A stretch of DNA of 64,000 bases from an uncultured Flavobacteriaceae bacterium (GTDB lineage Bacteria; Bacteroidota; Bacteroidia; Flavobacteriales; Flavobacteriaceae). A model generated the notes under the pieces. The model was not told where the DNA came from, did not search any database, and was given only the letters and a program-made list of their open reading frames with translations. Location of the stretch: positions 1-64,000 of the forward strand of contig CAJJDI010000002.1 of NCBI GenBank assembly GCA_905182835.1, given 5' to 3'. A program made the position numbers and the translations under genes. Numbering within the stretch: position 1 is the stretch's first letter; the number at the start of each line of letters is the position of its first letter. Of the stretch, positions 1 to 64,000 are shown one piece after another.

Positions 1-396
1 AATTGGAACATTTTCAATAACAGCAAAAGGAACTTCAATATCTTCTTCAACCTCATCAATTTCAAGGTCTTCTATTTCTATTTCTTCTTCCTGATCAGTT
101 TCTGTAGACTCTATAACCGTTTCCTCAACCTCTTCTTCATCTTCTACAACCTCAATAACTTCAGGAGCTACTGGTGGTGGTGGTGGTGGTGGTGGTGGCA
201 CAACCTGCTCAAGTAAAGGTATTTCCTCATCATCAAGCTCATCCATGTTTACGGTACCTATATCAATAGCAGATTTATCATATACTTTCCAGTTGATAGT
301 TGTGTAAGATAAAAACACCATCAAAGCTAATCCTAGTGCAAAATACAGTGAAGCATTTCTAGTAATATCTGCTTTTGGATTTTTTTTAGACTCCAT
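1..396 (-). CDS. TonB-family energy transducer, N-terminal part (runs off the left edge)
   Basis: Minus-strand reading from ATG at 394-396: MESKKNPKADITRNASLYFALGLALMVFLSYTTINWKVYD..., one TM helix, then a nine-proline run and acidic E/V/D-rich stretch typical of TonB linkers. Confidence 0.75.
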   Translation of the reverse strand, partial: MESKKNPKADITRNASLYFALGLALMVFLSYTTINWKVYDKSAIDIGTVNMDELDDEEIPLLEQVVPPPPPPPPPVAPEVIEVVEDEEEVEETVIESTETDQEEEIEIEDLEIDEVEEDIEVPFAVIENVPI

Positions 397-465
397 ATTT
401 TATTTTTTTGATTGTGGTTTGGTAAAATAACCAATTTTTTGAATAAAAAACAAGTGATTATAATT

Positions 466-822
466 TTAAATCTTTCTTTCTTTTAAACTAAAATATATGT
501 ATGCTAATAGAATTCCTAGTAAATTAAATACAATATCTAACAATTCAGCATTTCTTGAGAGTGTTAAATATTTTTGTCCGAATTCAATAAAAATACTAAA
601 GATCAAAGCAAAAATAAACAAATAGAATAATGCTTTTTTTTCAAAAAAATAATTGAAAGAATTTTTCCATAAAAAAGTAAAAAGTAAAAATGAAATAAAA
701 TGAGCTAATTTATCATTCAATTGAAGACCTTCAACTCTAATGGTCTCAGACTCTGACAGGCCTAAGAAAATAATTAAAGCACTGTATACTAATGCGAAAA
801 TTAAATTAATCTTACTCACCAA
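466..822 (-). CDS. VanZ-like family membrane protein
   Basis: 118 aa, multiple TM helices, ...DKLAHFISFLLFTFLW... and IEFGQKYLTLSRNAELLDIVFNLLGI; overlaps the gcvH start region. Confidence 0.75.
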   Translation of the reverse strand: MVSKINLIFALVYSALIIFLGLSESETIRVEGLQLNDKLAHFISFLLFTFLWKNSFNYFFEKKALFYLFIFALIFSIFIEFGQKYLTLSRNAELLDIVFNLLGILLAYIYFSLKERKI

Positions 823-1192
823 TCATCTCTTTATATTCTTCAGCAGACATTAAACTTTCAACCTGAGAAGCATTACTAATTTGGACTTTTATCAGCCAAC
901 CGTCACCATATGGATCATCATTTACTTTTTCTGGTTCACTTTCAAGCAAATCATTAAATTCAATAATTTCACCAGATAGTGGCAAAAATAAATCAGAAAC
1001 CGTCTTTACCGCTTCCACAGATCCAAAAACCTCTTCTGCTTCAAATTTCTCACCGACAGTATCGACTTCAACATAAACTATATCTCCTAGTTCACCTTGA
1101 GCAAAATCTGTAATTCCAATGATCGCAATATCATTTTCAATTAATACCCATTCGTGATCTTTAGTGTATTTTAAATTTAAAGGTGTGCTCAT
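812..1192 (-). CDS. gcvH: Glycine cleavage system H protein
   Basis: 126 aa, KYTKDHEWVLIEND..., GDIVYVEVDTVGE, lipoyl-lysine context FGSVEAVKTVSDL. Confidence 0.95.
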   Translation of the reverse strand: MSTPLNLKYTKDHEWVLIENDIAIIGITDFAQGELGDIVYVEVDTVGEKFEAEEVFGSVEAVKTVSDLFLPLSGEIIEFNDLLESEPEKVNDDPYGDGWLIKVQISNASQVESLMSAEEYKEMIGE

Positions 1193-1209
1193 TTATTATA
1201 TATATTAAA

Positions 1210-4200
1210 TTAATTACCAAAATTATATCTCATAGTAAATCCTGATCTTATCGTTGTTTGTGGAAATGCTGTTGATATAGCATATTCTGAAAAAGAATAA
1301 TCAAAATAAAATATACCAGTTAAATTCCTGCTAAAATCATAATCTGCAGAATATTTAAAATTCCATATTGTTTGACCAGATGTTACTTGATTATTATCTA
1401 AGTCCAAATATCTAATAATTGTTTTATTATTCCTAACAGAAAGGTCTAATTTCATGTTTAAATCACTTTTTATAATTTGATTAGCTCCCGCTAAACTAGA
1501 ATTTATTTTTAGGTCTTTTACCCTATATCCAAATCCAAAAATATATTCATTTCCTTGTATTTCAGTTAATAGATTGTTATCAAAACTTAAAGACAATAAT
1601 CTGTCTTTTTTAACTTCAGCCAAAATCTTTACTGAATTTTTCATTTCAAAATCTAACTTAAATAATGGACTGAATTGTTCCATCAAATTGATGTTACTAT
1701 ATAAAAATTCATTTTTATAATTATTAGATTGGTCTAACACATTTGGATTTTGAGAGCTAAACTCCAAATCAGGGTTTCCAGCGCTATAATCTAGATTAGA
1801 CCTGAATTGATTTATAGTATACATCGCATTATAACCATGTGAGATTGAAAGTCTTTTAAAGTTCTTTTTGAACCACTTTAACTTCATTAGGCCAGTGTAT
1901 TTTAAAGTCCAGTTAGGAATAGGAACATTTCGAAATGCACCCATATTAGAACTAGACGGGTCAGCCCCACTGTAGGCTGATAAAAATGCTGGTAATAAAA
2001 CTGATTGATTAGTTTTTCCGTAACCTAACGGAAAGCTAGTTAAGTCTCCATTTTCGAAGTTATTAGGGTTAGAAAAATCAATTCCAGCATCTAAAGCCAA
2101 TCTTCTTGCTATAATTAAACGGTTTTCCCTAAACGCCTCAAATGTATCTGAACTATTTTCATCACTTGTAGAGAATGCTGTTTTAATAAGTACAGTCGAG
2201 ATATTGAAATTCCCTAAAGTATTTTGGATTAGAGGATTATAATCATCACTAAATCCATCACCATTTTCATCTATAGTATTGAAATTTTCTGTTAGATTTT
2301 CAGAATATGTTCTCCCTGCAGTTAAATCTATTTTCAGATCTCTTATAGGAGTTAAATTTGCCGAAAAAGTTAAATTTTTGTTGGTAACTTCCGTGTATTG
2401 TTGATTGAAATCAGGAAATACCGTTAACCATCCATTTCTTGCCGCTAAATATCTAATGTCTCTTTGACTACCAAAAACATAACCGATCGAAGGCTTAAAA
2501 GAGCCTACAAAATCTGGTGTTTGTAAATACCCTGGCAAAAATGAACCATTGTTTTCTGAATAGTTAACCTGTATTCTTTTAACGCTCGTTATTAAATCAA
2601 TTAAAGTGTTTTTAAAATTAAATTTTTTACTAGAAGGTGAATTCCTTTGGCTTGGACTAGAGTTTTTACCTCCAGATGATCTACTGTTTTTCTTGACTAA
2701 ACCAATATACCTGTAGAATTTTAGCATATCTAAAGAGCTATTGATATTATGAGTGTTTGCATTAGATATAGTATTCCCTAGGTCATAGGTTTCTCCATTC
2801 AAAGTTAAATTTCCAAATAAATCAGATCCTTTTTGCCATTGAAAATCACCTGTATATGAATATGAGGCTCTTAAGAAACTAAAGGTTGGTATTTTATTTA
2901 AAGGCAATTCATAATTAATTGCAAATTGCTGAGTTTGTCTATTGGGGTCTCCAATGTCAAAGAATTTATCAAAAACATCCAGAGAAGAGTCTTGGGCACC
3001 ATTTATATTGTCATCTAAAAAATAATTTTTTACGATATTATTATTAGAAGCGTTATAGCTTAAGTTAAGACCATCACTTAGGACATAGTTAAAATTATAT
3101 TGTAAATCAAAATTATAATTTCTTCTAAAGAGTTCGTTAACCGAAATATTATCACCTGTTAATTCAGATTCTCTGAACTTTTGTCTATTAAATTGTCTTA
3201 TAAAATCAGTGTTAATAGAAATATTTGTGGGTAATAAATTAAAATTAATGTCTTTTAAGATTTTAAAATATTTACCAGTAAATAAAGAATCATTTTTCTT
3301 AAATGGTTCTAGTTTTACCGAATTGAAATTAAAATTATATGTAGCCCCAGCTCTAACATTTTGATCTAATAAGTCTTCTATTTCATAATCCCTGTGCTCT
3401 ACTTGATTATAAGAGTAGTTAAAAGTTAAATTTTCAACATCATAAAATTTTGACTTTCCCTCCCCTGATCTTTGTTTATTAACGCCAATAAAGTTTATAC
3501 TTTTTCTTTTTGTATAGTCCTCTGATCGCTCGAGTATATTATTTTTTTCTGCAGTATTTTCTGCTGAGTTTAATCTACTTTGTAATTTAATATCTTTATA
3601 CTGTTGATCGTATTCTGGGGTAATTAATTCTTCACTAACTCCAAAATTAAATGGGATAGAAACTCCCCATTTTTCTGGTAGTAACTGACCAACATTAATA
3701 TTTGAAACTAAATCATATTGTCTCTTATCTTCTATATCTCTTTCATTAGGCCCCTGCTCAATACTACCAAACCCGCTAGTGCTTTGTCTTCCTGTAGCGC
3801 TTAAACTTAAAAAATCTGCAATGTTAGTGTCTAGGGTAATCGTTGCTGCCCACCCACCTTCGTTATCCATGTCAGACAATCTCAATTCGTTAAACCATAC
3901 TGTTCCGCAGACATCCATATTGTCTTGTCTCGGGTTTTTAACTCCAACCATTAAGGTTCTAATATCACCAAAATTAGGATTCCCTTTAATAGACACCCTG
4001 TGCTGCCCCATTTGATATTCTGAGAACTCATTAACTGGCTCAACTACTAAATCATCTCCAAAAACATTGTAGAAAATTGGATCTTCATTAGCTAAAGTTC
4101 CATTAGTAATTCCTAACGCTTTTATGGATTCAAGAATTTCTATTGGTAAATTAATTTCATTGATTTCCGGCCAAACAGATTGAGGATCTAAAGTGTTAGA

Positions 4201-7200
4201 AGAAGATCTCTGTAAGGGTACTTCGATTTGATAATAGTTTTGAGTTAAATCATTACCCATTCTTATAAAACCAACAATATCTCCATCTGATAACCCTGGG
4301 TTTGCTCCTTCTTCAGCATGTATAAACATTCTTAATCTTTTATACTGCCTCATATCAACATTGATATTCTTATAAACAGCTCTTGAATCCTCCGTTTCTA
4401 AAGCACAAACGTCTAGCACTAATGATTGTTCGTTTTGTCTTACAATAGTGTTGTTATTGTTAAATTGCTCTCTTTCTACGCCTGGAGGAGAAACATAACT
4501 CTCTTCATTTTCCTGTATACCAATAACTCCTACATTAATTGATGTAATGTCGTTATTATTATTAGGCTCTTCATCTAGAGTTAATTGATATTTTCTCCAA
4601 TCACTTCTAACCAATTCTAGTGTACCAAACCTAAATGTTGTGTTATCAGTAAATTCATTCAAATACATTCTTATAAATCTAATAGATCTAAAGTCCGATA
4701 TACCTCCAACAGTATTTGTAGGCTCATTAACTGGGATTCTAAATTGATACCATTTAATTGTTTCCGTTGTTCCGTTAGGTAAGGTTACAGTTTTTTCTTT
4801 TCTGTCTTTAATAAACTCATTGTTTATATCAGACAAAGAGTTTGGATTAATGTTGACTTCATATTCAAAGTAACTATCAATAGTATTCATAGTGTTATCT
4901 CTATTGATATCTTCTGCGTCTGGTTGTGTAGTTGAACCTCTATTCGTGTTTGTAAATATTTCTGGTGAATTTCCTTCAACACCGTTATATTTTTTATACC
5001 TATTTAAAATACCACCGTCCTCGTTTAAAAAATAATTATAATTATCATTTGAAGGATCTTCAAGAGCTGAATAAGAAGGAAACCTAACTGATTCATCCTG
5101 ATCATCATAACCATCTAAACCTACATCTTGATTTTCTCTTTCTTCCCCTAATGTCGAAAACGCGTAAATTAAAGATTGATTTTGTGGCACTACCGCACCC
5201 CATGTAGTTTCATTTAATAAACTTATGTCCCCATCTTCAGGCAAGCCATTTTCATACTGTTTTCTGCCATCTTTTAAAATATCTTCAGAGATGTTTCCTA
5301 AATTAAAAGTAAGTTTTCCTCCAGAGTTGTTTAAATTATCAATAAACGGATCTTGCAGCCAAAACTCTATGTATTCTACATTTGATTGCTCAAAATCAGT
5401 TGTAGTAATTTGTCTAGTAATTCCAGCCCAACTATTTGAAGGATTAAGTAAGCTGTTTTCAGAATTTTCTGGGTTCATATTATATGGACCTCTTTCTTCT
5501 GGGTAATAATTTAAATCTAAGGAATTAATTACAGAAAGTTGACCTTGAACAATATCAACCTGCGGGAAAATTTCATCTATAAAAATCCTGCGCGTATATG
5601 GGTTTGAAATATCATTATCATTTATATCAGTTGGCCTAAGGCTACTATAAAAAATCGGATCAATTGAGTACCAGTTTAATAGAGCTCGATCATATCCGTT
5701 CTGAATTCCATTAGCATCTTCAGCTCCATCATTGTATATTAATCCTAAATCTTTAGGTCTACTAGACAAAGACCACCCTTGAGTACTCATTAAATCTATA
5801 ATATTTTGAGTCCCTTCAAAATCATCAACATAGGACGTAACCTCCCCTTTAAAATCAGTCCCCTTAGGTGCTCCAGGGACTAAATACGCTACCTCTCCCC
5901 TAATAGATAAGTTTGAAGGAACATCCGTTTCAATGGTTGGGTACTTATTGATCAATCTTGTTAACAAAGGTACTTCAGTTGCAAAATTTCCATTAAAGCC
6001 AAATATTGTATTGTTAATAGGCTCTGTACCGTAATTTGCTTTTTGAGTTACTGGTCTTTCATTTAAGTTTAAAAATGTACCACCTATTAAAAAATTCTCA
6101 TTAAACTGATGTTCCACATTAAAACCTGTGAATCTTTTTGTTTGTTGTCCAAATGTTGCATTGTTTTCTACGCTGACGTTGATAGGGGTTCCTGAAGATT
6201 GAAGAGCTGGATCAAGAATTTGGACTGTTCCTAATTGATAATTCACAGTATAGTCAACCCCTTCAACTAATACTCTCCCTCCTGCAGTAACATTAACTGA
6301 CCCTCTAGGGACATTGTATGCCCCTATTGGTATTCCCGAGCCACTAGAGGATTTATATTTTCCAGTAATTTGAAATTTATTCTTTTCAGATTCTTGAAGG
6401 GCAATTGTTTTTGAAGACTTATAAAGAGAGGAGTAAACGTATTTTTTTTGATTTAAATTATAATCGTCTGTTATTTCTTGATTTCCGTCATAATTTTCAT
6501 TGGGATTTAATCTTAATTTTTCAAATAAAAATTTTCCAAATGGTTCCACTTTTGTGAAAATAATTTTTCCATTATTTTGTAAAACTGTTATCCCGGGAAC
6601 AAAATCAAAAAAACCGTCTCCGTTTAATTGCGGATCATTATTAGAGTTTAGTCTATCAAAATTAAACAGGTTTAAAAGTGGTGTTTCACTAAGGTTTAAT
6701 TCATTCGTGTTGCTACTTGGAAAGGGGGTTCCTTCGACTGGAGTTATATAATTTAAAGGAGATGATTCATTATAAAAAATATTTAATTTAAACCCGTCTT
6801 CGTCTAATTGAAATGACCCTGTATTATAAATATTTTTCATCATCAAATCCCACATGGGCTCATCAACACTACTTACGGTGCTTTTTAATAATTTCACTAT
6901 TAAGTTATTATTGTTAACTACAGGGTTAGAGTCGTTATTATCTGCTATTTCAGTGGCCTGTACCCCATCATTGGCAAATTCACCAACTTGAAATACTTGA
7001 TCGCCGATAGTGTATTGAAAAGCAACCGCGAGTATTTCATCATTTGCCATTTTTTGATTTAATGAAATATAACCTAGTTGAGTATTAACCGAATAGTCAG
7101 AACCTAGAATTAATTTTTTAGCATTTTCTAATTTACCATAATCAAAACCTTCATTTACGTTTGGTAGAAGAATTCCAGATTGTATGGTTGCGATATCTCG

Positions 7201-8376
7201 AACAGAATTAGTTAATTGTGAATTTGCTTGACCAATAATCATTGGATTAAATCCATTGTTTGCATTGTCAGGATTTGAGTTAGGCCCTACAAAAACATTA
7301 ACATCAGAAGATAAAGATGAAGACTCCCCTAAATCTTGAAATCCAACAATATTTCTAACATTTTCTACCCTATTATTTCTATTGGTTATCCAAACTTCTG
7401 TTCTAGTAATTTGAATATTAGAATTTATAAAAGGATAGTTCACTAAAGCTTCATTATATTTATTTCTAAAAGCATGACTAAGAAAAAAATGTCTGTTTTC
7501 ATCATAATCTAAAGCTCTAAATTGAAATTCCTCAATAGTTCCTCCTCCCTGTGCAACCACTGTTTTGGCTTCTGACTTTTGTTCAGAAAAAACTGCAGTA
7601 ACTTTAGTTTTTCCAAATTGAAGTTCAGTTTTAAAGCCAAACAAACTTTGTGCCCCAGATATCAAAGAGCTGTTTAAAGGCATACTTACATTCCCTACTT
7701 CTATTTTTTTTATAATATCATCTTCTGAAGGCTCATATTGAATTTGCATTAGGTTTTGAAAATCGAAAGTAGACTGTGTGTCAAAATTTGCATTTACCTG
7801 TACCCTAGTCCCTACTTTTCCCAGTAAACTTAACCCAATTCTTTGGTCAAAATCAAATGAAAAATTGCTTCTATTTCTGGGTGAAAATGAAGGATTGTCC
7901 TGCTTAGTATATAAAATACCTAAATCAATCTCTAAAGACCCTTGGGGTACAACTTCAATTGTATTTCCTCCAAAAATTGATTCAAATAATTTAGAGTTAA
8001 CATATATTTCTGGAATTAAATTTCTTTGTAAATCTTCAGACCCATCTAATCTTCCTTCTGCAGCATTAATTTTGTCCTTATAGTAATTTTTTAGGTTTTC
8101 ATTTAAAATAAGCTCTTCATACTCCTCTGGAGATAAAATAACAGGATAGTTTATATTAAAATTACCTACAGATTGATTAAAGAAATACCTGTCACTAGCG
8201 GGATCATATATATAATTTTCAATTATACTTGAAGGGTTTTCTAACTCAATATCTGTTGTTGAAAAATCTTCACTTACTTGAACCTGAGAATAAATAGAGT
8301 TTACAGATAGTGGTATAATTACACTAAGGAAGAGTATATTAAATTTATTAAAAATTATATTTTTAAATATATTCAA
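1210..8376 (-). CDS. sprA: SprA, T9SS/gliding outer-membrane translocon protein
   Basis: 2388 aa with signal peptide and long beta-rich sequence; gcvH-sprA-ruvA-malic enzyme neighbourhood typical of Flavobacteriia. Confidence 0.93.
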   Translation of the reverse strand: MNIFKNIIFNKFNILFLSVIIPLSVNSIYSQVQVSEDFSTTDIELENPSSIIENYIYDPASDRYFFNQSVGNFNINYPVILSPEEYEELILNENLKNYYKDKINAAEGRLDGSEDLQRNLIPEIYVNSKLFESIFGGNTIEVVPQGSLEIDLGILYTKQDNPSFSPRNRSNFSFDFDQRIGLSLLGKVGTRVQVNANFDTQSTFDFQNLMQIQYEPSEDDIIKKIEVGNVSMPLNSSLISGAQSLFGFKTELQFGKTKVTAVFSEQKSEAKTVVAQGGGTIEEFQFRALDYDENRHFFLSHAFRNKYNEALVNYPFINSNIQITRTEVWITNRNNRVENVRNIVGFQDLGESSSLSSDVNVFVGPNSNPDNANNGFNPMIIGQANSQLTNSVRDIATIQSGILLPNVNEGFDYGKLENAKKLILGSDYSVNTQLGYISLNQKMANDEILAVAFQYTIGDQVFQVGEFANDGVQATEIADNNDSNPVVNNNNLIVKLLKSTVSSVDEPMWDLMMKNIYNTGSFQLDEDGFKLNIFYNESSPLNYITPVEGTPFPSSNTNELNLSETPLLNLFNFDRLNSNNDPQLNGDGFFDFVPGITVLQNNGKIIFTKVEPFGKFLFEKLRLNPNENYDGNQEITDDYNLNQKKYVYSSLYKSSKTIALQESEKNKFQITGKYKSSSGSGIPIGAYNVPRGSVNVTAGGRVLVEGVDYTVNYQLGTVQILDPALQSSGTPINVSVENNATFGQQTKRFTGFNVEHQFNENFLIGGTFLNLNERPVTQKANYGTEPINNTIFGFNGNFATEVPLLTRLINKYPTIETDVPSNLSIRGEVAYLVPGAPKGTDFKGEVTSYVDDFEGTQNIIDLMSTQGWSLSSRPKDLGLIYNDGAEDANGIQNGYDRALLNWYSIDPIFYSSLRPTDINDNDISNPYTRRIFIDEIFPQVDIVQGQLSVINSLDLNYYPEERGPYNMNPENSENSLLNPSNSWAGITRQITTTDFEQSNVEYIEFWLQDPFIDNLNNSGGKLTFNLGNISEDILKDGRKQYENGLPEDGDISLLNETTWGAVVPQNQSLIYAFSTLGEERENQDVGLDGYDDQDESVRFPSYSALEDPSNDNYNYFLNEDGGILNRYKKYNGVEGNSPEIFTNTNRGSTTQPDAEDINRDNTMNTIDSYFEYEVNINPNSLSDINNEFIKDRKEKTVTLPNGTTETIKWYQFRIPVNEPTNTVGGISDFRSIRFIRMYLNEFTDNTTFRFGTLELVRSDWRKYQLTLDEEPNNNNDITSINVGVIGIQENEESYVSPPGVEREQFNNNNTIVRQNEQSLVLDVCALETEDSRAVYKNINVDMRQYKRLRMFIHAEEGANPGLSDGDIVGFIRMGNDLTQNYYQIEVPLQRSSSNTLDPQSVWPEINEINLPIEILESIKALGITNGTLANEDPIFYNVFGDDLVVEPVNEFSEYQMGQHRVSIKGNPNFGDIRTLMVGVKNPRQDNMDVCGTVWFNELRLSDMDNEGGWAATITLDTNIADFLSLSATGRQSTSGFGSIEQGPNERDIEDKRQYDLVSNINVGQLLPEKWGVSIPFNFGVSEELITPEYDQQYKDIKLQSRLNSAENTAEKNNILERSEDYTKRKSINFIGVNKQRSGEGKSKFYDVENLTFNYSYNQVEHRDYEIEDLLDQNVRAGATYNFNFNSVKLEPFKKNDSLFTGKYFKILKDINFNLLPTNISINTDFIRQFNRQKFRESELTGDNISVNELFRRNYNFDLQYNFNYVLSDGLNLSYNASNNNIVKNYFLDDNINGAQDSSLDVFDKFFDIGDPNRQTQQFAINYELPLNKIPTFSFLRASYSYTGDFQWQKGSDLFGNLTLNGETYDLGNTISNANTHNINSSLDMLKFYRYIGLVKKNSRSSGGKNSSPSQRNSPSSKKFNFKNTLIDLITSVKRIQVNYSENNGSFLPGYLQTPDFVGSFKPSIGYVFGSQRDIRYLAARNGWLTVFPDFNQQYTEVTNKNLTFSANLTPIRDLKIDLTAGRTYSENLTENFNTIDENGDGFSDDYNPLIQNTLGNFNISTVLIKTAFSTSDENSSDTFEAFRENRLIIARRLALDAGIDFSNPNNFENGDLTSFPLGYGKTNQSVLLPAFLSAYSGADPSSSNMGAFRNVPIPNWTLKYTGLMKLKWFKKNFKRLSISHGYNAMYTINQFRSNLDYSAGNPDLEFSSQNPNVLDQSNNYKNEFLYSNINLMEQFSPLFKLDFEMKNSVKILAEVKKDRLLSLSFDNNLLTEIQGNEYIFGFGYRVKDLKINSSLAGANQIIKSDLNMKLDLSVRNNKTIIRYLDLDNNQVTSGQTIWNFKYSADYDFSRNLTGIFYFDYSFSEYAISTAFPQTTIRSGFTMRYNFGN

Positions 8377-8382
8377 AGTAAA

Positions 8383-8967
8383 TTATAAGTTTTTCAAAGC
8401 CTCTTTAATTATAAATTCAATCGACGCTTCTGCATTATCTAACATGATTTTATCAACTAATTTTTCAGAAGTTTTTTTGTTAATTCCGAGCACTTCTAAA
8501 GCAGATAACGCTTCTTCTTTAGCTGTATTGTTGTTTTGGAAAGAAATATTATCATCAATATCATATATTTTTAAGACTTTGTCTTTTAATTCAATTATAA
8601 CTCTTTGAGAGGTTTTTAGTCCAATTCCTTTAACAGATTGAATCATAGCTGAGTCTCCAATCGAAATTCCTTGAATTATTTGTTGTGGTGAAAGGGAAGA
8701 TAACATTGTTCTTGCAATACTAGCCCCAATTCCACTTACCGAAATAAGCAATCTAAATATTTCTCTCTCTTTTAAACCGTAGAATCCAAATAATGTATGT
8801 GAGTCTTCTTTTATTTGAAGATGAGTGTATAATTGTAAATTTTCTTTGTCTGGAATAGCAGAAAATGTATTTAAAGAAATATTAATTAAATATCCTACCC
8901 CGTTTACGTCAATAATAACACTTGTAGGAGATTTTTCTACTAATTTTCCTTTTATATGTGTTATCAT
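8383..8967 (-). CDS. ruvA: Holliday junction branch migration protein RuvA
   Basis: 194 aa, MITHIKGKLVEKSPTSVIIDVNGVGYLINIS..., two HhH motifs (VSGIGASIA, VKGIGLKTSQRVIIELKDK). Confidence 0.97.
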   Translation of the reverse strand: MITHIKGKLVEKSPTSVIIDVNGVGYLINISLNTFSAIPDKENLQLYTHLQIKEDSHTLFGFYGLKEREIFRLLISVSGIGASIARTMLSSLSPQQIIQGISIGDSAMIQSVKGIGLKTSQRVIIELKDKVLKIYDIDDNISFQNNNTAKEEALSALEVLGINKKTSEKLVDKIMLDNAEASIEFIIKEALKNL

Positions 8968-8997
8968 AATTTAAATTTTAAGTCAAATTTAGTTAAT

Positions 8998-11271
8998 TTA
9001 TTTTCTTGATTCTTTTATTTGAGCATCTATTACAGCTATTGCAGTCATGTTGATGATTTCATCAACAGAAGCATCTAGTTGTAAAATATGTACAGGTTTT
9101 TTTAACCCCATCATTATGGGCCCAATATTATCAGCTTTATTTAATTCTTTCATAAGCTTATAAGTAATATTTGCAGAATCTAAATTTGGAAAAATCAATG
9201 TATTTACTTTCTTAGAAGATAATTTTGAAAATGGAAATATATCATTTCTCATTTCGTTATTTAATGCAAAATCTGTTTGAAGCTCTCCGTCAACTATCAA
9301 ATCAGGAAAAGATTTATGTAATAATTTCACAGCATTTCTAACTTTAGTAGCTGAAATATCTTTAGAAGAACCAAAGTTTGAGTAAGAAGTCATAGCTATG
9401 ACAGGCTCAATACCAAACATTTTAACTGTAGCTGCTGTCATTTGAGCAATTTTAGCTAAATCTTTAGCATTAGGGTCAATATTTATTGAGGTATCACTTA
9501 AGAATAAAGGACCTCGATCGGTAATTAATAAATTAGTAGTTGCAATTCTAGTTACCCCTTTATCTAAACCTATTAATTTTAGTATTGGCTTTACAACATT
9601 GGGGTAACTTTTTGAATAACCAGTAATAAGCGCATCAGCATCCCCAGCATTTAACATCATTGCTGCAAAGTAATTTCGCTCTCTCATTAGTTTTTTAGAG
9701 GCTAAAAGAGTAAGTCCATTTCTTTCTTCTTTTTTCCAATAAATAGATGCATATTCATCAATCATATCCTGACTATTTTCCTTAGGATCTATAATTTCGA
9801 CAGGATCATCAAAATCTAACTCCTCCATCAATAGAAGTATCGTCTCTCTTCTGCCTAATAAAATCGGTATTGCTATACCTTCATCATGAACAAACTGAGC
9901 AGCCTTTAATACTGTTAGTTGATCAGCTTCTGCAAAAACAACTTTTTTGGGACTTCTTTTTGCTCTCCCATGCATTAATCTCACCAACTTGTTATCCCCT
10001 CCAGATCTTTCAATAAGTTCATCTTCATACTTTGACCAATTTTTAATAGGTAATTGAGCAACTCCACTCTCCATAGCAGCTTTTGCAACTGCTGGAGGTA
10101 CAACTGAAATTAATCTAGGGTCAAATGGTTTTGGAATAATATAATCTTTACCAAAAGCCAATCTTGTTTGATCGTACGCAACATTAACCTGCTCAGGGAC
10201 AGCTTCTTTAGCTAAATCAGCAAGAGCTATAACGGCTGCTTTTTTCATTTCTTCATTTATAGTAGTGGCTCTGACATCCAAAGCACCTCTAAAAATAAAT
10301 GGAAAACCTAAAACATTATTAACTTGATTTGGGTTATCACTTCTTCCAGTAGCCATAATAACATCATCTCTTGTACTTACGGCCAACTTATAATCAATTT
10401 CTGGGTCTGGGTTCGCCATGGCAAAGACAATAGGATTTTTAGCCATTTTATTTAACATGTCTGGTGTTAGAATATCTGAAGTAGATAAACCTATAAAAAC
10501 ATCTGCATCAACAATAGCCTCATCTAAATTTTTTACATTTTTTGAAGTAGCAAACTCTGCTTTAGATTCATTTAAATTTTTTCTTTTATTACTAATTACA
10601 CCTTTACTGTCAAGCATAATAATATTGTCATTGTTAAGTCCGAAAGACTTATAAAGCTTAGCACAAGATATTGCAGCAGCACCTGCACCACTAATAACAG
10701 TTTTTACGTCTTCAATCTTTTTATCAGCAATTTCTAAAGCGTTAATTAAAGCAGCTGCAGAGATAATTGCAGTACCATGTTGATCATCATGCATCACAGG
10801 GATGTCAAGCTCTTCTTTTAATCTTCTTTCAATTTCAAAAGCTTCAGGGGCTTTGATATCTTCTAAATTAATTCCACCAAAGGTTGGTGCAATATTTTTT
10901 ACTGTATTAATAAATTCATCAATGTTTTCGGTATCTACTTCAATATCAAAAACATCAATATCAGCAAATATTTTAAATAATAAAGCTTTACCCTCCATAA
11001 CAGGCTTAGATGCTTCAGCGCCAATATTCCCAAGTCCTAATACAGCTGTCCCATTTGTTATAACAGCTACAAGATTTCCTTTAGAGGTATATTTATAAGA
11101 GTTTGATTTGTCTTTTTCAATCTCTAAACATGGTTCAGCAACTCCTGGTGAATATGCTAAAGAAAGATCTCTTTGAGTAGCATATTTTTTGGTTGGAACT
11201 ACTTTAATCTTGCCTGGAGTTGGTTTAGAGTGATAATCTAAAGCTTGTTTTCTTGTAGTTTTTCGTTTCAT
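8998..11271 (-). CDS. maeB: NADP-dependent malic enzyme with C-terminal phosphotransacetylase-like domain
   Basis: 757 aa, RDLSLAYSPGVAEPC, GNLVAVITNGTAVLGLGNIGA, HDDQHGTAI, plus C-terminal PTA-like domain. Confidence 0.95.
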   Translation of the reverse strand: MKRKTTRKQALDYHSKPTPGKIKVVPTKKYATQRDLSLAYSPGVAEPCLEIEKDKSNSYKYTSKGNLVAVITNGTAVLGLGNIGAEASKPVMEGKALLFKIFADIDVFDIEVDTENIDEFINTVKNIAPTFGGINLEDIKAPEAFEIERRLKEELDIPVMHDDQHGTAIISAAALINALEIADKKIEDVKTVISGAGAAAISCAKLYKSFGLNNDNIIMLDSKGVISNKRKNLNESKAEFATSKNVKNLDEAIVDADVFIGLSTSDILTPDMLNKMAKNPIVFAMANPDPEIDYKLAVSTRDDVIMATGRSDNPNQVNNVLGFPFIFRGALDVRATTINEEMKKAAVIALADLAKEAVPEQVNVAYDQTRLAFGKDYIIPKPFDPRLISVVPPAVAKAAMESGVAQLPIKNWSKYEDELIERSGGDNKLVRLMHGRAKRSPKKVVFAEADQLTVLKAAQFVHDEGIAIPILLGRRETILLLMEELDFDDPVEIIDPKENSQDMIDEYASIYWKKEERNGLTLLASKKLMRERNYFAAMMLNAGDADALITGYSKSYPNVVKPILKLIGLDKGVTRIATTNLLITDRGPLFLSDTSINIDPNAKDLAKIAQMTAATVKMFGIEPVIAMTSYSNFGSSKDISATKVRNAVKLLHKSFPDLIVDGELQTDFALNNEMRNDIFPFSKLSSKKVNTLIFPNLDSANITYKLMKELNKADNIGPIMMGLKKPVHILQLDASVDEIINMTAIAVIDAQIKESRK

Positions 11272-11329
11272 TATAAAATTGATGAATTACAAATGTAAGA
11301 TCTTATGGTTAAAACTAAAACTTAATAGG

Positions 11330-12256
11330 TTAATGTTTTAAGAAATTTATATTTCTTTTTAACCCTTTAAATTTAGTTCTTTTAACTGCAGATTTTGAAA
11401 ATACTTTACTGAAAGTTTCTAGAGTTATTTCTTCCCAGTCTTTTTTTGTCATCGATAATAAATCTGGATTTGGGTTAAATAAAGGTTCATTATGAGCTTT
11501 TGAGAATTTATTCCAAGGGCATACGTCCTGACAAATATCACAGCCAAACATCCAGTCATCAAACATACCCTTCATTGAGTTTGGAATACTATCCTTTAAT
11601 TCTATAGTGAAATATGAAATACACTTACTGCCATCAACTACACAAGGTTCTACTATTGCATTAGTCGGGCATGCGTCTAGACAGGCTGTACAAGAACCAC
11701 AATGATCTGTCTGTTTATAATCGTGATCTAAATCTAGGTCAATTATTAACTCCGTAATAAAATAAAATGAACCAACTTTTTTTGTGATTAAATTAGAGTT
11801 TTTACCAACCCACCCTAAACCACTTTTAGCGGCCCATGCTTTTTCTAAAATAGGAGCAGAGTCTACAAATGCTCTACCCGAAACTTCTCCTATATTTTCT
11901 CTTATAAAATATAATAGTTCATTTACTTTTTCTTTTACTACAAAATGATAGTCATTTCCATATGCATATTTTGATATTTTAGGGGAGTTGTCACTATTTA
12001 AAATCTGACTAGGGTAGTAATTATACAATAACGAAACAACACTTTTTGAATCTAAAACTAGTTTTGTTGTATCTAATCTTTTATCAAAATGGTTTTCCAT
12101 ATATTTCATTTCACCATTCATGTTTTTATTAAGCCAACTTTCTAGTCTGGGTGCTTCTTCTTCCAAAAACTCAGACTTACTGATACCACAAGAGATAAAA
12201 CCCAATCTTTTAGCCTCAGACTTGATTAATTCAGTATATTTTGTTTTTGTATTCAA
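11330..12256 (-). CDS. queG: Epoxyqueuosine reductase
   Basis: 308 aa, two 4Fe-4S motifs ([27 protein letters not shown]), [13 protein letters not shown]. Confidence 0.95.
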
Positions 12257-12271
12257 TTGAATTATTAAAAA

Positions 12272-13294
12272 TTAAAACAAACCTTTTTGTTCATTTGTCC
12301 TAATCTTACCAAGGTGCTTGTAAGCTATTTCCATAACTTCTCGACCTCTTGGAGTCCTCATGATAAAGCCTTGCTGGATTAAAAAAGGCTCGTAAACCTC
12401 TTCGATTGTTTCTGCATTCTCTCCAACAGCAGTTGAAAGAGTATTTAACCCTACAGGACCACCATTGAATTTATCTATGATAGTATTTAGAATTTTATTG
12501 TCCATTTCATCTAGACCATACTTATCTACATTTAACGCTTTCAAACTACTTTTAGAAATATCAATATCAATCTCACCATTCCCTTTAATCTGTGCGAAAT
12601 CTCTAACCCTTCTCAATAAGGCATTTGCTATTCTAGGTGTGCCTCTGCTTCTACCCGCTATCTCAACTGAAGCTTCATGAGATATAGGAACTCCTAATAT
12701 ATCAGCACTTCTTTTAACGATGGTAGATAACACTTCCTTTGTGTAATATTCTAATCTACTTGTAATCCCAAATCTTGCCCTCATTGGAGCGGTTAACAAT
12801 CCTGATCTAGTTGTTGCTCCAATTAAAGTGAAAGGGTTTAAATTAATTTGAACAGATCTGGCATTTGGGCCAGATTCGATCATAATATCAATTTTATAAT
12901 CTTCCATAGCTGAATAAAGATATTCTTCAACAATTGGACTCAACCTATGAATCTCATCAATAAACAACACATCTCTTTCTTCTAAGTTAGTAAGCAGGCC
13001 TGCTAAATCGCCTGGCTTATCTAAAACTGGGCCTGAAGAAACTTTCAACCCAACATTTAACTCATTGGCTAATATGTTAGCTAATGTTGTTTTACCAAGA
13101 CCTGGAGGTCCGTGAAACAATGTATGATCTAAAGCATCATTTCTTTGATTAGACGCCTCAATAAATATTTTTAAATTTTCTAAAATGTGATCTTGACCAG
13201 TAAAATCTGCAAAAGACAGTGGTCTTAAATTTTGTTCAAATTCATGCTCATCAGAAGACAGACTGTTTGAAGATGCATCAAGATTTTCGTTCAT
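12272..13294 (-). CDS. ruvB: Holliday junction branch migration helicase RuvB
   Basis: 340 aa, [49 protein letters not shown]. Confidence 0.98.
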
Positions 13295-13298
13295 AAAA

Positions 13299-13306
13299 CA
13301 AATATA
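13299..13306 (-). promoter_or_regulatory. Candidate Bacteroidota -7 element (TATATTTG) for ruvB
   Basis: CAAATATA on + strand = TATATTTG on minus, matches TAnnTTTG; no convincing -33 TTTG. Confidence 0.4.
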
Positions 13307-13308
13307 AA

Positions 13309-13342
13309 GAAAAAAGCCTCTCTAAAAAGAAAGGCTTTTTTT
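13309..13342 (-). terminator. Intrinsic terminator of the act/cox operon
   Basis: AAAAAGCCT...AGGCTTTTT inverted repeat (13311-13319 / 13332-13340) with T-run on the minus strand, just after the cox1 stop. Confidence 0.75.
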
Positions 13343-13363
13343 AATAATTAAATATAAATTTGA

Positions 13364-15151
13364 TTAATATTCAATTTCACCTTTTTTCATCGGCTTATTT
13401 TGCGGTACAAAATCCTCATCATAACCGGGTTTACTGTAATCATATGGCCATCTAAAAACCTCTGGAAGTTTACCCTGCCAGTTACCATGAATATGCTTCA
13501 TAGAAGCTGTCCATTCCAGTGTGTTAGATTTCCATGGATTTTGCTCAGCTTTCTTTCCATAAAAAATACTATACAAGAAGTTATATAGGAATACTAATTG
13601 TATCAAACCTCCTATAAGGGCAAAAATAGTTATTATCTGATTTGTATCTGCTAAATCATCAAATAACGGAAAATTAGAGTTTGTATAATATCTTCTAGGT
13701 AAACCAGCCATACCAATAAAGTGCATAGGGAAGAACACCCCATAAGCGCAAACAGCAGTTACCCAAAAATGTAAGTAACCAAGTTTTTTGTTCAGCATTC
13801 TATTAAATAATCTTGGAAACCAATGATAAACACCAGCAAACAGACCATAGAGAGCTGAGATCCCCATAACCAAATGAAAATGAGCTACAACAAAATAAGT
13901 GTCATGTAGGTTTATATCTAAGGCACTATCACCCAAAATAATCCCAGTAAGTCCACCAGTTATAAATGTTGACACAAAACCAATTGAAAATAACATTGCT
14001 GTATTGAATTGAATATTACCTTTCCAAAGTGTGGTTATATAGTTAAAGGCTTTTACAGCTGAGGGTATAGCAATTAATAAAGTAGTAAATGTAAATACCG
14101 AACCTAAAAATGGATTCATTCCAGAAATAAACATATGATGCCCCCAAACAATAGTAGATAAAAATGCAATAGCTAAAATTGATAAAATCATCGCTTTGTA
14201 TCCAAATATTGGTTTCCTTGAATTAGTAGATATTACTTCAGAAGCTATACCTAACGCTGGAAGTAATACAATATAAACTTCGGGATGGCCTAAAAACCAA
14301 AATAAATGCTCAAACAAGACAGGAGAACCCCCTTGATAATGTAAAACTTCACCTTGTATAAAAATATCTGAAAGGAAAAAAGATGTTCCAAAAGATCTAT
14401 CCATTATAAGCAACAAGGCTGCAGATAATAAAACAGGGAATGATATAACTCCTATAATTGCTGTAACAAAGAATGCCCAAATTGTCAATGGCATTCTTGT
14501 CAAGGTCATTCCTTTAGTCCTAAGGTTAATAACAGTTACTATATAATTCAGAGACCCAAGTAAAGATGAGGCTATAAAGATAGCCATCGAGACTAACCAT
14601 AAAGTCATTCCTAGTCCTGAACCACCTTGAGCTAACGGAAGTGCACTTAATGGTGGATATATAGTCCATCCTGCTGCTGCTGGTCCAGCCTCAACAAAAA
14701 TTGATATAACCATAATAACGGTTGAAACAAAGAATAACCAAAATGAAATCATATTAAGAAACCCTGAGGCCATATCTCTTGCTCCAATTTGAAGAGGAAT
14801 CAATAAATTACTAAAAGTACCACTTAAACCAGCTGTCAATACAAAGAAAACCATAATAGTCCCATGCATTGTTACAAGCGCTAAATATATATCGGCATCC
14901 ATTACTCCTTCAGGTGCCCATTTCCCTAATAAAAATTCAAAAATAACATTTGGCTCTTCAGGCCAAGCTATTTGTAGTCTCATTAATAGAGACATAAGAA
15001 TTCCTAAAATACCCATAAATAAAACACCAGTTATTAAATACTGCTTAGCAATCATTTTATGATCTTGGCTAAATATATATTTAGTAATAAAGGTCTCTTT
15101 ATGATGATGTCCGTGATCTTCAGTTGGATCAAATTCTATATATTCTGACAT
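13364..15151 (-). CDS. ctaD: Cytochrome c oxidase subunit I
   Basis: 595 aa, HHMFISGMNPFLG, WFLGHPEVYIVLLP, HDTYFVVAHFHLVMG. Confidence 0.97.
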   Translation of the reverse strand: MSEYIEFDPTEDHGHHHKETFITKYIFSQDHKMIAKQYLITGVLFMGILGILMSLLMRLQIAWPEEPNVIFEFLLGKWAPEGVMDADIYLALVTMHGTIMVFFVLTAGLSGTFSNLLIPLQIGARDMASGFLNMISFWLFFVSTVIMVISIFVEAGPAAAGWTIYPPLSALPLAQGGSGLGMTLWLVSMAIFIASSLLGSLNYIVTVINLRTKGMTLTRMPLTIWAFFVTAIIGVISFPVLLSAALLLIMDRSFGTSFFLSDIFIQGEVLHYQGGSPVLFEHLFWFLGHPEVYIVLLPALGIASEVISTNSRKPIFGYKAMILSILAIAFLSTIVWGHHMFISGMNPFLGSVFTFTTLLIAIPSAVKAFNYITTLWKGNIQFNTAMLFSIGFVSTFITGGLTGIILGDSALDINLHDTYFVVAHFHLVMGISALYGLFAGVYHWFPRLFNRMLNKKLGYLHFWVTAVCAYGVFFPMHFIGMAGLPRRYYTNSNFPLFDDLADTNQIITIFALIGGLIQLVFLYNFLYSIFYGKKAEQNPWKSNTLEWTASMKHIHGNWQGKLPEVFRWPYDYSKPGYDEDFVPQNKPMKKGEIEY

Positions 15152-15161
15152 ATTATAAATA

Positions 15162-16241
15162 TTATTTTTGAGCTATTAATGAGTTTTTAAATTTTGTTTG
15201 CTGATTAATCCAATTATCAAATTCTTCTTGGGTTTCAACAACAATCTTCATTTGCATATTATAATGCGATTTACCACATATTTTATTACATAACAAAAGG
15301 TAATCAAACTCATAAGAATCTAAAGCTTCTTCACCTTTCTCAATAAGAGCCTTACTCTTTTTATCTCTTATATTGTTTATGTTCAAAATTTTATCTATCA
15401 TTTCTGGTGTTTTCCTCATGTCTGATGTTGTAACAGTAGGTGTAAAACCAAATTGAGTGATCATTCCTGGAACACAATTCATTTGTGCTCTAAAGTGCGG
15501 CATGTAAGCAGAGTGCAGAACGTCCTGAGATCGCATTTTAAATAAAACAGGTTTACCTACTGGCAAATGAAGTTCAGTAGCAATGACATCATCTTGTGCA
15601 TTTGGATCGTGTTCATCTATACCTAATATATTCGCTCTATCAATATCAATTAATCTAACGTTAGATTTACCTAGTGCATTATCTTCACCCGAGTATCTTG
15701 CTTTCCAATTAAATTGTTGAGCATATAATTCAATTACAATCGGGTCTTCATCTTGATCTACATTCATAATATCCGACCAAGTAACTAAACCATAAGTTAT
15801 TAAAATTGTAAGAACTATTGCAGGGATAATAGTCCATAGAAATTCTAGTTTATGATTGTCAGAATAAAACAGGGCTTTATTACCTTTTTGACCCTTATAC
15901 TTGTAAGCAAAATAATACAAGAAAAATTGGGTAACAGTCTGTACAAAAAATATTAATGCCATTGAGATCATCATAAGATTATCAATCTTAGAACCATGCT
16001 CAGATGCTGAATTTGACATTAATGGAAAATCACCATATTTAATAAAACAAACTATTGTTATAACATAAATAAAAACTAAGAAACCTAACATTAGGTTTCC
16101 GTTTATTCTATTGTCTTTATCATTAGCAATTTCTGAATCATCTGTAGTAATATTAACTTGAGTCAAGTCATATATTTTAACTATTTGCCATATGGCAATC
16201 ACGATAAAGAATAAAATTAAAATTGTTAAAAAAGTATTCAT
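15162..16241 (-). CDS. ctaC: Cytochrome c oxidase subunit II
   Basis: 359 aa, two N-terminal TM segments, CuA-type motif CNKICGKSHYNMQM. Confidence 0.95.
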   Translation of the reverse strand: MNTFLTILILFFIVIAIWQIVKIYDLTQVNITTDDSEIANDKDNRINGNLMLGFLVFIYVITIVCFIKYGDFPLMSNSASEHGSKIDNLMMISMALIFFVQTVTQFFLYYFAYKYKGQKGNKALFYSDNHKLEFLWTIIPAIVLTILITYGLVTWSDIMNVDQDEDPIVIELYAQQFNWKARYSGEDNALGKSNVRLIDIDRANILGIDEHDPNAQDDVIATELHLPVGKPVLFKMRSQDVLHSAYMPHFRAQMNCVPGMITQFGFTPTVTTSDMRKTPEMIDKILNINNIRDKKSKALIEKGEEALDSYEFDYLLLCNKICGKSHYNMQMKIVVETQEEFDNWINQQTKFKNSLIAQK

Positions 16242-16258
16242 TTATATATACTTAAATA

Positions 16259-17578
16259 TTAGTAATGAAAGTTTTCACTTTCTTTTATATACGGGTTTCC
16301 TTTAGCTAATAATGGTGCTTTTGATAATGAATAAAAAACAATCAATATAAACAATCCAGAAAATAAAGCTAGTGCGCTGATTTCAGGTAACCCAAAGAAC
16401 CATCTATCTACCACTGTTGCTGGCATGATCATAACAAACACATCAACATAATGCCCAATTAATATGACAATTCCAGCCATAACTATAAACCATGGAATTC
16501 GTTTATAATCACTATTTATTAAAACCAAAAATGGGAAAATAAAATTCATTACAATCATACCAAAAAATGGTATTGTATAGTGCTCTATTCTGGTCACATA
16601 ATAAGTAACTTCTTCAGGAATATTTGCATACCATATTAACATAAATTGTGAAAACCATAAATAGGTCCAAAATACACTAAAGCCAAACATAAATTTTGCT
16701 AAATCATGTAGATGACTATCGTTAACATATTCAAGTAGACCTTTAGATTTTAAATAAATAGTAATTAAAGCAATTACTGTAATTCCACTAACAATCATGC
16801 TAGCGAATAAATACCAACCAAATAACGTACTAAACCAATGGGGATCTACACTCATAACCCAATCCCAAGACATCATAGATTCCGTGTATATAAAGAAAAC
16901 AAGAAATACAGCTGAGATTCTAAAATTTAATTTAAAAAACTTATTCCCACTATCTGTATCCTGAGCTAGTGAAAATCTTCTGGAAAAATATCTATATAAA
17001 CTCCAACCACCAATAAATATTAATGCTCTAATGACAAACCATGTTTTATTTAGCCAACTAGATTTTCCTTGAATCAGTTCATCATGAGCAACAACCTCCG
17101 GATCCATCCAGATGAAGATGTGTTTGTCTCCTATGATTGCGATTGCTAATACAATCAAAGCTCCAGGTAACAAATAATAAGTTATAGCTTCCATAACTCT
17201 ATATAAGACAGGTGACCATCCAGCTTGTGAAGCATATTGTATTCCATAAAATGCAAGTACACCAAGGGATATCATCATAAAGAAAAAAGCAGCCACGTAT
17301 AAAGCGGCATAAGGTCTATTGTGAATTTGATGCATCACGTGTTCAGCATGCTTATCTTCCGCTGATTCATGAGATAACTCAGCATTTTTATGGTTGTTCG
17401 ACTCCATTTCATGACTAACAACTTCATGAGAATCACCATGAGATGATTCGTGGGATAAAATTTCCTTAACTTCTTCTAATGATTTATGCGAGGTTACATA
17501 ACTATAACTCCAACCTAAAGCTCCCAATATTATTAGGGAAATAGAAAATATTTTTAATCTGTTTGAAATAGTATACAT
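16259..17578 (-). CDS. actF: Alternative complex III membrane subunit ActF
   Basis: 439 aa polytopic protein between actE and cox2; His-rich N-terminal loop. Confidence 0.88.
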   Translation of the reverse strand: MYTISNRLKIFSISLIILGALGWSYSYVTSHKSLEEVKEILSHESSHGDSHEVVSHEMESNNHKNAELSHESAEDKHAEHVMHQIHNRPYAALYVAAFFFMMISLGVLAFYGIQYASQAGWSPVLYRVMEAITYYLLPGALIVLAIAIIGDKHIFIWMDPEVVAHDELIQGKSSWLNKTWFVIRALIFIGGWSLYRYFSRRFSLAQDTDSGNKFFKLNFRISAVFLVFFIYTESMMSWDWVMSVDPHWFSTLFGWYLFASMIVSGITVIALITIYLKSKGLLEYVNDSHLHDLAKFMFGFSVFWTYLWFSQFMLIWYANIPEEVTYYVTRIEHYTIPFFGMIVMNFIFPFLVLINSDYKRIPWFIVMAGIVILIGHYVDVFVMIMPATVVDRWFFGLPEISALALFSGLFILIVFYSLSKAPLLAKGNPYIKESENFHY

Positions 17579-17595
17579 TTTTCTAAACCTTTATT

Positions 17596-18180
17596 TTAAT
17601 TTTCTAAATCTGATTTTAGTTTCAATACATAATGAGTTACCAACCATCTCTCATGATCATCTAACTGATTAGCGTATGAACCCATTGAGTTTTTACCATA
17701 AAAAATTGTATGATAAATACTTCCTTCACTAATAGATCTACCAACATCTGAATAACTAGGTATTCCTAATATTTTTTCCCTCTTCATTAAAATCCCTTGA
17801 CCATCGCCTTTACTACCATGACAAACGGCGCAATATATATTATACAATTCTTTACCTTTCTTTAAATCTATATCAGATGATGAAAATGGGCTTTTTAAAT
17901 TTTTTTTTGCTAATTCGTAACCAGATGTAGTGTTTTCGTAATCAAATAGAGTATACCCTCTAGCAATCGTACCTGCTGGAGGTATTAATGCAGAGTGACC
18001 TTTTTCAAAAACATCATATTCGCCATAAGCATCATAAGGAATTGACCTATACATGTTAGGCATATATTCATAGTTAGGAGAATCCTTAGAACTACAAGAG
18101 CTTAGTGTTGCTACAACTAAAGTTATTATTAATATTTTAAATATATTTTGCATAATATTAATGTGATTCTTTTTCAACAA
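17596..18180 (-). CDS. actE: Alternative complex III monoheme cytochrome c subunit ActE (start may be the downstream ATG at 18153)
   Basis: Lipoprotein signal ATLSSCSS, heme motif CAVCHGSKGDGQG; starting at MQNIF removes the overlap with actD. Confidence 0.9.
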   Translation of the reverse strand: MLKKNHINIMQNIFKILIITLVVATLSSCSSKDSPNYEYMPNMYRSIPYDAYGEYDVFEKGHSALIPPAGTIARGYTLFDYENTTSGYELAKKNLKSPFSSSDIDLKKGKELYNIYCAVCHGSKGDGQGILMKREKILGIPSYSDVGRSISEGSIYHTIFYGKNSMGSYANQLDDHERWLVTHYVLKLKSDLEN

Positions 18181-18691
18181 TATTTATTTCTACTGCACCC
18201 GATTCTATAAGAATTTTTTCTAAGTCTTTTAATTTATTCGATGGGTCTATTTCCATTAAAAAATGATCATCAGTAGTTCTCTTGTCTGGATTTTCAGCAT
18301 TTTTAAATGGCCACATTCTGCTTCTAAGGTAAAAAGTAATTACCATTAGGTGTGCGGCAAAAAATACTGTTAACTCAAACATAATTGGTACAAAAGCAGG
18401 CATGTTTTCTATATAACTAAAACTAGGCTTACCTCCAATATCCATTGGCCAGTCCTCAATCATTATATAATTCATCATCAAAATCGCAACTGTAAAACCT
18501 ATACAACCGTAAATAAAAGAAGCAATAGCTATTCTAGTTGGCTCAAGTCCCATAGCTTTATCTAGACCATGCACAGGAAAAGGAGTGTAAATTTCTTCAA
18601 TATGAAATTTTTCATCTTTGACCATTTTTACAGCAGACAATAAAACATCATCATCATTGTAAATAGCATGAACGATTTTTGAAGATCCCAT
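18158..18691 (-). CDS. actD: Alternative complex III subunit ActD (DUF3341)
   Basis: 177 aa, YNDDDVLLSAVKMVKDEKFHIEEIYTPFPVHGLDKAMGL, two TM segments. Confidence 0.93.
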   Translation of the reverse strand: MGSSKIVHAIYNDDDVLLSAVKMVKDEKFHIEEIYTPFPVHGLDKAMGLEPTRIAIASFIYGCIGFTVAILMMNYIMIEDWPMDIGGKPSFSYIENMPAFVPIMFELTVFFAAHLMVITFYLRSRMWPFKNAENPDKRTTDDHFLMEIDPSNKLKDLEKILIESGAVEINIVEKESH

Positions 18692-20139
18692 TACTTGTTT
18701 GTTTTTATGGAAATTTTAGAGGTTCTTTTATCAGCACCTGTGCCAACTAAAGATTCTCCAGAATCTCTTAATTTTTTATATTTCTCTCCTGAACTTTTTA
18801 ATATTGTTTTTACTTCAGCCTGGGCAATAACAGGAAAAGTTCTTGCATAAAGTAAAAATAACACAAAGAAAAATCCTATAGTCCCAATGAAAATTCCAAT
18901 CTCAACAAATGTTGGTGAGAACATAGTCCAAGATGAAGGAAGATAATCTCTATGTAAAGAAGTAACAATAATTACAAATCTCTCAAACCACATACCTACG
19001 TTTACAACTATAGAAATAAAGAATGAGAACATTATACTTGTTCTTAGTCTTTTAAACCACATAAATTGTGGTGAAAACACATTACAACTCATCATCATCC
19101 AGTAAGCCCACGCATAAGGACCAGTTGCCCTATTTAAAAACGCATATTGCTCATACTCTACTCCAGAATACCAAGCAATAAATAACTCTGTTATATATGC
19201 AACCCCAACGATTGAACCTGTAATCATGATTACTATATTCATCAGTTCAATGTGTTGAACCGTGATATAATCTTCTAGGTTACATACTTTTCTCATTATA
19301 ATAAGCAATGTATTAACCATTGCGAATCCTGAGAATATTGCCCCAGCTACAAAATATGGTGGAAATATAGTTGTGTGCCATCCAGGAATAACTGAAGTAG
19401 CAAAATCAAAAGATACAATTGTATGTACTGATAATACTAAGGGAGTGGCTAATCCAGCTAAAACAAGAGAAACTTCCTCAAACCTTTGCCAATCTTTAGC
19501 TCTACCTGACCATCCAAAACTTAGTAAACTATAAATTTTCTTTTGAAAAGGTCTCACTGCTCTATCTCTAATCATTGCAAAATCAGGAAGAAGACCTGTC
19601 CACCAAAATACTAAAGAAACTGATAAATAGGTTGATATAGCAAAAACATCCCAAAGCAATGGTGAGTTAAAATTTACCCATAACGATCCAAATTGATTAG
19701 GTATTGGCAATACCCAGTATGCTAGCCAAGGTCTACCCATATGTATTATTGGAAACAACCCTGCTTGTATAACTGAAAATATAGTCATTGCTTCAGCAGA
19801 CCTGTTGATTGCCATTCTCCATTTCTGTCTAAATATCAATAAAACAGCTGAAATTAATGTCCCTGCATGACCTATTCCTACCCACCAAACAAAGTTTGTG
19901 ATATCCCATGCCCATCCAACAGTTTTATTTAATCCCCATACTCCAATACCTGTAGAAATAGTATAAACTATACACCCTATTCCCCATAAAAATGCTAACA
20001 GAGCTAATGAAAATACAATCCACCATTCTTTGTTTGCCTTACCTTCAACAGGTCTAGCAATATCAACAGAAACATCATGATATGATTTTTCTCCTCTTAC
20101 TAATGGTCTTCTAATAGGTGCTTCGTAATGAGACGCCAT
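18691..20139 (-). CDS. actC: Alternative complex III NrfD-like integral membrane subunit ActC
   Basis: 482 aa polytopic NrfD/PsrC-like protein, GIGHAGTLISAVLLIFRQKWR. Confidence 0.94.
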   Translation of the reverse strand: MASHYEAPIRRPLVRGEKSYHDVSVDIARPVEGKANKEWWIVFSLALLAFLWGIGCIVYTISTGIGVWGLNKTVGWAWDITNFVWWVGIGHAGTLISAVLLIFRQKWRMAINRSAEAMTIFSVIQAGLFPIIHMGRPWLAYWVLPIPNQFGSLWVNFNSPLLWDVFAISTYLSVSLVFWWTGLLPDFAMIRDRAVRPFQKKIYSLLSFGWSGRAKDWQRFEEVSLVLAGLATPLVLSVHTIVSFDFATSVIPGWHTTIFPPYFVAGAIFSGFAMVNTLLIIMRKVCNLEDYITVQHIELMNIVIMITGSIVGVAYITELFIAWYSGVEYEQYAFLNRATGPYAWAYWMMMSCNVFSPQFMWFKRLRTSIMFSFFISIVVNVGMWFERFVIIVTSLHRDYLPSSWTMFSPTFVEIGIFIGTIGFFFVLFLLYARTFPVIAQAEVKTILKSSGEKYKKLRDSGESLVGTGADKRTSKISIKTNK

Positions 20140-20151
20140 AATACTTTATTA

Positions 20152-23100
20152 TTAACTATTTTTATTATTTCTAACCTTAACTTGATACACAACATTTGGC
20201 TTAGTTCCTACTGTATCCAATAGGTGATAAGCTCTATCATCTTCTTTCAATCTATATATTTCACTATCTTTTTCGTTTATATCACCAAATTTCATGGCGC
20301 CTGAGCTACATGCAGCTGCACATGCTACTTTATCATTAAACTCTCCTTCTTTTACTTCTCTACCTTCTAATTTAGCTTTTAGTATAACTGATTGTGTTGC
20401 TTGAATACAGAAAGAACATTTTTCCATTACACCTCTGGACCTTACAGTAACATCAGGGTTCAGGACCATTCTTCCTAAATCGTCATTCATATGGTAATCA
20501 AACTCATCATTTTCATTATACAAGAACCAGTTAAACCTTCTTACTTTATAAGGACAATTATTTGCGCAATATCTAGTACCTACACATCTATTATAAGTCA
20601 TTTGATTCTGTCCTTGTCTACCATGAGTAGTTGCTGCTACTGGACAAACGGTTTCACATGGAGCATGGTTGCAATGTTGACACATTATAGGCTGAAAGGC
20701 AACTTGTGGGTTCTCAGCTGGGTTTTCCATTTCTTTAAATGAAGATAAAGAACTTCCTAAGCCGCTAATATTATCTTTTTTAAGATCATCATTTTCAAAA
20801 GAATCTTCTGATGAATAATATCGATCTATTCTTAGCCAGTGCATATCACGACTTTTTCTTATCTCACCCTTTCCAACAACTGGAACATTGTTTTCTGCAT
20901 GACAAGCGATTACACATGCACCACATCCAGTACAAGCATTAAGGTCAATAGATAGGTTGAAGTGATGTCCAATTGATCTATCAAATTCATCCCATAAATC
21001 GACAGATGGAGATGAAACAGGAGTCTCTTCATGATTCAATGAAACTACCGCAGCTGCATTCCATACATTAGAGCCTTTAGTATTAAAAATTTCAAGATTT
21101 GTTTCTTTTATTACATCACCTCTACCCATTAAGGTATTATGAAGCTGAACACATGCAAATTCATGAATTTCATCAGTTGCGATGATTTTGATTGACTGAA
21201 CAGATTTAAAGTTTTTAAAGAACTTGTATCCGTTAACACCAGTCATCATAACCTCTTTAACTCCTCTATTTCTTCCGTATCCAAGGGAAAGCCCTACTGT
21301 TCCTTGAGCCTGTCCTGGCTGAATCATTACAGGTACTTTTATATCAGTCCCGTCTAAACTTATAATTGCATATTTACCATTTAATCCACCATCTGCACCA
21401 TTTTTACTTTCAGTAAAAAAGGTTGACGCCTCTAAGTAAAGATTAAGTTTTTTAGCATCGGCCTCCGAAACAGTTAAATAATTATCCCAAGTAGCCCTAG
21501 TAATAGGGTCAGGGAATTCTTGCAGCCAAGGGTTATTAGCACATTGGCCATCACCCATGCCCGTTTTAGAGTACAAGTTTAATTCAAACGTGTTCTCTGG
21601 ATTCTTTGTAATTGAGTTCGCTAGAGATGTAATTGAAGCAGAAAAATTATTTTTACTATTTATATAGCTAGCTCTAGATCTAATAGATTTTTTGTTTTCA
21701 AAAACACCATCATGTAAAGCTTGATTCCAAGTTTTATCATTTAAAATATTTTTCTCCCAATTAGACTTCAAGTAATCGTGATATGTGACACTACTGTTAT
21801 TCCACAAAAGCAATAAGTCTTGAAACTGCTTAGTATCAAATATAGGTCTAATTGTTGGTTGTGTAATTGAATATTCTCCTTGAGTCATTTCAACATCTCC
21901 CCAAGATTCTAAGTAGTGCGGAGCTGCAGCAAGGTAATTTACATGTTGAGCTGTTTCATCATTTTTCATTGAAAACAAAACAGATAAGCCTGTGTTCTTT
22001 AACCCTTCAATAAAAGAGTCTGAGTTTGGCAAAGTATAGACTGGATTAACTCCCGACATTATAATAGCTCCAACTTTGCCATTAATCATATCTTTAATTA
22101 AACTCTCTACATCATTATCATTACCCTGTCTTGTTAAAATAATTTTATTTGGCTGAAAAGCTTTAGAGTTTAATTTTTGATTAATCTCTAGAACTAAACT
22201 TTGATATTCAATTTCTTGTATTCCAGAAACAACAACTGGGTTTTTGCTTTCTAGTAGCTCATTAAATAAACTATCAACAACTTTATTAAGCCTATCGCTT
22301 AAATTTAAATCAGAACCTGATTTAAATAATTTGGTGTAAATAGATAGTAGTACAAGTTTTTGATCATTTTGATTTACAGGATATCTATTATCTGCATTAG
22401 CACCAGTTAAAGACATGTTAGCCTCAAAGTGAATATGCCTAGACATTTTACCTTTAGTCGGTATTCTTGATTTGGCATAGTTTGAGTCAAAACCACCACC
22501 TTGCCAATCACCTAAGATGTCAGCACCGATAGACACTATTAAGTCTGATTTCGAGAAATCATAATTAGATAATCCTCTTGTACCATATTTAGCTTCATAC
22601 GCATCTAATGCAGCAGACTCTGAAATAGCATCGTATACAACATGCTTTGCATTAGAGTAATTCTTTTTAAATTCGCTTATAAGCTTGTAAGTAGATGGAC
22701 TAGCAAAAGTTTGAGTTAACAATACAATTGACTTAGAGCTGTTTTTAAGAGAATTTAATTTTTTATTAGTATCATTATCAAACTCAGTCCAAGAACTTTC
22801 CACTTGATTTTTGTAGGGCTTAGCTAATCTAAAACTATCGTATAAATCTAATACAGAAGCTTGAACTCTAGCATTAGCAGACGCAGACAAAGGAGCTAGT
22901 TTGTTTTTTTCAACTTTAATTGGCCTTCCTTCTCTAGTCTTAATCAAAACATTTGCAAAATCATAACCATTACCAATAGTTGTAGCATAATAATTTGCTA
23001 TACCTGGAATTATTTCTTCAGGTTGAACCACATAAGGAATAGATTTAATTACTGGACCCTCACAAGCAGCTAAAGATGCCGCAGCAGTACTAAATCCAAC

Positions 23101-23283
23101 AAATTTCAAGAAATCTCTTCTAGTTGTTGAAGAGTTAGATAAACTCTCTTTATCACCTAAAAATTCATCTACGGGAATTTCTTCAATAAATTCTTTTTGC
23201 TCTAAAGACTCTAAGGCACTGTTGTTAAGCGGATTTAAATCTGCTAAATTTTTCCAATATTTCTTATTCTTATTTGATGACAT
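20152..23283 (-). CDS. actB: Alternative complex III iron-sulfur subunit ActB
   Basis: 1043 aa, RRDFLKFVGFSTAAASLAAC leader, molybdopterin-oxidoreductase-like region plus C-terminal ferredoxin clusters (CTGCGACVIACHAEN, CQHCNHAPCETVCPV, CANNCPYKVRRFN). Confidence 0.95.
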   Translation of the reverse strand: MSSNKNKKYWKNLADLNPLNNSALESLEQKEFIEEIPVDEFLGDKESLSNSSTTRRDFLKFVGFSTAAASLAACEGPVIKSIPYVVQPEEIIPGIANYYATTIGNGYDFANVLIKTREGRPIKVEKNKLAPLSASANARVQASVLDLYDSFRLAKPYKNQVESSWTEFDNDTNKKLNSLKNSSKSIVLLTQTFASPSTYKLISEFKKNYSNAKHVVYDAISESAALDAYEAKYGTRGLSNYDFSKSDLIVSIGADILGDWQGGGFDSNYAKSRIPTKGKMSRHIHFEANMSLTGANADNRYPVNQNDQKLVLLSIYTKLFKSGSDLNLSDRLNKVVDSLFNELLESKNPVVVSGIQEIEYQSLVLEINQKLNSKAFQPNKIILTRQGNDNDVESLIKDMINGKVGAIIMSGVNPVYTLPNSDSFIEGLKNTGLSVLFSMKNDETAQHVNYLAAAPHYLESWGDVEMTQGEYSITQPTIRPIFDTKQFQDLLLLWNNSSVTYHDYLKSNWEKNILNDKTWNQALHDGVFENKKSIRSRASYINSKNNFSASITSLANSITKNPENTFELNLYSKTGMGDGQCANNPWLQEFPDPITRATWDNYLTVSEADAKKLNLYLEASTFFTESKNGADGGLNGKYAIISLDGTDIKVPVMIQPGQAQGTVGLSLGYGRNRGVKEVMMTGVNGYKFFKNFKSVQSIKIIATDEIHEFACVQLHNTLMGRGDVIKETNLEIFNTKGSNVWNAAAVVSLNHEETPVSSPSVDLWDEFDRSIGHHFNLSIDLNACTGCGACVIACHAENNVPVVGKGEIRKSRDMHWLRIDRYYSSEDSFENDDLKKDNISGLGSSLSSFKEMENPAENPQVAFQPIMCQHCNHAPCETVCPVAATTHGRQGQNQMTYNRCVGTRYCANNCPYKVRRFNWFLYNENDEFDYHMNDDLGRMVLNPDVTVRSRGVMEKCSFCIQATQSVILKAKLEGREVKEGEFNDKVACAAACSSGAMKFGDINEKDSEIYRLKEDDRAYHLLDTVGTKPNVVYQVKVRNNKNS

Positions 23284-23303
23284 AAATAATTATATATAAA
23301 ATA

Positions 23304-24638
23304 TTAATAATGACATTTTCCACATTCTAATCCACCCATTTGTGCGGCAGTTAGTTTATCAACTCCATATTTCTGGGACAATTGCTCATGAATCTTTTCA
23401 TAGTATTGATTATCCTTAACTTTCACATTAGTTTCTCTATGACAATTTATACACCAGCCCATTGTTAGAGGAGAATACTGATACATTATTTCCATTTCCT
23501 CAACAGGTCCGTGACAAGTCTGACATTCAATACCAGCTACTGATACATGCTGAGCGTGATTAAAGTATGCGAAATCTGGAAGATTGTGAATCCTAACCCA
23601 CTTTACAGCTTGGGTTTCTCCAGTATACTCTTGCTCTTCATCATCCCATCCAACAGCTTTATATAGCTTTTGAATTTCACCGTCATAAAATTCTTTAGAA
23701 TACTCTTCAGTAGTTTCGCCGTTGTACTCATAAATAGTCTTATGACAATTCATACACACATTTAGAGATGGAATTCCAGAGTGCTTACTAACACGAGCCG
23801 AAGAATGGCAATACTTACAATCAATTTCATTGTCTCCTGCATGAATTTTGTGTGAATAGTGAATAGGCTGAACTGGCTCATAACCTTGGTTAACTCCAAT
23901 TTGCATTAAGAATCCATACACAAAATACGCACTAACAAGTAACATTAAAATAGCACTACACAACATTAAGAATTGATTATCTACAAAGGCCTTCCATAGT
24001 GGCTTTCTAGATGATTTATTTGTTTTTGGCAGTTCTATATTACTTTGTACAGCAAAACTTCTTAGTGTTTTATTTACTAAGAATAGCCCTAAAGCTAAGA
24101 GCAAGAAAACAAAAGCAAACGCGCCTAATATTATTTCATTTGAAATCCCGCTAGAGCTATTTCCGTTTGCTGGTACCGCTTGGACTGTATTTACAACTGG
24201 AATAGCTTTCTCCTGAGCAGTGTAAGCTAAGATGTTATCAATTTCAGAATCAGATAGTTGTGGGAATGCAGTCATTGCAGACCCGTTGTATTCTGCATAA
24301 ATTTTATTAGAGTAATCGTCTCCTGATTTGATTAATGAAGCACTATTTCTAATCCAAGAATACATCCATTCTTTATCAAGACCTTCATCTTTTAACAATC
24401 TATCTTGTACTCCTCTAAGAGCTGGGCCAGTCATTTTTTTATCAAGCTTATGGCAAGCAGCACAATTTGCGTTAAATAATGCTTTTCCTTGAACAAGATC
24501 TAGATCTTGAGCGAAAGAAGATACACTGAATATAAGAGCAAAAGTTAATATTATTTTTCCAACAGTAGTGGTTAAAAAATTTGTTGAATTTTTAATGAAG
24601 TAAGAATTAGGGTTTACTTTTTTATATTTTTTGTTCAT
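23304..24638 (-). CDS. actA: Alternative complex III multiheme cytochrome c ActA with N-terminal monoheme domain
   Basis: 444 aa with six CxxCH motifs (CAACH, CKYCH, CMNCH, CQTCH, CINCH, CGKCH). Confidence 0.93.
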   Translation of the reverse strand: MNKKYKKVNPNSYFIKNSTNFLTTTVGKIILTFALIFSVSSFAQDLDLVQGKALFNANCAACHKLDKKMTGPALRGVQDRLLKDEGLDKEWMYSWIRNSASLIKSGDDYSNKIYAEYNGSAMTAFPQLSDSEIDNILAYTAQEKAIPVVNTVQAVPANGNSSSGISNEIILGAFAFVFLLLALGLFLVNKTLRSFAVQSNIELPKTNKSSRKPLWKAFVDNQFLMLCSAILMLLVSAYFVYGFLMQIGVNQGYEPVQPIHYSHKIHAGDNEIDCKYCHSSARVSKHSGIPSLNVCMNCHKTIYEYNGETTEEYSKEFYDGEIQKLYKAVGWDDEEQEYTGETQAVKWVRIHNLPDFAYFNHAQHVSVAGIECQTCHGPVEEMEIMYQYSPLTMGWCINCHRETNVKVKDNQYYEKIHEQLSQKYGVDKLTAAQMGGLECGKCHY

Positions 24639-24814
24639 TCAAAGAGAAAAAATCGTTTATAAAAATCAAGCACAAAAATAAGACTTAAAGTCGATTATTT
24701 AGTGATCAAATATGGTAATTTTTTTTTTAAATTATAATTTATAAACATTCTAAATAATAAATTTAGACCTTATAAAAAATAAGTATACATTTGTAGTTCA
24801 AAAATATAAAAAAA

Positions 24815-25213
24815 TTGAATAAAATAACCCTTTGCTTATGTATATTTATTAGTTGTGAAGTTTCATTTTCTCAATCTGATATAATTAAAATAAATAAGGA
24901 CCCTAAGATTGACACATTAATTAGGCTTAAAAAAGAAGTTCAGGGTAGTTTATCCAATTTAAAAATTCAAATATTTAGCGGCAAAAGAGATGAGGCTAAA
25001 GAGTTGATTTTAACACACATAAAAAACAGCTATCCGGGCAATAACATAGAGCTTGTTTATGAAACACCAAATTACAAAGTATGGGTAGGTAATTTTTTTA
25101 CACAACTTCAAGCGGATAAAAAATTACTGTTGATCAAAAAAAAATATCCTGAGGCATTTATTTTTAGACCTAAAGTTAAAAATAATGAAGTTGATTTAAA
25201 TACAATTGATTAA
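24815..25213 (+). CDS. SPOR-domain-like secreted protein
   Basis: 132 aa, TTG start, signal peptide, LKIQIFSGKRDEAKEL...YETPNYKVWVGNFFTQLQADKKLLLIKKKYPEAFIFR. Confidence 0.72.
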   Translation: MNKITLCLCIFISCEVSFSQSDIIKINKDPKIDTLIRLKKEVQGSLSNLKIQIFSGKRDEAKELILTHIKNSYPGNNIELVYETPNYKVWVGNFFTQLQADKKLLLIKKKYPEAFIFRPKVKNNEVDLNTID

Positions 25214-25218
25214 AAAAA

Positions 25219-27957
25219 CTATTTAAGTTTTTTCTTTATTTCTACTTGCTGGAATCCTTCAATAATATCCCCTTCTTTTAAGTCGTTATAGTTTTTAATT
25301 TGCATTCCACAATCATAACCTTTAGAAACTTCTTTAACATCATCTTTGAATCTTTTTAATGACAATAATTCTCCAGAATAAATTACCACTCCTTCACGGA
25401 TTAGTCTAATTCCACAGCTTCTAAATATCTTACCAGTCGTTATCATACAACCAGCAATTGTTCCAATTTTAGATATTTTAAAAGTTTCTCTAACTTCAGA
25501 AGTACCTGTTATCTCTTCTTTAAAGTCTGGAGACAACATACCTTCCATTGCATCTTTCAACTCATTTATAGCATCATAGATAATAGAATACATTCTAATA
25601 TCAATTTCTTCTTTATCAGCTATTTGTCTGGCATTACCTGTTGGCCTAACGTTAAATCCAATTATAATTGCATCTGAAGCTGACGCTAACAATACATCAC
25701 TTTCAGTTATAGCACCAACACCTTTATGTATAATGTTTACTTGAATCTCTTCTGTTGATAATTTTTGGAAGGAATCTGTTAATGCTTCAACCGAACCATC
25801 TACATCTCCTTTAAGAATAATGTTTAATTCTTTAAATTCACCTAGTGCAATTCTTCTACCTATTTCATCTAAAGTAATATGCCTTTGTGTTCTAACAGAT
25901 TGCTCTCTTTGCAGTTGAGTTCTTTTAACCGCAATTTGTTTAGCTTCTCTCTCGTCTGAGAAAACAATAAATTTGTCACCAGCTTGTGGTGCACCATCTA
26001 AACCTAGAATTGAAATTGGAGATGATGGACCGACGCTTTCAACACTATTTCCTCTTTCGTCATGCATTGCTTTAACTTTACCGCTGTTTTTTCCAGCAAG
26101 AACATAGTCACCAACGTTTAATGTGCCAGTTTGAACAAGAATGGTTGATACATAACCCCTTCCTTTATCCAAAAAGGCTTCCACAACCGTACCTGAAGAA
26201 GATCTGTCAGGGTTAGCCTTAAGCTCTAAAAGCTCAGCTTCTAACAATACTTTTTCTAGTAGATCCTCAACTCCGTCACCTTTTAGTGCTGATATATCAT
26301 GAGACTGTATTTTTCCTCCCCAGTCTTCAACCAGTAAATTCATTTGAGAAAGACCTTCTTTTATTTTATCTGGATTCGCTGTAGGTCTATCAATTTTGTT
26401 AATTGCAAAAACTATAGGTACTCCTGCTGCTTGAGCATGAGAAATGGCTTCTTTTGTTTGCGGCTGAATGGTGTCATCTGCAGCTATAACAATAATTGCT
26501 AAATCGGTTACCTGTGCACCTCTTGCTCTCATTGCTGTAAATGCTTCGTGACCTGGAGTATCTAGAAAAGTGATCTTCTGACCACCAGATAATTCCACAC
26601 TGTAAGCTCCAATATGTTGAGTAATTCCTCCTGATTCTCCAGCAATTACATTCTCTTTTCTGATATAATCTAACAAAGAAGTTTTCCCATGATCAACATG
26701 CCCCATTACTGTAACAATTGGAGCTCTTGGTTTTAAATCTTCCTCACTATCAATAATTTCTTCTATAGCTTCTTCAATATCTGCAGTAACAAACTCTACG
26801 CTATATCCGAACTCTTCTGCAACTATACTAAGTGTTTCAGCATCTAAACGTTGATTCATAGTAACCATCATACCAAGAGTCATACATGCAGAAATAATTT
26901 CTGTCACAGAAATATCCATCATCGTAGCAACTTCACTTGCTGTAACAAATTCTGTTACTTTAAGCAACTTACTATCGGCCTCAACAGTTGCAATATCATC
27001 CTCAGTTTTTTGACGGTGCTGATCTCTTTTATCTTTTCTATATTTAGCAGCTTTACCTTTAGAGCCTTTGCCTTGTAGTTTTTCAAGGGTTTCTCTAACT
27101 TGTTTTTGGACTTCCTCAGCACTAGGCTCTTCTCTTGTTGTTGTGGAAGGCTTCGCTTTAAAGTTAGATTTTTGAGCTGGTTTTTGACCTGGTCTTAACG
27201 CCGGTCTTTGCCCAGGTTTTGCGGTATCATTAGGCTTACTAATTCTCCTTCTTTTTTTCTTAGAATGAATAGAAACTGGAGATTCTTTCTTTTTCTCAGT
27301 TTTAAATTTTGACAAATCAATAGTTTCGCCAGTTGATTTAAGACCTGATAACTTTTTGTATTGAGTGGTAACTTTATCAGAATCAACAGACTTTGTTTCA
27401 TCTTCAACTTTATTTTCGTCTTTAGCAACGACTGGAGTTTCAGCTTTTTGCTCCTCTTTAACAACTATAGGCTTTTCAACTTTCTTCTCTTCTTTAACAA
27501 CCACTTTAGTTTCTACAGGTGGTTCTACAGCTGGTATTTCTGATTTAATTTCAGGTTCAGCTGCTTTTTGATGCTCCATAGGAGTAGGCTTAGATTTTGG
27601 TTTAGATAATTCTAAATCAATTTTCCCTACTTTTTTTATTTCTTTAATTTTAGACGCAGCAATAATTACCTTACTTTCTTCTTCTTTTTTCTTTAACAAC
27701 AATTCAATCTCAGCCTCCCTTTTAACTCTGATAGCCTCTTTTTCTTTCGATTTAGCCTCTCCTAGCTCTTTGGACGCAACCTTTTTATTGGCGTCTGTCT
27801 GAAATTCGTTCGATAATAGATCATAAATCTCTAAAGAAATTTTAGTTGTTGGACGTTTCTCAATTTCAATACTTTTAGATTCAAGAAAATCTATAGCACG
27901 ATCTATTGAAATATTCAACTCTCTAAGTACTTTATTTAATCTAATATTTTCAGCCAT
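25219..27957 (-). CDS. infB: Translation initiation factor IF-2
   Basis: 912 aa, [19 protein letters not shown], long charged N-terminal region. Confidence 0.98.
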
Positions 27958-27978
27958 AAATTGGTTTAATTTATATTA

Positions 27979-29211
27979 TCAATCTTCAAATTCTTGTTTA
28001 AGAATTCTAACTACTTCTGCAATAGTTTCTTCTTCTAAATCAGTTCTTTTTACTAAATCAGCAACTTCTTGCTCTAAAACACTTTTCGCAGTATCTAGTC
28101 CAGCTTTAGCAAACTCATCTATCACCCACCCTTCAATCTCGTCACTAAACTCTTTTAATTCCACATCTTCTTCAACACCTTCTCTGAAAACGTCAATCTC
28201 ATAGCCAGTGATTTGACCTGCTAGTCTAATATTATGACCACCACGCCCGATTGCTTTACTAACTTCTTCAGGCTTTAAAATAACCTCAGCTCTTTTATTT
28301 TCTTCATCAATTTTAATTGAAGTAATTCTAGCAGGGCTTAAAGATCGTGTAATAAAAAGTTGGAGGTTATTGGTGTAATTAATAACATCAATGTTTTCAT
28401 TACCAAGCTCTCTAACAATTCCATGAATTCTAGAGCCTTTCATTCCTACACAAGCTCCCACAGGGTCAATTCTATCATCATATGAATCTACAGCCACTTT
28501 CGCTTTCTCTCCAGGAATTCTTACTACTTTTTTAACATTTATAAGGCCATCAAACACTTCCGGGATCTCTTGTTCAAATAATTTTTCTAAAAATGCAGGT
28601 GATGTTCTAGACATGATTATTGAAGGCTTTGATCCTTTTAATTCTACACTTTCTATAACGCCTCTAATATTATCTCCTTTTCTAAAAAAATCAGAAGGAA
28701 TTTGTTTTTCCTTAGGCATGATAATTTCGTTACCATCATCATCTAATAAAATTATTGCTCTATGTTTAATGTGGTGCACTTCAGCAGTGTATATTTCACC
28801 TACTAAATCTTTGAACTGTTTATAGATATTAGTATTATCGTGTTCTTGAATTTTAGCTACTAAATTCTGTCTTAATGCCAAAATAGCTCTTCTTCCAAGG
28901 TCAATAAGTTTAACTTCTTCAGAAACATCTTCTCCAACTTCAAAATCTGGTTCAATTAATCTAGCTTCTGTCAATGATATTTCTCCATTTTCATCTTCAA
29001 TCTCTCCATCAGCAACTACGACTCTATTCCTCCAGATTTCTAAATCCCCTTTATCAGGATTAATTATAATATCAAAATTATCATCATCTCCAAATTTTCT
29101 TTTTAAAGCACTTCTAAAAACCTCTTCTAAGATGGTCATTAAAGTTACTCTATCAATTAATTTATCGTCTTTAAATTCGGAAAAAGACTCTATTAACGCT
29201 ATATTCTCCAT
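27979..29211 (-). CDS. nusA: Transcription termination/antitermination factor NusA
   Basis: 410 aa with S1/KH-type sequence, VGACVGMKGSRIHGIVRELGNENIDVI. Confidence 0.97.
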   Translation of the reverse strand: MENIALIESFSEFKDDKLIDRVTLMTILEEVFRSALKRKFGDDDNFDIIINPDKGDLEIWRNRVVVADGEIEDENGEISLTEARLIEPDFEVGEDVSEEVKLIDLGRRAILALRQNLVAKIQEHDNTNIYKQFKDLVGEIYTAEVHHIKHRAIILLDDDGNEIIMPKEKQIPSDFFRKGDNIRGVIESVELKGSKPSIIMSRTSPAFLEKLFEQEIPEVFDGLINVKKVVRIPGEKAKVAVDSYDDRIDPVGACVGMKGSRIHGIVRELGNENIDVINYTNNLQLFITRSLSPARITSIKIDEENKRAEVILKPEEVSKAIGRGGHNIRLAGQITGYEIDVFREGVEEDVELKEFSDEIEGWVIDEFAKAGLDTAKSVLEQEVADLVKRTDLEEETIAEVVRILKQEFED

Positions 29212-29220
29212 AATATAATA

Positions 29221-29682
29221 TTAAAATTTAATTTTAACTTTTGCTTCTTTTATATCTTTATATAAAATATTTATCTCTTTTAAAACTGTGATTTTACCCT
29301 TACCTATTTTTTTAGGTTCACGTTGCTTCCACTTTAATTTTATTTCATCATCAGTGGCATCTACTAATTCTGCTTCATAGTCGTTATCGTTTGTTTTAAC
29401 CTGTAAAACTCTTCCTATGTTCTTTACAAATTGTCTGTATATAGTTAAAGAAGCCGATGCGCCTGCTGAACTTACTTCAAGAGAAAAATCATGTTCCTCT
29501 CTATCAATATTGTGTTCTATAGCGCGACTTACATACATACAGTCTTCTACTAAAACACCTTTATCACCGTCAATAACAATTGTAATTGTATTGTCAGGTA
29601 GTATATCAAAATCTATTAGAAACAAATCTTTTCTTTCTAGTAAACTTTCATCGAGTAATTGTTCAACAATTTTTTTAAACAT
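29221..29682 (-). CDS. rimP: Ribosome maturation factor RimP (start taken at ATG 29682; the supplied ORF extends to 29724)
   Basis: MFKKIVEQLLDESLLERKDLFLIDFDILPDNTITIVIDGDKGV...; the extra 14 residues of the ORF are encoded by a terminator hairpin. Confidence 0.9.
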   Translation of the reverse strand: MFKKIVEQLLDESLLERKDLFLIDFDILPDNTITIVIDGDKGVLVEDCMYVSRAIEHNIDREEHDFSLEVSSAGASASLTIYRQFVKNIGRVLQVKTNDNDYEAELVDATDDEIKLKWKQREPKKIGKGKITVLKEINILYKDIKEAKVKIKF

Positions 29683-29690
29683 AATTCTAT

Positions 29691-29716
29691 AAAAAGAGGG
29701 GACTTTTAGTCCCCTC
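29691..29716 (-). terminator. Intrinsic terminator/attenuator hairpin upstream of rimP
   Basis: Minus strand GAGGGGACT-AAA-AGTCCCCTC followed by TTTTT; perfect 9-bp stem, 3-nt loop, ending about 9 nt before the ATG. Confidence 0.8.
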
Positions 29717-29742
29717 ATGATCAATTGTGATAATTAAAGATG

Positions 29743-29750
29743 CAAATATA
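29743..29750 (-). promoter_or_regulatory. Candidate -7 element (TATATTTG) upstream of the rimP leader
   Basis: CAAATATA on + strand; matches TAnnTTTG; no clear -33. Confidence 0.4.
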
Positions 29751-29811
29751 CAAATTTAATTTTTATTCTTAAAAATTTCCTTCAAGAAGAAAAGAATTAA
29801 AACATAATCAG

Positions 29812-29884
29812 TTGGCCCACTAGGTTTCGAACCTAGACTCTTCTGCACCAAAAACAGACGTGTTACCAGTTACACCATAGGCCA
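29812..29884 (-). tRNA. tRNA-Gln (anticodon TTG)
   Basis: Reverse complement TGGCCTATGGTGTAACTGGTAACACGTCTGTTTTTGGTGCAGAAGAGTCTAGGTTCGAACCTAGTGGGCCA; cloverleaf, anticodon loop TTTTGGT. Confidence 0.93.
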
Positions 29885-30028
29885 ATTGCTGAGCGTGCAA
29901 ATTTATAATAATCTTTTATTTTAACAAGATTTTTTAAATAATAAATTTGATTAAATAATTGTTAAAAGAAAATTATTAAATATATCATACAATTTTTATC
30001 CTTAAATTTGGCTCTCAAAATAATTTTT

Positions 30029-33000
30029 ATGAGTGATTACAACTTTAAAAAATGGAATAATATTTTAGGTTGGCTATGCTTTACTATTGCAGTAATTGTA
30101 TATGGTCTTACAGCAGAACCTACTGTGAGCTTTTGGGACTCAGGAGAATATATACTGACCGCTTCCAAGTTACAAGTTGGACACCCTCCAGGAGCTCCTC
30201 TTTTTCAAATGCTTGGAGCCTTTTTCTCAATTTTCGCAGTTGATCCTTCAAAAATTGGATATATAATGAACCTAATGAGTGGTGTTGCTAGCGCTTTTAC
30301 AATACTATTCATGTTTTGGTCAATCAGTATATTACTTTCAAAAATATCATTTAATTTTAATTCTAAAACAGATAATAATCTTACAATTCTTTTAAGTTCT
30401 AGTATCGCAAGTTTAACATTTATGTTTACCGATACTTTTTGGTTTAATGCTGTAGAAACAGAAGTTTATGCAATGGCAACTTTAATTATGGCAGTGCTGT
30501 TTTATTTGGGGCTTAAATGGGAACAAGAGATGCATTTACCAAGAGGTAACAGGTGGCTTATATTAATTAGTTTTGTTGTAGGTTTATCTTTTGGGGTTCA
30601 TTTTATGGGCTTATTAACAATCCCTGCAATCGGTTTAATTTATTTTTTTAAAAACTACAAACCAATTACATTAAAGAAGTTTATTATAGCTAACGTCGCA
30701 GTAGTTGCAATTTTAATGTTTGTATTTAAGCTTTTAGCCCCCAATATTTTACTGTATTTCAGTGTGATGGAGGTGTTTTTTGTGAACTCTATAGGGCTTC
30801 CTTTTAATTCAGGAACCATAATTGCTGGGGTTTTGCTAATCTCTTTTTTCTATTATGGAATTACCTACACAATTAAAAATAATTTAAAAACACTAAACAC
30901 AATTTCTCTTTGTGTTTTATTTATATTAATTGGGTTTTCTTCATGGATTATGCTTCCAATTAGGGCAAATGCCGATGTAGTTGTAAATGAAAATGACCCT
31001 TCCAATGCAAGAGAGCTATTAGCATATTACAACCTGGAACAATATCCCAAAACACATTTGTTTTATGGACCTTTATTTACCGATCAATATTCTGGTCTAG
31101 ATGAAGAAAATCCCTATAAAGACGATAAGCCTAAATATGAAAAAGATTTAGTTAACAACAAATATATTGTTGTAAATAATTACAAAAATGCCACGCAAAA
31201 TTTTAACAGTGAACAGGCTTCTATATTACCTAGAATGTGGAGTTCAGAACACGCTTCCAATTACTTAAGGTACACTGGGTTTTTAAATTTCAACATAAAA
31301 AACAAATACAAAAGTCAGCCAGAAGCTAAAGAATTATTAGAGCTTATTAATGATTTTAAAAAAAGAACTTATCAAGGGGATATAGATTATGAAGATCATC
31401 ACAAGTTTTTAAAAACCTATGGGCAATATCTCGATATTGAAAAACCTTCTCTAATTAGTAATATTACATACCTAATTCAATATCAATTAGGGTATATGTA
31501 TTGGAGGTATTTTATGTGGAATTTTAGCGGAAGACAAGATGACATTCAAGGTAGAATGGATATGCACGGAAACTGGATTAGTGGGATTAATTTTGTTGAT
31601 GAAATTCACCTTGGACTAAGTCAAGATAATTTACCTAGTGATGTTTCCAATAACAAATCAAGGAACACATACTACATGGTGCCATTCATTATAGGTTTAA
31701 TGGGACTCTATTTTTTATACAATAGAGATAAAGAATTGTTTTGGACGATGTTAGTGTTTTTTGTTTTTACTGGTATAGCAATTCAGGTATATACTAATGT
31801 GAGACCATTTGAACCAAGAGAAAGAGATTATTCCGTTGTTGGTTCATTTTATGTTTTTTCTATGTGGATAGGGTTTGGAGTATTTAGCATCGCCAGCTAC
31901 CTAAACAACCTTTTTAATTCAAAGTTCGTTAAAATCTTAGCAGTTCCAATTTTTATTTTAATACTTCCAATTAACCTTGCTAGTAGTAATTGGGATGATC
32001 ACGATAGGTCTGGTAGATATACAGCATATTCAATGGCAGTTAAATATCTAGAATCGTGTGAGCCAAATTCCATATTATTTACCATTGGAGATAATGACAC
32101 ATTCCCTTTGTGGTATGCGCAAGAAATTGAAGGAATTAGAACAGATGTGAGAGTGTTAAACACAAGTCTTTTCAATACGGATTGGTACATAGATCAGATG
32201 AAAAGAAAAGCATACGATAGTGAGCCGATTCCATCATCTTTAAATCATGATAAATACAAATATGGCACTAGGGATTATATTATAAAAGAGGTTACTACTT
32301 TAGATACGATCGACATAAAAACTTTCATAAAATTTGTCACTCAAGACGATCAAAAATATAAATACAAGAGTTTGCTTAAAAAGCAGGGCTACGAAACTAG
32401 TTATTTAAGAGATCAAGACTTAAACGCAAATTATCTACCTACTGAAAGTGTTAGTATTCCAGTAGATAAAGAATCCGTACTTAAAAACAACATAGTAGAT
32501 AGTAGTTTAACTGACCAGGTTGTAGATAAAATAGTTATTAAAATTAAAGGACAGGCACTATATAAAAATAGATTGTTGATGCTAGATATTATTGCTGAAA
32601 ATAATTGGGAAAGGCCCATTTACTTTACTGGCGGCTCTTTTGGAGATGATGATTATTTATGGATGAAAGATTATTTACAACTTGAGGGATTATGCTATAA
32701 ATTAATTCCTGTAAAAACTCCAATTGACCAGTCAAATCCTTATGAAATGGGGAGAGTAAATACAGAAAAAATGTACTCTATGGTTAAAAATTGGGACTGG
32801 GGAACAAAAGGGGACATGAATGTTTATTTTGATGTTGAGTCCAGAAAAAATAGTATTACATACAGAAGTAATATTTCCAGGTTAATTAATCAGCTTATTC
32901 TGGAAAATAAAAAAGATAAGGCAGAAGAGATAACCAATATTGTAATGGAAAACATACCTGTTAGTATATTTGGATATTATACACTTTTAGAGCCTTATAT

Positions 33001-33262
33001 CGAGTCTTATTATATGGTTGGTAATGCTGAAAAGGCTAGAGATTTATTTTTAGAAATCTCAAATAAATACAAGGAAAATCTCTTTTATTACAGCAATCTG
33101 ACTGAGAGTAATAAAAATAAATATGCTCAAGATATTTATACCGATATTGAAAGGTACAGATCATTAGTAGGTGTAATTATATCGCATGAAAACGGGGTGT
33201 TTTTAGAAGATGAAATGGAAGAATTTAATTCTTATTTAGAATTATTTATTGGAAAAGAGTAA
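30029..33262 (+). CDS. DUF2723 / protein O-mannosyltransferase-like membrane protein (start taken at ATG 30029)
   Basis: MSDYNFKKWNNILGWLCFTIAVIVYGLTAEPTVSFWDSGEYI...VGHPPGAPLFQMLGAFFS; upstream TTG of the supplied ORF lies in a -7-like TAAATTTG. Confidence 0.88.
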   Translation: MSDYNFKKWNNILGWLCFTIAVIVYGLTAEPTVSFWDSGEYILTASKLQVGHPPGAPLFQMLGAFFSIFAVDPSKIGYIMNLMSGVASAFTILFMFWSISILLSKISFNFNSKTDNNLTILLSSSIASLTFMFTDTFWFNAVETEVYAMATLIMAVLFYLGLKWEQEMHLPRGNRWLILISFVVGLSFGVHFMGLLTIPAIGLIYFFKNYKPITLKKFIIANVAVVAILMFVFKLLAPNILLYFSVMEVFFVNSIGLPFNSGTIIAGVLLISFFYYGITYTIKNNLKTLNTISLCVLFILIGFSSWIMLPIRANADVVVNENDPSNARELLAYYNLEQYPKTHLFYGPLFTDQYSGLDEENPYKDDKPKYEKDLVNNKYIVVNNYKNATQNFNSEQASILPRMWSSEHASNYLRYTGFLNFNIKNKYKSQPEAKELLELINDFKKRTYQGDIDYEDHHKFLKTYGQYLDIEKPSLISNITYLIQYQLGYMYWRYFMWNFSGRQDDIQGRMDMHGNWISGINFVDEIHLGLSQDNLPSDVSNNKSRNTYYMVPFIIGLMGLYFLYNRDKELFWTMLVFFVFTGIAIQVYTNVRPFEPRERDYSVVGSFYVFSMWIGFGVFSIASYLNNLFNSKFVKILAVPIFILILPINLASSNWDDHDRSGRYTAYSMAVKYLESCEPNSILFTIGDNDTFPLWYAQEIEGIRTDVRVLNTSLFNTDWYIDQMKRKAYDSEPIPSSLNHDKYKYGTRDYIIKEVTTLDTIDIKTFIKFVTQDDQKYKYKSLLKKQGYETSYLRDQDLNANYLPTESVSIPVDKESVLKNNIVDSSLTDQVVDKIVIKIKGQALYKNRLLMLDIIAENNWERPIYFTGGSFGDDDYLWMKDYLQLEGLCYKLIPVKTPIDQSNPYEMGRVNTEKMYSMVKNWDWGTKGDMNVYFDVESRKNSITYRSNISRLINQLILENKKDKAEEITNIVMENIPVSIFGYYTLLEPYIESYYMVGNAEKARDLFLEISNKYKENLFYYSNLTESNKNKYAQDIYTDIERYRSLVGVIISHENGVFLEDEMEEFNSYLELFIGKE

Positions 33263-33559
33263 TTAAATATACTCCTGAATTCTACCAATTAGAGTATTGG
33301 CATCTTCAATACCACTTTGCCTCCACTTCATTTCTCCATCTTTATAGATAATGAAAGTGGGCAATCCTTTTATTCTTAATGCTTCTGCTAAATCGTTGTT
33401 TTTATCAACATCAATCTTAATAACTTTTGCTTTATCTCCAACAGCTGCAGCAACATCTTTTAATACAGGATGCATATCGATAGAAGTTTCATCCCATTGT
33501 GTGAAAAACTCAAGTAGAACTGGAATTTCCACATCAATTAATTCTCCAAATTTTGACAT
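33263..33559 (-). CDS. Thioredoxin-family protein lacking the CxxC motif
   Basis: 98 aa, LLEFFTQWDETSIDMHPVLKDVAAAVGDKAKVIKIDVDKN...GLPTFIIYKDGE; active-site region reads WDETSID with no cysteines. Confidence 0.82.
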   Translation of the reverse strand: MSKFGELIDVEIPVLLEFFTQWDETSIDMHPVLKDVAAAVGDKAKVIKIDVDKNNDLAEALRIKGLPTFIIYKDGEMKWRQSGIEDANTLIGRIQEYI

Positions 33560-33612
33560 AACTTAAAGTTTTAAATCAATTAAGGTTATACAAATATAAC
33601 ATTTCCAAAGGA

Positions 33613-34821
33613 TTATACGTCATTTGATGATTTTAGGGTGATTACAGTAACTTCTGGCCAAATACCAACTCTACCCGGAACAGCTGTAGTTCCAAGGCCT
33701 CTGTTGACATTTAAATATTGATTTTTGTTTTTATAAATTCCTGCCCAGTATTTATACCTCCACTGAACTGGACTCCATTTTAAATATCCAGGAATTTCAA
33801 TTCCGAATTGCCCCCCATGAGTGTGTCCACTGAGAGTTAGGTTATAGTTGATTTTTTCATTTAAAACTACTTTTTGCCAATGAGTTGGATCATGACTAAG
33901 TAATATTTTAAAATCTTCTGCTCTTATATTTTTAACGGCCTTAGATAGATCCCCCTTTTTTTTAAATACATTGCTCCAATTTTCGACTCCTATTAGCGCT
34001 AGCTTTTGGGCACCTTTATAAATATACCTACTGTCATTTAATATAAGGTCAAAGCCTATTTGCTGTTGAGTTTTTTTTATTTTATTAAAATTATCTAATT
34101 TTTCTTTTTCAGATGGCCATGAACGATAATCTCCATAATCATGATTACCTAATATTGAGTAAAGTCCATCTTTAGCTTTTAGCTTAGAAAGGGCAGTTAT
34201 CCATGGAGTTAATTCATTCGCTTCATTGTTAACTAAATCTCCAGTAAATAAAATTAAGTCAGAATTTTGAGAATTAATTAATTGAATAGCACTTTCTAAT
34301 TTATCTAAGCTGTCTAAATTCCCCGCGTGTAAATCGCTAATTTGAGTTAATTTATATCCATCGAATGAGCTAGGGAGATCGTCAAAGAATAAAGTATAGT
34401 TAAGTACTTTAATATTGTTTTTACCCCATAACATTCCAAAATTTAAACTAAAAAAAGGAATAGATGCTAATCCAAGACCTAGCTTACTAATAAATTTTCT
34501 TCTTGAAGATATTTTTATTTTACCTTCATTATTAAAAAACCATTTAAAAATAACTGTAATTAGTCTCACTATATCTTCTAGAAGGTTAACTAAGACAAGT
34601 ATTAATTTTGGGCTAAAAAAAGAGACAAAAAGACCCAAAGATAGGGATCTATTATAATTGTTTGTTTGAATTTTATATTCGTAAAAAAAATAACTGACAA
34701 CTAAAAAAGAAATAATAAAATATAAGTATTTTGAAATTTTACTGTTAATAATATTCCTAATTAATTGATAAGAATAATAATCAATAAAAATAACAAATAA
34801 TAAAAATAATATCCAGTTCAT
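33613..34821 (-). CDS. Membrane-anchored metallophosphoesterase
   Basis: 402 aa, N-terminal TMs then QISDLHAGNLD, FTGDLVNN, LGNHDYGDY, LSGHTHGGQ. Confidence 0.93.
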   Translation of the reverse strand: MNWILFLLFVIFIDYYSYQLIRNIINSKISKYLYFIISFLVVSYFFYEYKIQTNNYNRSLSLGLFVSFFSPKLILVLVNLLEDIVRLITVIFKWFFNNEGKIKISSRRKFISKLGLGLASIPFFSLNFGMLWGKNNIKVLNYTLFFDDLPSSFDGYKLTQISDLHAGNLDSLDKLESAIQLINSQNSDLILFTGDLVNNEANELTPWITALSKLKAKDGLYSILGNHDYGDYRSWPSEKEKLDNFNKIKKTQQQIGFDLILNDSRYIYKGAQKLALIGVENWSNVFKKKGDLSKAVKNIRAEDFKILLSHDPTHWQKVVLNEKINYNLTLSGHTHGGQFGIEIPGYLKWSPVQWRYKYWAGIYKNKNQYLNVNRGLGTTAVPGRVGIWPEVTVITLKSSNDV

Positions 34822-34945
34822 GATTGGATGTAAATATATGTTTATAAATGTTCATATTTAATTAAAATTTATTTAAAAAAATGTTAAATAATCTTAATTG
34901 CTTTACTTATTTTAGACGACTATCAAATTTTAAACTAACTATTTT

Positions 34946-36619
34946 ATGAAAATTCAAACTAACAATTCTGCTCTTGCTACATTAGTAAGTGTATTTTTTT
35001 TCTGGGGGTTTATAGCCGCTTCAAATGGTGTTTTTATTCCATTTTGTAAAACTTATTTCAATATTGATCAATTCCAGTCTCAATTAGTAGATTTTGCATT
35101 TTATGGCGCCTATTATATTGGTGCGCTAATGCTATTTATTATTTCAAGCCAAAAGAAAAAAGATATTTTAAACAATTGGGGGTACAAACGAGGTATTATT
35201 TATGGATTAATAATCTCTGCTGTAGGTGCATTTTTAATGTTCCCTGCTGTTAACGGAGCAGTCGCTGGTCAAACAGAAGTTTTTTACTATGTATTAGTAG
35301 CTTTATTTATAGTGGGGTTAGGGTTTTCTTTACAACAAACAGGTGCAAACCCATTTGCGGTATCTTTAGGAGATCCGTCTACAGGCTCATCTAGACTAAA
35401 CTTAGCAGGTGGAGTAAATTCATTTGGAACTACTATTGGACCCTTAGTTGTTGCATTTATAATTTTCGGATCCACTCCGTTAAGTGGAGATGAGTTAAAG
35501 TTAATGGTAGAAAATGGTGAAATCCAATTAACTACTATACAAAGTCTATATCTTGGAGTCGGGGCTTTATTTTTAGCTTGTGCTGCATTTTTCTATTTTT
35601 CCAAAAGTCTACCAGAAGGTAAAACAGAAGATGCCTTTGAGCCAGCTAATAAAGCTAAGAATCTGTTAATCTCGCTAACTTTAATTATGATATTGTGTTT
35701 CGGTTGGGTATTTTATACTTATACGGATTCATATAGTTTTAGCGGCAGTATTGAAGAGTTAGAGTACAAAAGATTAATAGCACTTGTGATATCATTGTTT
35801 AGCGTAATTGGATGTATTTATTACGCATATTTAAAATCTTCTTCTGATTCTAAAGGATGGGGCGCTTTACAATATCCACAATTAGCATTAGGTATGATTG
35901 CAATATTTACTTATGTTGGAGTAGAAGTTACTATTCAAAGTAACTTAGGTGAATTACTGAAAAATGTTACTGATAAAGTTAACAATTTAAATGCATTAGG
36001 GTTGGACGTTATGAGTGATTCTGGAATTGCAAAATATATATCCTTATACTGGGGTGGTCTAATGATTGGAAGATGGACTGGCGCAATTAGTGTTTTTAGC
36101 CCAGGTAAAAGTCTCAAAAAAGTATTACTAATACTTGTCCCTTACATAGCTTTTGGTGTTATTTTACTAGTTAACAACGGTAGTTATACTCAAAATGAAA
36201 TATTAATTTTTTCTGTAATAGTTGCTATTCAAATAGCTGGTTTTTACTTAGCAAAAGACAATGCAATTGCTACGCTTAAAATATTTAGCCTAATTGGATT
36301 AATTGCAATGTTAATTGGATTATTTTCAACTGGAGAAATTGCACTATTTTCTTTCATTAGTGGAGGTTTATTTTGCTCTATAATGTGGCCCTGTATTTTC
36401 TCACTAAGTATTACTGGCTTAGGAAAATACACTTCACAAGGTTCTTCTTTTCTTGTAATGATGATTTTAGGTGGTGCTATAATACCTCCATTACAGGGGA
36501 AAATTGCAGACATATTTACAATTCAATCATCCTATTGGGTCGCTGTTTTATGTTTTGCTTACCTTATACTCTATGCGTTTTTAACTAAAAAAATCTTGGG
36601 AGATCAAATCGAAAACTAA
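34946..36619 (+). CDS. MFS sugar permease, fucose/glucose-galactose/GlcNAc (NagP-like) family
   Basis: 557 aa, [57 protein letters not shown]. Confidence 0.87.
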
Positions 36620-36622
36620 AAA

Positions 36623-37603
36623 ATGAAAATGGAAAGAAGAGGGTTTATTAAAAAAAGTTCTTTACTAGGTATCTCAATTGGCATTCCTAGTTCCTTTTCT
36701 TTAAATTTAAAAGAGCCCAAAACTGTTATTAAAAATTCCCCTGTTGTAATTGCAACATGGGATGTTAAAAATGCTACTAAAAAAGCATGGGACTTTTTAA
36801 AAAATGGAGAAAGTTCATTAGATGCAATTGAACAAGGCTGTATGATAGAGGAGGCTGACGAAAACAATCAGTCAGTTGGAAAAGGAGGGCTGCCTGACAG
36901 CGATGGAAATGTAACTTTAGATGCATGTATCATGGATTCTATTGGAAATTGTGGATCGGTTGTGTTTTTAAAAAATATTACTCATGCTATTTCAATAGCA
37001 AGAAAGATAATGGAAGATACTCCTCATGTTATGCTAGCAGGAGAAGGTGCAGAGAGTTTTGCATACTCTCTAGGCTATGAAAAAGAAAATCTATTAACTG
37101 AAAAATCTAAGACTAATTGGTTAGAATGGAAAAAAACTTCAAAATATAAGCCTATTATTAATATTGAAAATCACGATACTATAGGGATGTTAGCGATTGA
37201 TAAGAATGGTGATATTGCTGGGGGGTGTACTACTAGCGGGTTAGCATATAAAATGTCTGGTCGAGTTGGAGATTCTCCTATAATTGGATCTGGCTTATTT
37301 ATTGATAACGAAGTTGGAGGTGCGGTAGCTACTGGATTAGGAGAAGAAGTAGTTAAAACAGTTGGTAGTTTTTTAGTTGTAGAGCTAATGAAAAACGGCT
37401 ATAGTCCTCAAAAGGCTTGTGAAGAAGCAATTAAAAGAATAGTTTCTAAGAAAAACAGTAACTACAAAGATTTTCAAGTAGCGTATATAGCAATAAATAA
37501 AAAAGGAGAAACTGGTAGTTATTCAATCCACAAAGGTTTCAGCATGACTAAATATAATAATGATACTAATCAAAACTACGAGTCTGATTATTTTAACAAT
37601 TAA
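36623..37603 (+). CDS. Glycosylasparaginase / isoaspartyl peptidase (Ntn hydrolase), exported
   Basis: 326 aa, RRGFIKKSS Tat-like leader, autocleavage site NHDTIGMLAID, GGLPDSDGNVTLDACIMD. Confidence 0.9.
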   Translation: MKMERRGFIKKSSLLGISIGIPSSFSLNLKEPKTVIKNSPVVIATWDVKNATKKAWDFLKNGESSLDAIEQGCMIEEADENNQSVGKGGLPDSDGNVTLDACIMDSIGNCGSVVFLKNITHAISIARKIMEDTPHVMLAGEGAESFAYSLGYEKENLLTEKSKTNWLEWKKTSKYKPIINIENHDTIGMLAIDKNGDIAGGCTTSGLAYKMSGRVGDSPIIGSGLFIDNEVGGAVATGLGEEVVKTVGSFLVVELMKNGYSPQKACEEAIKRIVSKKNSNYKDFQVAYIAINKKGETGSYSIHKGFSMTKYNNDTNQNYESDYFNN

Positions 37604-37627
37604 TTTCTGAATAAACTAGCTTAATTA

Positions 37628-40432
37628 ATGAACAGCAAAAGATTATTTTTAATTGATGCATATGCTCTAATTTTTAGAGGTTATTATGCTTTTATAAAAA
37701 ATCCAAGGATTAATTCTAAGGGGGTCGACACTTCTGCTATATTAGGGTTTACCAATTCTCTATTTGATGTAATAAAAAGAGAAAGGCCAGATTATTTAGG
37801 CGTGTGTTTTGACAGAGGCGGCAGTCAAGATAGAGTAGAGATGTATTCAGAATACAAGGCGAATAGGGATGAAACTCCAGAAGCTATAAAAATTGCTGTT
37901 CCTTATATTGAAAAAATCCTGAAATCATTAAATATTCCTATTATGGTTAAAAAGGGATATGAAGCTGATGATATAATTGGTACTCTATCAAAAAAAGCTG
38001 AACTTGAAGGTTATCAAACTTTCATGGTTACTCCAGATAAAGACTTTGCACAACTAGTGAGTGAAAACATCTTTATGTACAAACCAATGTTTGGTGGAGG
38101 ATATGAAGTTTGGGGGGTTGATGAAGTTAAAAACAAATTTGAGGTTACAGATCCATTACAGGTCATAGATTTTTTAGGCATGAAAGGGGATGCGGCTGAT
38201 AATATTCCTGGATTACCAGGAGTTGGCGATAAAACTGCAAAAAAATTCATAGCTCAATTCGGAAGTATGGAGGGGTTATTAGCTAATACTGGTCTCTTAA
38301 AGGGGAAATTAAAGGAGAAAATTGAAGCAAATAAAGAGTTAGGGTTGTTGTCAAAAAAATTAGCCACTATAATTCTTGATGTACCTGTCGAATTTAAGGC
38401 AAATGAGTTCAAATTTCAAGTTAATGATTGCGAAGAAGTTAAAGATGTATTTAGAGATTTAGAATTTAGAAGACTAGTTGATAGCGTGGATAGAGTTTTT
38501 AAGATTAATGAAGAACCTACTACAGAGAGCAGCACAGCGTTAATAAAGGAAAAACCAACAGAAAGTGCTGGTTCAGGTCAGTTCTCTTTATTTGAAGATA
38601 GCACTAATACTGTCGAAAAGAGTGAAATCTTTAAAAGGAAAGATGTTTCTAATTCATCGAATTATTATCAAATTGTTGATTCATCTTTAGGACTTAATTT
38701 ATTGTTGAAAAAATTAAATAATAACTCTGCTGTTAGTTACAAGCTTATTTCAAATAAAAAAAACCATTTAAGTGATAAGGTCATTGGAGTTTCTTTTTGC
38801 TGGGAACAAGGTAAGGCCTACTATTTATCTTTTTCAGAAGAGTTTAAAATTGCTGAAATTAAATTGTTTTTTGAAAACGAAAAAATAGAAAAAATTAGCG
38901 ATAACATAAAGAATGATATCAAGTTATTAAATCAATATGATATTATAATTAAAGGGGGGATATTTGATACCACTTTAGCTCATTACATAATTAACCCTGA
39001 CACTAATCATGCTATTAATCAATTATCGGAAACCTATTTAAACTATTCTTTAACAGATCTAAAATTATTAATTGGTAAAGGTAAAAACCAAAAACTTCTA
39101 TCAGATTTACAAGCTATTCAACTTAAAGATCTTGCTTGTGAGCAAGCAGATATAAATCTACAATTAAAAAAACTATTTAATAAAGAGCTAAATGACACAA
39201 GTCTATCAAGTCTGTTCAAGGAAATTGAAATTCCACTTTTAAGAGTTTTAGCCTCTATGGAAATCGAAGGAATAAATTTAGACATAAAGTTTCTTGAGAT
39301 TTTAAAGACGGAATTAGCAGCTGATATTTTGACTTTAGAAACAATAATTTTCAAAGAAGCAGGAGAAACTTTTAATATATCTTCTCCAAAACAATTGGGG
39401 GAAATTTTGTTTGAAAAAATGGAGCTTGGTAAAAAAACTAAAAAAACTAAAACTGGGCAATATTCAACTTCAGAAGATGTTTTAACAGAACTATCGAAAA
39501 AGCACAGCTTTGCAAAAAAAATACTTGAGTTCAGAAGCTTGACAAAATTAATGAGCACATATGTAGATTCTCTTCCAAATCAGGTCCTTGATTCAACTAA
39601 TAGGGTCCATACAGAATACCTGCAAACAGTAGCTTCTACGGGTAGATTAAGTAGTGTAAATCCTAACCTGCAAAATATACCAATAAGAACTAAAAGAGGT
39701 AAAAAGGTAAGAATGGCGTTTGTTCCTAAAAACGAAGAATATTTATTACTTGCAGCAGATTATTCTCAAATAGAGCTAAGAATAATAGCATCAATGAGTG
39801 ATGAAAAAAATATGATTAAAGCTTTTAATAATAATGAAGATATTCACAGTTCAACAGCTTCAGCAGTCTTTGATATCAATGTTGATGAAGTAACTAAAGC
39901 ACAAAGATCTAATGCAAAAACAGTCAATTTCGGAATAATATATGGCGTGTCGGCTTTTGGACTTAGTAATCAAACAGATTTATCAAGGTCCGAGTCAAAA
40001 GACTTAATTGAAACCTATTATAATAAATATCCAAATTTAAAAAAATTCATTAGTGATCAAATATCTTTTGCTAGATCAAACGGATATGTAAAAACATTAA
40101 TTGGAAGAAAAAGATACTTAAAAGATATTAATTCAAGTAATGGGCTTGTAAGAAGCGGGGCTGAAAGAAATGCTGTGAATGCACCAATTCAGGGTACTGC
40201 AGCAGATATAATTAAAATAGCCATGATTCGTATACATAAAAGGTTACTAAAAGAAAAAATGCAAAGTAAAATGCTGCTACAAGTCCATGATGAGTTAGTG
40301 TTTGATGTTTATAAACCTGAATTAAATAAAGCAATTTCGATGATTAAAGAAGAAATGGAAAATGCATACGATTTAAATATACCACTTACCGTAGACATAG
40401 ACTACGGTATTAACTGGTTAGAAGCTCATTAG
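37628..40432 (+). CDS. polA: DNA polymerase I
   Basis: 934 aa; 5'-nuclease domain, polymerase motifs AADYSQIELRIIAS, RSNAKTVNFGIIYG, LLQVHDELVFDV. Confidence 0.97.
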   Translation: MNSKRLFLIDAYALIFRGYYAFIKNPRINSKGVDTSAILGFTNSLFDVIKRERPDYLGVCFDRGGSQDRVEMYSEYKANRDETPEAIKIAVPYIEKILKSLNIPIMVKKGYEADDIIGTLSKKAELEGYQTFMVTPDKDFAQLVSENIFMYKPMFGGGYEVWGVDEVKNKFEVTDPLQVIDFLGMKGDAADNIPGLPGVGDKTAKKFIAQFGSMEGLLANTGLLKGKLKEKIEANKELGLLSKKLATIILDVPVEFKANEFKFQVNDCEEVKDVFRDLEFRRLVDSVDRVFKINEEPTTESSTALIKEKPTESAGSGQFSLFEDSTNTVEKSEIFKRKDVSNSSNYYQIVDSSLGLNLLLKKLNNNSAVSYKLISNKKNHLSDKVIGVSFCWEQGKAYYLSFSEEFKIAEIKLFFENEKIEKISDNIKNDIKLLNQYDIIIKGGIFDTTLAHYIINPDTNHAINQLSETYLNYSLTDLKLLIGKGKNQKLLSDLQAIQLKDLACEQADINLQLKKLFNKELNDTSLSSLFKEIEIPLLRVLASMEIEGINLDIKFLEILKTELAADILTLETIIFKEAGETFNISSPKQLGEILFEKMELGKKTKKTKTGQYSTSEDVLTELSKKHSFAKKILEFRSLTKLMSTYVDSLPNQVLDSTNRVHTEYLQTVASTGRLSSVNPNLQNIPIRTKRGKKVRMAFVPKNEEYLLLAADYSQIELRIIASMSDEKNMIKAFNNNEDIHSSTASAVFDINVDEVTKAQRSNAKTVNFGIIYGVSAFGLSNQTDLSRSESKDLIETYYNKYPNLKKFISDQISFARSNGYVKTLIGRKRYLKDINSSNGLVRSGAERNAVNAPIQGTAADIIKIAMIRIHKRLLKEKMQSKMLLQVHDELVFDVYKPELNKAISMIKEEMENAYDLNIPLTVDIDYGINWLEAH

Positions 40433-40488
40433 ATCTATTGAAATTTAAAGTTTAAATACTACTGCTATAAAATATTTCTAAACTTCTA

Positions 40489-40519
40489 TTTGCTAATCAA
40501 ATATATAATTGTAGATTTG
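40489..40519 (+). promoter_or_regulatory. Promoter of rplM-rpsI: TTTG-N19-TAGATTTG
   Basis: TTTG at 40489-40492 and TAGATTTG at 40512-40519 with 19-nt spacer; matches Bacteroidota -33/-7 consensus. Confidence 0.72.
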
Positions 40520-40565
40520 CACACTCTTTTCGAGAGAAGTTAATTATTAATGAAAATAATATAAA

Positions 40566-41021
40566 TTGGATAATTTAAGTTATAAAACTATTTCAGCAAA
40601 TAAATCAACTGTGAACAAACAGTGGGTTATTGTAGATGCAGCTGATCAACATCTAGGAAGGTTAGCCTCAAGAGTGGCTATCTTATTAAGAGGAAAGCAC
40701 AAAACAGACTTTACACCCCATGTAGATTGTGGTGATAATGTAATTGTAATCAATGCTTCTAAAGTTAAATTGAGTGGAAACAAGTGGGAAGAGAAAATGT
40801 ATGTTAGACATACAGGGTACCCTGGAGGACAGAGATTTAAATCTGCTACTCAACTATACGATCAAAATCCATCAATAATTGTAGAAAAGTCAGTAAAAGG
40901 AATGCTTCCTAAGAATAAACTAGGAGCAGCACTCTTTAGAAACCTACACGTGAGTACAGATTCAGCACACAATCATGAAGCTCAAAAACCAACTATTATT
41001 AATTTAAATGAAGTCAATTAA
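40566..41021 (+). CDS. rplM: 50S ribosomal protein L13 (TTG start)
   Basis: MDNLSYKTISANKSTVNKQWVIVDAADQHLGRLASRVAILLRGKHK. Confidence 0.97.
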   Translation: MDNLSYKTISANKSTVNKQWVIVDAADQHLGRLASRVAILLRGKHKTDFTPHVDCGDNVIVINASKVKLSGNKWEEKMYVRHTGYPGGQRFKSATQLYDQNPSIIVEKSVKGMLPKNKLGAALFRNLHVSTDSAHNHEAQKPTIINLNEVN

Positions 41022-41407
41022 TGGAAACCATTCATAAAATTGGACGTAGAAAAACAGCAGTAGCTAGAGTATACCTAAAAAAAGGTAAAGGAAAAATAAC
41101 AGTGAACAAAAAAGATTCTAAAGTTTACTTTCCTACTCCAACTCTACAATTCAAAATAAATCAACCTCTTGTCATGACTGACAATGAAAAGAAATTTGAC
41201 ATAAGCATTAATGTTTTTGGAGGAGGCTCTACAGGTCAAGCTGAAGCAGTTAGACTAGCTCTATCAAGAGCTATGTGTGAGTTAAAAGTAGAAAATAGAG
41301 AAATTCTTAAACCTGAAGGATTATTAACAAGAGATCCAAGAATGGTTGAGAGGAAAAAATTCGGTCAGAAAAAGGCTAGAAAGAAATTCCAATTCTCTAA
41401 AAGATAA
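41021..41407 (+). CDS. rpsI: 30S ribosomal protein S9
   Basis: METIHKIGRRKTAVARVYL...RDPRMVERKKFGQKKARKKFQFSKR. Confidence 0.98.
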   Translation: METIHKIGRRKTAVARVYLKKGKGKITVNKKDSKVYFPTPTLQFKINQPLVMTDNEKKFDISINVFGGGSTGQAEAVRLALSRAMCELKVENREILKPEGLLTRDPRMVERKKFGQKKARKKFQFSKR

Positions 41408-41523
41408 AATCAATAACCAGTTTTTGTTATCTATGAATTTATTCAAGATTTAGTTTAGCATCTAAATGATCAAGAAATAAACTGCTTGGCATTGCTAATC
41501 AACAGAAAGTAAACTATCACAAA

Positions 41524-42405
41524 ATGGGAAAATTAGAAGTAAAAGAATTATTAGACGCGGGTGTTCATTTTGGACATCTTACAAGAAAGTGGAATCCTAA
41601 CATGGCTCCTTACATTTACATGGAGAGAAATGGGATTCACATTATCAACCTCTACAAAACTGTAGCTAAAATCGATGAAGCTGCTGAAGCTTTAAAGAAA
41701 ATTGCGGCTTCTGGAAGAAAAATTTTATTTGTAGCCACAAAAAAACAAGCTAAAGAAATTGTTGCAGAAGCTGCTTCAAAAGTAAACATGCCATATATCA
41801 CTGAAAGATGGCCTGGTGGAATGTTAACAAACTTTGTTACTATCAGAAAAGCTGTTAAAAAAATGGCGGCTATCGATAGAATGAAAAAAGATGGTACATT
41901 CAACACTTTATCTAAGAAAGAAAGATTACAAACTGATAGATTAAGAGAGAAGTTAGAGAAAAATCTTGGTTCCATTTCTGACATGACAAGATTACCTGGC
42001 GCTTTGTTTGTAGTTGATATAATCAGAGAACATATTGCAATAAAAGAAGCCCAAAAATTGAACATTCCAATTTTTGCAATGGTGGACACTAATTCTGATC
42101 CAAGAGAAGTAGAATATGTTATCCCATCAAATGATGATGCATCTAAGTCAATATTTAAGATTTTAGAAAATATCACTCCTTCAATCCAAGAAGGTTTAGC
42201 AGAAAGAAATTCTGAAAAAGAGAACGGTAAGGAAGAAACTAAAACTTCTAAACCTGAGGTAAAAGCTGAGGTAAAAGCTGAGGTAAAAGCTGAGGTAAAA
42301 CCTGAGGTAAAAGCTGAGGTAAAACCTGAGGTAAAAGCTGAGGTAAAAGCTGAAGTAAAAGCTGAGGTAAAAGCTGAGGTAAAAGCTGAAAGTAAATCGG
42401 AATAA
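41524..42405 (+). CDS. rpsB: 30S ribosomal protein S2 with repetitive C-terminal extension
   Basis: ELLDAGVHFGHLTRKWNPNMAPYIYMERNGIHIINLYKT...; C-terminal [PA]EVK repeats. Confidence 0.97.
   Translation: MGKLEVKELLDAGVHFGHLTRKWNPNMAPYIYMERNGIHIINLYKTVAKIDEAAEALKKIAASGRKILFVATKKQAKEIVAEAASKVNMPYITERWPGGMLTNFVTIRKAVKKMAAIDRMKKDGTFNTLSKKERLQTDRLREKLEKNLGSISDMTRLPGALFVVDIIREHIAIKEAQKLNIPIFAMVDTNSDPREVEYVIPSNDDASKSIFKILENITPSIQEGLAERNSEKENGKEETKTSKPEVKAEVKAEVKAEVKPEVKAEVKPEVKAEVKAEVKAEVKAEVKAESKSE
42254..42390 (+). repeat. 12-bp coding tandem repeat (about 11 units, [C/G]CTGAGGTAAAA) in rpsB
   Basis: cctgaggtaaaagctgaggtaaaagctgaggtaaaa... encoding PEVK/AEVK. Confidence 0.95.
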
Positions 42406-42443
42406 CAAAAATATATACTACAACAATTACTTAATTTTAAATC

Positions 42444-43268
42444 ATGTCGAAAATAACTGCTTCAGAAGTAAACAACCTGAGAAAAACTACAGGTGCTGGA
42501 ATGATGGATTGTAAAAAAGCATTAGTAGAATCTGATGGTAACTTTGAAAAAGCTATTGAAATTTTAAGAAAAAAAGGGCAAAAAGTTGCTGCTAAAAGAG
42601 CGGACAGAGATTCAGCAGAAGGCGCAGCTATCACTAAAACAAATGAGAGTAATACGGCAGGGGTTGCTATTGTTCTTGGGTGCGAAACAGATTTTGTTGG
42701 TAAAAATGAGGATTTTGTTAGTTTGGCAAATAAATTAGCTGATATAGCTCTTGAATGTAATACTAAAGAAGAACTATTAAAAGCTAAAATTGGTGAAGTA
42801 ACTGTAGAAGAAAAGCTAATAGAACAAACAGGTGTTATTGGTGAAAAAATAGAGATTAAAGCATTTGAAAAAATAAACGCTGCTTTTGTAGGGTCTTACA
42901 TTCATGCAGGAAATAAGATAGCTTCAGTTGTTGGATTATCTGCAAGTGTTGATGGTTCTGATGTTGCTGCAAAAGATGTATCCATGCAAGTTGCAGCAAT
43001 GAACCCTATCGCATTAGATGAGAATGGTGTTGATTCAAATATAATTGAAAAAGAAATTGAAATTGCTAAAGATCAGTTAAGATCTGAAGGTAAGCCTGAG
43101 GCAATGTTAGACAATATCGCAAAGGGTAAATTAAAGAGGTTTTTTAAAGATAATACACTTGTAAACCAAGACTTTATAAAAGATAGTAAGCAAAGTGTAA
43201 AAAACTATGTCAGTTCTTATGACAAAGATTTACACGTAGTGGAATACAAAAGAGTAGCACTGGGTTAA
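42444..43268 (+). CDS. tsf: Elongation factor Ts
   Basis: VNNLRKTTGAGMMDCKKALVESDGNFEKAIEILRKKG. Confidence 0.98.
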   Translation: MSKITASEVNNLRKTTGAGMMDCKKALVESDGNFEKAIEILRKKGQKVAAKRADRDSAEGAAITKTNESNTAGVAIVLGCETDFVGKNEDFVSLANKLADIALECNTKEELLKAKIGEVTVEEKLIEQTGVIGEKIEIKAFEKINAAFVGSYIHAGNKIASVVGLSASVDGSDVAAKDVSMQVAAMNPIALDENGVDSNIIEKEIEIAKDQLRSEGKPEAMLDNIAKGKLKRFFKDNTLVNQDFIKDSKQSVKNYVSSYDKDLHVVEYKRVALG

Positions 43269-43312
43269 TTTCTTCTTTTAAATTTTTTATTACATAATTA
43301 AAAAATCTACAT

Positions 43313-43320
43313 TATCTTTG
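43313..43320 (+). promoter_or_regulatory. Candidate -7 element TATCTTTG upstream of pyrH
   Basis: TATCTTTG ending 19 nt before the pyrH ATG; -33 not obvious. Confidence 0.4.
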
Positions 43321-43339
43321 CTTAACTTCAAAATTAAGC

Positions 43340-44050
43340 ATGAAATACAAAAGAATATTACTTAAATTATCTGGTGAGGCTTTAATGGGCAGTAAAAATT
43401 TTGGAATTGATTCTGAAATACTACAAGTTTATGCTCAAGATATTAAGCAAATAGTAGACCTCGGGGTGCAAGTAGCAATTGTTATTGGCGGTGGAAACAT
43501 TTTTAGAGGTTTCGATGGTGCTAATGAACATAAAATAGATCGCGTTCAAGGTGATCATATGGGAATGCTTGCAACCGTAATTAATGGTTTAGCACTTCAA
43601 AGTGCATTAGAAAATGTTGGAGCTCCAACTAGATTACAAACAGCAATTAAAATCAATGAAGTTGCTGAACCATTTATCAGAAGGAAAGCCATTAGGCATT
43701 TAGATAAGGGTAGAGTTGTTATTTTTGGTGGAGGAACCGGGAACCCATATTTCACAACAGATTCAGCCGCAGTTTTAAGAGCTATTGAGATCGAGTCTGA
43801 TGTTATTTTGAAAGGAACAAGAGTGGATGGGATTTACGATGAAGATCCTGAAAAAAATGTTGATGCTATTAAATTTGATAATATATCCTTTGAAGAAGTA
43901 TTAAAAAAAGGGTTAAAAGTGATGGATACTACTGCATTTACACTTAGTCAAGAAAACAAACTACCAATAATTGTATTTGACATGAACAAAAGAGGGAATT
44001 TGTTAAAATTAATTTCTGGAGAGAAAATTGGCACTACAGTTAACTTATAA
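43340..44050 (+). CDS. pyrH: Uridylate kinase
   Basis: [17 protein letters not shown]..., [23 protein letters not shown]. Confidence 0.97.
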
Positions 44051-44075
44051 ATCATTTTAGATTAAATTAAATAAG

Positions 44076-44633
44076 ATGGAAGAAGAATTAGAATTTATTT
44101 TTGAGTCAGCAAAAGAATCAATGTCAAATGCAATAAAACATTTGGATAAAAAATTATTGAATATTAGAGCAGGTAAAGCAAACCCATCAATGCTTGGAAG
44201 TGTTTTAGTTGAATATTATGGTTCTTTAACACCACTTACTCAAGTTGCAAATGTAAACACGCCGGACGGTAGAACGATAGTAGTACAACCATGGGAGAAA
44301 AGTTTACTTGCAGAAATAGAAAAAGCCATTATGAATGCAAATCTAGGTTTTAACCCTATGAATAATGGAGAAAACATAATTATAAACGTACCTGCATTAA
44401 CTGAAGAAAGAAGAATTGATTTAGCAAGACAAGCTAAAAGTGAGGCAGAAGAAGCAAAAATAGTTGTTAGAAACTCAAGAAAAGAAGCTAATAACGAAAT
44501 TAAAAAAGGAGAAGCATTTTCTGATGATCTAAAAAAAAATGCAGAGCAAGATATTCAAGACCTAACTAATAAGCATATTGATGATATTAATTCAATATTT
44601 GAAGTTAAAGAAAAAGAAATTATGACTTTATAA
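44076..44633 (+). CDS. frr: Ribosome recycling factor
   Basis: 185 aa, IRAGKANPSMLGSVLVEYYGSLTPLTQVANV. Confidence 0.97.
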   Translation: MEEELEFIFESAKESMSNAIKHLDKKLLNIRAGKANPSMLGSVLVEYYGSLTPLTQVANVNTPDGRTIVVQPWEKSLLAEIEKAIMNANLGFNPMNNGENIIINVPALTEERRIDLARQAKSEAEEAKIVVRNSRKEANNEIKKGEAFSDDLKKNAEQDIQDLTNKHIDDINSIFEVKEKEIMTL

Positions 44634-44634
44634 T

Positions 44635-44672
44635 ATATTAATTACTGTAAATAATATCACAGTAATTAATAT
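44635..44672 (+). terminator. Perfect 14-bp AT-rich inverted repeat after frr (terminator-like)
   Basis: ATATTAATTACTGT - AAATAATATC - ACAGTAATTAATAT; weak T-tract follows. Confidence 0.45.
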
Positions 44673-44700
44673 CTTTATGAATTGGATATAATATAATCAT

Positions 44701-47115
44701 ATGGCTAGAGTATTTTTAGTGGGTTTTTGGGATTCTGTTTCGAACTTGATATTAAGGAATAGGCTCTTAATAATCACTTTATTAATTTTAGCTACTTCAT
44801 TTTTTGTTAATAATTGGCAATATATTAAGTTTTCAAATACAGAGGCAAACTTACTACCAGACACGCACGAAGTCAACCTTCAGTATTTAGATTTTACTGA
44901 TAAATTTGGTGAAGAAGGTAATTTAATTGTAATTGGGGTTAAAGATTCCCTGTTATTTACACTTAAAAATTTTAATGCATGGAATAAATTATCAAAGGTA
45001 TTAAAAGATACAAACTTTGTTGAATCAGTTATAGCAATTGGTGATCTACAAAAACTTAAAAAAGATAAAAAAAGGCAACAATTTTACCTTGAACCTTTTA
45101 TCCAAGATACGATCAAATCAGACCTTGAATTAATTTCATTAAAAAAAGAATTATTTGAAAAATATCCTTTTTATGATGAGTTTCTATTCAATACTAAATC
45201 AAAAGCAGTAAGAACTGCAATACATTTAAAAAAATCTATTGTAAATGAAGTTGGCAGAGAAGATTACATCAATACGGTTTTAATTCCTCAGGTTGAAGCT
45301 TTCGAAAGCAAATACGGATTGGATATTAAGATATCAGGAATGCCTTATGTAAGAACAAAAAATGCAGATAACATTAAAAGTGAAATTTCTACTTTTGTTA
45401 TTTTAGCGTTAATAATTACATCAATAATTTTTTTCCTTTTCTTTAGATCTTTTAGAGCAACTTTTATTTCATTATTTGTGGTAATGATTGGGGTGGTTTG
45501 GACTGTCGGAATTCTTGGACTTTTTATTATTAACACTCCTGCTGGGGATTTTGAAATATCCGTTCTTACAGGTCTTATTCCCCCTTTAATAATAGTAATT
45601 GGGATCCCAAATTGTATTTTTCTAATAAACAAATATCAACACGAGGTTAACGAGCATGGTAATAAAGCTAAATCACTTCAGAGAGTTATTACTAAAATAG
45701 GTAATGCTACTTTGATGACTAATGTAACTACTGCTTCAGGATTTGCTACATTTATAATTACAGACAGTAAACTGCTGGAAGAGTTTGGAATTGTTGCTTC
45801 TCTAAGTATTTTAGCAATTTTCGTGTTATGTATTTTAATCATTCCAATAATTTATAGTTTTTTACCTATTCCAGAAGAAAAACATTTAGAACACTTAAAT
45901 AAAAACTGGATTAATTCACTTGGTGATTGGATTGAGAATACTGTAAAGAAAAGTAAAATCAATATATACATAATTTCTATAATGTTACTTGTAACGAGTA
46001 TTATTGGAATATATCAAATACGGATATCAGGAAGTATTATAGACGATATGCCACAAAAAGCAGATTGGTTTGATGATATAATGTTTTATGAAAAAGAATT
46101 TAATGGGATAATGCCGTTAGAAATTTTGATTGATACTAAACGTAAGAAAGGAGTCACAAAACTCTCTACCATTAAAAAAATGAGTCAAATAGAGGATGTT
46201 ATTTTAGAAATCCCAGAATTATCAAAACCTATTTCAATGGTTAGTTTGGTTAAATATTCTAAACAAGCTTATTACAATGGTAATCCAAAATATTATCAAG
46301 TCCCAACTTCTCAAGAAAACAGCTTTATATTATCCTATGCAAAGAATTCAACTTCAGATTCAGATGTTGATTTAATCAAAAATTACGTCGATTCTACAGG
46401 GCAATACACTAGAATTACAACGTTTATGAAAGATATGGAGATTGAAAAAATGGAGGAAATTGAAGAAAAGTTGAATTATGAGATTTCTAAAATAATGCCT
46501 TCAGAAAACTATGAAGTATCAATAACAGGCAAAGCCTACTTGTTTCAAAAAGGAACTAAATATTTGGTTAAAAACTTAATTTTATCTCTTTCTTTAGCTA
46601 TCTTTTTAATAGCTGGATTAATGGCATATATGTTCAGGTCAATAAAAATGATATTTATTTCATTAATTCCAAATATACTGCCATTAATAGTGACAGCTGG
46701 GTTAATGGGGTATTTAGGTGTTCCTATAAAACCATCAACGATATTAATATTCAGTATTGCCTTTGGGATAGCTGTAGATGACACTATTCATTTTTTAGCT
46801 AAATACAGGCAAGAATTAATCGCAAATAATTGGGAGGTTCATAAATCTGTTTATAACGCTCTTCGGGAAACTGGAGTTAGTATGTTTTACACCTCAATAG
46901 TCTTATTTTTTGGGTTTTCAGTGTTTACAGTTTCTGATTTTGGAGGAACAGTTGCACTTGGTGCGTTAGTTTCAGCTACGCTATTGTTTGCGATGTTAGC
47001 GAACCTCTTACTACTACCATCAATGTTGTTATCTCTTGAGGGCTCAATTGCAAATGAAAAAGTTTTAAAAGAACCTTCAATAAAAATTATTGAAGATGAT
47101 AACCTAGTGAATTAA
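44701..47115 (+). CDS. RND/MMPL-family exporter
   Basis: 804 aa, two repeated 6-TM bundles, FGIAVDDTIHFLAKYRQEL. Confidence 0.9.
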   Translation: MARVFLVGFWDSVSNLILRNRLLIITLLILATSFFVNNWQYIKFSNTEANLLPDTHEVNLQYLDFTDKFGEEGNLIVIGVKDSLLFTLKNFNAWNKLSKVLKDTNFVESVIAIGDLQKLKKDKKRQQFYLEPFIQDTIKSDLELISLKKELFEKYPFYDEFLFNTKSKAVRTAIHLKKSIVNEVGREDYINTVLIPQVEAFESKYGLDIKISGMPYVRTKNADNIKSEISTFVILALIITSIIFFLFFRSFRATFISLFVVMIGVVWTVGILGLFIINTPAGDFEISVLTGLIPPLIIVIGIPNCIFLINKYQHEVNEHGNKAKSLQRVITKIGNATLMTNVTTASGFATFIITDSKLLEEFGIVASLSILAIFVLCILIIPIIYSFLPIPEEKHLEHLNKNWINSLGDWIENTVKKSKINIYIISIMLLVTSIIGIYQIRISGSIIDDMPQKADWFDDIMFYEKEFNGIMPLEILIDTKRKKGVTKLSTIKKMSQIEDVILEIPELSKPISMVSLVKYSKQAYYNGNPKYYQVPTSQENSFILSYAKNSTSDSDVDLIKNYVDSTGQYTRITTFMKDMEIEKMEEIEEKLNYEISKIMPSENYEVSITGKAYLFQKGTKYLVKNLILSLSLAIFLIAGLMAYMFRSIKMIFISLIPNILPLIVTAGLMGYLGVPIKPSTILIFSIAFGIAVDDTIHFLAKYRQELIANNWEVHKSVYNALRETGVSMFYTSIVLFFGFSVFTVSDFGGTVALGALVSATLLFAMLANLLLLPSMLLSLEGSIANEKVLKEPSIKIIEDDNLVN

Positions 47116-47131
47116 ATATATTTTAATACTT

Positions 47132-47139
47132 TATCTTTG
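47132..47139 (+). promoter_or_regulatory. Candidate -7 element TATCTTTG upstream of asnS
   Basis: TATCTTTG 22 nt before the asnS ATG. Confidence 0.4.
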
Positions 47140-47161
47140 ATAATATAACTTTAGAATCAAA

Positions 47162-48595
47162 ATGAAAAATAACTCTGTAAAAGATCTATTACTAAATACA
47201 AAGACAAATTCAATCGTCACAGTTAATGGATGGGTGAGAACGTTTAGAGCTAATCGATTTATAGCACTAAATGATGGCTCTTCTATTAATAATATTCAAT
47301 GTGTTATAGATTTTGAGAGTTTTGATGAGATGATTTTAAAGAAAATTAATACTGGGACTTCTTTAAAAATTACAGGTTCGCTTGTAGAAAGTCAAGGTAG
47401 TGGGCAAAAATTCGAAATTATAGTTTCTGATTTAGAAATATTAGGAGATTGTGATTCTGAGAAATTCCCTATTCAACCAAAAAAACACTCATTTGAGTTC
47501 TTACGCGAGAATGCACATTTAAGAACTAGAACTAGTACATTTAGTGCAGTCATGCGCTTAAGATCAAGCTTGTCTTTTGCTGTCCATAATTATTTCAATT
47601 CTAATGGGTTTTATTATGTCCACACTCCAATCATTACATCAAGTGATGCAGAAGGTGCGGGTGAACAATTTAGGGTAACTACACTTGATCCTAAAAACCC
47701 TCCATTAGATGACAAAAACGAAGTTGATTACTCTAAAGATTTTTTTGGAAAAGAAACAAGTTTAACCGTATCTGGGCAATTAGAGGCGGAAAGCTATGCA
47801 ATGTCTTTGGGAAAAGTATATACTTTTGGACCAACATTTAGAGCAGAAAACTCTAACACATCTAGACATTTGTCAGAATTTTGGATGATTGAACCAGAAG
47901 TTGCTTTTATGGATTTAGATGGCAACATGGATTTAGCAGAAAATTTCTTAAAATATCTGTTAAATTATATAATTGAAAACAACACTAGTGATTTAGAATT
48001 TTTGGAAGAAAGATTAATTAATGAGGATAAGACAAAACCTCAGAATCTCAGAAATGAAATGTCCTTAATAGAGAAAATAAAATTTGTTATTAACAATGAT
48101 TTTAAAAGAATAACGTACACCGAAGCGGTTGAAATACTTAAGGGTTGTAAACCAAATAAAAAGAAGAAATTTAAATATTTGATTGAAAATTGGGGTGCAG
48201 ATTTACAAAGCGAGCATGAAAGATATTTAGTAGAAAAACATTTTAAGTGCCCGGTAATAATATATGATTACCCAGCTAACATTAAGGCTTTTTATATGAA
48301 GTTAAATGAGGACAAAAAAACTGTTAAAGCAATGGATATTCTATTCCCAGGGATTGGGGAAATAGTTGGTGGTTCACAAAGAGAAGAAAGGTTAGATGTT
48401 CTAAATAATAAAATGAAAGATATAGGGGTAAATCCTGAAGAGTTATGGTGGTACACAGATTTAAGAAAATTTGGTACAGCTAAGCATTCTGGATTTGGAC
48501 TAGGGTTTGAAAGATTAATTATGTTTGTTACAGGAATGTCAAACATTAGAGATGTGATCCCTTTCCCAAGGACTCCCCAAAACGCTGAGTTTTAA
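47162..48595 (+). CDS. asnS: Asparaginyl-tRNA synthetase
   Basis: 477 aa class II aaRS, VTVNGWVRTFRANRFIALNDGS, FRAENSNTSRHLSEFWMIEPE, FGLGFERLIMFVTGM. Confidence 0.97.
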   Translation: MKNNSVKDLLLNTKTNSIVTVNGWVRTFRANRFIALNDGSSINNIQCVIDFESFDEMILKKINTGTSLKITGSLVESQGSGQKFEIIVSDLEILGDCDSEKFPIQPKKHSFEFLRENAHLRTRTSTFSAVMRLRSSLSFAVHNYFNSNGFYYVHTPIITSSDAEGAGEQFRVTTLDPKNPPLDDKNEVDYSKDFFGKETSLTVSGQLEAESYAMSLGKVYTFGPTFRAENSNTSRHLSEFWMIEPEVAFMDLDGNMDLAENFLKYLLNYIIENNTSDLEFLEERLINEDKTKPQNLRNEMSLIEKIKFVINNDFKRITYTEAVEILKGCKPNKKKKFKYLIENWGADLQSEHERYLVEKHFKCPVIIYDYPANIKAFYMKLNEDKKTVKAMDILFPGIGEIVGGSQREERLDVLNNKMKDIGVNPEELWWYTDLRKFGTAKHSGFGLGFERLIMFVTGMSNIRDVIPFPRTPQNAEF

Positions 48596-48606
48596 AAATT
48601 AGCTAA

Positions 48607-50022
48607 ATGCTTAAGCAATCACTAAAATTAAAGTTATCTCAAAAATTATCTCCTCAACAAATACAATTGATGAAGCTAATACAATTACCTGTATTAGATT
48701 TTGAACAAAAATTAAAACAAGAAATTGAAGAAAATCCAGCTTTAGAAATTGTTGAAACTGCTCCTTCAGACGATGAGTTTAATAAAGATGAAAATATTGA
48801 TGTAGAAGAATATATCAACGATGATGAAATACCAGATTACAAATTAAAGTCCTATAACTCTTCAGAACATGAAGAGAATACGATACCTTATGCTTCTGGA
48901 ATATCATTTAACCAGCTAATATTAAATCAACTACATACAGAAAGGTTAGATGAATTTGAAATGAGGATTGCTGAATTTTTAGTTGGATGCATAGATGAAG
49001 GAGGGTACATCCGTCAAAGTTTAGAAGATGTTATAGATGACCTAGCATTTACTCAAAATATTATAGTTGAATATGAAACAATAAATAATATTTTGAAAAC
49101 TATTCAAAACCTTGACCCTGCAGGAATAGGTGCAAGAACACTTCAAGAATGCTTATCATTACAATTAAGAAGAAAACAATCTGATAACTTAGATACGATA
49201 TTGGCATTAGAGCTAATTGATAATTCTTTTGATTTATTTACAAAAAGGCATTTTGAGAAACTGTTAGTAAAATACCATATTTCAGAAAAAGAGTTAAAAA
49301 GAGCAATTAAAGAAGTTGAAAAATTAAATCCAAAACCTGGGAACTCTCTGTCAAATAATAGTACAAAATTAATTGAACAAGTTATACCTGATTTTAAGAT
49401 AGAGATCATAAATAACGAATTGTTATTAAGTTTAAATGGGAGAAACAAACCAGTGATGAATGTTTCAAGAGAATACACAGAAATGTTAAAGGGTTATAGT
49501 TTAGAGAAAAATAGAAAATCTCAAAAAGATGCAGTTCAGTTTATAAAACAAAAGTTAGATTCTGCAAAATGGTTCATAGAAGCAATAGAGCAAAGAGAGC
49601 AAACATTAATGCTAACAATGAGGGCAATCATGACGTATCAGCAAGACTATTTTTTATCAGGAGATGAAAAGAAGATAAGACCGATGATATTAAAAAATAT
49701 TGCTAATGTGATCAATATGGATGTTTCTACTATTTCTAGAGTTGCTAATAGCAAATATGTAGACACTCCATATGGAACTAAATTGATTAAAGAGTTTTTT
49801 AGTGAGTCTATGACTAATAATGATGGTAAAGAAATATCTACAATCGAGATAAAAAAAATATTAGAAAAAATTATTTTTGATGAAGATAAACGCAAGCCTG
49901 AAACAGATGATTCTTTAGTTAAGCTTTTATTTAAAGAAGGGTATAAAATAGCAAGAAGAACGGTGTCTAAATATAGAGAACAATTAAATATTCCAGTAGC
50001 TAGGCTAAGAAAACAGCTTTAA
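48607..50022 (+). CDS. rpoN: RNA polymerase sigma-54 factor
   Basis: 471 aa, glutamine-rich region I, RpoN box ARRTVSKYRE. Confidence 0.97.
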   Translation: MLKQSLKLKLSQKLSPQQIQLMKLIQLPVLDFEQKLKQEIEENPALEIVETAPSDDEFNKDENIDVEEYINDDEIPDYKLKSYNSSEHEENTIPYASGISFNQLILNQLHTERLDEFEMRIAEFLVGCIDEGGYIRQSLEDVIDDLAFTQNIIVEYETINNILKTIQNLDPAGIGARTLQECLSLQLRRKQSDNLDTILALELIDNSFDLFTKRHFEKLLVKYHISEKELKRAIKEVEKLNPKPGNSLSNNSTKLIEQVIPDFKIEIINNELLLSLNGRNKPVMNVSREYTEMLKGYSLEKNRKSQKDAVQFIKQKLDSAKWFIEAIEQREQTLMLTMRAIMTYQQDYFLSGDEKKIRPMILKNIANVINMDVSTISRVANSKYVDTPYGTKLIKEFFSESMTNNDGKEISTIEIKKILEKIIFDEDKRKPETDDSLVKLLFKEGYKIARRTVSKYREQLNIPVARLRKQL

Positions 50023-50028
50023 TAAAAA

Positions 50029-50511
50029 TTAATTGCTGTTTAGAGAAACATCACCGATTCTAGTCGTATAATTAATCTTTAGAGCATTGACCTTTCTAAG
50101 TTCTTGCTTAACATCGCCTACGATACCCATAGAAGCATCCTTATCAACTTTTAAGGCTGTTGTAAGGAAAGGCCTAAGCTCTTCTCGTTTAGACTCTCTC
50201 TCAGAATATATAAATGCTGGAACATCACCAACTTCAGCAAACTTATCATTTAACTGTATTCTAGCTTCTTCTCCAAACTGGTCTTTAAAACCATCATTTG
50301 GCTTTCCTAGATAAATATACATAACAAGATCTTTCTTGTCTAGTTTTTCAACTTGATTAGCTGCAGGCAATTCATTCTTAATTTTTAATTCATTATCTCT
50401 CATAACGGTCGCAACCATAAAAAAGAATAATAGCATAAAAACTATATCAGGTAATGAAGCCGTGTTTACCGCAGGAAGCTCCCCTTTTTTTTTGTTATTG
50501 AACTTAGACAT
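50029..50511 (-). CDS. ExbD/TolR biopolymer transport protein
   Basis: 160 aa, one TM, AVNTASLPDIVFMLLFFFMVATVMR. Confidence 0.92.
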   Translation of the reverse strand: MSKFNNKKKGELPAVNTASLPDIVFMLLFFFMVATVMRDNELKIKNELPAANQVEKLDKKDLVMYIYLGKPNDGFKDQFGEEARIQLNDKFAEVGDVPAFIYSERESKREELRPFLTTALKVDKDASMGIVGDVKQELRKVNALKINYTTRIGDVSLNSN

Positions 50512-50522
50512 AATAATAATAT

Positions 50523-51119
50523 TTATTGAACCTCAGATAATTTTTGAGGATATTCTAGTTTAATTTGGGTTATATTTTCTTTTAATTTAGCCTTACTTCC
50601 TGGCCAATTAACATCTTTATAGTTTTTCTGCATCTCAGTGTATGAGGTTCCAAATAATTCTTCACCTCTTCTATTCCTAAGGAATGTGTAAGCAGCAACT
50701 AATTCGTTTTGAACAGAAATATAAGTAGCATAAGTTGTTTCTCTTTCATTCTTTAATGAAATAATTGCCTTATCAGGATTGTCAGATGACTTTGGGTTTG
50801 CAGCACCTTTACAGTAGTTGCATTTGTCCTCTCCTGAACCTCCGCCATTATCTAAAAACTTAATGGCAGCTTCTCTTAATTCTTCGAGTTCCATTACTTC
50901 ATCTTCAACTAAAAGCTGATTTTTACCATTTAATATAACTGTGAAAATATTTTTCTGTTTTATTATAACATCCTCTTCAGATTCTTCTATTGGAGGTAGT
51001 TTTCTACTAATACCAGAATCAGTTTCTATAGTTGTTGTTACTAAGAAAAATATTAATAATAAAAATGCAATATCAGCCATTGATCCTGCATTGACTTCAG
51101 GGGAAGATCTTTTAGCCAT
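50523..51119 (-). CDS. ExbD/TolR biopolymer transport protein (with CNYC-containing insert)
   Basis: 198 aa, NAGSMADIAFLLLIFFLVTTTIETD; insert EDKCNYCKGAANP. Confidence 0.92.
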   Translation of the reverse strand: MAKRSSPEVNAGSMADIAFLLLIFFLVTTTIETDSGISRKLPPIEESEEDVIIKQKNIFTVILNGKNQLLVEDEVMELEELREAAIKFLDNGGGSGEDKCNYCKGAANPKSSDNPDKAIISLKNERETTYATYISVQNELVAAYTFLRNRRGEELFGTSYTEMQKNYKDVNWPGSKAKLKENITQIKLEYPQKLSEVQ

Positions 51120-51122
51120 AAT

Positions 51123-51536
51123 TTATTTTTTCATATTTTTTATTCCGAAAAAAACCATAATACATGAAGCCGCTAGTATTAATGCATAAAACATAAATAA
51201 ACCAGCGCTAATTAATTTTGAACCAGATTCTGAAAGAATATTTCCATCTCGCAATGGAGTTTCTTCACCAGAAGACAAAACAAAATAGCAGATTAAGGCA
51301 GTTGCAATAAATATACCAACCACTTTCGAAGTACTTACCAATAAATCCTTATTGGAAGTGATATTTTTTAATGTAAAAAATAAAACAAAAGAAATAATTA
51401 ATGTTAGAATTGTATAAGCTATATACAATAGAGTTCCTATTTGACCATTATTTCCATTAATAATCAAACCAACCAATAGTATACCTATTATAGATAGGAT
51501 ACCAGCTGTGTAGTATGTTCCTTTATATAAATTCAT
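51123..51536 (-). CDS. Conserved hypothetical 4-TM membrane protein in ExbBD operon
   Basis: 137 aa, MNLYKGTYYTAGILSIIGILLVGLIING... Confidence 0.8.
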   Translation of the reverse strand: MNLYKGTYYTAGILSIIGILLVGLIINGNNGQIGTLLYIAYTILTLIISFVLFFTLKNITSNKDLLVSTSKVVGIFIATALICYFVLSSGEETPLRDGNILSESGSKLISAGLFMFYALILAASCIMVFFGIKNMKK

Positions 51537-51538
51537 AA

Positions 51539-52357
51539 TTATTTTTTATTTTTAACTAATAAATCCATAAGAGATATAGAAGCGTTTTCCATATCATTTA
51601 CAATACTATCAATTTTTGATATAATGTAATTATAAAAAACTTGTAAAATAATAGCAACAACAAGGCCAAAGACTGTAGTAAGAAGTGCTACTTTAATACC
51701 ACCGGCTACTAATGACGGTTGCATATCTCCAGCAGCTTCAATTTTATCAAAAGCCTGAATCATCCCAATAACAGTACCCATAAATCCAAGCATAGGTGCT
51801 AATGCAATAAATAAAGATATCCAAGATACATTCTTTTCTAATTGTCCCATTTGGACTCCGCCGTAAGCGACAATAGCTTTCTCAGCAGATTCTAAATCTT
51901 CATCTGCTCTATCTAACCCTTGGTAAAAGATTGAAGCAACTGGGCCAGGAGTATTTCTACAAATTTCTTTCGCTGCATCTAAGCCTCCAGATTTTAATGC
52001 ATCCTCTACATCATTAGTCAATTTGTCTGAGTTTGATGTAGCTAAATTTAAATATATAATTCTTTCTATAGCTATTGCTAATCCTAATATTAAACAAAGA
52101 AGAACAATCCCCATAAAACCAGGGCCTCCTTCGATAAATCTCTTTTTTAGTTCTTGATGAAAGTTTGCGCTAGCAACCTCATCAACAACTGGAGTCTCTT
52201 CAACAGCCTCTACTACTGGAGTAGCCTCAACTACACTAGAGTCAGCAACTGCTTCAGTAATTTCTTGAGTTTCATCTTGTAACAGAGAAGTTTTTGCATT
52301 TAAGCTAGTTATCATTAACATTGATAAAACTGTAAGGATAGATAATAATCTTTTCAT
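51539..52357 (-). CDS. MotA/TolQ/ExbB proton channel protein
   Basis: 272 aa, APMLGFMGTVIGMIQAFDKI, VALLTTVFGLVVAIILQVFYNYI. Confidence 0.94.
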   Translation of the reverse strand: MKRLLSILTVLSMLMITSLNAKTSLLQDETQEITEAVADSSVVEATPVVEAVEETPVVDEVASANFHQELKKRFIEGGPGFMGIVLLCLILGLAIAIERIIYLNLATSNSDKLTNDVEDALKSGGLDAAKEICRNTPGPVASIFYQGLDRADEDLESAEKAIVAYGGVQMGQLEKNVSWISLFIALAPMLGFMGTVIGMIQAFDKIEAAGDMQPSLVAGGIKVALLTTVFGLVVAIILQVFYNYIISKIDSIVNDMENASISLMDLLVKNKK

Positions 52358-52433
52358 TTTATTTTTTCTTTTAATTTATTTAAGGGTTTAAAGATATAAA
52401 AAAAATGCAATTTTAAATAATAAATATTTTATG

Positions 52434-52521
52434 CAGAGAGGAAGGGATTCGAACCCTCGATACACTTTTGGTGTATACACACTTTCCAGGCGTGCGCCTT
52501 CGACCACTCGGCCACCTCTCT
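52434..52521 (-). tRNA. tRNA-Ser (anticodon GGA)
   Basis: Reverse complement AGAGAGGTGGCCGAGTGGTCGAAGGCGCACGCCTGGAAAGTGTG...GGGTTCGAATCCCTTCCTCTCTG; long variable arm, anticodon loop CTGGAAA. Confidence 0.94.
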
Positions 52522-52590
52522 AAAATCAAAATTACATTCTCACAAATAAACTGAAAAAAAAACTAATCTTAAAACAAATTATAAGTTATT

Positions 52591-53640
52591 TTAAGATATC
52601 TCTCCGCTTATGCTAAGTTCAAACAAATTCTTAAAATCATTTAAGTTAGTATTTTTAGTTAGTAAAAACATAGATTTACAAATTGCAGATTCAATAGTAA
52701 TGTCTTTTCCAGATATTAACCCTAAATCAACTAGTCTAATCGAAGATTCATATTGCCCCATTTTAACACTTCCTTTAGGACATTGTGAAACATTAATTAC
52801 ATATTTACCACGTTCAATACAAGATTTAATTTCTTTTAGAAACCATTCTGAGTTTAATACATTTCCAGAGCCGTAAGTTTCAATAATCACTACTTTGGAA
52901 TAATCATCTGATAAAATATGTTTAACTATTTTTTTAGATATTCCTGGGAAAATTCTCAACAAAGAAACTCTATCATCAAGGGTATCATAAAAAACAGTGT
53001 TATTATTTACTGGTTTAAAGACATTGTTATAATTAATCTTTAAATCAACCCCAGACTGTGCAATTTCAGGATAATTAAAACTCGCATATGCCTTAAACTG
53101 ATCAGAATTTACTTTTGTAGTTCGATTACCTCGATATAACTTATTATTGAAGTACAAACAAACTTCTTTAATTACATTTTCTTGATTATTTGATAATAAA
53201 GCACTATCAAAATCATGTACTGATCTTGCTAATTGGATTGAAGTTATTAAATGCTCTTTTGCATCAGTTCTTAAGTCGCCTAATGGTAATTGAGATCCTG
53301 TCAGAATAATTGGCTTTGATAAATTTTGAATTAAAAAACTTAACGCTGAGGCTGTATAGCTCATAGTGTCAGTTCCATGTAATATCACAAACCCATCAAA
53401 AGAGTTATAATTAGTTTTTATTATTTCAACTAGTTCAATCCAATTATTGATGCAAATATTTGAAGAGTCGATAGGGTTTTTAATAGATATGGTATCAATA
53501 TGACAGTTTAAAAGTTTAATTTCCTTAACGTTATCTAAAATATTTTCAAAATTAAAAGGTTTCAAATAAGGTTGATTAGCTTCTTTAATCATACCAATTG
53601 TACCCCCGGTATATATTAATAATATTTTTGATTTTGTCAT
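52591..53640 (-). CDS. ansA: Type I L-asparaginase
   Basis: 349 aa, LLIYTGGTIGMIKE, VILHGTDTMSYTASALSFL. Confidence 0.93.
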   Translation of the reverse strand: MTKSKILLIYTGGTIGMIKEANQPYLKPFNFENILDNVKEIKLLNCHIDTISIKNPIDSSNICINNWIELVEIIKTNYNSFDGFVILHGTDTMSYTASALSFLIQNLSKPIILTGSQLPLGDLRTDAKEHLITSIQLARSVHDFDSALLSNNQENVIKEVCLYFNNKLYRGNRTTKVNSDQFKAYASFNYPEIAQSGVDLKINYNNVFKPVNNNTVFYDTLDDRVSLLRIFPGISKKIVKHILSDDYSKVVIIETYGSGNVLNSEWFLKEIKSCIERGKYVINVSQCPKGSVKMGQYESSIRLVDLGLISGKDITIESAICKSMFLLTKNTNLNDFKNLFELSISGEIS

Positions 53641-54410
53641 GCTTTGATTTTAAATAATTCAATTGCATTATTTGTGGTAACTTCTATTATTTTCTCTTCA
53701 GAAATATCATAAACTTCACTTAGCTTTTTAATAATTATTGATAAATAAGAACTCTCATTTCTTTTGCCTCTAAATGGAGTTGGTGCTAAATATGGAGAGT
53801 CTGTCTCAAGAACTAAGTTATCTAATGAAATGTTTTTTAAAAATTTATCGATGTTTCCATTTTTAAAAGTAACAACTCCTCCAATACCTAATTTCATATT
53901 AAAAGAAATTGCTTTCAGAGCCTGTTCATAACTACCACTAAAGCAGTGAAATATTCCCCTAAGTTTTTCTGATTTTTCATTTTCTAATACTTCGAAAATT
54001 TCATCAAAAGCATTTCTACAATGAATTACTATAGGAAGGTTTAACCTTTTAGCTAATTTTATTTGAAATGCAAATGCTTTTTTTTGAATATCTAATGTTG
54101 ATTTATCCCAATATAAGTCAATCCCAATTTCTCCAATTGCCACAATAAGTTGATTTTCCAAAACTTTTTCAACATGGTTTAATTCATCTAAATAGTTGCC
54201 CTTAACACTACAAGGGTGAAGGCCAGCCATCAAGTGCATAATTTCTGGGTATGCAGTTTTTAGTGCAATCATAGACTCCGTGTGGGACGAGTCTATAGCA
54301 GGAAGAAAAAAATTATTTATTTTTAAATCTAATGCACGTTCAATAACCGCGTCAATATCGCCAGCAAATTCTTTTAAATATAAATGAGTGTGAGTGTCCG
54401 TAATCATCAT
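53637..54410 (-). CDS. tatD: TatD-family hydrolase
   Basis: 257 aa, TDTHTHLYLKEF, GEIGIDLYWD, HCRNAFDEI, LETDSPYLAPTPFRGKRNE. Confidence 0.95.
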   Translation of the reverse strand: MMITDTHTHLYLKEFAGDIDAVIERALDLKINNFFLPAIDSSHTESMIALKTAYPEIMHLMAGLHPCSVKGNYLDELNHVEKVLENQLIVAIGEIGIDLYWDKSTLDIQKKAFAFQIKLAKRLNLPIVIHCRNAFDEIFEVLENEKSEKLRGIFHCFSGSYEQALKAISFNMKLGIGGVVTFKNGNIDKFLKNISLDNLVLETDSPYLAPTPFRGKRNESSYLSIIIKKLSEVYDISEEKIIEVTTNNAIELFKIKA

Positions 54411-54438
54411 TTAGTAAAGATATATATACTTACTAAAT
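54409..54438. repeat. Inverted repeat ATTTAGTAA-N12-TTACTAAAT overlapping the tatD start
   Basis: Perfect 9-bp arms at 54409-54417 and 54430-54438. Confidence 0.8.
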
Positions 54439-54532
54439 AATGTGCAAGTATTTTTACAAGTAGCAAAGCCTCCAGTTATTTATTTTTGATTTATATATCA
54501 TATATCTTTTACAGAGAGGGGGTAAAAATAAA

Positions 54533-55732
54533 TTAAAGTTCTAAAGAAGCTTTAATTTTATCATTCATTAGAAACTCAACAGGGCTCTCCAATGCTTCCT
54601 TGATAGCTACTAAGAAGCCTACACTTTCTCTTCCGTCAATAATTCTATGATCATAAGAAAGTGCTAAATACATTATTGGACGAATTTCAACTTTACCGTT
54701 AATTGCAACAGGTCTTTCGATGATATTATGCATTCCTAAAATGCCACTTTGAGGAGGGTTAAGAATTGGGGTCGAAAGCATGCTTCCAAAAACTCCACCA
54801 TTTGAAATTGTAAAAGTTCCTCCAGTCATTTCATCAACTGTTATTTTAGAATCTCTCGCTCTAATAGCTAATCTCTTAACCTCAGATTCAACTTCCTTGA
54901 AGGACATTTTTTCTGCGTGTCTTATAACTGGAACCATCAATCCTTTGGGGCCAGAAACAGCGATACTTATATCACAATAGTCGTAAGTTATCATTTCTTT
55001 ACCATCAATCATTGAGTTAACAGCTGGAAATAGCTTTAAGGCTCTCACAACCGCTAAAGTAAAAAATGACATAAAACCTAAGCCAACTGCGTGCTTACTT
55101 TTAAATTCTTCTTTATATTTTGATCTTAAATCAAATATTGCAGACATGTCAACTTCATTAAATGTAGTTAGCATAGCTGTTTCGTTTTTTACTGTAACTA
55201 ATCTTTCGGCAACTTTTCTTCTAAGCATTGAGAGTTTAGTCCTGCTTTCACTTCTGTCATTCTTATTAGATGGAGATCCCATTGACGGCTTAGAGTTTAC
55301 AGCGTCTTCTTTAGTGACCCTTCCATCTTTACCGGTACCAGTAATATCAGAAATTTCTAAATTATTTTCAGTAATTATTTTTCTAGCTGAAGGACTCGCA
55401 ATATGTGATTTAGTATTTGATTGTGGTATAGAGGTTTCTTTTTTTACTTCTTTAGCGGTATTTTCAATAACTGTTTTAGGTTTACTATCATTTACTGCAC
55501 TTGTGTCAATTAAACAAACTACTTGACCTACTTCAACCGCATCACCTTCATCAGCTTTTAAAGTTATCAATCCACTTTCTTCCGCTGGTAGTTCTAATGT
55601 AGCTTTGTCACTATCAACCTCAGCTATTACTTGATCTTTTTCAACATAATCTCCATCTGAAACTAGCCAAGTAGCAATCTCTACTTCTGTGATAGATTCT
55701 CCAGGAGATGGAACTTTCATTTCTAAAATCAT
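54533..55732 (-). CDS. sucB: 2-oxoglutarate dehydrogenase E2 (dihydrolipoyl succinyltransferase)
   Basis: 399 aa, lipoyl domain [15 protein letters not shown]3-binding [32 protein letters not shown], catalytic [14 protein letters not shown]. Confidence 0.96.
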
Positions 55733-55745
55733 AATATCTTGTCTT

Positions 55746-55841
55746 TTATATAGAACTATTTGCAGTAACTACAATTAAAATATACCCAATAATAATTAAA
55801 CCTATAATGTAATACCTATTTTTTAAACACTTTTTTAACAT
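55746..55841 (-). CDS. Uncalled 31-aa putative single-TM small protein [31 protein letters not shown]
   Basis: ATG-to-TAA read by hand on the minus strand; positively charged N-terminus then a hydrophobic helix; in-frame TAA just upstream. Confidence 0.45.
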
Positions 55842-56032
55842 ATACACTTACTTTATTTACCTAATTCAAAACCTTAATTTGTTCAATTTCTAAATCAAAC
55901 TTATATAAAAACTTTTTACCTAATTTATTAACTCTATTATATCTAAATATAAACATACAATTCCAAACAATTTCTTCTATATAATAAAACTGACGATATA
56001 AATTCACATTTTTATATATATAAATATCTTAA

Positions 56033-58828
56033 TTATTTTTTACTCTTTTGATTATTTTTTTCTTTATCAAAGACATAGTCGATTACTTCTTGATGTCTTC
56101 TTTTAAATCTAACAGTACTCCCTGCAGCTGTAGTTCCGTAAGTTCTTCTAGATGCGACTCTGAAATTCCTTGCGTCATCTAAATTCATTAGAATATGCGT
56201 ATATGCACCCATATTTCTAGGTTCTTCTTGAGCCCAAACAAAATCATCCGCTAAAGAGTATTTTGAAATAATTGACCTGATTAAATTTACCGGTAATGGG
56301 AAAAGTTGTTCAACTCTAACAAGCGCAACATCATCTCTTCCTAACCTCTCTTTTTGATCTAATAAATCATAATAAAATTTTCCTGTCACAAAAACTACCG
56401 TATTGATTTTTTTTAAATCTACAACAGTATCATCATCAATTAAAGGCTTAAAACTTCCTTTAGTAAACTCATCCACAGTTGACAGAACTTTTGGATGTCT
56501 TAACAAACTTTTAGGAGTGAAAATTACTAATGGTTTTCTGAAAGTTGCTTTCATTTGCCTTCTTAAAATATGAAACATATTTGCAGGCGTAGAACAATTT
56601 GCGATATAAACATTATCCTTTGCGCATAGCTGCAGGTACCTTTCCATTCTAGCTGAAGAGTGTTCTGCCCCCTGCCCTTCGTACCCATGAGGTAATAACA
56701 TAACTAAACTATTCTGAGTTTTCCACTTATCTTCTGCTGAAAATAAATACTGATCAATTATAATTTGAGCTCCATTACTGAAATCTCCAAATTGAGCTTC
56801 CCAAATTGTTAATGTATTAGGGCTTGCCATAGAATATCCATAATCAAAACCTAATACAGCATATTCGGATAATAATGAATTATAAATACTAAAAACTCCT
56901 TGGTCATCACTTATGTTATTATGAAGTACTATCTCTTCCTCGCTATCTTCTACCTTAACCACTCCATGTCTGTGAGAAAAAGTCCCTCTTTCAACATCTT
57001 GACCTGATATTCTAACATTAAATCCTTCCTCAAGCAAAGATCCATAAGCTAGATGTTCTGCCATTGACCAGTCTAGCTTGTCTTGTTCAAACATAACTGA
57101 TCTACTATTTATTAATTTTTTTATTTTATTAATAAACTTTTTTTCTTTAGGAAGTTTTGAAAGCACATTAACAATCTTTTCCATTTTTAATCTTGGATAA
57201 GTTGTGTCAATTACTTCCATCATCTTATTTTGATTAGCTTTCTCAAAATTCACCCACTCAGAACTCATGAATTCGGTTACGACTGTTTGATTGTCTTTTT
57301 TTGAGTCTTCTAAATAGTCGTTTAAATTAGCTTTATAATCGTGTTCAAGGGTTTTGGTATAATTTGAATCTATAATCCCTTCACTTATAAGTTTGTTAGT
57401 GTATATTTCTTTAGGATTTAGATGTTTTGATATGGCTTTATATAATTTTGGTTGAGTAAATCTAGGCTCATCCCCTTCATTGTGACCATATTTTCTATAG
57501 CCGAGCAAATCAATAAAAACATCTTTTTTAAATTTCATTCTAAAGTCTAAAGCAAATGATACGGCATGGACTACAGCTTCAACATCATCAGAATTCACAT
57601 GCATAACTGGTGATAAAGTGACTTTGGCAACATCTGTACAATAAGTACTTGACCTCCCATCTAGATAGTTTGTAGTAAAACCTATTTGATTATTTACTAC
57701 AATATGTATAGTGCCATCGGTTTTATAACCTTCTAGATTAGCCATTTGAACTAGTTCATAAGCAATACCTTGTCCAGAAATTGCAGCATCCCCATGGACT
57801 ATTATTGGTAGTACTTTCTCGAAATTATTAATATGATAATTATCTTGCTTTGCCCTAACAATACCTTCTACTATAGAGCCCACAGTTTCTAAGTGAGATG
57901 GATTAGGTGCTATATTAATATTTACCTTTTTTCCTGAATCAGTTTCTCTATGACTTGTCCAACCTAAGTGATATTTTACATCGCCATCAAACACTTCTTC
58001 TTCATAATCTTTACCTTCAAATTCACTAAATATTGCTTTGGGTGATTTACCAAATATATTTGTAAGAGTATTAAGTCTACCTCTATGTGACATACCCATT
58101 ACAAACTCTTCAACCCCTAAGTTTGCTGCACTTTCAAGTAGTGTATCTAAAGCAGGAATTAAAGATTCTCCCCCCTCAAGTGAAAATCTTTTTTGACCAA
58201 CATATTTGGTGTGTAAAAAATTTTCAAATGAAACAGCTTGAACTAATTTTTTTAATATGTGTTTTTTTTGATCTACGCTAAAAACTGGATGGTTGTCATT
58301 TTTATTTAACCAGCCTTGAATCCATTTCTTTTTTTCTGGGTTTCTAATATACATGTATTCTACACCAGTAGCATCACAGTAAATAGCTTCTAAGTGTTGA
58401 ATAATTATTTTTAAAGGCTGTGGGCCTAAACCTAAAATATCACCAGCATTAAAAGTGTTATTCAAATCACTTTCATTTAAATCAAAATTTTCAATATCAA
58501 GATTAGGCAGGTAATTTCTTCGGTCTCTAACAGGGTTAGTTTTAGTAAATAAATGACCACTACCTCGGTACGCATCAATTAAATTGATAACGTTAAATTC
58601 TTTTTTTACATGTTGAGGTATTTGATTTGTTACTCCATCAACTATTTCTTCAATAAAGTTATTGTTACTTCCAAAATCATAGCCTTGAAAAAAAGCTCTC
58701 CAACTTGGCTCTAAGGAATCTGGATTTTCCAGATATTGATCATATAAATCAGCAAAATAACCGGAGTGTGCAGCATTTAAAAAAGAAAAATTATCCATAT
58801 TTTTTTTGAAGTATTTTCTTAGCAACAA
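56033..58828 (-). CDS. sucA: 2-oxoglutarate dehydrogenase E1 (start may be ATG at 58798)
   Basis: 931 aa, FSFLNAAHSGYFADLYDQYLENPDSLEPSWRAFFQGY, MGMSHRGRLNTLTNI, HGDAAISGQGIAYE. Confidence 0.96.
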   Translation of the reverse strand: MLLRKYFKKNMDNFSFLNAAHSGYFADLYDQYLENPDSLEPSWRAFFQGYDFGSNNNFIEEIVDGVTNQIPQHVKKEFNVINLIDAYRGSGHLFTKTNPVRDRRNYLPNLDIENFDLNESDLNNTFNAGDILGLGPQPLKIIIQHLEAIYCDATGVEYMYIRNPEKKKWIQGWLNKNDNHPVFSVDQKKHILKKLVQAVSFENFLHTKYVGQKRFSLEGGESLIPALDTLLESAANLGVEEFVMGMSHRGRLNTLTNIFGKSPKAIFSEFEGKDYEEEVFDGDVKYHLGWTSHRETDSGKKVNINIAPNPSHLETVGSIVEGIVRAKQDNYHINNFEKVLPIIVHGDAAISGQGIAYELVQMANLEGYKTDGTIHIVVNNQIGFTTNYLDGRSSTYCTDVAKVTLSPVMHVNSDDVEAVVHAVSFALDFRMKFKKDVFIDLLGYRKYGHNEGDEPRFTQPKLYKAISKHLNPKEIYTNKLISEGIIDSNYTKTLEHDYKANLNDYLEDSKKDNQTVVTEFMSSEWVNFEKANQNKMMEVIDTTYPRLKMEKIVNVLSKLPKEKKFINKIKKLINSRSVMFEQDKLDWSMAEHLAYGSLLEEGFNVRISGQDVERGTFSHRHGVVKVEDSEEEIVLHNNISDDQGVFSIYNSLLSEYAVLGFDYGYSMASPNTLTIWEAQFGDFSNGAQIIIDQYLFSAEDKWKTQNSLVMLLPHGYEGQGAEHSSARMERYLQLCAKDNVYIANCSTPANMFHILRRQMKATFRKPLVIFTPKSLLRHPKVLSTVDEFTKGSFKPLIDDDTVVDLKKINTVVFVTGKFYYDLLDQKERLGRDDVALVRVEQLFPLPVNLIRSIISKYSLADDFVWAQEEPRNMGAYTHILMNLDDARNFRVASRRTYGTTAAGSTVRFKRRHQEVIDYVFDKEKNNQKSKK

Positions 58829-58886
58829 AGTTAATCAAAAAAATAAATATTTACTAAATAAGCTACTCAAAATTAAGAAATAGATT

Positions 58887-59861
58887 TTATATTTTTCTAT
58901 CCATTAATGAATTTCCAAATTCTTGTAATAATTTCTTTTTTTCTTTTGAAATGTCTAAAGAATCTAGAATTTGAAAAGCAGAATTTGTATACTTTTTTAT
59001 TTCATTAATAGTAAAATCAACTGAACCACTCTCTTTAAATAAAAGTTTTGATTGATCTATTTTGACTTGAGAATTATTATCATTAGAATATAATCTCAGT
59101 AATTGATTCTTTTTTTCTTCAGGTAAAAATTCTATTGCTTTTAAATAAAGGTAAGTCTTCTTGTTTTCTAGAATATCACCACCTATTTTTTTTCCAAATT
59201 TTGATTCATCTCCGAAAGCATCCAAGTAGTCATCTTGAAGTTGAAATGCAATGCCTAAGTATTTACCAAAATCATATATTTTATTTTGATCCTGCTTATT
59301 TGCTTGAGCAATTATAGCTCCCATTTTCATAGAGGCACCTAAAAGAACAGCTGTTTTGTACGTAATCATTTTTAAATAATCCTCTACCTTAACATCATCC
59401 CTTGTTTCAAAATCTACATCATATTGCTGTCCTTCACAAACTTCGATTGCCGTCTTGCTAAAAAGCTTAGCTAAATCCACAAAAACTTTGCCCTCATAGT
59501 TTTCAAAAAGCTGATAAGCTTGAATCAGCATTACATCTCCAGATAATATACCTGTACTAATATTCCATTTTTTATGCACAGTTTGATTACCTCTTCTCAA
59601 GTCTGCTGAATCCATAATATCATCATGGACTAGGGAGAAATTATGAAAAACTTCAACAGCTAACGCAGCGTCTAAACCAGGCTTGTAGTTATCACAAAAA
59701 ATATCAGCCGCCATTAAAGTTAGAATAGGGCGAAGTCTTTTCCCTTTTAGAGTTAAAATATAGGATACTGGGTCGTATAGATTTAAAGGCTCCTTATCTC
59801 TTGGGAATCTTTTTAGATAATCTACAAAAACTTCTCGATATTGACTAACTGTAAGCATCAT
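58887..59861 (-). CDS. Polyprenyl (isoprenyl) diphosphate synthase
   Basis: 324 aa, KGKRLRPILTLMAAD, LVHDDIMDSADLRRG, FQLQDDYLD. Confidence 0.95.
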   Translation of the reverse strand: MMLTVSQYREVFVDYLKRFPRDKEPLNLYDPVSYILTLKGKRLRPILTLMAADIFCDNYKPGLDAALAVEVFHNFSLVHDDIMDSADLRRGNQTVHKKWNISTGILSGDVMLIQAYQLFENYEGKVFVDLAKLFSKTAIEVCEGQQYDVDFETRDDVKVEDYLKMITYKTAVLLGASMKMGAIIAQANKQDQNKIYDFGKYLGIAFQLQDDYLDAFGDESKFGKKIGGDILENKKTYLYLKAIEFLPEEKKNQLLRLYSNDNNSQVKIDQSKLLFKESGSVDFTINEIKKYTNSAFQILDSLDISKEKKKLLQEFGNSLMDRKI

Positions 59862-59920
59862 GCAAAAATAATGTATTTAATTACATGAGTAAATTATATT
59901 ATCAAAAAACCTAAAAAACT

Positions 59921-59952
59921 TTTGTAGTATATAAAGTTTCCTTATATATTTG
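59921..59952 (+). promoter_or_regulatory. Promoter of DUF2141-tetR-efflux operon: TTTG-N20-TATATTTG
   Basis: TTTG 59921-59924, TATATTTG 59945-59952, 20-nt spacer. Confidence 0.68.
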
Positions 59953-59971
59953 CACCCCAACTTAGATAAAT

Positions 59972-60412
59972 ATGAAAAAAGGATTCGTATTAATAGTTTT
60001 TTACTTTGTAGGATTAGTAAATGTATATAGTCAACTACATGAAATTCAAATAGAAATAGAAAACATTAAAAATAGCGGAACAGCTTATATCGCTATCTAC
60101 AATGGTTCAAAATCATTTGAAAAAGATAATGGAAAAAAAAGTGCAGATAAACAAATGTACATAAAAAGTATAGTTGAAAAAGTTAATACTGAAAGGTTCA
60201 TAAAAAGAATAGAAATAGAAGAAGGGGTATATGCTATAAGTTTATTTATAGATTCTAACGGAAATAAAAAACTAGATAAAAATTTAATTGGAATTCCGAC
60301 CGAACAATATGGGTTTTCAAATAATGCAGTTGGATTCCTAGGGAAACCAACATTTAAAAATGCATCTTTTAAATTAATAAAAGACTCCAAACAAATAATT
60401 ATATTAAAATGA
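59972..60412 (+). CDS. DUF2141 secreted protein
   Basis: 146 aa with signal peptide, GTAYIAIYNGSKSFEK..., YAISLFIDSNGNKKLDKNLIGIPTEQYGFSNNA. Confidence 0.88.
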   Translation: MKKGFVLIVFYFVGLVNVYSQLHEIQIEIENIKNSGTAYIAIYNGSKSFEKDNGKKSADKQMYIKSIVEKVNTERFIKRIEIEEGVYAISLFIDSNGNKKLDKNLIGIPTEQYGFSNNAVGFLGKPTFKNASFKLIKDSKQIIILK

Positions 60413-61017
60413 AGGATAAAATAATTAATAAAGCAACAGATCTTTTTTTAAGTCTTGGTTTCAAAAGCGTAACCATGGATGATATTGCCAATGACTTAGG
60501 TATTTCGAAGAAAACTATCTACACTTATTTCGAAAACAAAACATGTTTAGTTGAAGAGATAACTACACGTCTATTTAAAAAAATTACAGATGGTTTAAAT
60601 GAAATTAAAATAAAGTCATTAGATCCAATTACTGAACTTCATGATATAAAAATATTTTTAATGAATTCTCTAAAAGGGGAAAAAACATCACCTTATTATC
60701 AGTTGCAAAAATATTATCCATCAATTCATAAAGAGCTTAAAAAAAAGAAATTTGAATTTATATTGGAATCCACTAAAAAAAGTTTAGAAAAGGGAGTTGA
60801 ACTTGGAATATATAGAAAAAAAATAAATGTAGAATTTATTTCAAGGTTATATTTTAATGGAATTATAGGTATAAGAGATCTTCAAATATTTCCCACAGAA
60901 ACATTTAAGCCAGTTATTTTAATGGAAAACTATTCAGAATATCATCTTCGAGCTATTGTTACCAGACTAGGGTTAAAAAAATTAGAGAAATTTTTATCAA
61001 ATCAAACAAAAGTATAA
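60409..61017 (+). CDS. TetR/AcrR-family transcriptional regulator
   Basis: 202 aa, N-terminal HTH MKDKIINKATDLFLSLGFKSVTMDDIANDLGISKKTIYTYFENK. Confidence 0.94.
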   Translation: MKDKIINKATDLFLSLGFKSVTMDDIANDLGISKKTIYTYFENKTCLVEEITTRLFKKITDGLNEIKIKSLDPITELHDIKIFLMNSLKGEKTSPYYQLQKYYPSIHKELKKKKFEFILESTKKSLEKGVELGIYRKKINVEFISRLYFNGIIGIRDLQIFPTETFKPVILMENYSEYHLRAIVTRLGLKKLEKFLSNQTKV

Positions 61018-61018
61018 T

Positions 61019-62425
61019 ATGAAAAATATCCTGTTCTTTTTTATAATTGTGTATAATTTCGGCTATTCTCAGACTGATAAAATGAATTTAAGTTTAGAGG
61101 AAGCAATTAATTATGCGCAAATTAATAATGCAACTTTAAAATCTGCCGACCTTCAAATCAAAGCAGCGGAGGCAATTAAATGGGAAACAATTTCCGTTGG
61201 ATTGCCAAAAATAAATGCTAGTATAAATTACAGTAATTGGATAAAACAACAAGTATCATTAATACCTGCTGCTGCATTTGATAACACACAAAACATTGTA
61301 GATGTTGTTAATAATTATTTTAATGTGAATCAAAATAATAACAACATTAATCAGGCAGAGGGTTTAATTCCACTAAAGTTTGGCACAAAACAGTCAGTTG
61401 AAGGAAGCGTCAGCTTAACACAATTAGTGTTTGATGGTTCTTATTTTGTAGGATTAAAATCCGTACAGATTTATGTTGATATTGAAGAAGGAATAAGGAA
61501 TAAAACATCTATTGAGTTGCGAAAAAGCACCATTGAATCTTACAGTAACGTATTATTAGCTAAAGAGAGTGTTCGTATTATAAATGAAAACATAAAAATA
61601 GTAAAGAAAACACTAAATGAAGTAATAAAAATATACGAAAATGGCCTTACTGAAGAAGAAAACATAGAGCAGTTACAAATTACATTATCAAGCTTACAAA
61701 GCAATTTAAAAAATGGGGTTTTACAACATAAATTGGCTTCGCAGCTATTAAACCTTATTCTAGGATTAGAAATTAATCAAAAAGTAACCTTAACTGAAAA
61801 TTTTGATGATTTAATAAACAAAAATATAGATCTATCAGTAGTTTCAAAAAATAGTAATATTAAAAAATCTGCAGATTATATTATTAAACAAAATGACAAA
61901 ACATCTAAAGAATTACTAGTTTTTTATGAAAAGACAAAGCTATTACCAACATTAAAAGCTTTTATAAATGCAGGTTATTCAGGATATTCAGATGAATTTA
62001 ATTTTACTGATAAATCTCAAAAATGGTACGGTTCAACAATTTTTGGACTTAAAATGGATATTCCTATTTTAAGCTCAGGAGAGCAGTTATCTAAAATAAC
62101 AAGGGCAAAAATCAACTTAGAAAAAGCAATTTTACAATTAGACGAATTTGAAAAAAAATTAAGTATTGAAGTTAATCTCGCTAAAGGGAATTATCAATTT
62201 GCAATAGAAGACTATTACAATAAAAAGAGAAATCTTGAATTGGCTGAAAGAATTGAGAAAAAAAATCAAATTAAGTTTACAGAAGGAATAGCTTCTAGTT
62301 TTGATTTAAGAGATGCTCAAACTCAACTTTACAAATCACAACAAAGCTATTTATTATCTATGTTGAATATAATAAATTCAAAGGCTAAATTAGAATCATT
62401 AACATCTGAAAACAATCAAAATTAA
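61019..62425 (+). CDS. TolC-family outer membrane efflux protein
   Basis: 468 aa, signal peptide, LSLEEAINYAQINNATLKSADLQIKAAEA. Confidence 0.93.
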   Translation: MKNILFFFIIVYNFGYSQTDKMNLSLEEAINYAQINNATLKSADLQIKAAEAIKWETISVGLPKINASINYSNWIKQQVSLIPAAAFDNTQNIVDVVNNYFNVNQNNNNINQAEGLIPLKFGTKQSVEGSVSLTQLVFDGSYFVGLKSVQIYVDIEEGIRNKTSIELRKSTIESYSNVLLAKESVRIINENIKIVKKTLNEVIKIYENGLTEEENIEQLQITLSSLQSNLKNGVLQHKLASQLLNLILGLEINQKVTLTENFDDLINKNIDLSVVSKNSNIKKSADYIIKQNDKTSKELLVFYEKTKLLPTLKAFINAGYSGYSDEFNFTDKSQKWYGSTIFGLKMDIPILSSGEQLSKITRAKINLEKAILQLDEFEKKLSIEVNLAKGNYQFAIEDYYNKKRNLELAERIEKKNQIKFTEGIASSFDLRDAQTQLYKSQQSYLLSMLNIINSKAKLESLTSENNQN

Positions 62426-62432
62426 TTTAATT

Positions 62433-63587
62433 ATGAAAAAAATATTTATAATAATCAGTTCTTTAATTTTCTCTTGTCAAAGTGAAAACAAATCTATTGA
62501 AGAAGTAATTAAATCTAATGATATTGATTTAATCAAACTAAAAAGAGAGGAAATCACGAAAAAGCAACAAATTCTTTATAAAGAAATCAATTTAATTGAC
62601 GTAAAACTTGATGAGTTAGAAAATAATTCAAAGTACCCTATTGTTTCAACTGTTAGTATAATAGGTGAAACCTTTAAGCATTACGTGGAGTTACAAGGGG
62701 ACGTAAAGTCTGATAAAATCATTTCTATATATCCTGAGTTTTCAGGAATTATAAATAAAATTTATGTAAAAAGTGGTCAAAATGTTAAAGAAGGGCAGGT
62801 TTTAGCTACAATAGATGATGGTGGTTTAAAGCAACAGCTGTCGCAACTTGAAATCACATATAATTTGGCCAAGACTACATATGAAAGACAAGAGAGGTTG
62901 TGGAATCAGAAAATTGGAAGTGAGATTCAATATTTAGAATCTAAATCAATGTTTGAAGCTCAAAATAAGGCTATTGAGCAATTGAATAAGCAATTAGACA
63001 AAACAATAATTAAAGCTCCTTTTCAGGGAGTAATAGATAACGTAATTGCTAAGGAGGGAGAGGTTGTGTATCCTGCACGATCAAATTTAATGTTATTAGT
63101 AAATATGGATGAGATGTTTATAGAGTCTAATGTCCCAGAGAATTATATTAATTCAATTACGGTAGGGAAAGACATTACAATAGAAGCTCCGATGCTTAAC
63201 ATTACATTAAAATCTAAAATTAGATTAGTAGCTAACTTTATAAATCCCTTGAATAGAACTTATAGAATTGAAGCTGACATTCCAGAAAATAATTATAAAA
63301 TAAAACCTAATCTAAACGTAAAAATAAAGGTAAATGATTACACGAATGAAGAAGCTGTTTTAATAAAGTTGAACTACATTAATATTGACGGAAATAATGA
63401 TGAATACGTTTATAAAATAATAAAAAAAGAAGGAAAAACTTATGCTTCAAAAACTGTAATTCAGACTGGTAAAAATAATGGAAACTATGTTGAAGTCATA
63501 AAGGGGCTAAGTATTAATGATGAGGTCGTAAGTGAAGGGGCAAGAAAATTAACTAATAATAGTGTTGTAAAGATAATTAATAACTAA
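62433..63587 (+). CDS. HlyD/AcrA-type membrane fusion lipoprotein
   Basis: 384 aa, lipobox LIFSC, biotinyl-lipoyl-like GIINKIYVKSGQNVKEGQVLATIDD. Confidence 0.93.
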   Translation: MKKIFIIISSLIFSCQSENKSIEEVIKSNDIDLIKLKREEITKKQQILYKEINLIDVKLDELENNSKYPIVSTVSIIGETFKHYVELQGDVKSDKIISIYPEFSGIINKIYVKSGQNVKEGQVLATIDDGGLKQQLSQLEITYNLAKTTYERQERLWNQKIGSEIQYLESKSMFEAQNKAIEQLNKQLDKTIIKAPFQGVIDNVIAKEGEVVYPARSNLMLLVNMDEMFIESNVPENYINSITVGKDITIEAPMLNITLKSKIRLVANFINPLNRTYRIEADIPENNYKIKPNLNVKIKVNDYTNEEAVLIKLNYINIDGNNDEYVYKIIKKEGKTYASKTVIQTGKNNGNYVEVIKGLSINDEVVSEGARKLTNNSVVKIINN

Positions 63588-63597
63588 ATCTAAGAAA

Positions 63598-64000
63598 TTG
63601 AAAAATAATCTAGAAAAAGAATTTAAACCATCTTCATGGGCTATTAATAATAGTGTAACTATTTATGTTTTAATGGCTCTAATACTATTCTTAGGAGTTA
63701 GTTCTTATTTTAATATGCCAAGGGAGGATTATCCTGAAATAAAAGAAAATATAGTTTTTGTAAGCTCAATTTATCCAGGCAATACATCAGAAGATGTAGA
63801 AAAATTAATCACCGAGCCGTTAGAAGACAAATTGAAATCTCTTAATAATATTGAAAAAATTAGCTCTTCCTCGCAAGAGAATTTTTCAATTATAATTATA
63901 GAGTTTAATGATGAAATAAGTTTTTTAGAAGCAAAGCTTAAGGTAAAGGATGAGATTGAGGCGGCTACAGCTACTGAAGATTGGCCAATGTTTAATAATG
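63598..64000 (+). CDS. AcrB/RND efflux transporter, N-terminal part (runs off the right edge; probable TTG start)
   Basis: KNNLEKEFKPSSWAINNSVTIYVLMALILFLGVSSYFNMPREDYPEIKENIVFVSSIYPGNTSEDVEKLITEPLED. Confidence 0.9.
   Translation, partial: MKNNLEKEFKPSSWAINNSVTIYVLMALILFLGVSSYFNMPREDYPEIKENIVFVSSIYPGNTSEDVEKLITEPLEDKLKSLNNIEKISSSSQENFSIIIIEFNDEISFLEAKLKVKDEIEAATATEDWPMFNN

What the first reader, a model, noticed from the sequence alone, without database searches (positions are those of the whole stretch)
29680..29760. Intrinsic terminator immediately upstream of rimP-nusA-infB: candidate NusA-responsive attenuator
Seen: on the minus strand a 9-bp perfect GC-rich stem (GAGGGGACT-AAA-AGTCCCCTC) plus TTTTT ends about 9 nt before the likely rimP ATG (29682). 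Both the tRNA-Gln gene and a -7-like TATATTTG (29743-29750) lie upstream of it, so any transcript from either must cross this terminator to reach rimP, nusA and infB. Known: in E. coli the metY-rimP-nusA-infB operon also has a tRNA upstream and NusA autoregulates by modulating termination. Inference: this is a similar regulatory logic, or a tRNA-Gln terminator with partial read-through, in a Bacteroidota lineage.
Basis: partly seen in the sequence, partly recalled or inferred. Interest (0 to 1): 0.6.

Follow-up and report, generated by a model that had tools for sequence, protein, structure and literature searches.

The report
NusA-operon leader terminator in Bacteroidota
Just before the rimP-nusA-infB genes this marine flavobacterium has a built-in transcription stop signal, found in front of the same operon in nearly every Bacteroidia family sampled, and it probably lets the termination factor NusA limit its own production, as is known in Bacillus and E. 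coli.

Summary
A perfect GC-rich hairpin plus U5 (29691-29716, minus strand) lies 13 nt before rimP and occurs once in the genome. It is not a terminator of tRNA-Gln. A TAnnTTTG promoter lies between the tRNA and the hairpin, the tRNA distance varies from about 100 nt to absent, and the hairpin stays. Hairpin plus T-tract was found upstream of rimP in 154 of 160 Bacteroidia genomes (60 of 64 families) and in 79 of 79 Flavobacteriaceae with usable upstream sequence. Six of eight stem pairs show compensatory changes with 100% pairing, so selection acts on the RNA hairpin; loop length varies, which argues against a DNA operator. There is no antiterminator and no conserved leader peptide. In lineages that lost RimP, promoter, hairpin and T-tract sit directly before nusA, so RimP is not needed. 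The Flavobacteriaceae U-tract is U5-A-U-A, unlike the longer tracts of other terminators nearby. This fits NusA-stimulated premature termination of the nusA operon, shown in B. subtilis and proposed in E. coli and S. agalactiae. NusA dependence was not tested here. Rfam's rimP leader (RF01770) does not match. Verdict: a Bacteroidota counterpart of a known regulatory kind, partly reported before in Flavobacteriaceae.

The parts
29811..29884 (-). tRNA-Gln (TTG) gene, upstream neighbour, not part of the attenuator
   Evidence: ARAGORN, Rfam tRNA 61 bits; distance to the hairpin not conserved in relatives
29743..29750 (-). promoter -7 element TATATTTG of the operon (Bacteroidota type TAnnTTTG); transcription start inferred about 5-10 nt downstream
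   Evidence: sequence; TAnnTTTG lies upstream of the hairpin in 149/154 Bacteroidia genomes, median gap 25 nt, 6.9% in shuffles; gap 23-29 nt in all 79 Flavobacteriaceae
29696..29716 (-). terminator hairpin, 9 bp (8 bp in most relatives), stem GAGGGGACT/AGTCCCCTC
   Evidence: conserved in 154/160 Bacteroidia genomes; compensatory changes at 6 of 8 pairs
29688..29695 (-). U-tract TTTTTATA: five U, then interrupted
   Evidence: U5-A-U-A in 78/79 Flavobacteriaceae leaders against modal runs of 6-7 U in other terminators of the same loci
29221..29682 (-). rimP (ribosome assembly cofactor), first gene of the operon
   Evidence: NF002531, 198 bits, cut-off 123
27979..29211 (-). nusA, proposed effector of the attenuator
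   Evidence: TIGR01953, 364 bits; NusA_N and KH domains
25219..27957 (-). infB (IF-2)
   Evidence: TIGR00487, 827 bits

Best explanation
The hairpin and U-tract form an intrinsic terminator in the 5' leader of the rimP-nusA-infB mRNA. Transcription starts at the TATATTTG promoter; after about 40-50 nt RNA polymerase has made the hairpin, and a fraction of complexes stops at the U-tract. The rest read through into rimP, nusA and infB. NusA, product of the second gene, raises the stop fraction when abundant and lowers it when scarce, so the operon holds its own NusA level without antiterminator, ligand or leader peptide. Shown here: anatomy, conservation, selection on the RNA pairs, place between promoter and first gene, independence from tRNA and RimP. 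Inferred: that termination occurs in vivo and that NusA sets its efficiency.
For: Hairpin plus T-tract in 150/160 rimP upstream regions against 10/480 shuffles, 154/160 and 60/64 families on rescan, 79/79 usable Flavobacteriaceae loci, 5/5 of the genus. Six of 8 pairs with two-sided changes, 100% of cells paired, 0/500 shuffles. T-rich side only downstream, in the rimP direction. Promoter upstream of the hairpin in 149/154, between hairpin and gene in only 1. No antiterminator: 2/228 spacers carry 5 or more nt complementary to the 5' arm. RimP-less genomes keep promoter, hairpin and T-tract directly before nusA in 17 of 19 nusA loci; RimP was lost on several separate branches. U-tract interrupted at position 6, as at NusA-dependent terminators of B. 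subtilis (PMC12288461). Same architecture in E. coli. Other species: NusA autoregulation by leader termination in B. subtilis (PMC12288461); termination 31 nt after the start site of the same operon in S. agalactiae (PMC4448216); t1 and t2 upstream of rimP in E. coli (PMC6511841). A structured 5' element upstream of rimP was reported from F. psychrophilum transcriptomics (PMC9723704).
Against: No transcript or 3'-end data for this organism. The hairpin itself is strong (-15 kcal/mol), not weak as typical NusA-dependent terminators are. The U5-A-U-A signature could instead serve the A/T-rich region before the start codon. The stem sequence GAGGGGAC/GTCCCCTC is more conserved within Bacteroidia than a plain terminator needs. 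A few families (f44, f52, f70) have the promoter but no hairpin.
Confidence: 0.72

Rival explanations
1. It is the terminator of tRNA-Gln with partial read-through into rimP.
For: tRNA-Gln is on the same strand 95 nt upstream here and similarly close in the genus; same-strand tRNA-Gln within 1.5 kb in 54 of 80 Flavobacteriaceae loci.
Against: The distance varies from 102 to 1337 nt, or no tRNA is found within 1.5 kb; the hairpin stays 12-15 nt before rimP in almost all. A promoter lies between tRNA and hairpin. Most of the loci checked outside the closest relatives have no nearby tRNA yet keep the hairpin.
Confidence: 0.04
2. The hairpin is a constitutive leader terminator or 5' stabiliser that sets a fixed expression level, with no feedback.
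For: The same sequence features would be seen. Stems in other Bacteroidota classes are unrelated in sequence, so only hairpin and U-tract are required.
Against: Persistence at the nusA operon across phyla, including RimP-less genomes, and experimental NusA feedback on the same leader in B. subtilis (PMC12288461) and evidence for it in E. coli (PMC4448216 and its references).
Confidence: 0.15
3. The hairpin is a sequence-specific binding site for RimP, a ribosomal protein or another RNA-binding regulator.
For: Stem sequence unusually conserved within the class: GGGGRC in 109 of 150.
Against: RimP is absent (PF02576 below cut-off in 18/18) where the hairpin persists. Stems with GAGAGG, GAGCGG or GAGGCACGC are accepted by whole groups of relatives. 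Other classes use different stems.
Confidence: 0.08
4. It is a DNA operator palindrome for a dimeric transcription factor.
For: Perfect inverted repeat next to a promoter.
Against: Loop length varies from 3 to 8 nt, which changes half-site spacing and phase. The T-tract is one-sided. Compensatory changes keep pairing while altering the half-sites.
Confidence: 0.01

Closest known systems
NusA-autoregulated leader terminator of the B. subtilis nusA operon (Mondal et al. 2016, as summarised in PMC12288461)
   Same: Intrinsic terminator in the 5' leader of the nusA operon; termination feedback; interrupted U-tracts favour NusA dependence
   Different: NusA dependence shown there, not here; much shorter leader here (about 55 nt; 180 nt in B. 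subtilis per PMC2965389)
rimP-leader attenuator (Naville and Gautheret 2010, PMC2965389; Rfam RF01770)
   Same: G-rich 5' arm, C-rich 3' arm, T-stretch, 4-130 nt before rimP
   Different: Stem is GAGGGGAC...GTCCCCTC, not GGGc...gCCC; no match above the Rfam cut-off in 21 relatives; the paper's main text does not mention Bacteroidetes
Structured 5' element upstream of rimP in Flavobacterium psychrophilum (PMC9723704)
   Same: Same position, same family of bacteria, stated to be conserved in other Flavobacteriaceae genera and to have no Rfam hit
   Different: The passage on it names neither terminator, NusA nor conservation outside the family; its supplement was not available to compare sequences
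E. coli metY-rimP-nusA-infB leader (terminators t1 and t2)
   Same: Terminator GGGCTTTAGGCCC-T7 immediately before the rimP ATG; NusA feedback reported
   Different: There the tRNA metY is part of the transcription unit, with promoters upstream of it as well as after it; here the conserved promoter lies after the tRNA
S. agalactiae rimP-nusA-infB 5' UTR (PMC4448216)
   Same: Promoter-proximal terminator, short terminated RNA and long mRNA from one start site; NusA feedback proposed
   Different: RNA-seq evidence there; sequence evidence only here

Membership tests
rimP-leader (Rfam RF01770) | covariance model score at or above the gathering cut-off of 47 bits | tested here: not met
   No match in the window; no match over the cut-off in 21 relatives, while one of 14 known control genomes scores over it
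rimP-leader (Naville and Gautheret description) | located 4-130 nt before rimP of the rimP-nusA-infB operon, followed by a T-stretch | tested here: met
   13 nt between stem and ATG, TTTTT tail
rimP-leader (Naville and Gautheret description) | stem motif GGGc(...)gCCC | tested here: not met
   Stem is GGGGAC...GTCCCC; G-rich/C-rich polarity is shared, the exact motif is not
NusA-autoregulated attenuator (B. subtilis type) | intrinsic terminator between promoter and first gene of the nusA operon | tested here: met
   (sequence evidence)
NusA-autoregulated attenuator (B. subtilis type) | no competing antiterminator structure | tested here: met
   2 of 228 spacers have 5 or more nt complementary to the 5' arm
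NusA-autoregulated attenuator (B. subtilis type) | suboptimal terminator (weak hairpin and/or interrupted U-tract) | tested here: inconclusive
   U-tract interrupted at position 6 in 79/79, but the hairpin is strong, median -15.6 kcal/mol
NusA-autoregulated attenuator (B. subtilis type) | termination in the leader rises with NusA | not testable with these tools
   needs NusA depletion or in vitro transcription
tRNA-Gln terminator | close, conserved link to the tRNA 3' end | tested here: not met
   distance 102-1337 nt or tRNA absent; promoter in between
leader-peptide attenuator | conserved short reading frame over the hairpin | tested here: not met
   ATG before the stem in 63 of 233, frame relative to rimP not conserved

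The most novel reading that the evidence does not exclude
The class-wide conserved stem GAGGGGAC/GTCCCCTC is read by Bacteroidota NusA, or another elongation-complex factor, in a partly sequence-specific way, making it a distinct NusA-responsive terminator class. NusA feedback through a leader terminator would then be an ancestral bacterial circuit that kept its architecture while its stem was rewritten in each lineage and that survived repeated loss of rimP.
Probability: 0.2. Interest if true: 0.6.

Novelty: new member of a known kind. Interest (0 to 1): 0.4.

Why it matters
It extends NusA-operon attenuation from Firmicutes and Proteobacteria to a whole class of Bacteroidota, where little is known about termination control. 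The natural loss of rimP in several lineages, with the leader kept in front of nusA, separates the two candidate effectors named in the 2010 literature (RimP and NusA) without an experiment. The short leader and interrupted U-tract make NusA dependence directly testable in Flavobacterium or Bacteroides.

Tried and rejected
tRNA-Gln terminator: rejected by variable distance and the intervening promoter. DNA operator: rejected by loop-length variation and compensatory changes. Leader peptide from the ATGAGGGG start: frame not conserved. Riboswitch or antiterminator: only about 20 nt before the hairpin, no complementarity; no Rfam family reaches its cut-off there. RimP as effector: RimP absent where the hairpin persists. 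Mondal 2016 full text is not held, so a review was used. A first alignment (A1) contained hand-typed rows with errors and was replaced by A2 built from locus references. The sigma-70 type promoter scan is not informative for this phylum. A first scan read one locus (L160) at a wrong coordinate because its flank was truncated; corrected.

Full report
Observation. The minus strand reads TATATTTG (29750-29743), about 26 nt of A/T-rich sequence, GAGGGGACT-AAA-AGTCCCCTC (29716-29696), TTTTTATAGAATT, ATG of rimP at 29682. The hairpin folds at about -15 to -16 kcal/mol, is unique in the window and in the 1.56-Mb genome, and precedes rimP, nusA and infB. tRNA-Gln ends 95 nt upstream of it.

Conservation. 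The pattern GAGGGGNC...GNCCCCTCTTT occurs in 103 of 395 Bacteroidia genomes; the reversed control gave none in the rows shown. Of 76 hits checked in genomes whose RimP position was listed, 72 lie 9-110 nt before rimP (positions). RimP upstream regions from 160 genomes, taken without regard to the hairpin, gave a hairpin followed by a T-tract in 150, against 10 of 480 mononucleotide shuffles. With a wider search 154 of 160 genomes and 60 of 64 families have one. The sample favours genomes with good RimP scores plus one or two genomes from most other families, so it is broad but not random. Among 80 named Flavobacteriaceae loci, 79 have it and in the last the contig ends before it. All five genomes of the genus have it. 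f2 has a version with a longer loop, visible in the sequence. f44, f52 and f70 show a promoter and no hairpin; f40 has an imperfect one.

RNA, not DNA. On 51 distinct gap-free hairpins every cell is paired, 6 of 8 pairs have changes on both sides, and none of 500 shuffles reaches any of the measures. Examples are GAGAGGAC/GTCCTCTC in Winogradskyella, GAGCGGAC/GTCCGCTC in Lacinutrix and Psychroserpens, and GAGGCACGC/GCGTGCCTC in G194 and G247. The apical segment varies from 3 to 8 nt. The T-rich tract is on the rimP side: T 0.95-0.71 over six positions, against A 0.68-0.35 in the mirror positions. Other Bacteroidota classes also have a terminator before rimP with unrelated stems, for example GAAAGTGGGGGATCCCCACTTTTTT or TTCGCCC...GGGCGATTTTT. 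E. coli has GGGCTTTAGGCCCTTTTTTTATG. What is kept across these groups is hairpin plus U-tract before the nusA operon, not one sequence.

It belongs to the operon leader. TAnnTTTG lies within 90 nt upstream of the hairpin in 149 of 154 genomes (shuffles 6.9%), median gap 25 nt, and between hairpin and gene in one. In Flavobacteriaceae the gap is 23-29 nt in all 79. The tRNA-Gln distance ranges from 102 to 1337 nt or no tRNA is found. The predicted terminated RNA is about 40-50 nt long; in S. agalactiae the same operon terminates 31 nt after its start site (PMC4448216).

RimP-loss test. Forty-two of 395 genomes had no RimP match. In 18 of these a second RimP model, PF02576, also stayed below its cut-off while positive controls rang. 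Nineteen nusA loci of such lineages were examined: 17 have hairpin plus T-tract, with a TAnnTTTG element 9-56 nt before it, at 43-182 nt before the nusA match, including GGGGAC...GTCCCC stems in f62. The exceptions are a 0.5-Mb genome (f26) and one f46 genome; other f46 hairpins are weaker and the f72 case is further away. One of the nineteen (G178) was not among the 18 checked with the second RimP model. In a NusA tree the RimP-less families fall on separate branches: f62 is sister to RimP-bearing f56 (support 99), f25 groups with f6 and f65 (95), f72 with f33, f57 and f78 (100) (quick tree, read from its branching). So the leader outlives rimP, and RimP is not the effector in those lineages.

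Mechanism. There is no room for a riboswitch or antiterminator (2 of 228 spacers have complementarity) and no conserved leader peptide. The Flavobacteriaceae U-tract is U5-A-U-A in 78 of 79; at position 6 the T frequency is 0.00 against 0.88 in 243 other terminator-like sites of the same loci, whose modal run is 6-7. These leaders share ancestry, so this is one signature and not 79 independent ones. NusA matters most at terminators with weak hairpins or interrupted U-tracts, and B. subtilis NusA is autoregulated by NusA-stimulated termination in its own leader (PMC12288461). The simplest reading is the same circuit here. That termination occurs in this organism and depends on NusA is inference.

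Known or new. The kind is known: the rimP-leader attenuator (PMC2965389), NusA feedback in B. subtilis and E. coli, and the proposal for S. agalactiae. A structured rimP 5' element was reported in F. psychrophilum and other Flavobacteriaceae, without Rfam hit or mechanism in that passage. The window element does not match RF01770 and lacks the exact GGGc...gCCC motif, so it is not filed as a member of that Rfam family; it works like it. New here, as far as the held literature shows, are the class-wide extent, the covariation, the promoter spacing, the interrupted U-tract and the RimP-loss test.

Noticed in passing
G015, G024, G141, G172, G189, G277, G299 and others (loci L272-L290): RimP appears to be lost several times within Bacteroidia (families f17, f25, f46, f62, f72, f26) although nusA and mostly infB are kept in place.
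   Followed up: partly
L349-L358 (families f44, f52, f40): Lineages that lack the leader hairpin, or have an imperfect one, have long NusA branches in the tree (1.84, 1.08, 0.84); this may reflect general fast evolution or loss of the NusA circuit.
   Followed up: no
29724-29683, minus strand: An ATG directly before the stem is in frame with rimP here (MRGLKVPSFYRIM...), so annotation could wrongly extend RimP through the hairpin; the frame is not conserved.
   Followed up: yes
L192-L271: tRNA-Gln is a same-strand neighbour of rimP in 54 of 80 Flavobacteriaceae loci, usually about 1 kb away with other sequence in between; in this genus it is only about 100 nt away.
   Followed up: partly
30008-33262: Divergent gene for a 1084-aa TMEM260-like protein O-mannosyltransferase (PF11028) next to tRNA-Gln.
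   Followed up: no
L302-L331: Other Bacteroidota classes have rimP leader terminators with their own class-typical stems, some with reversed polarity (C-rich 5' arm, TTCGCCC...GGGCGA).
   Followed up: partly
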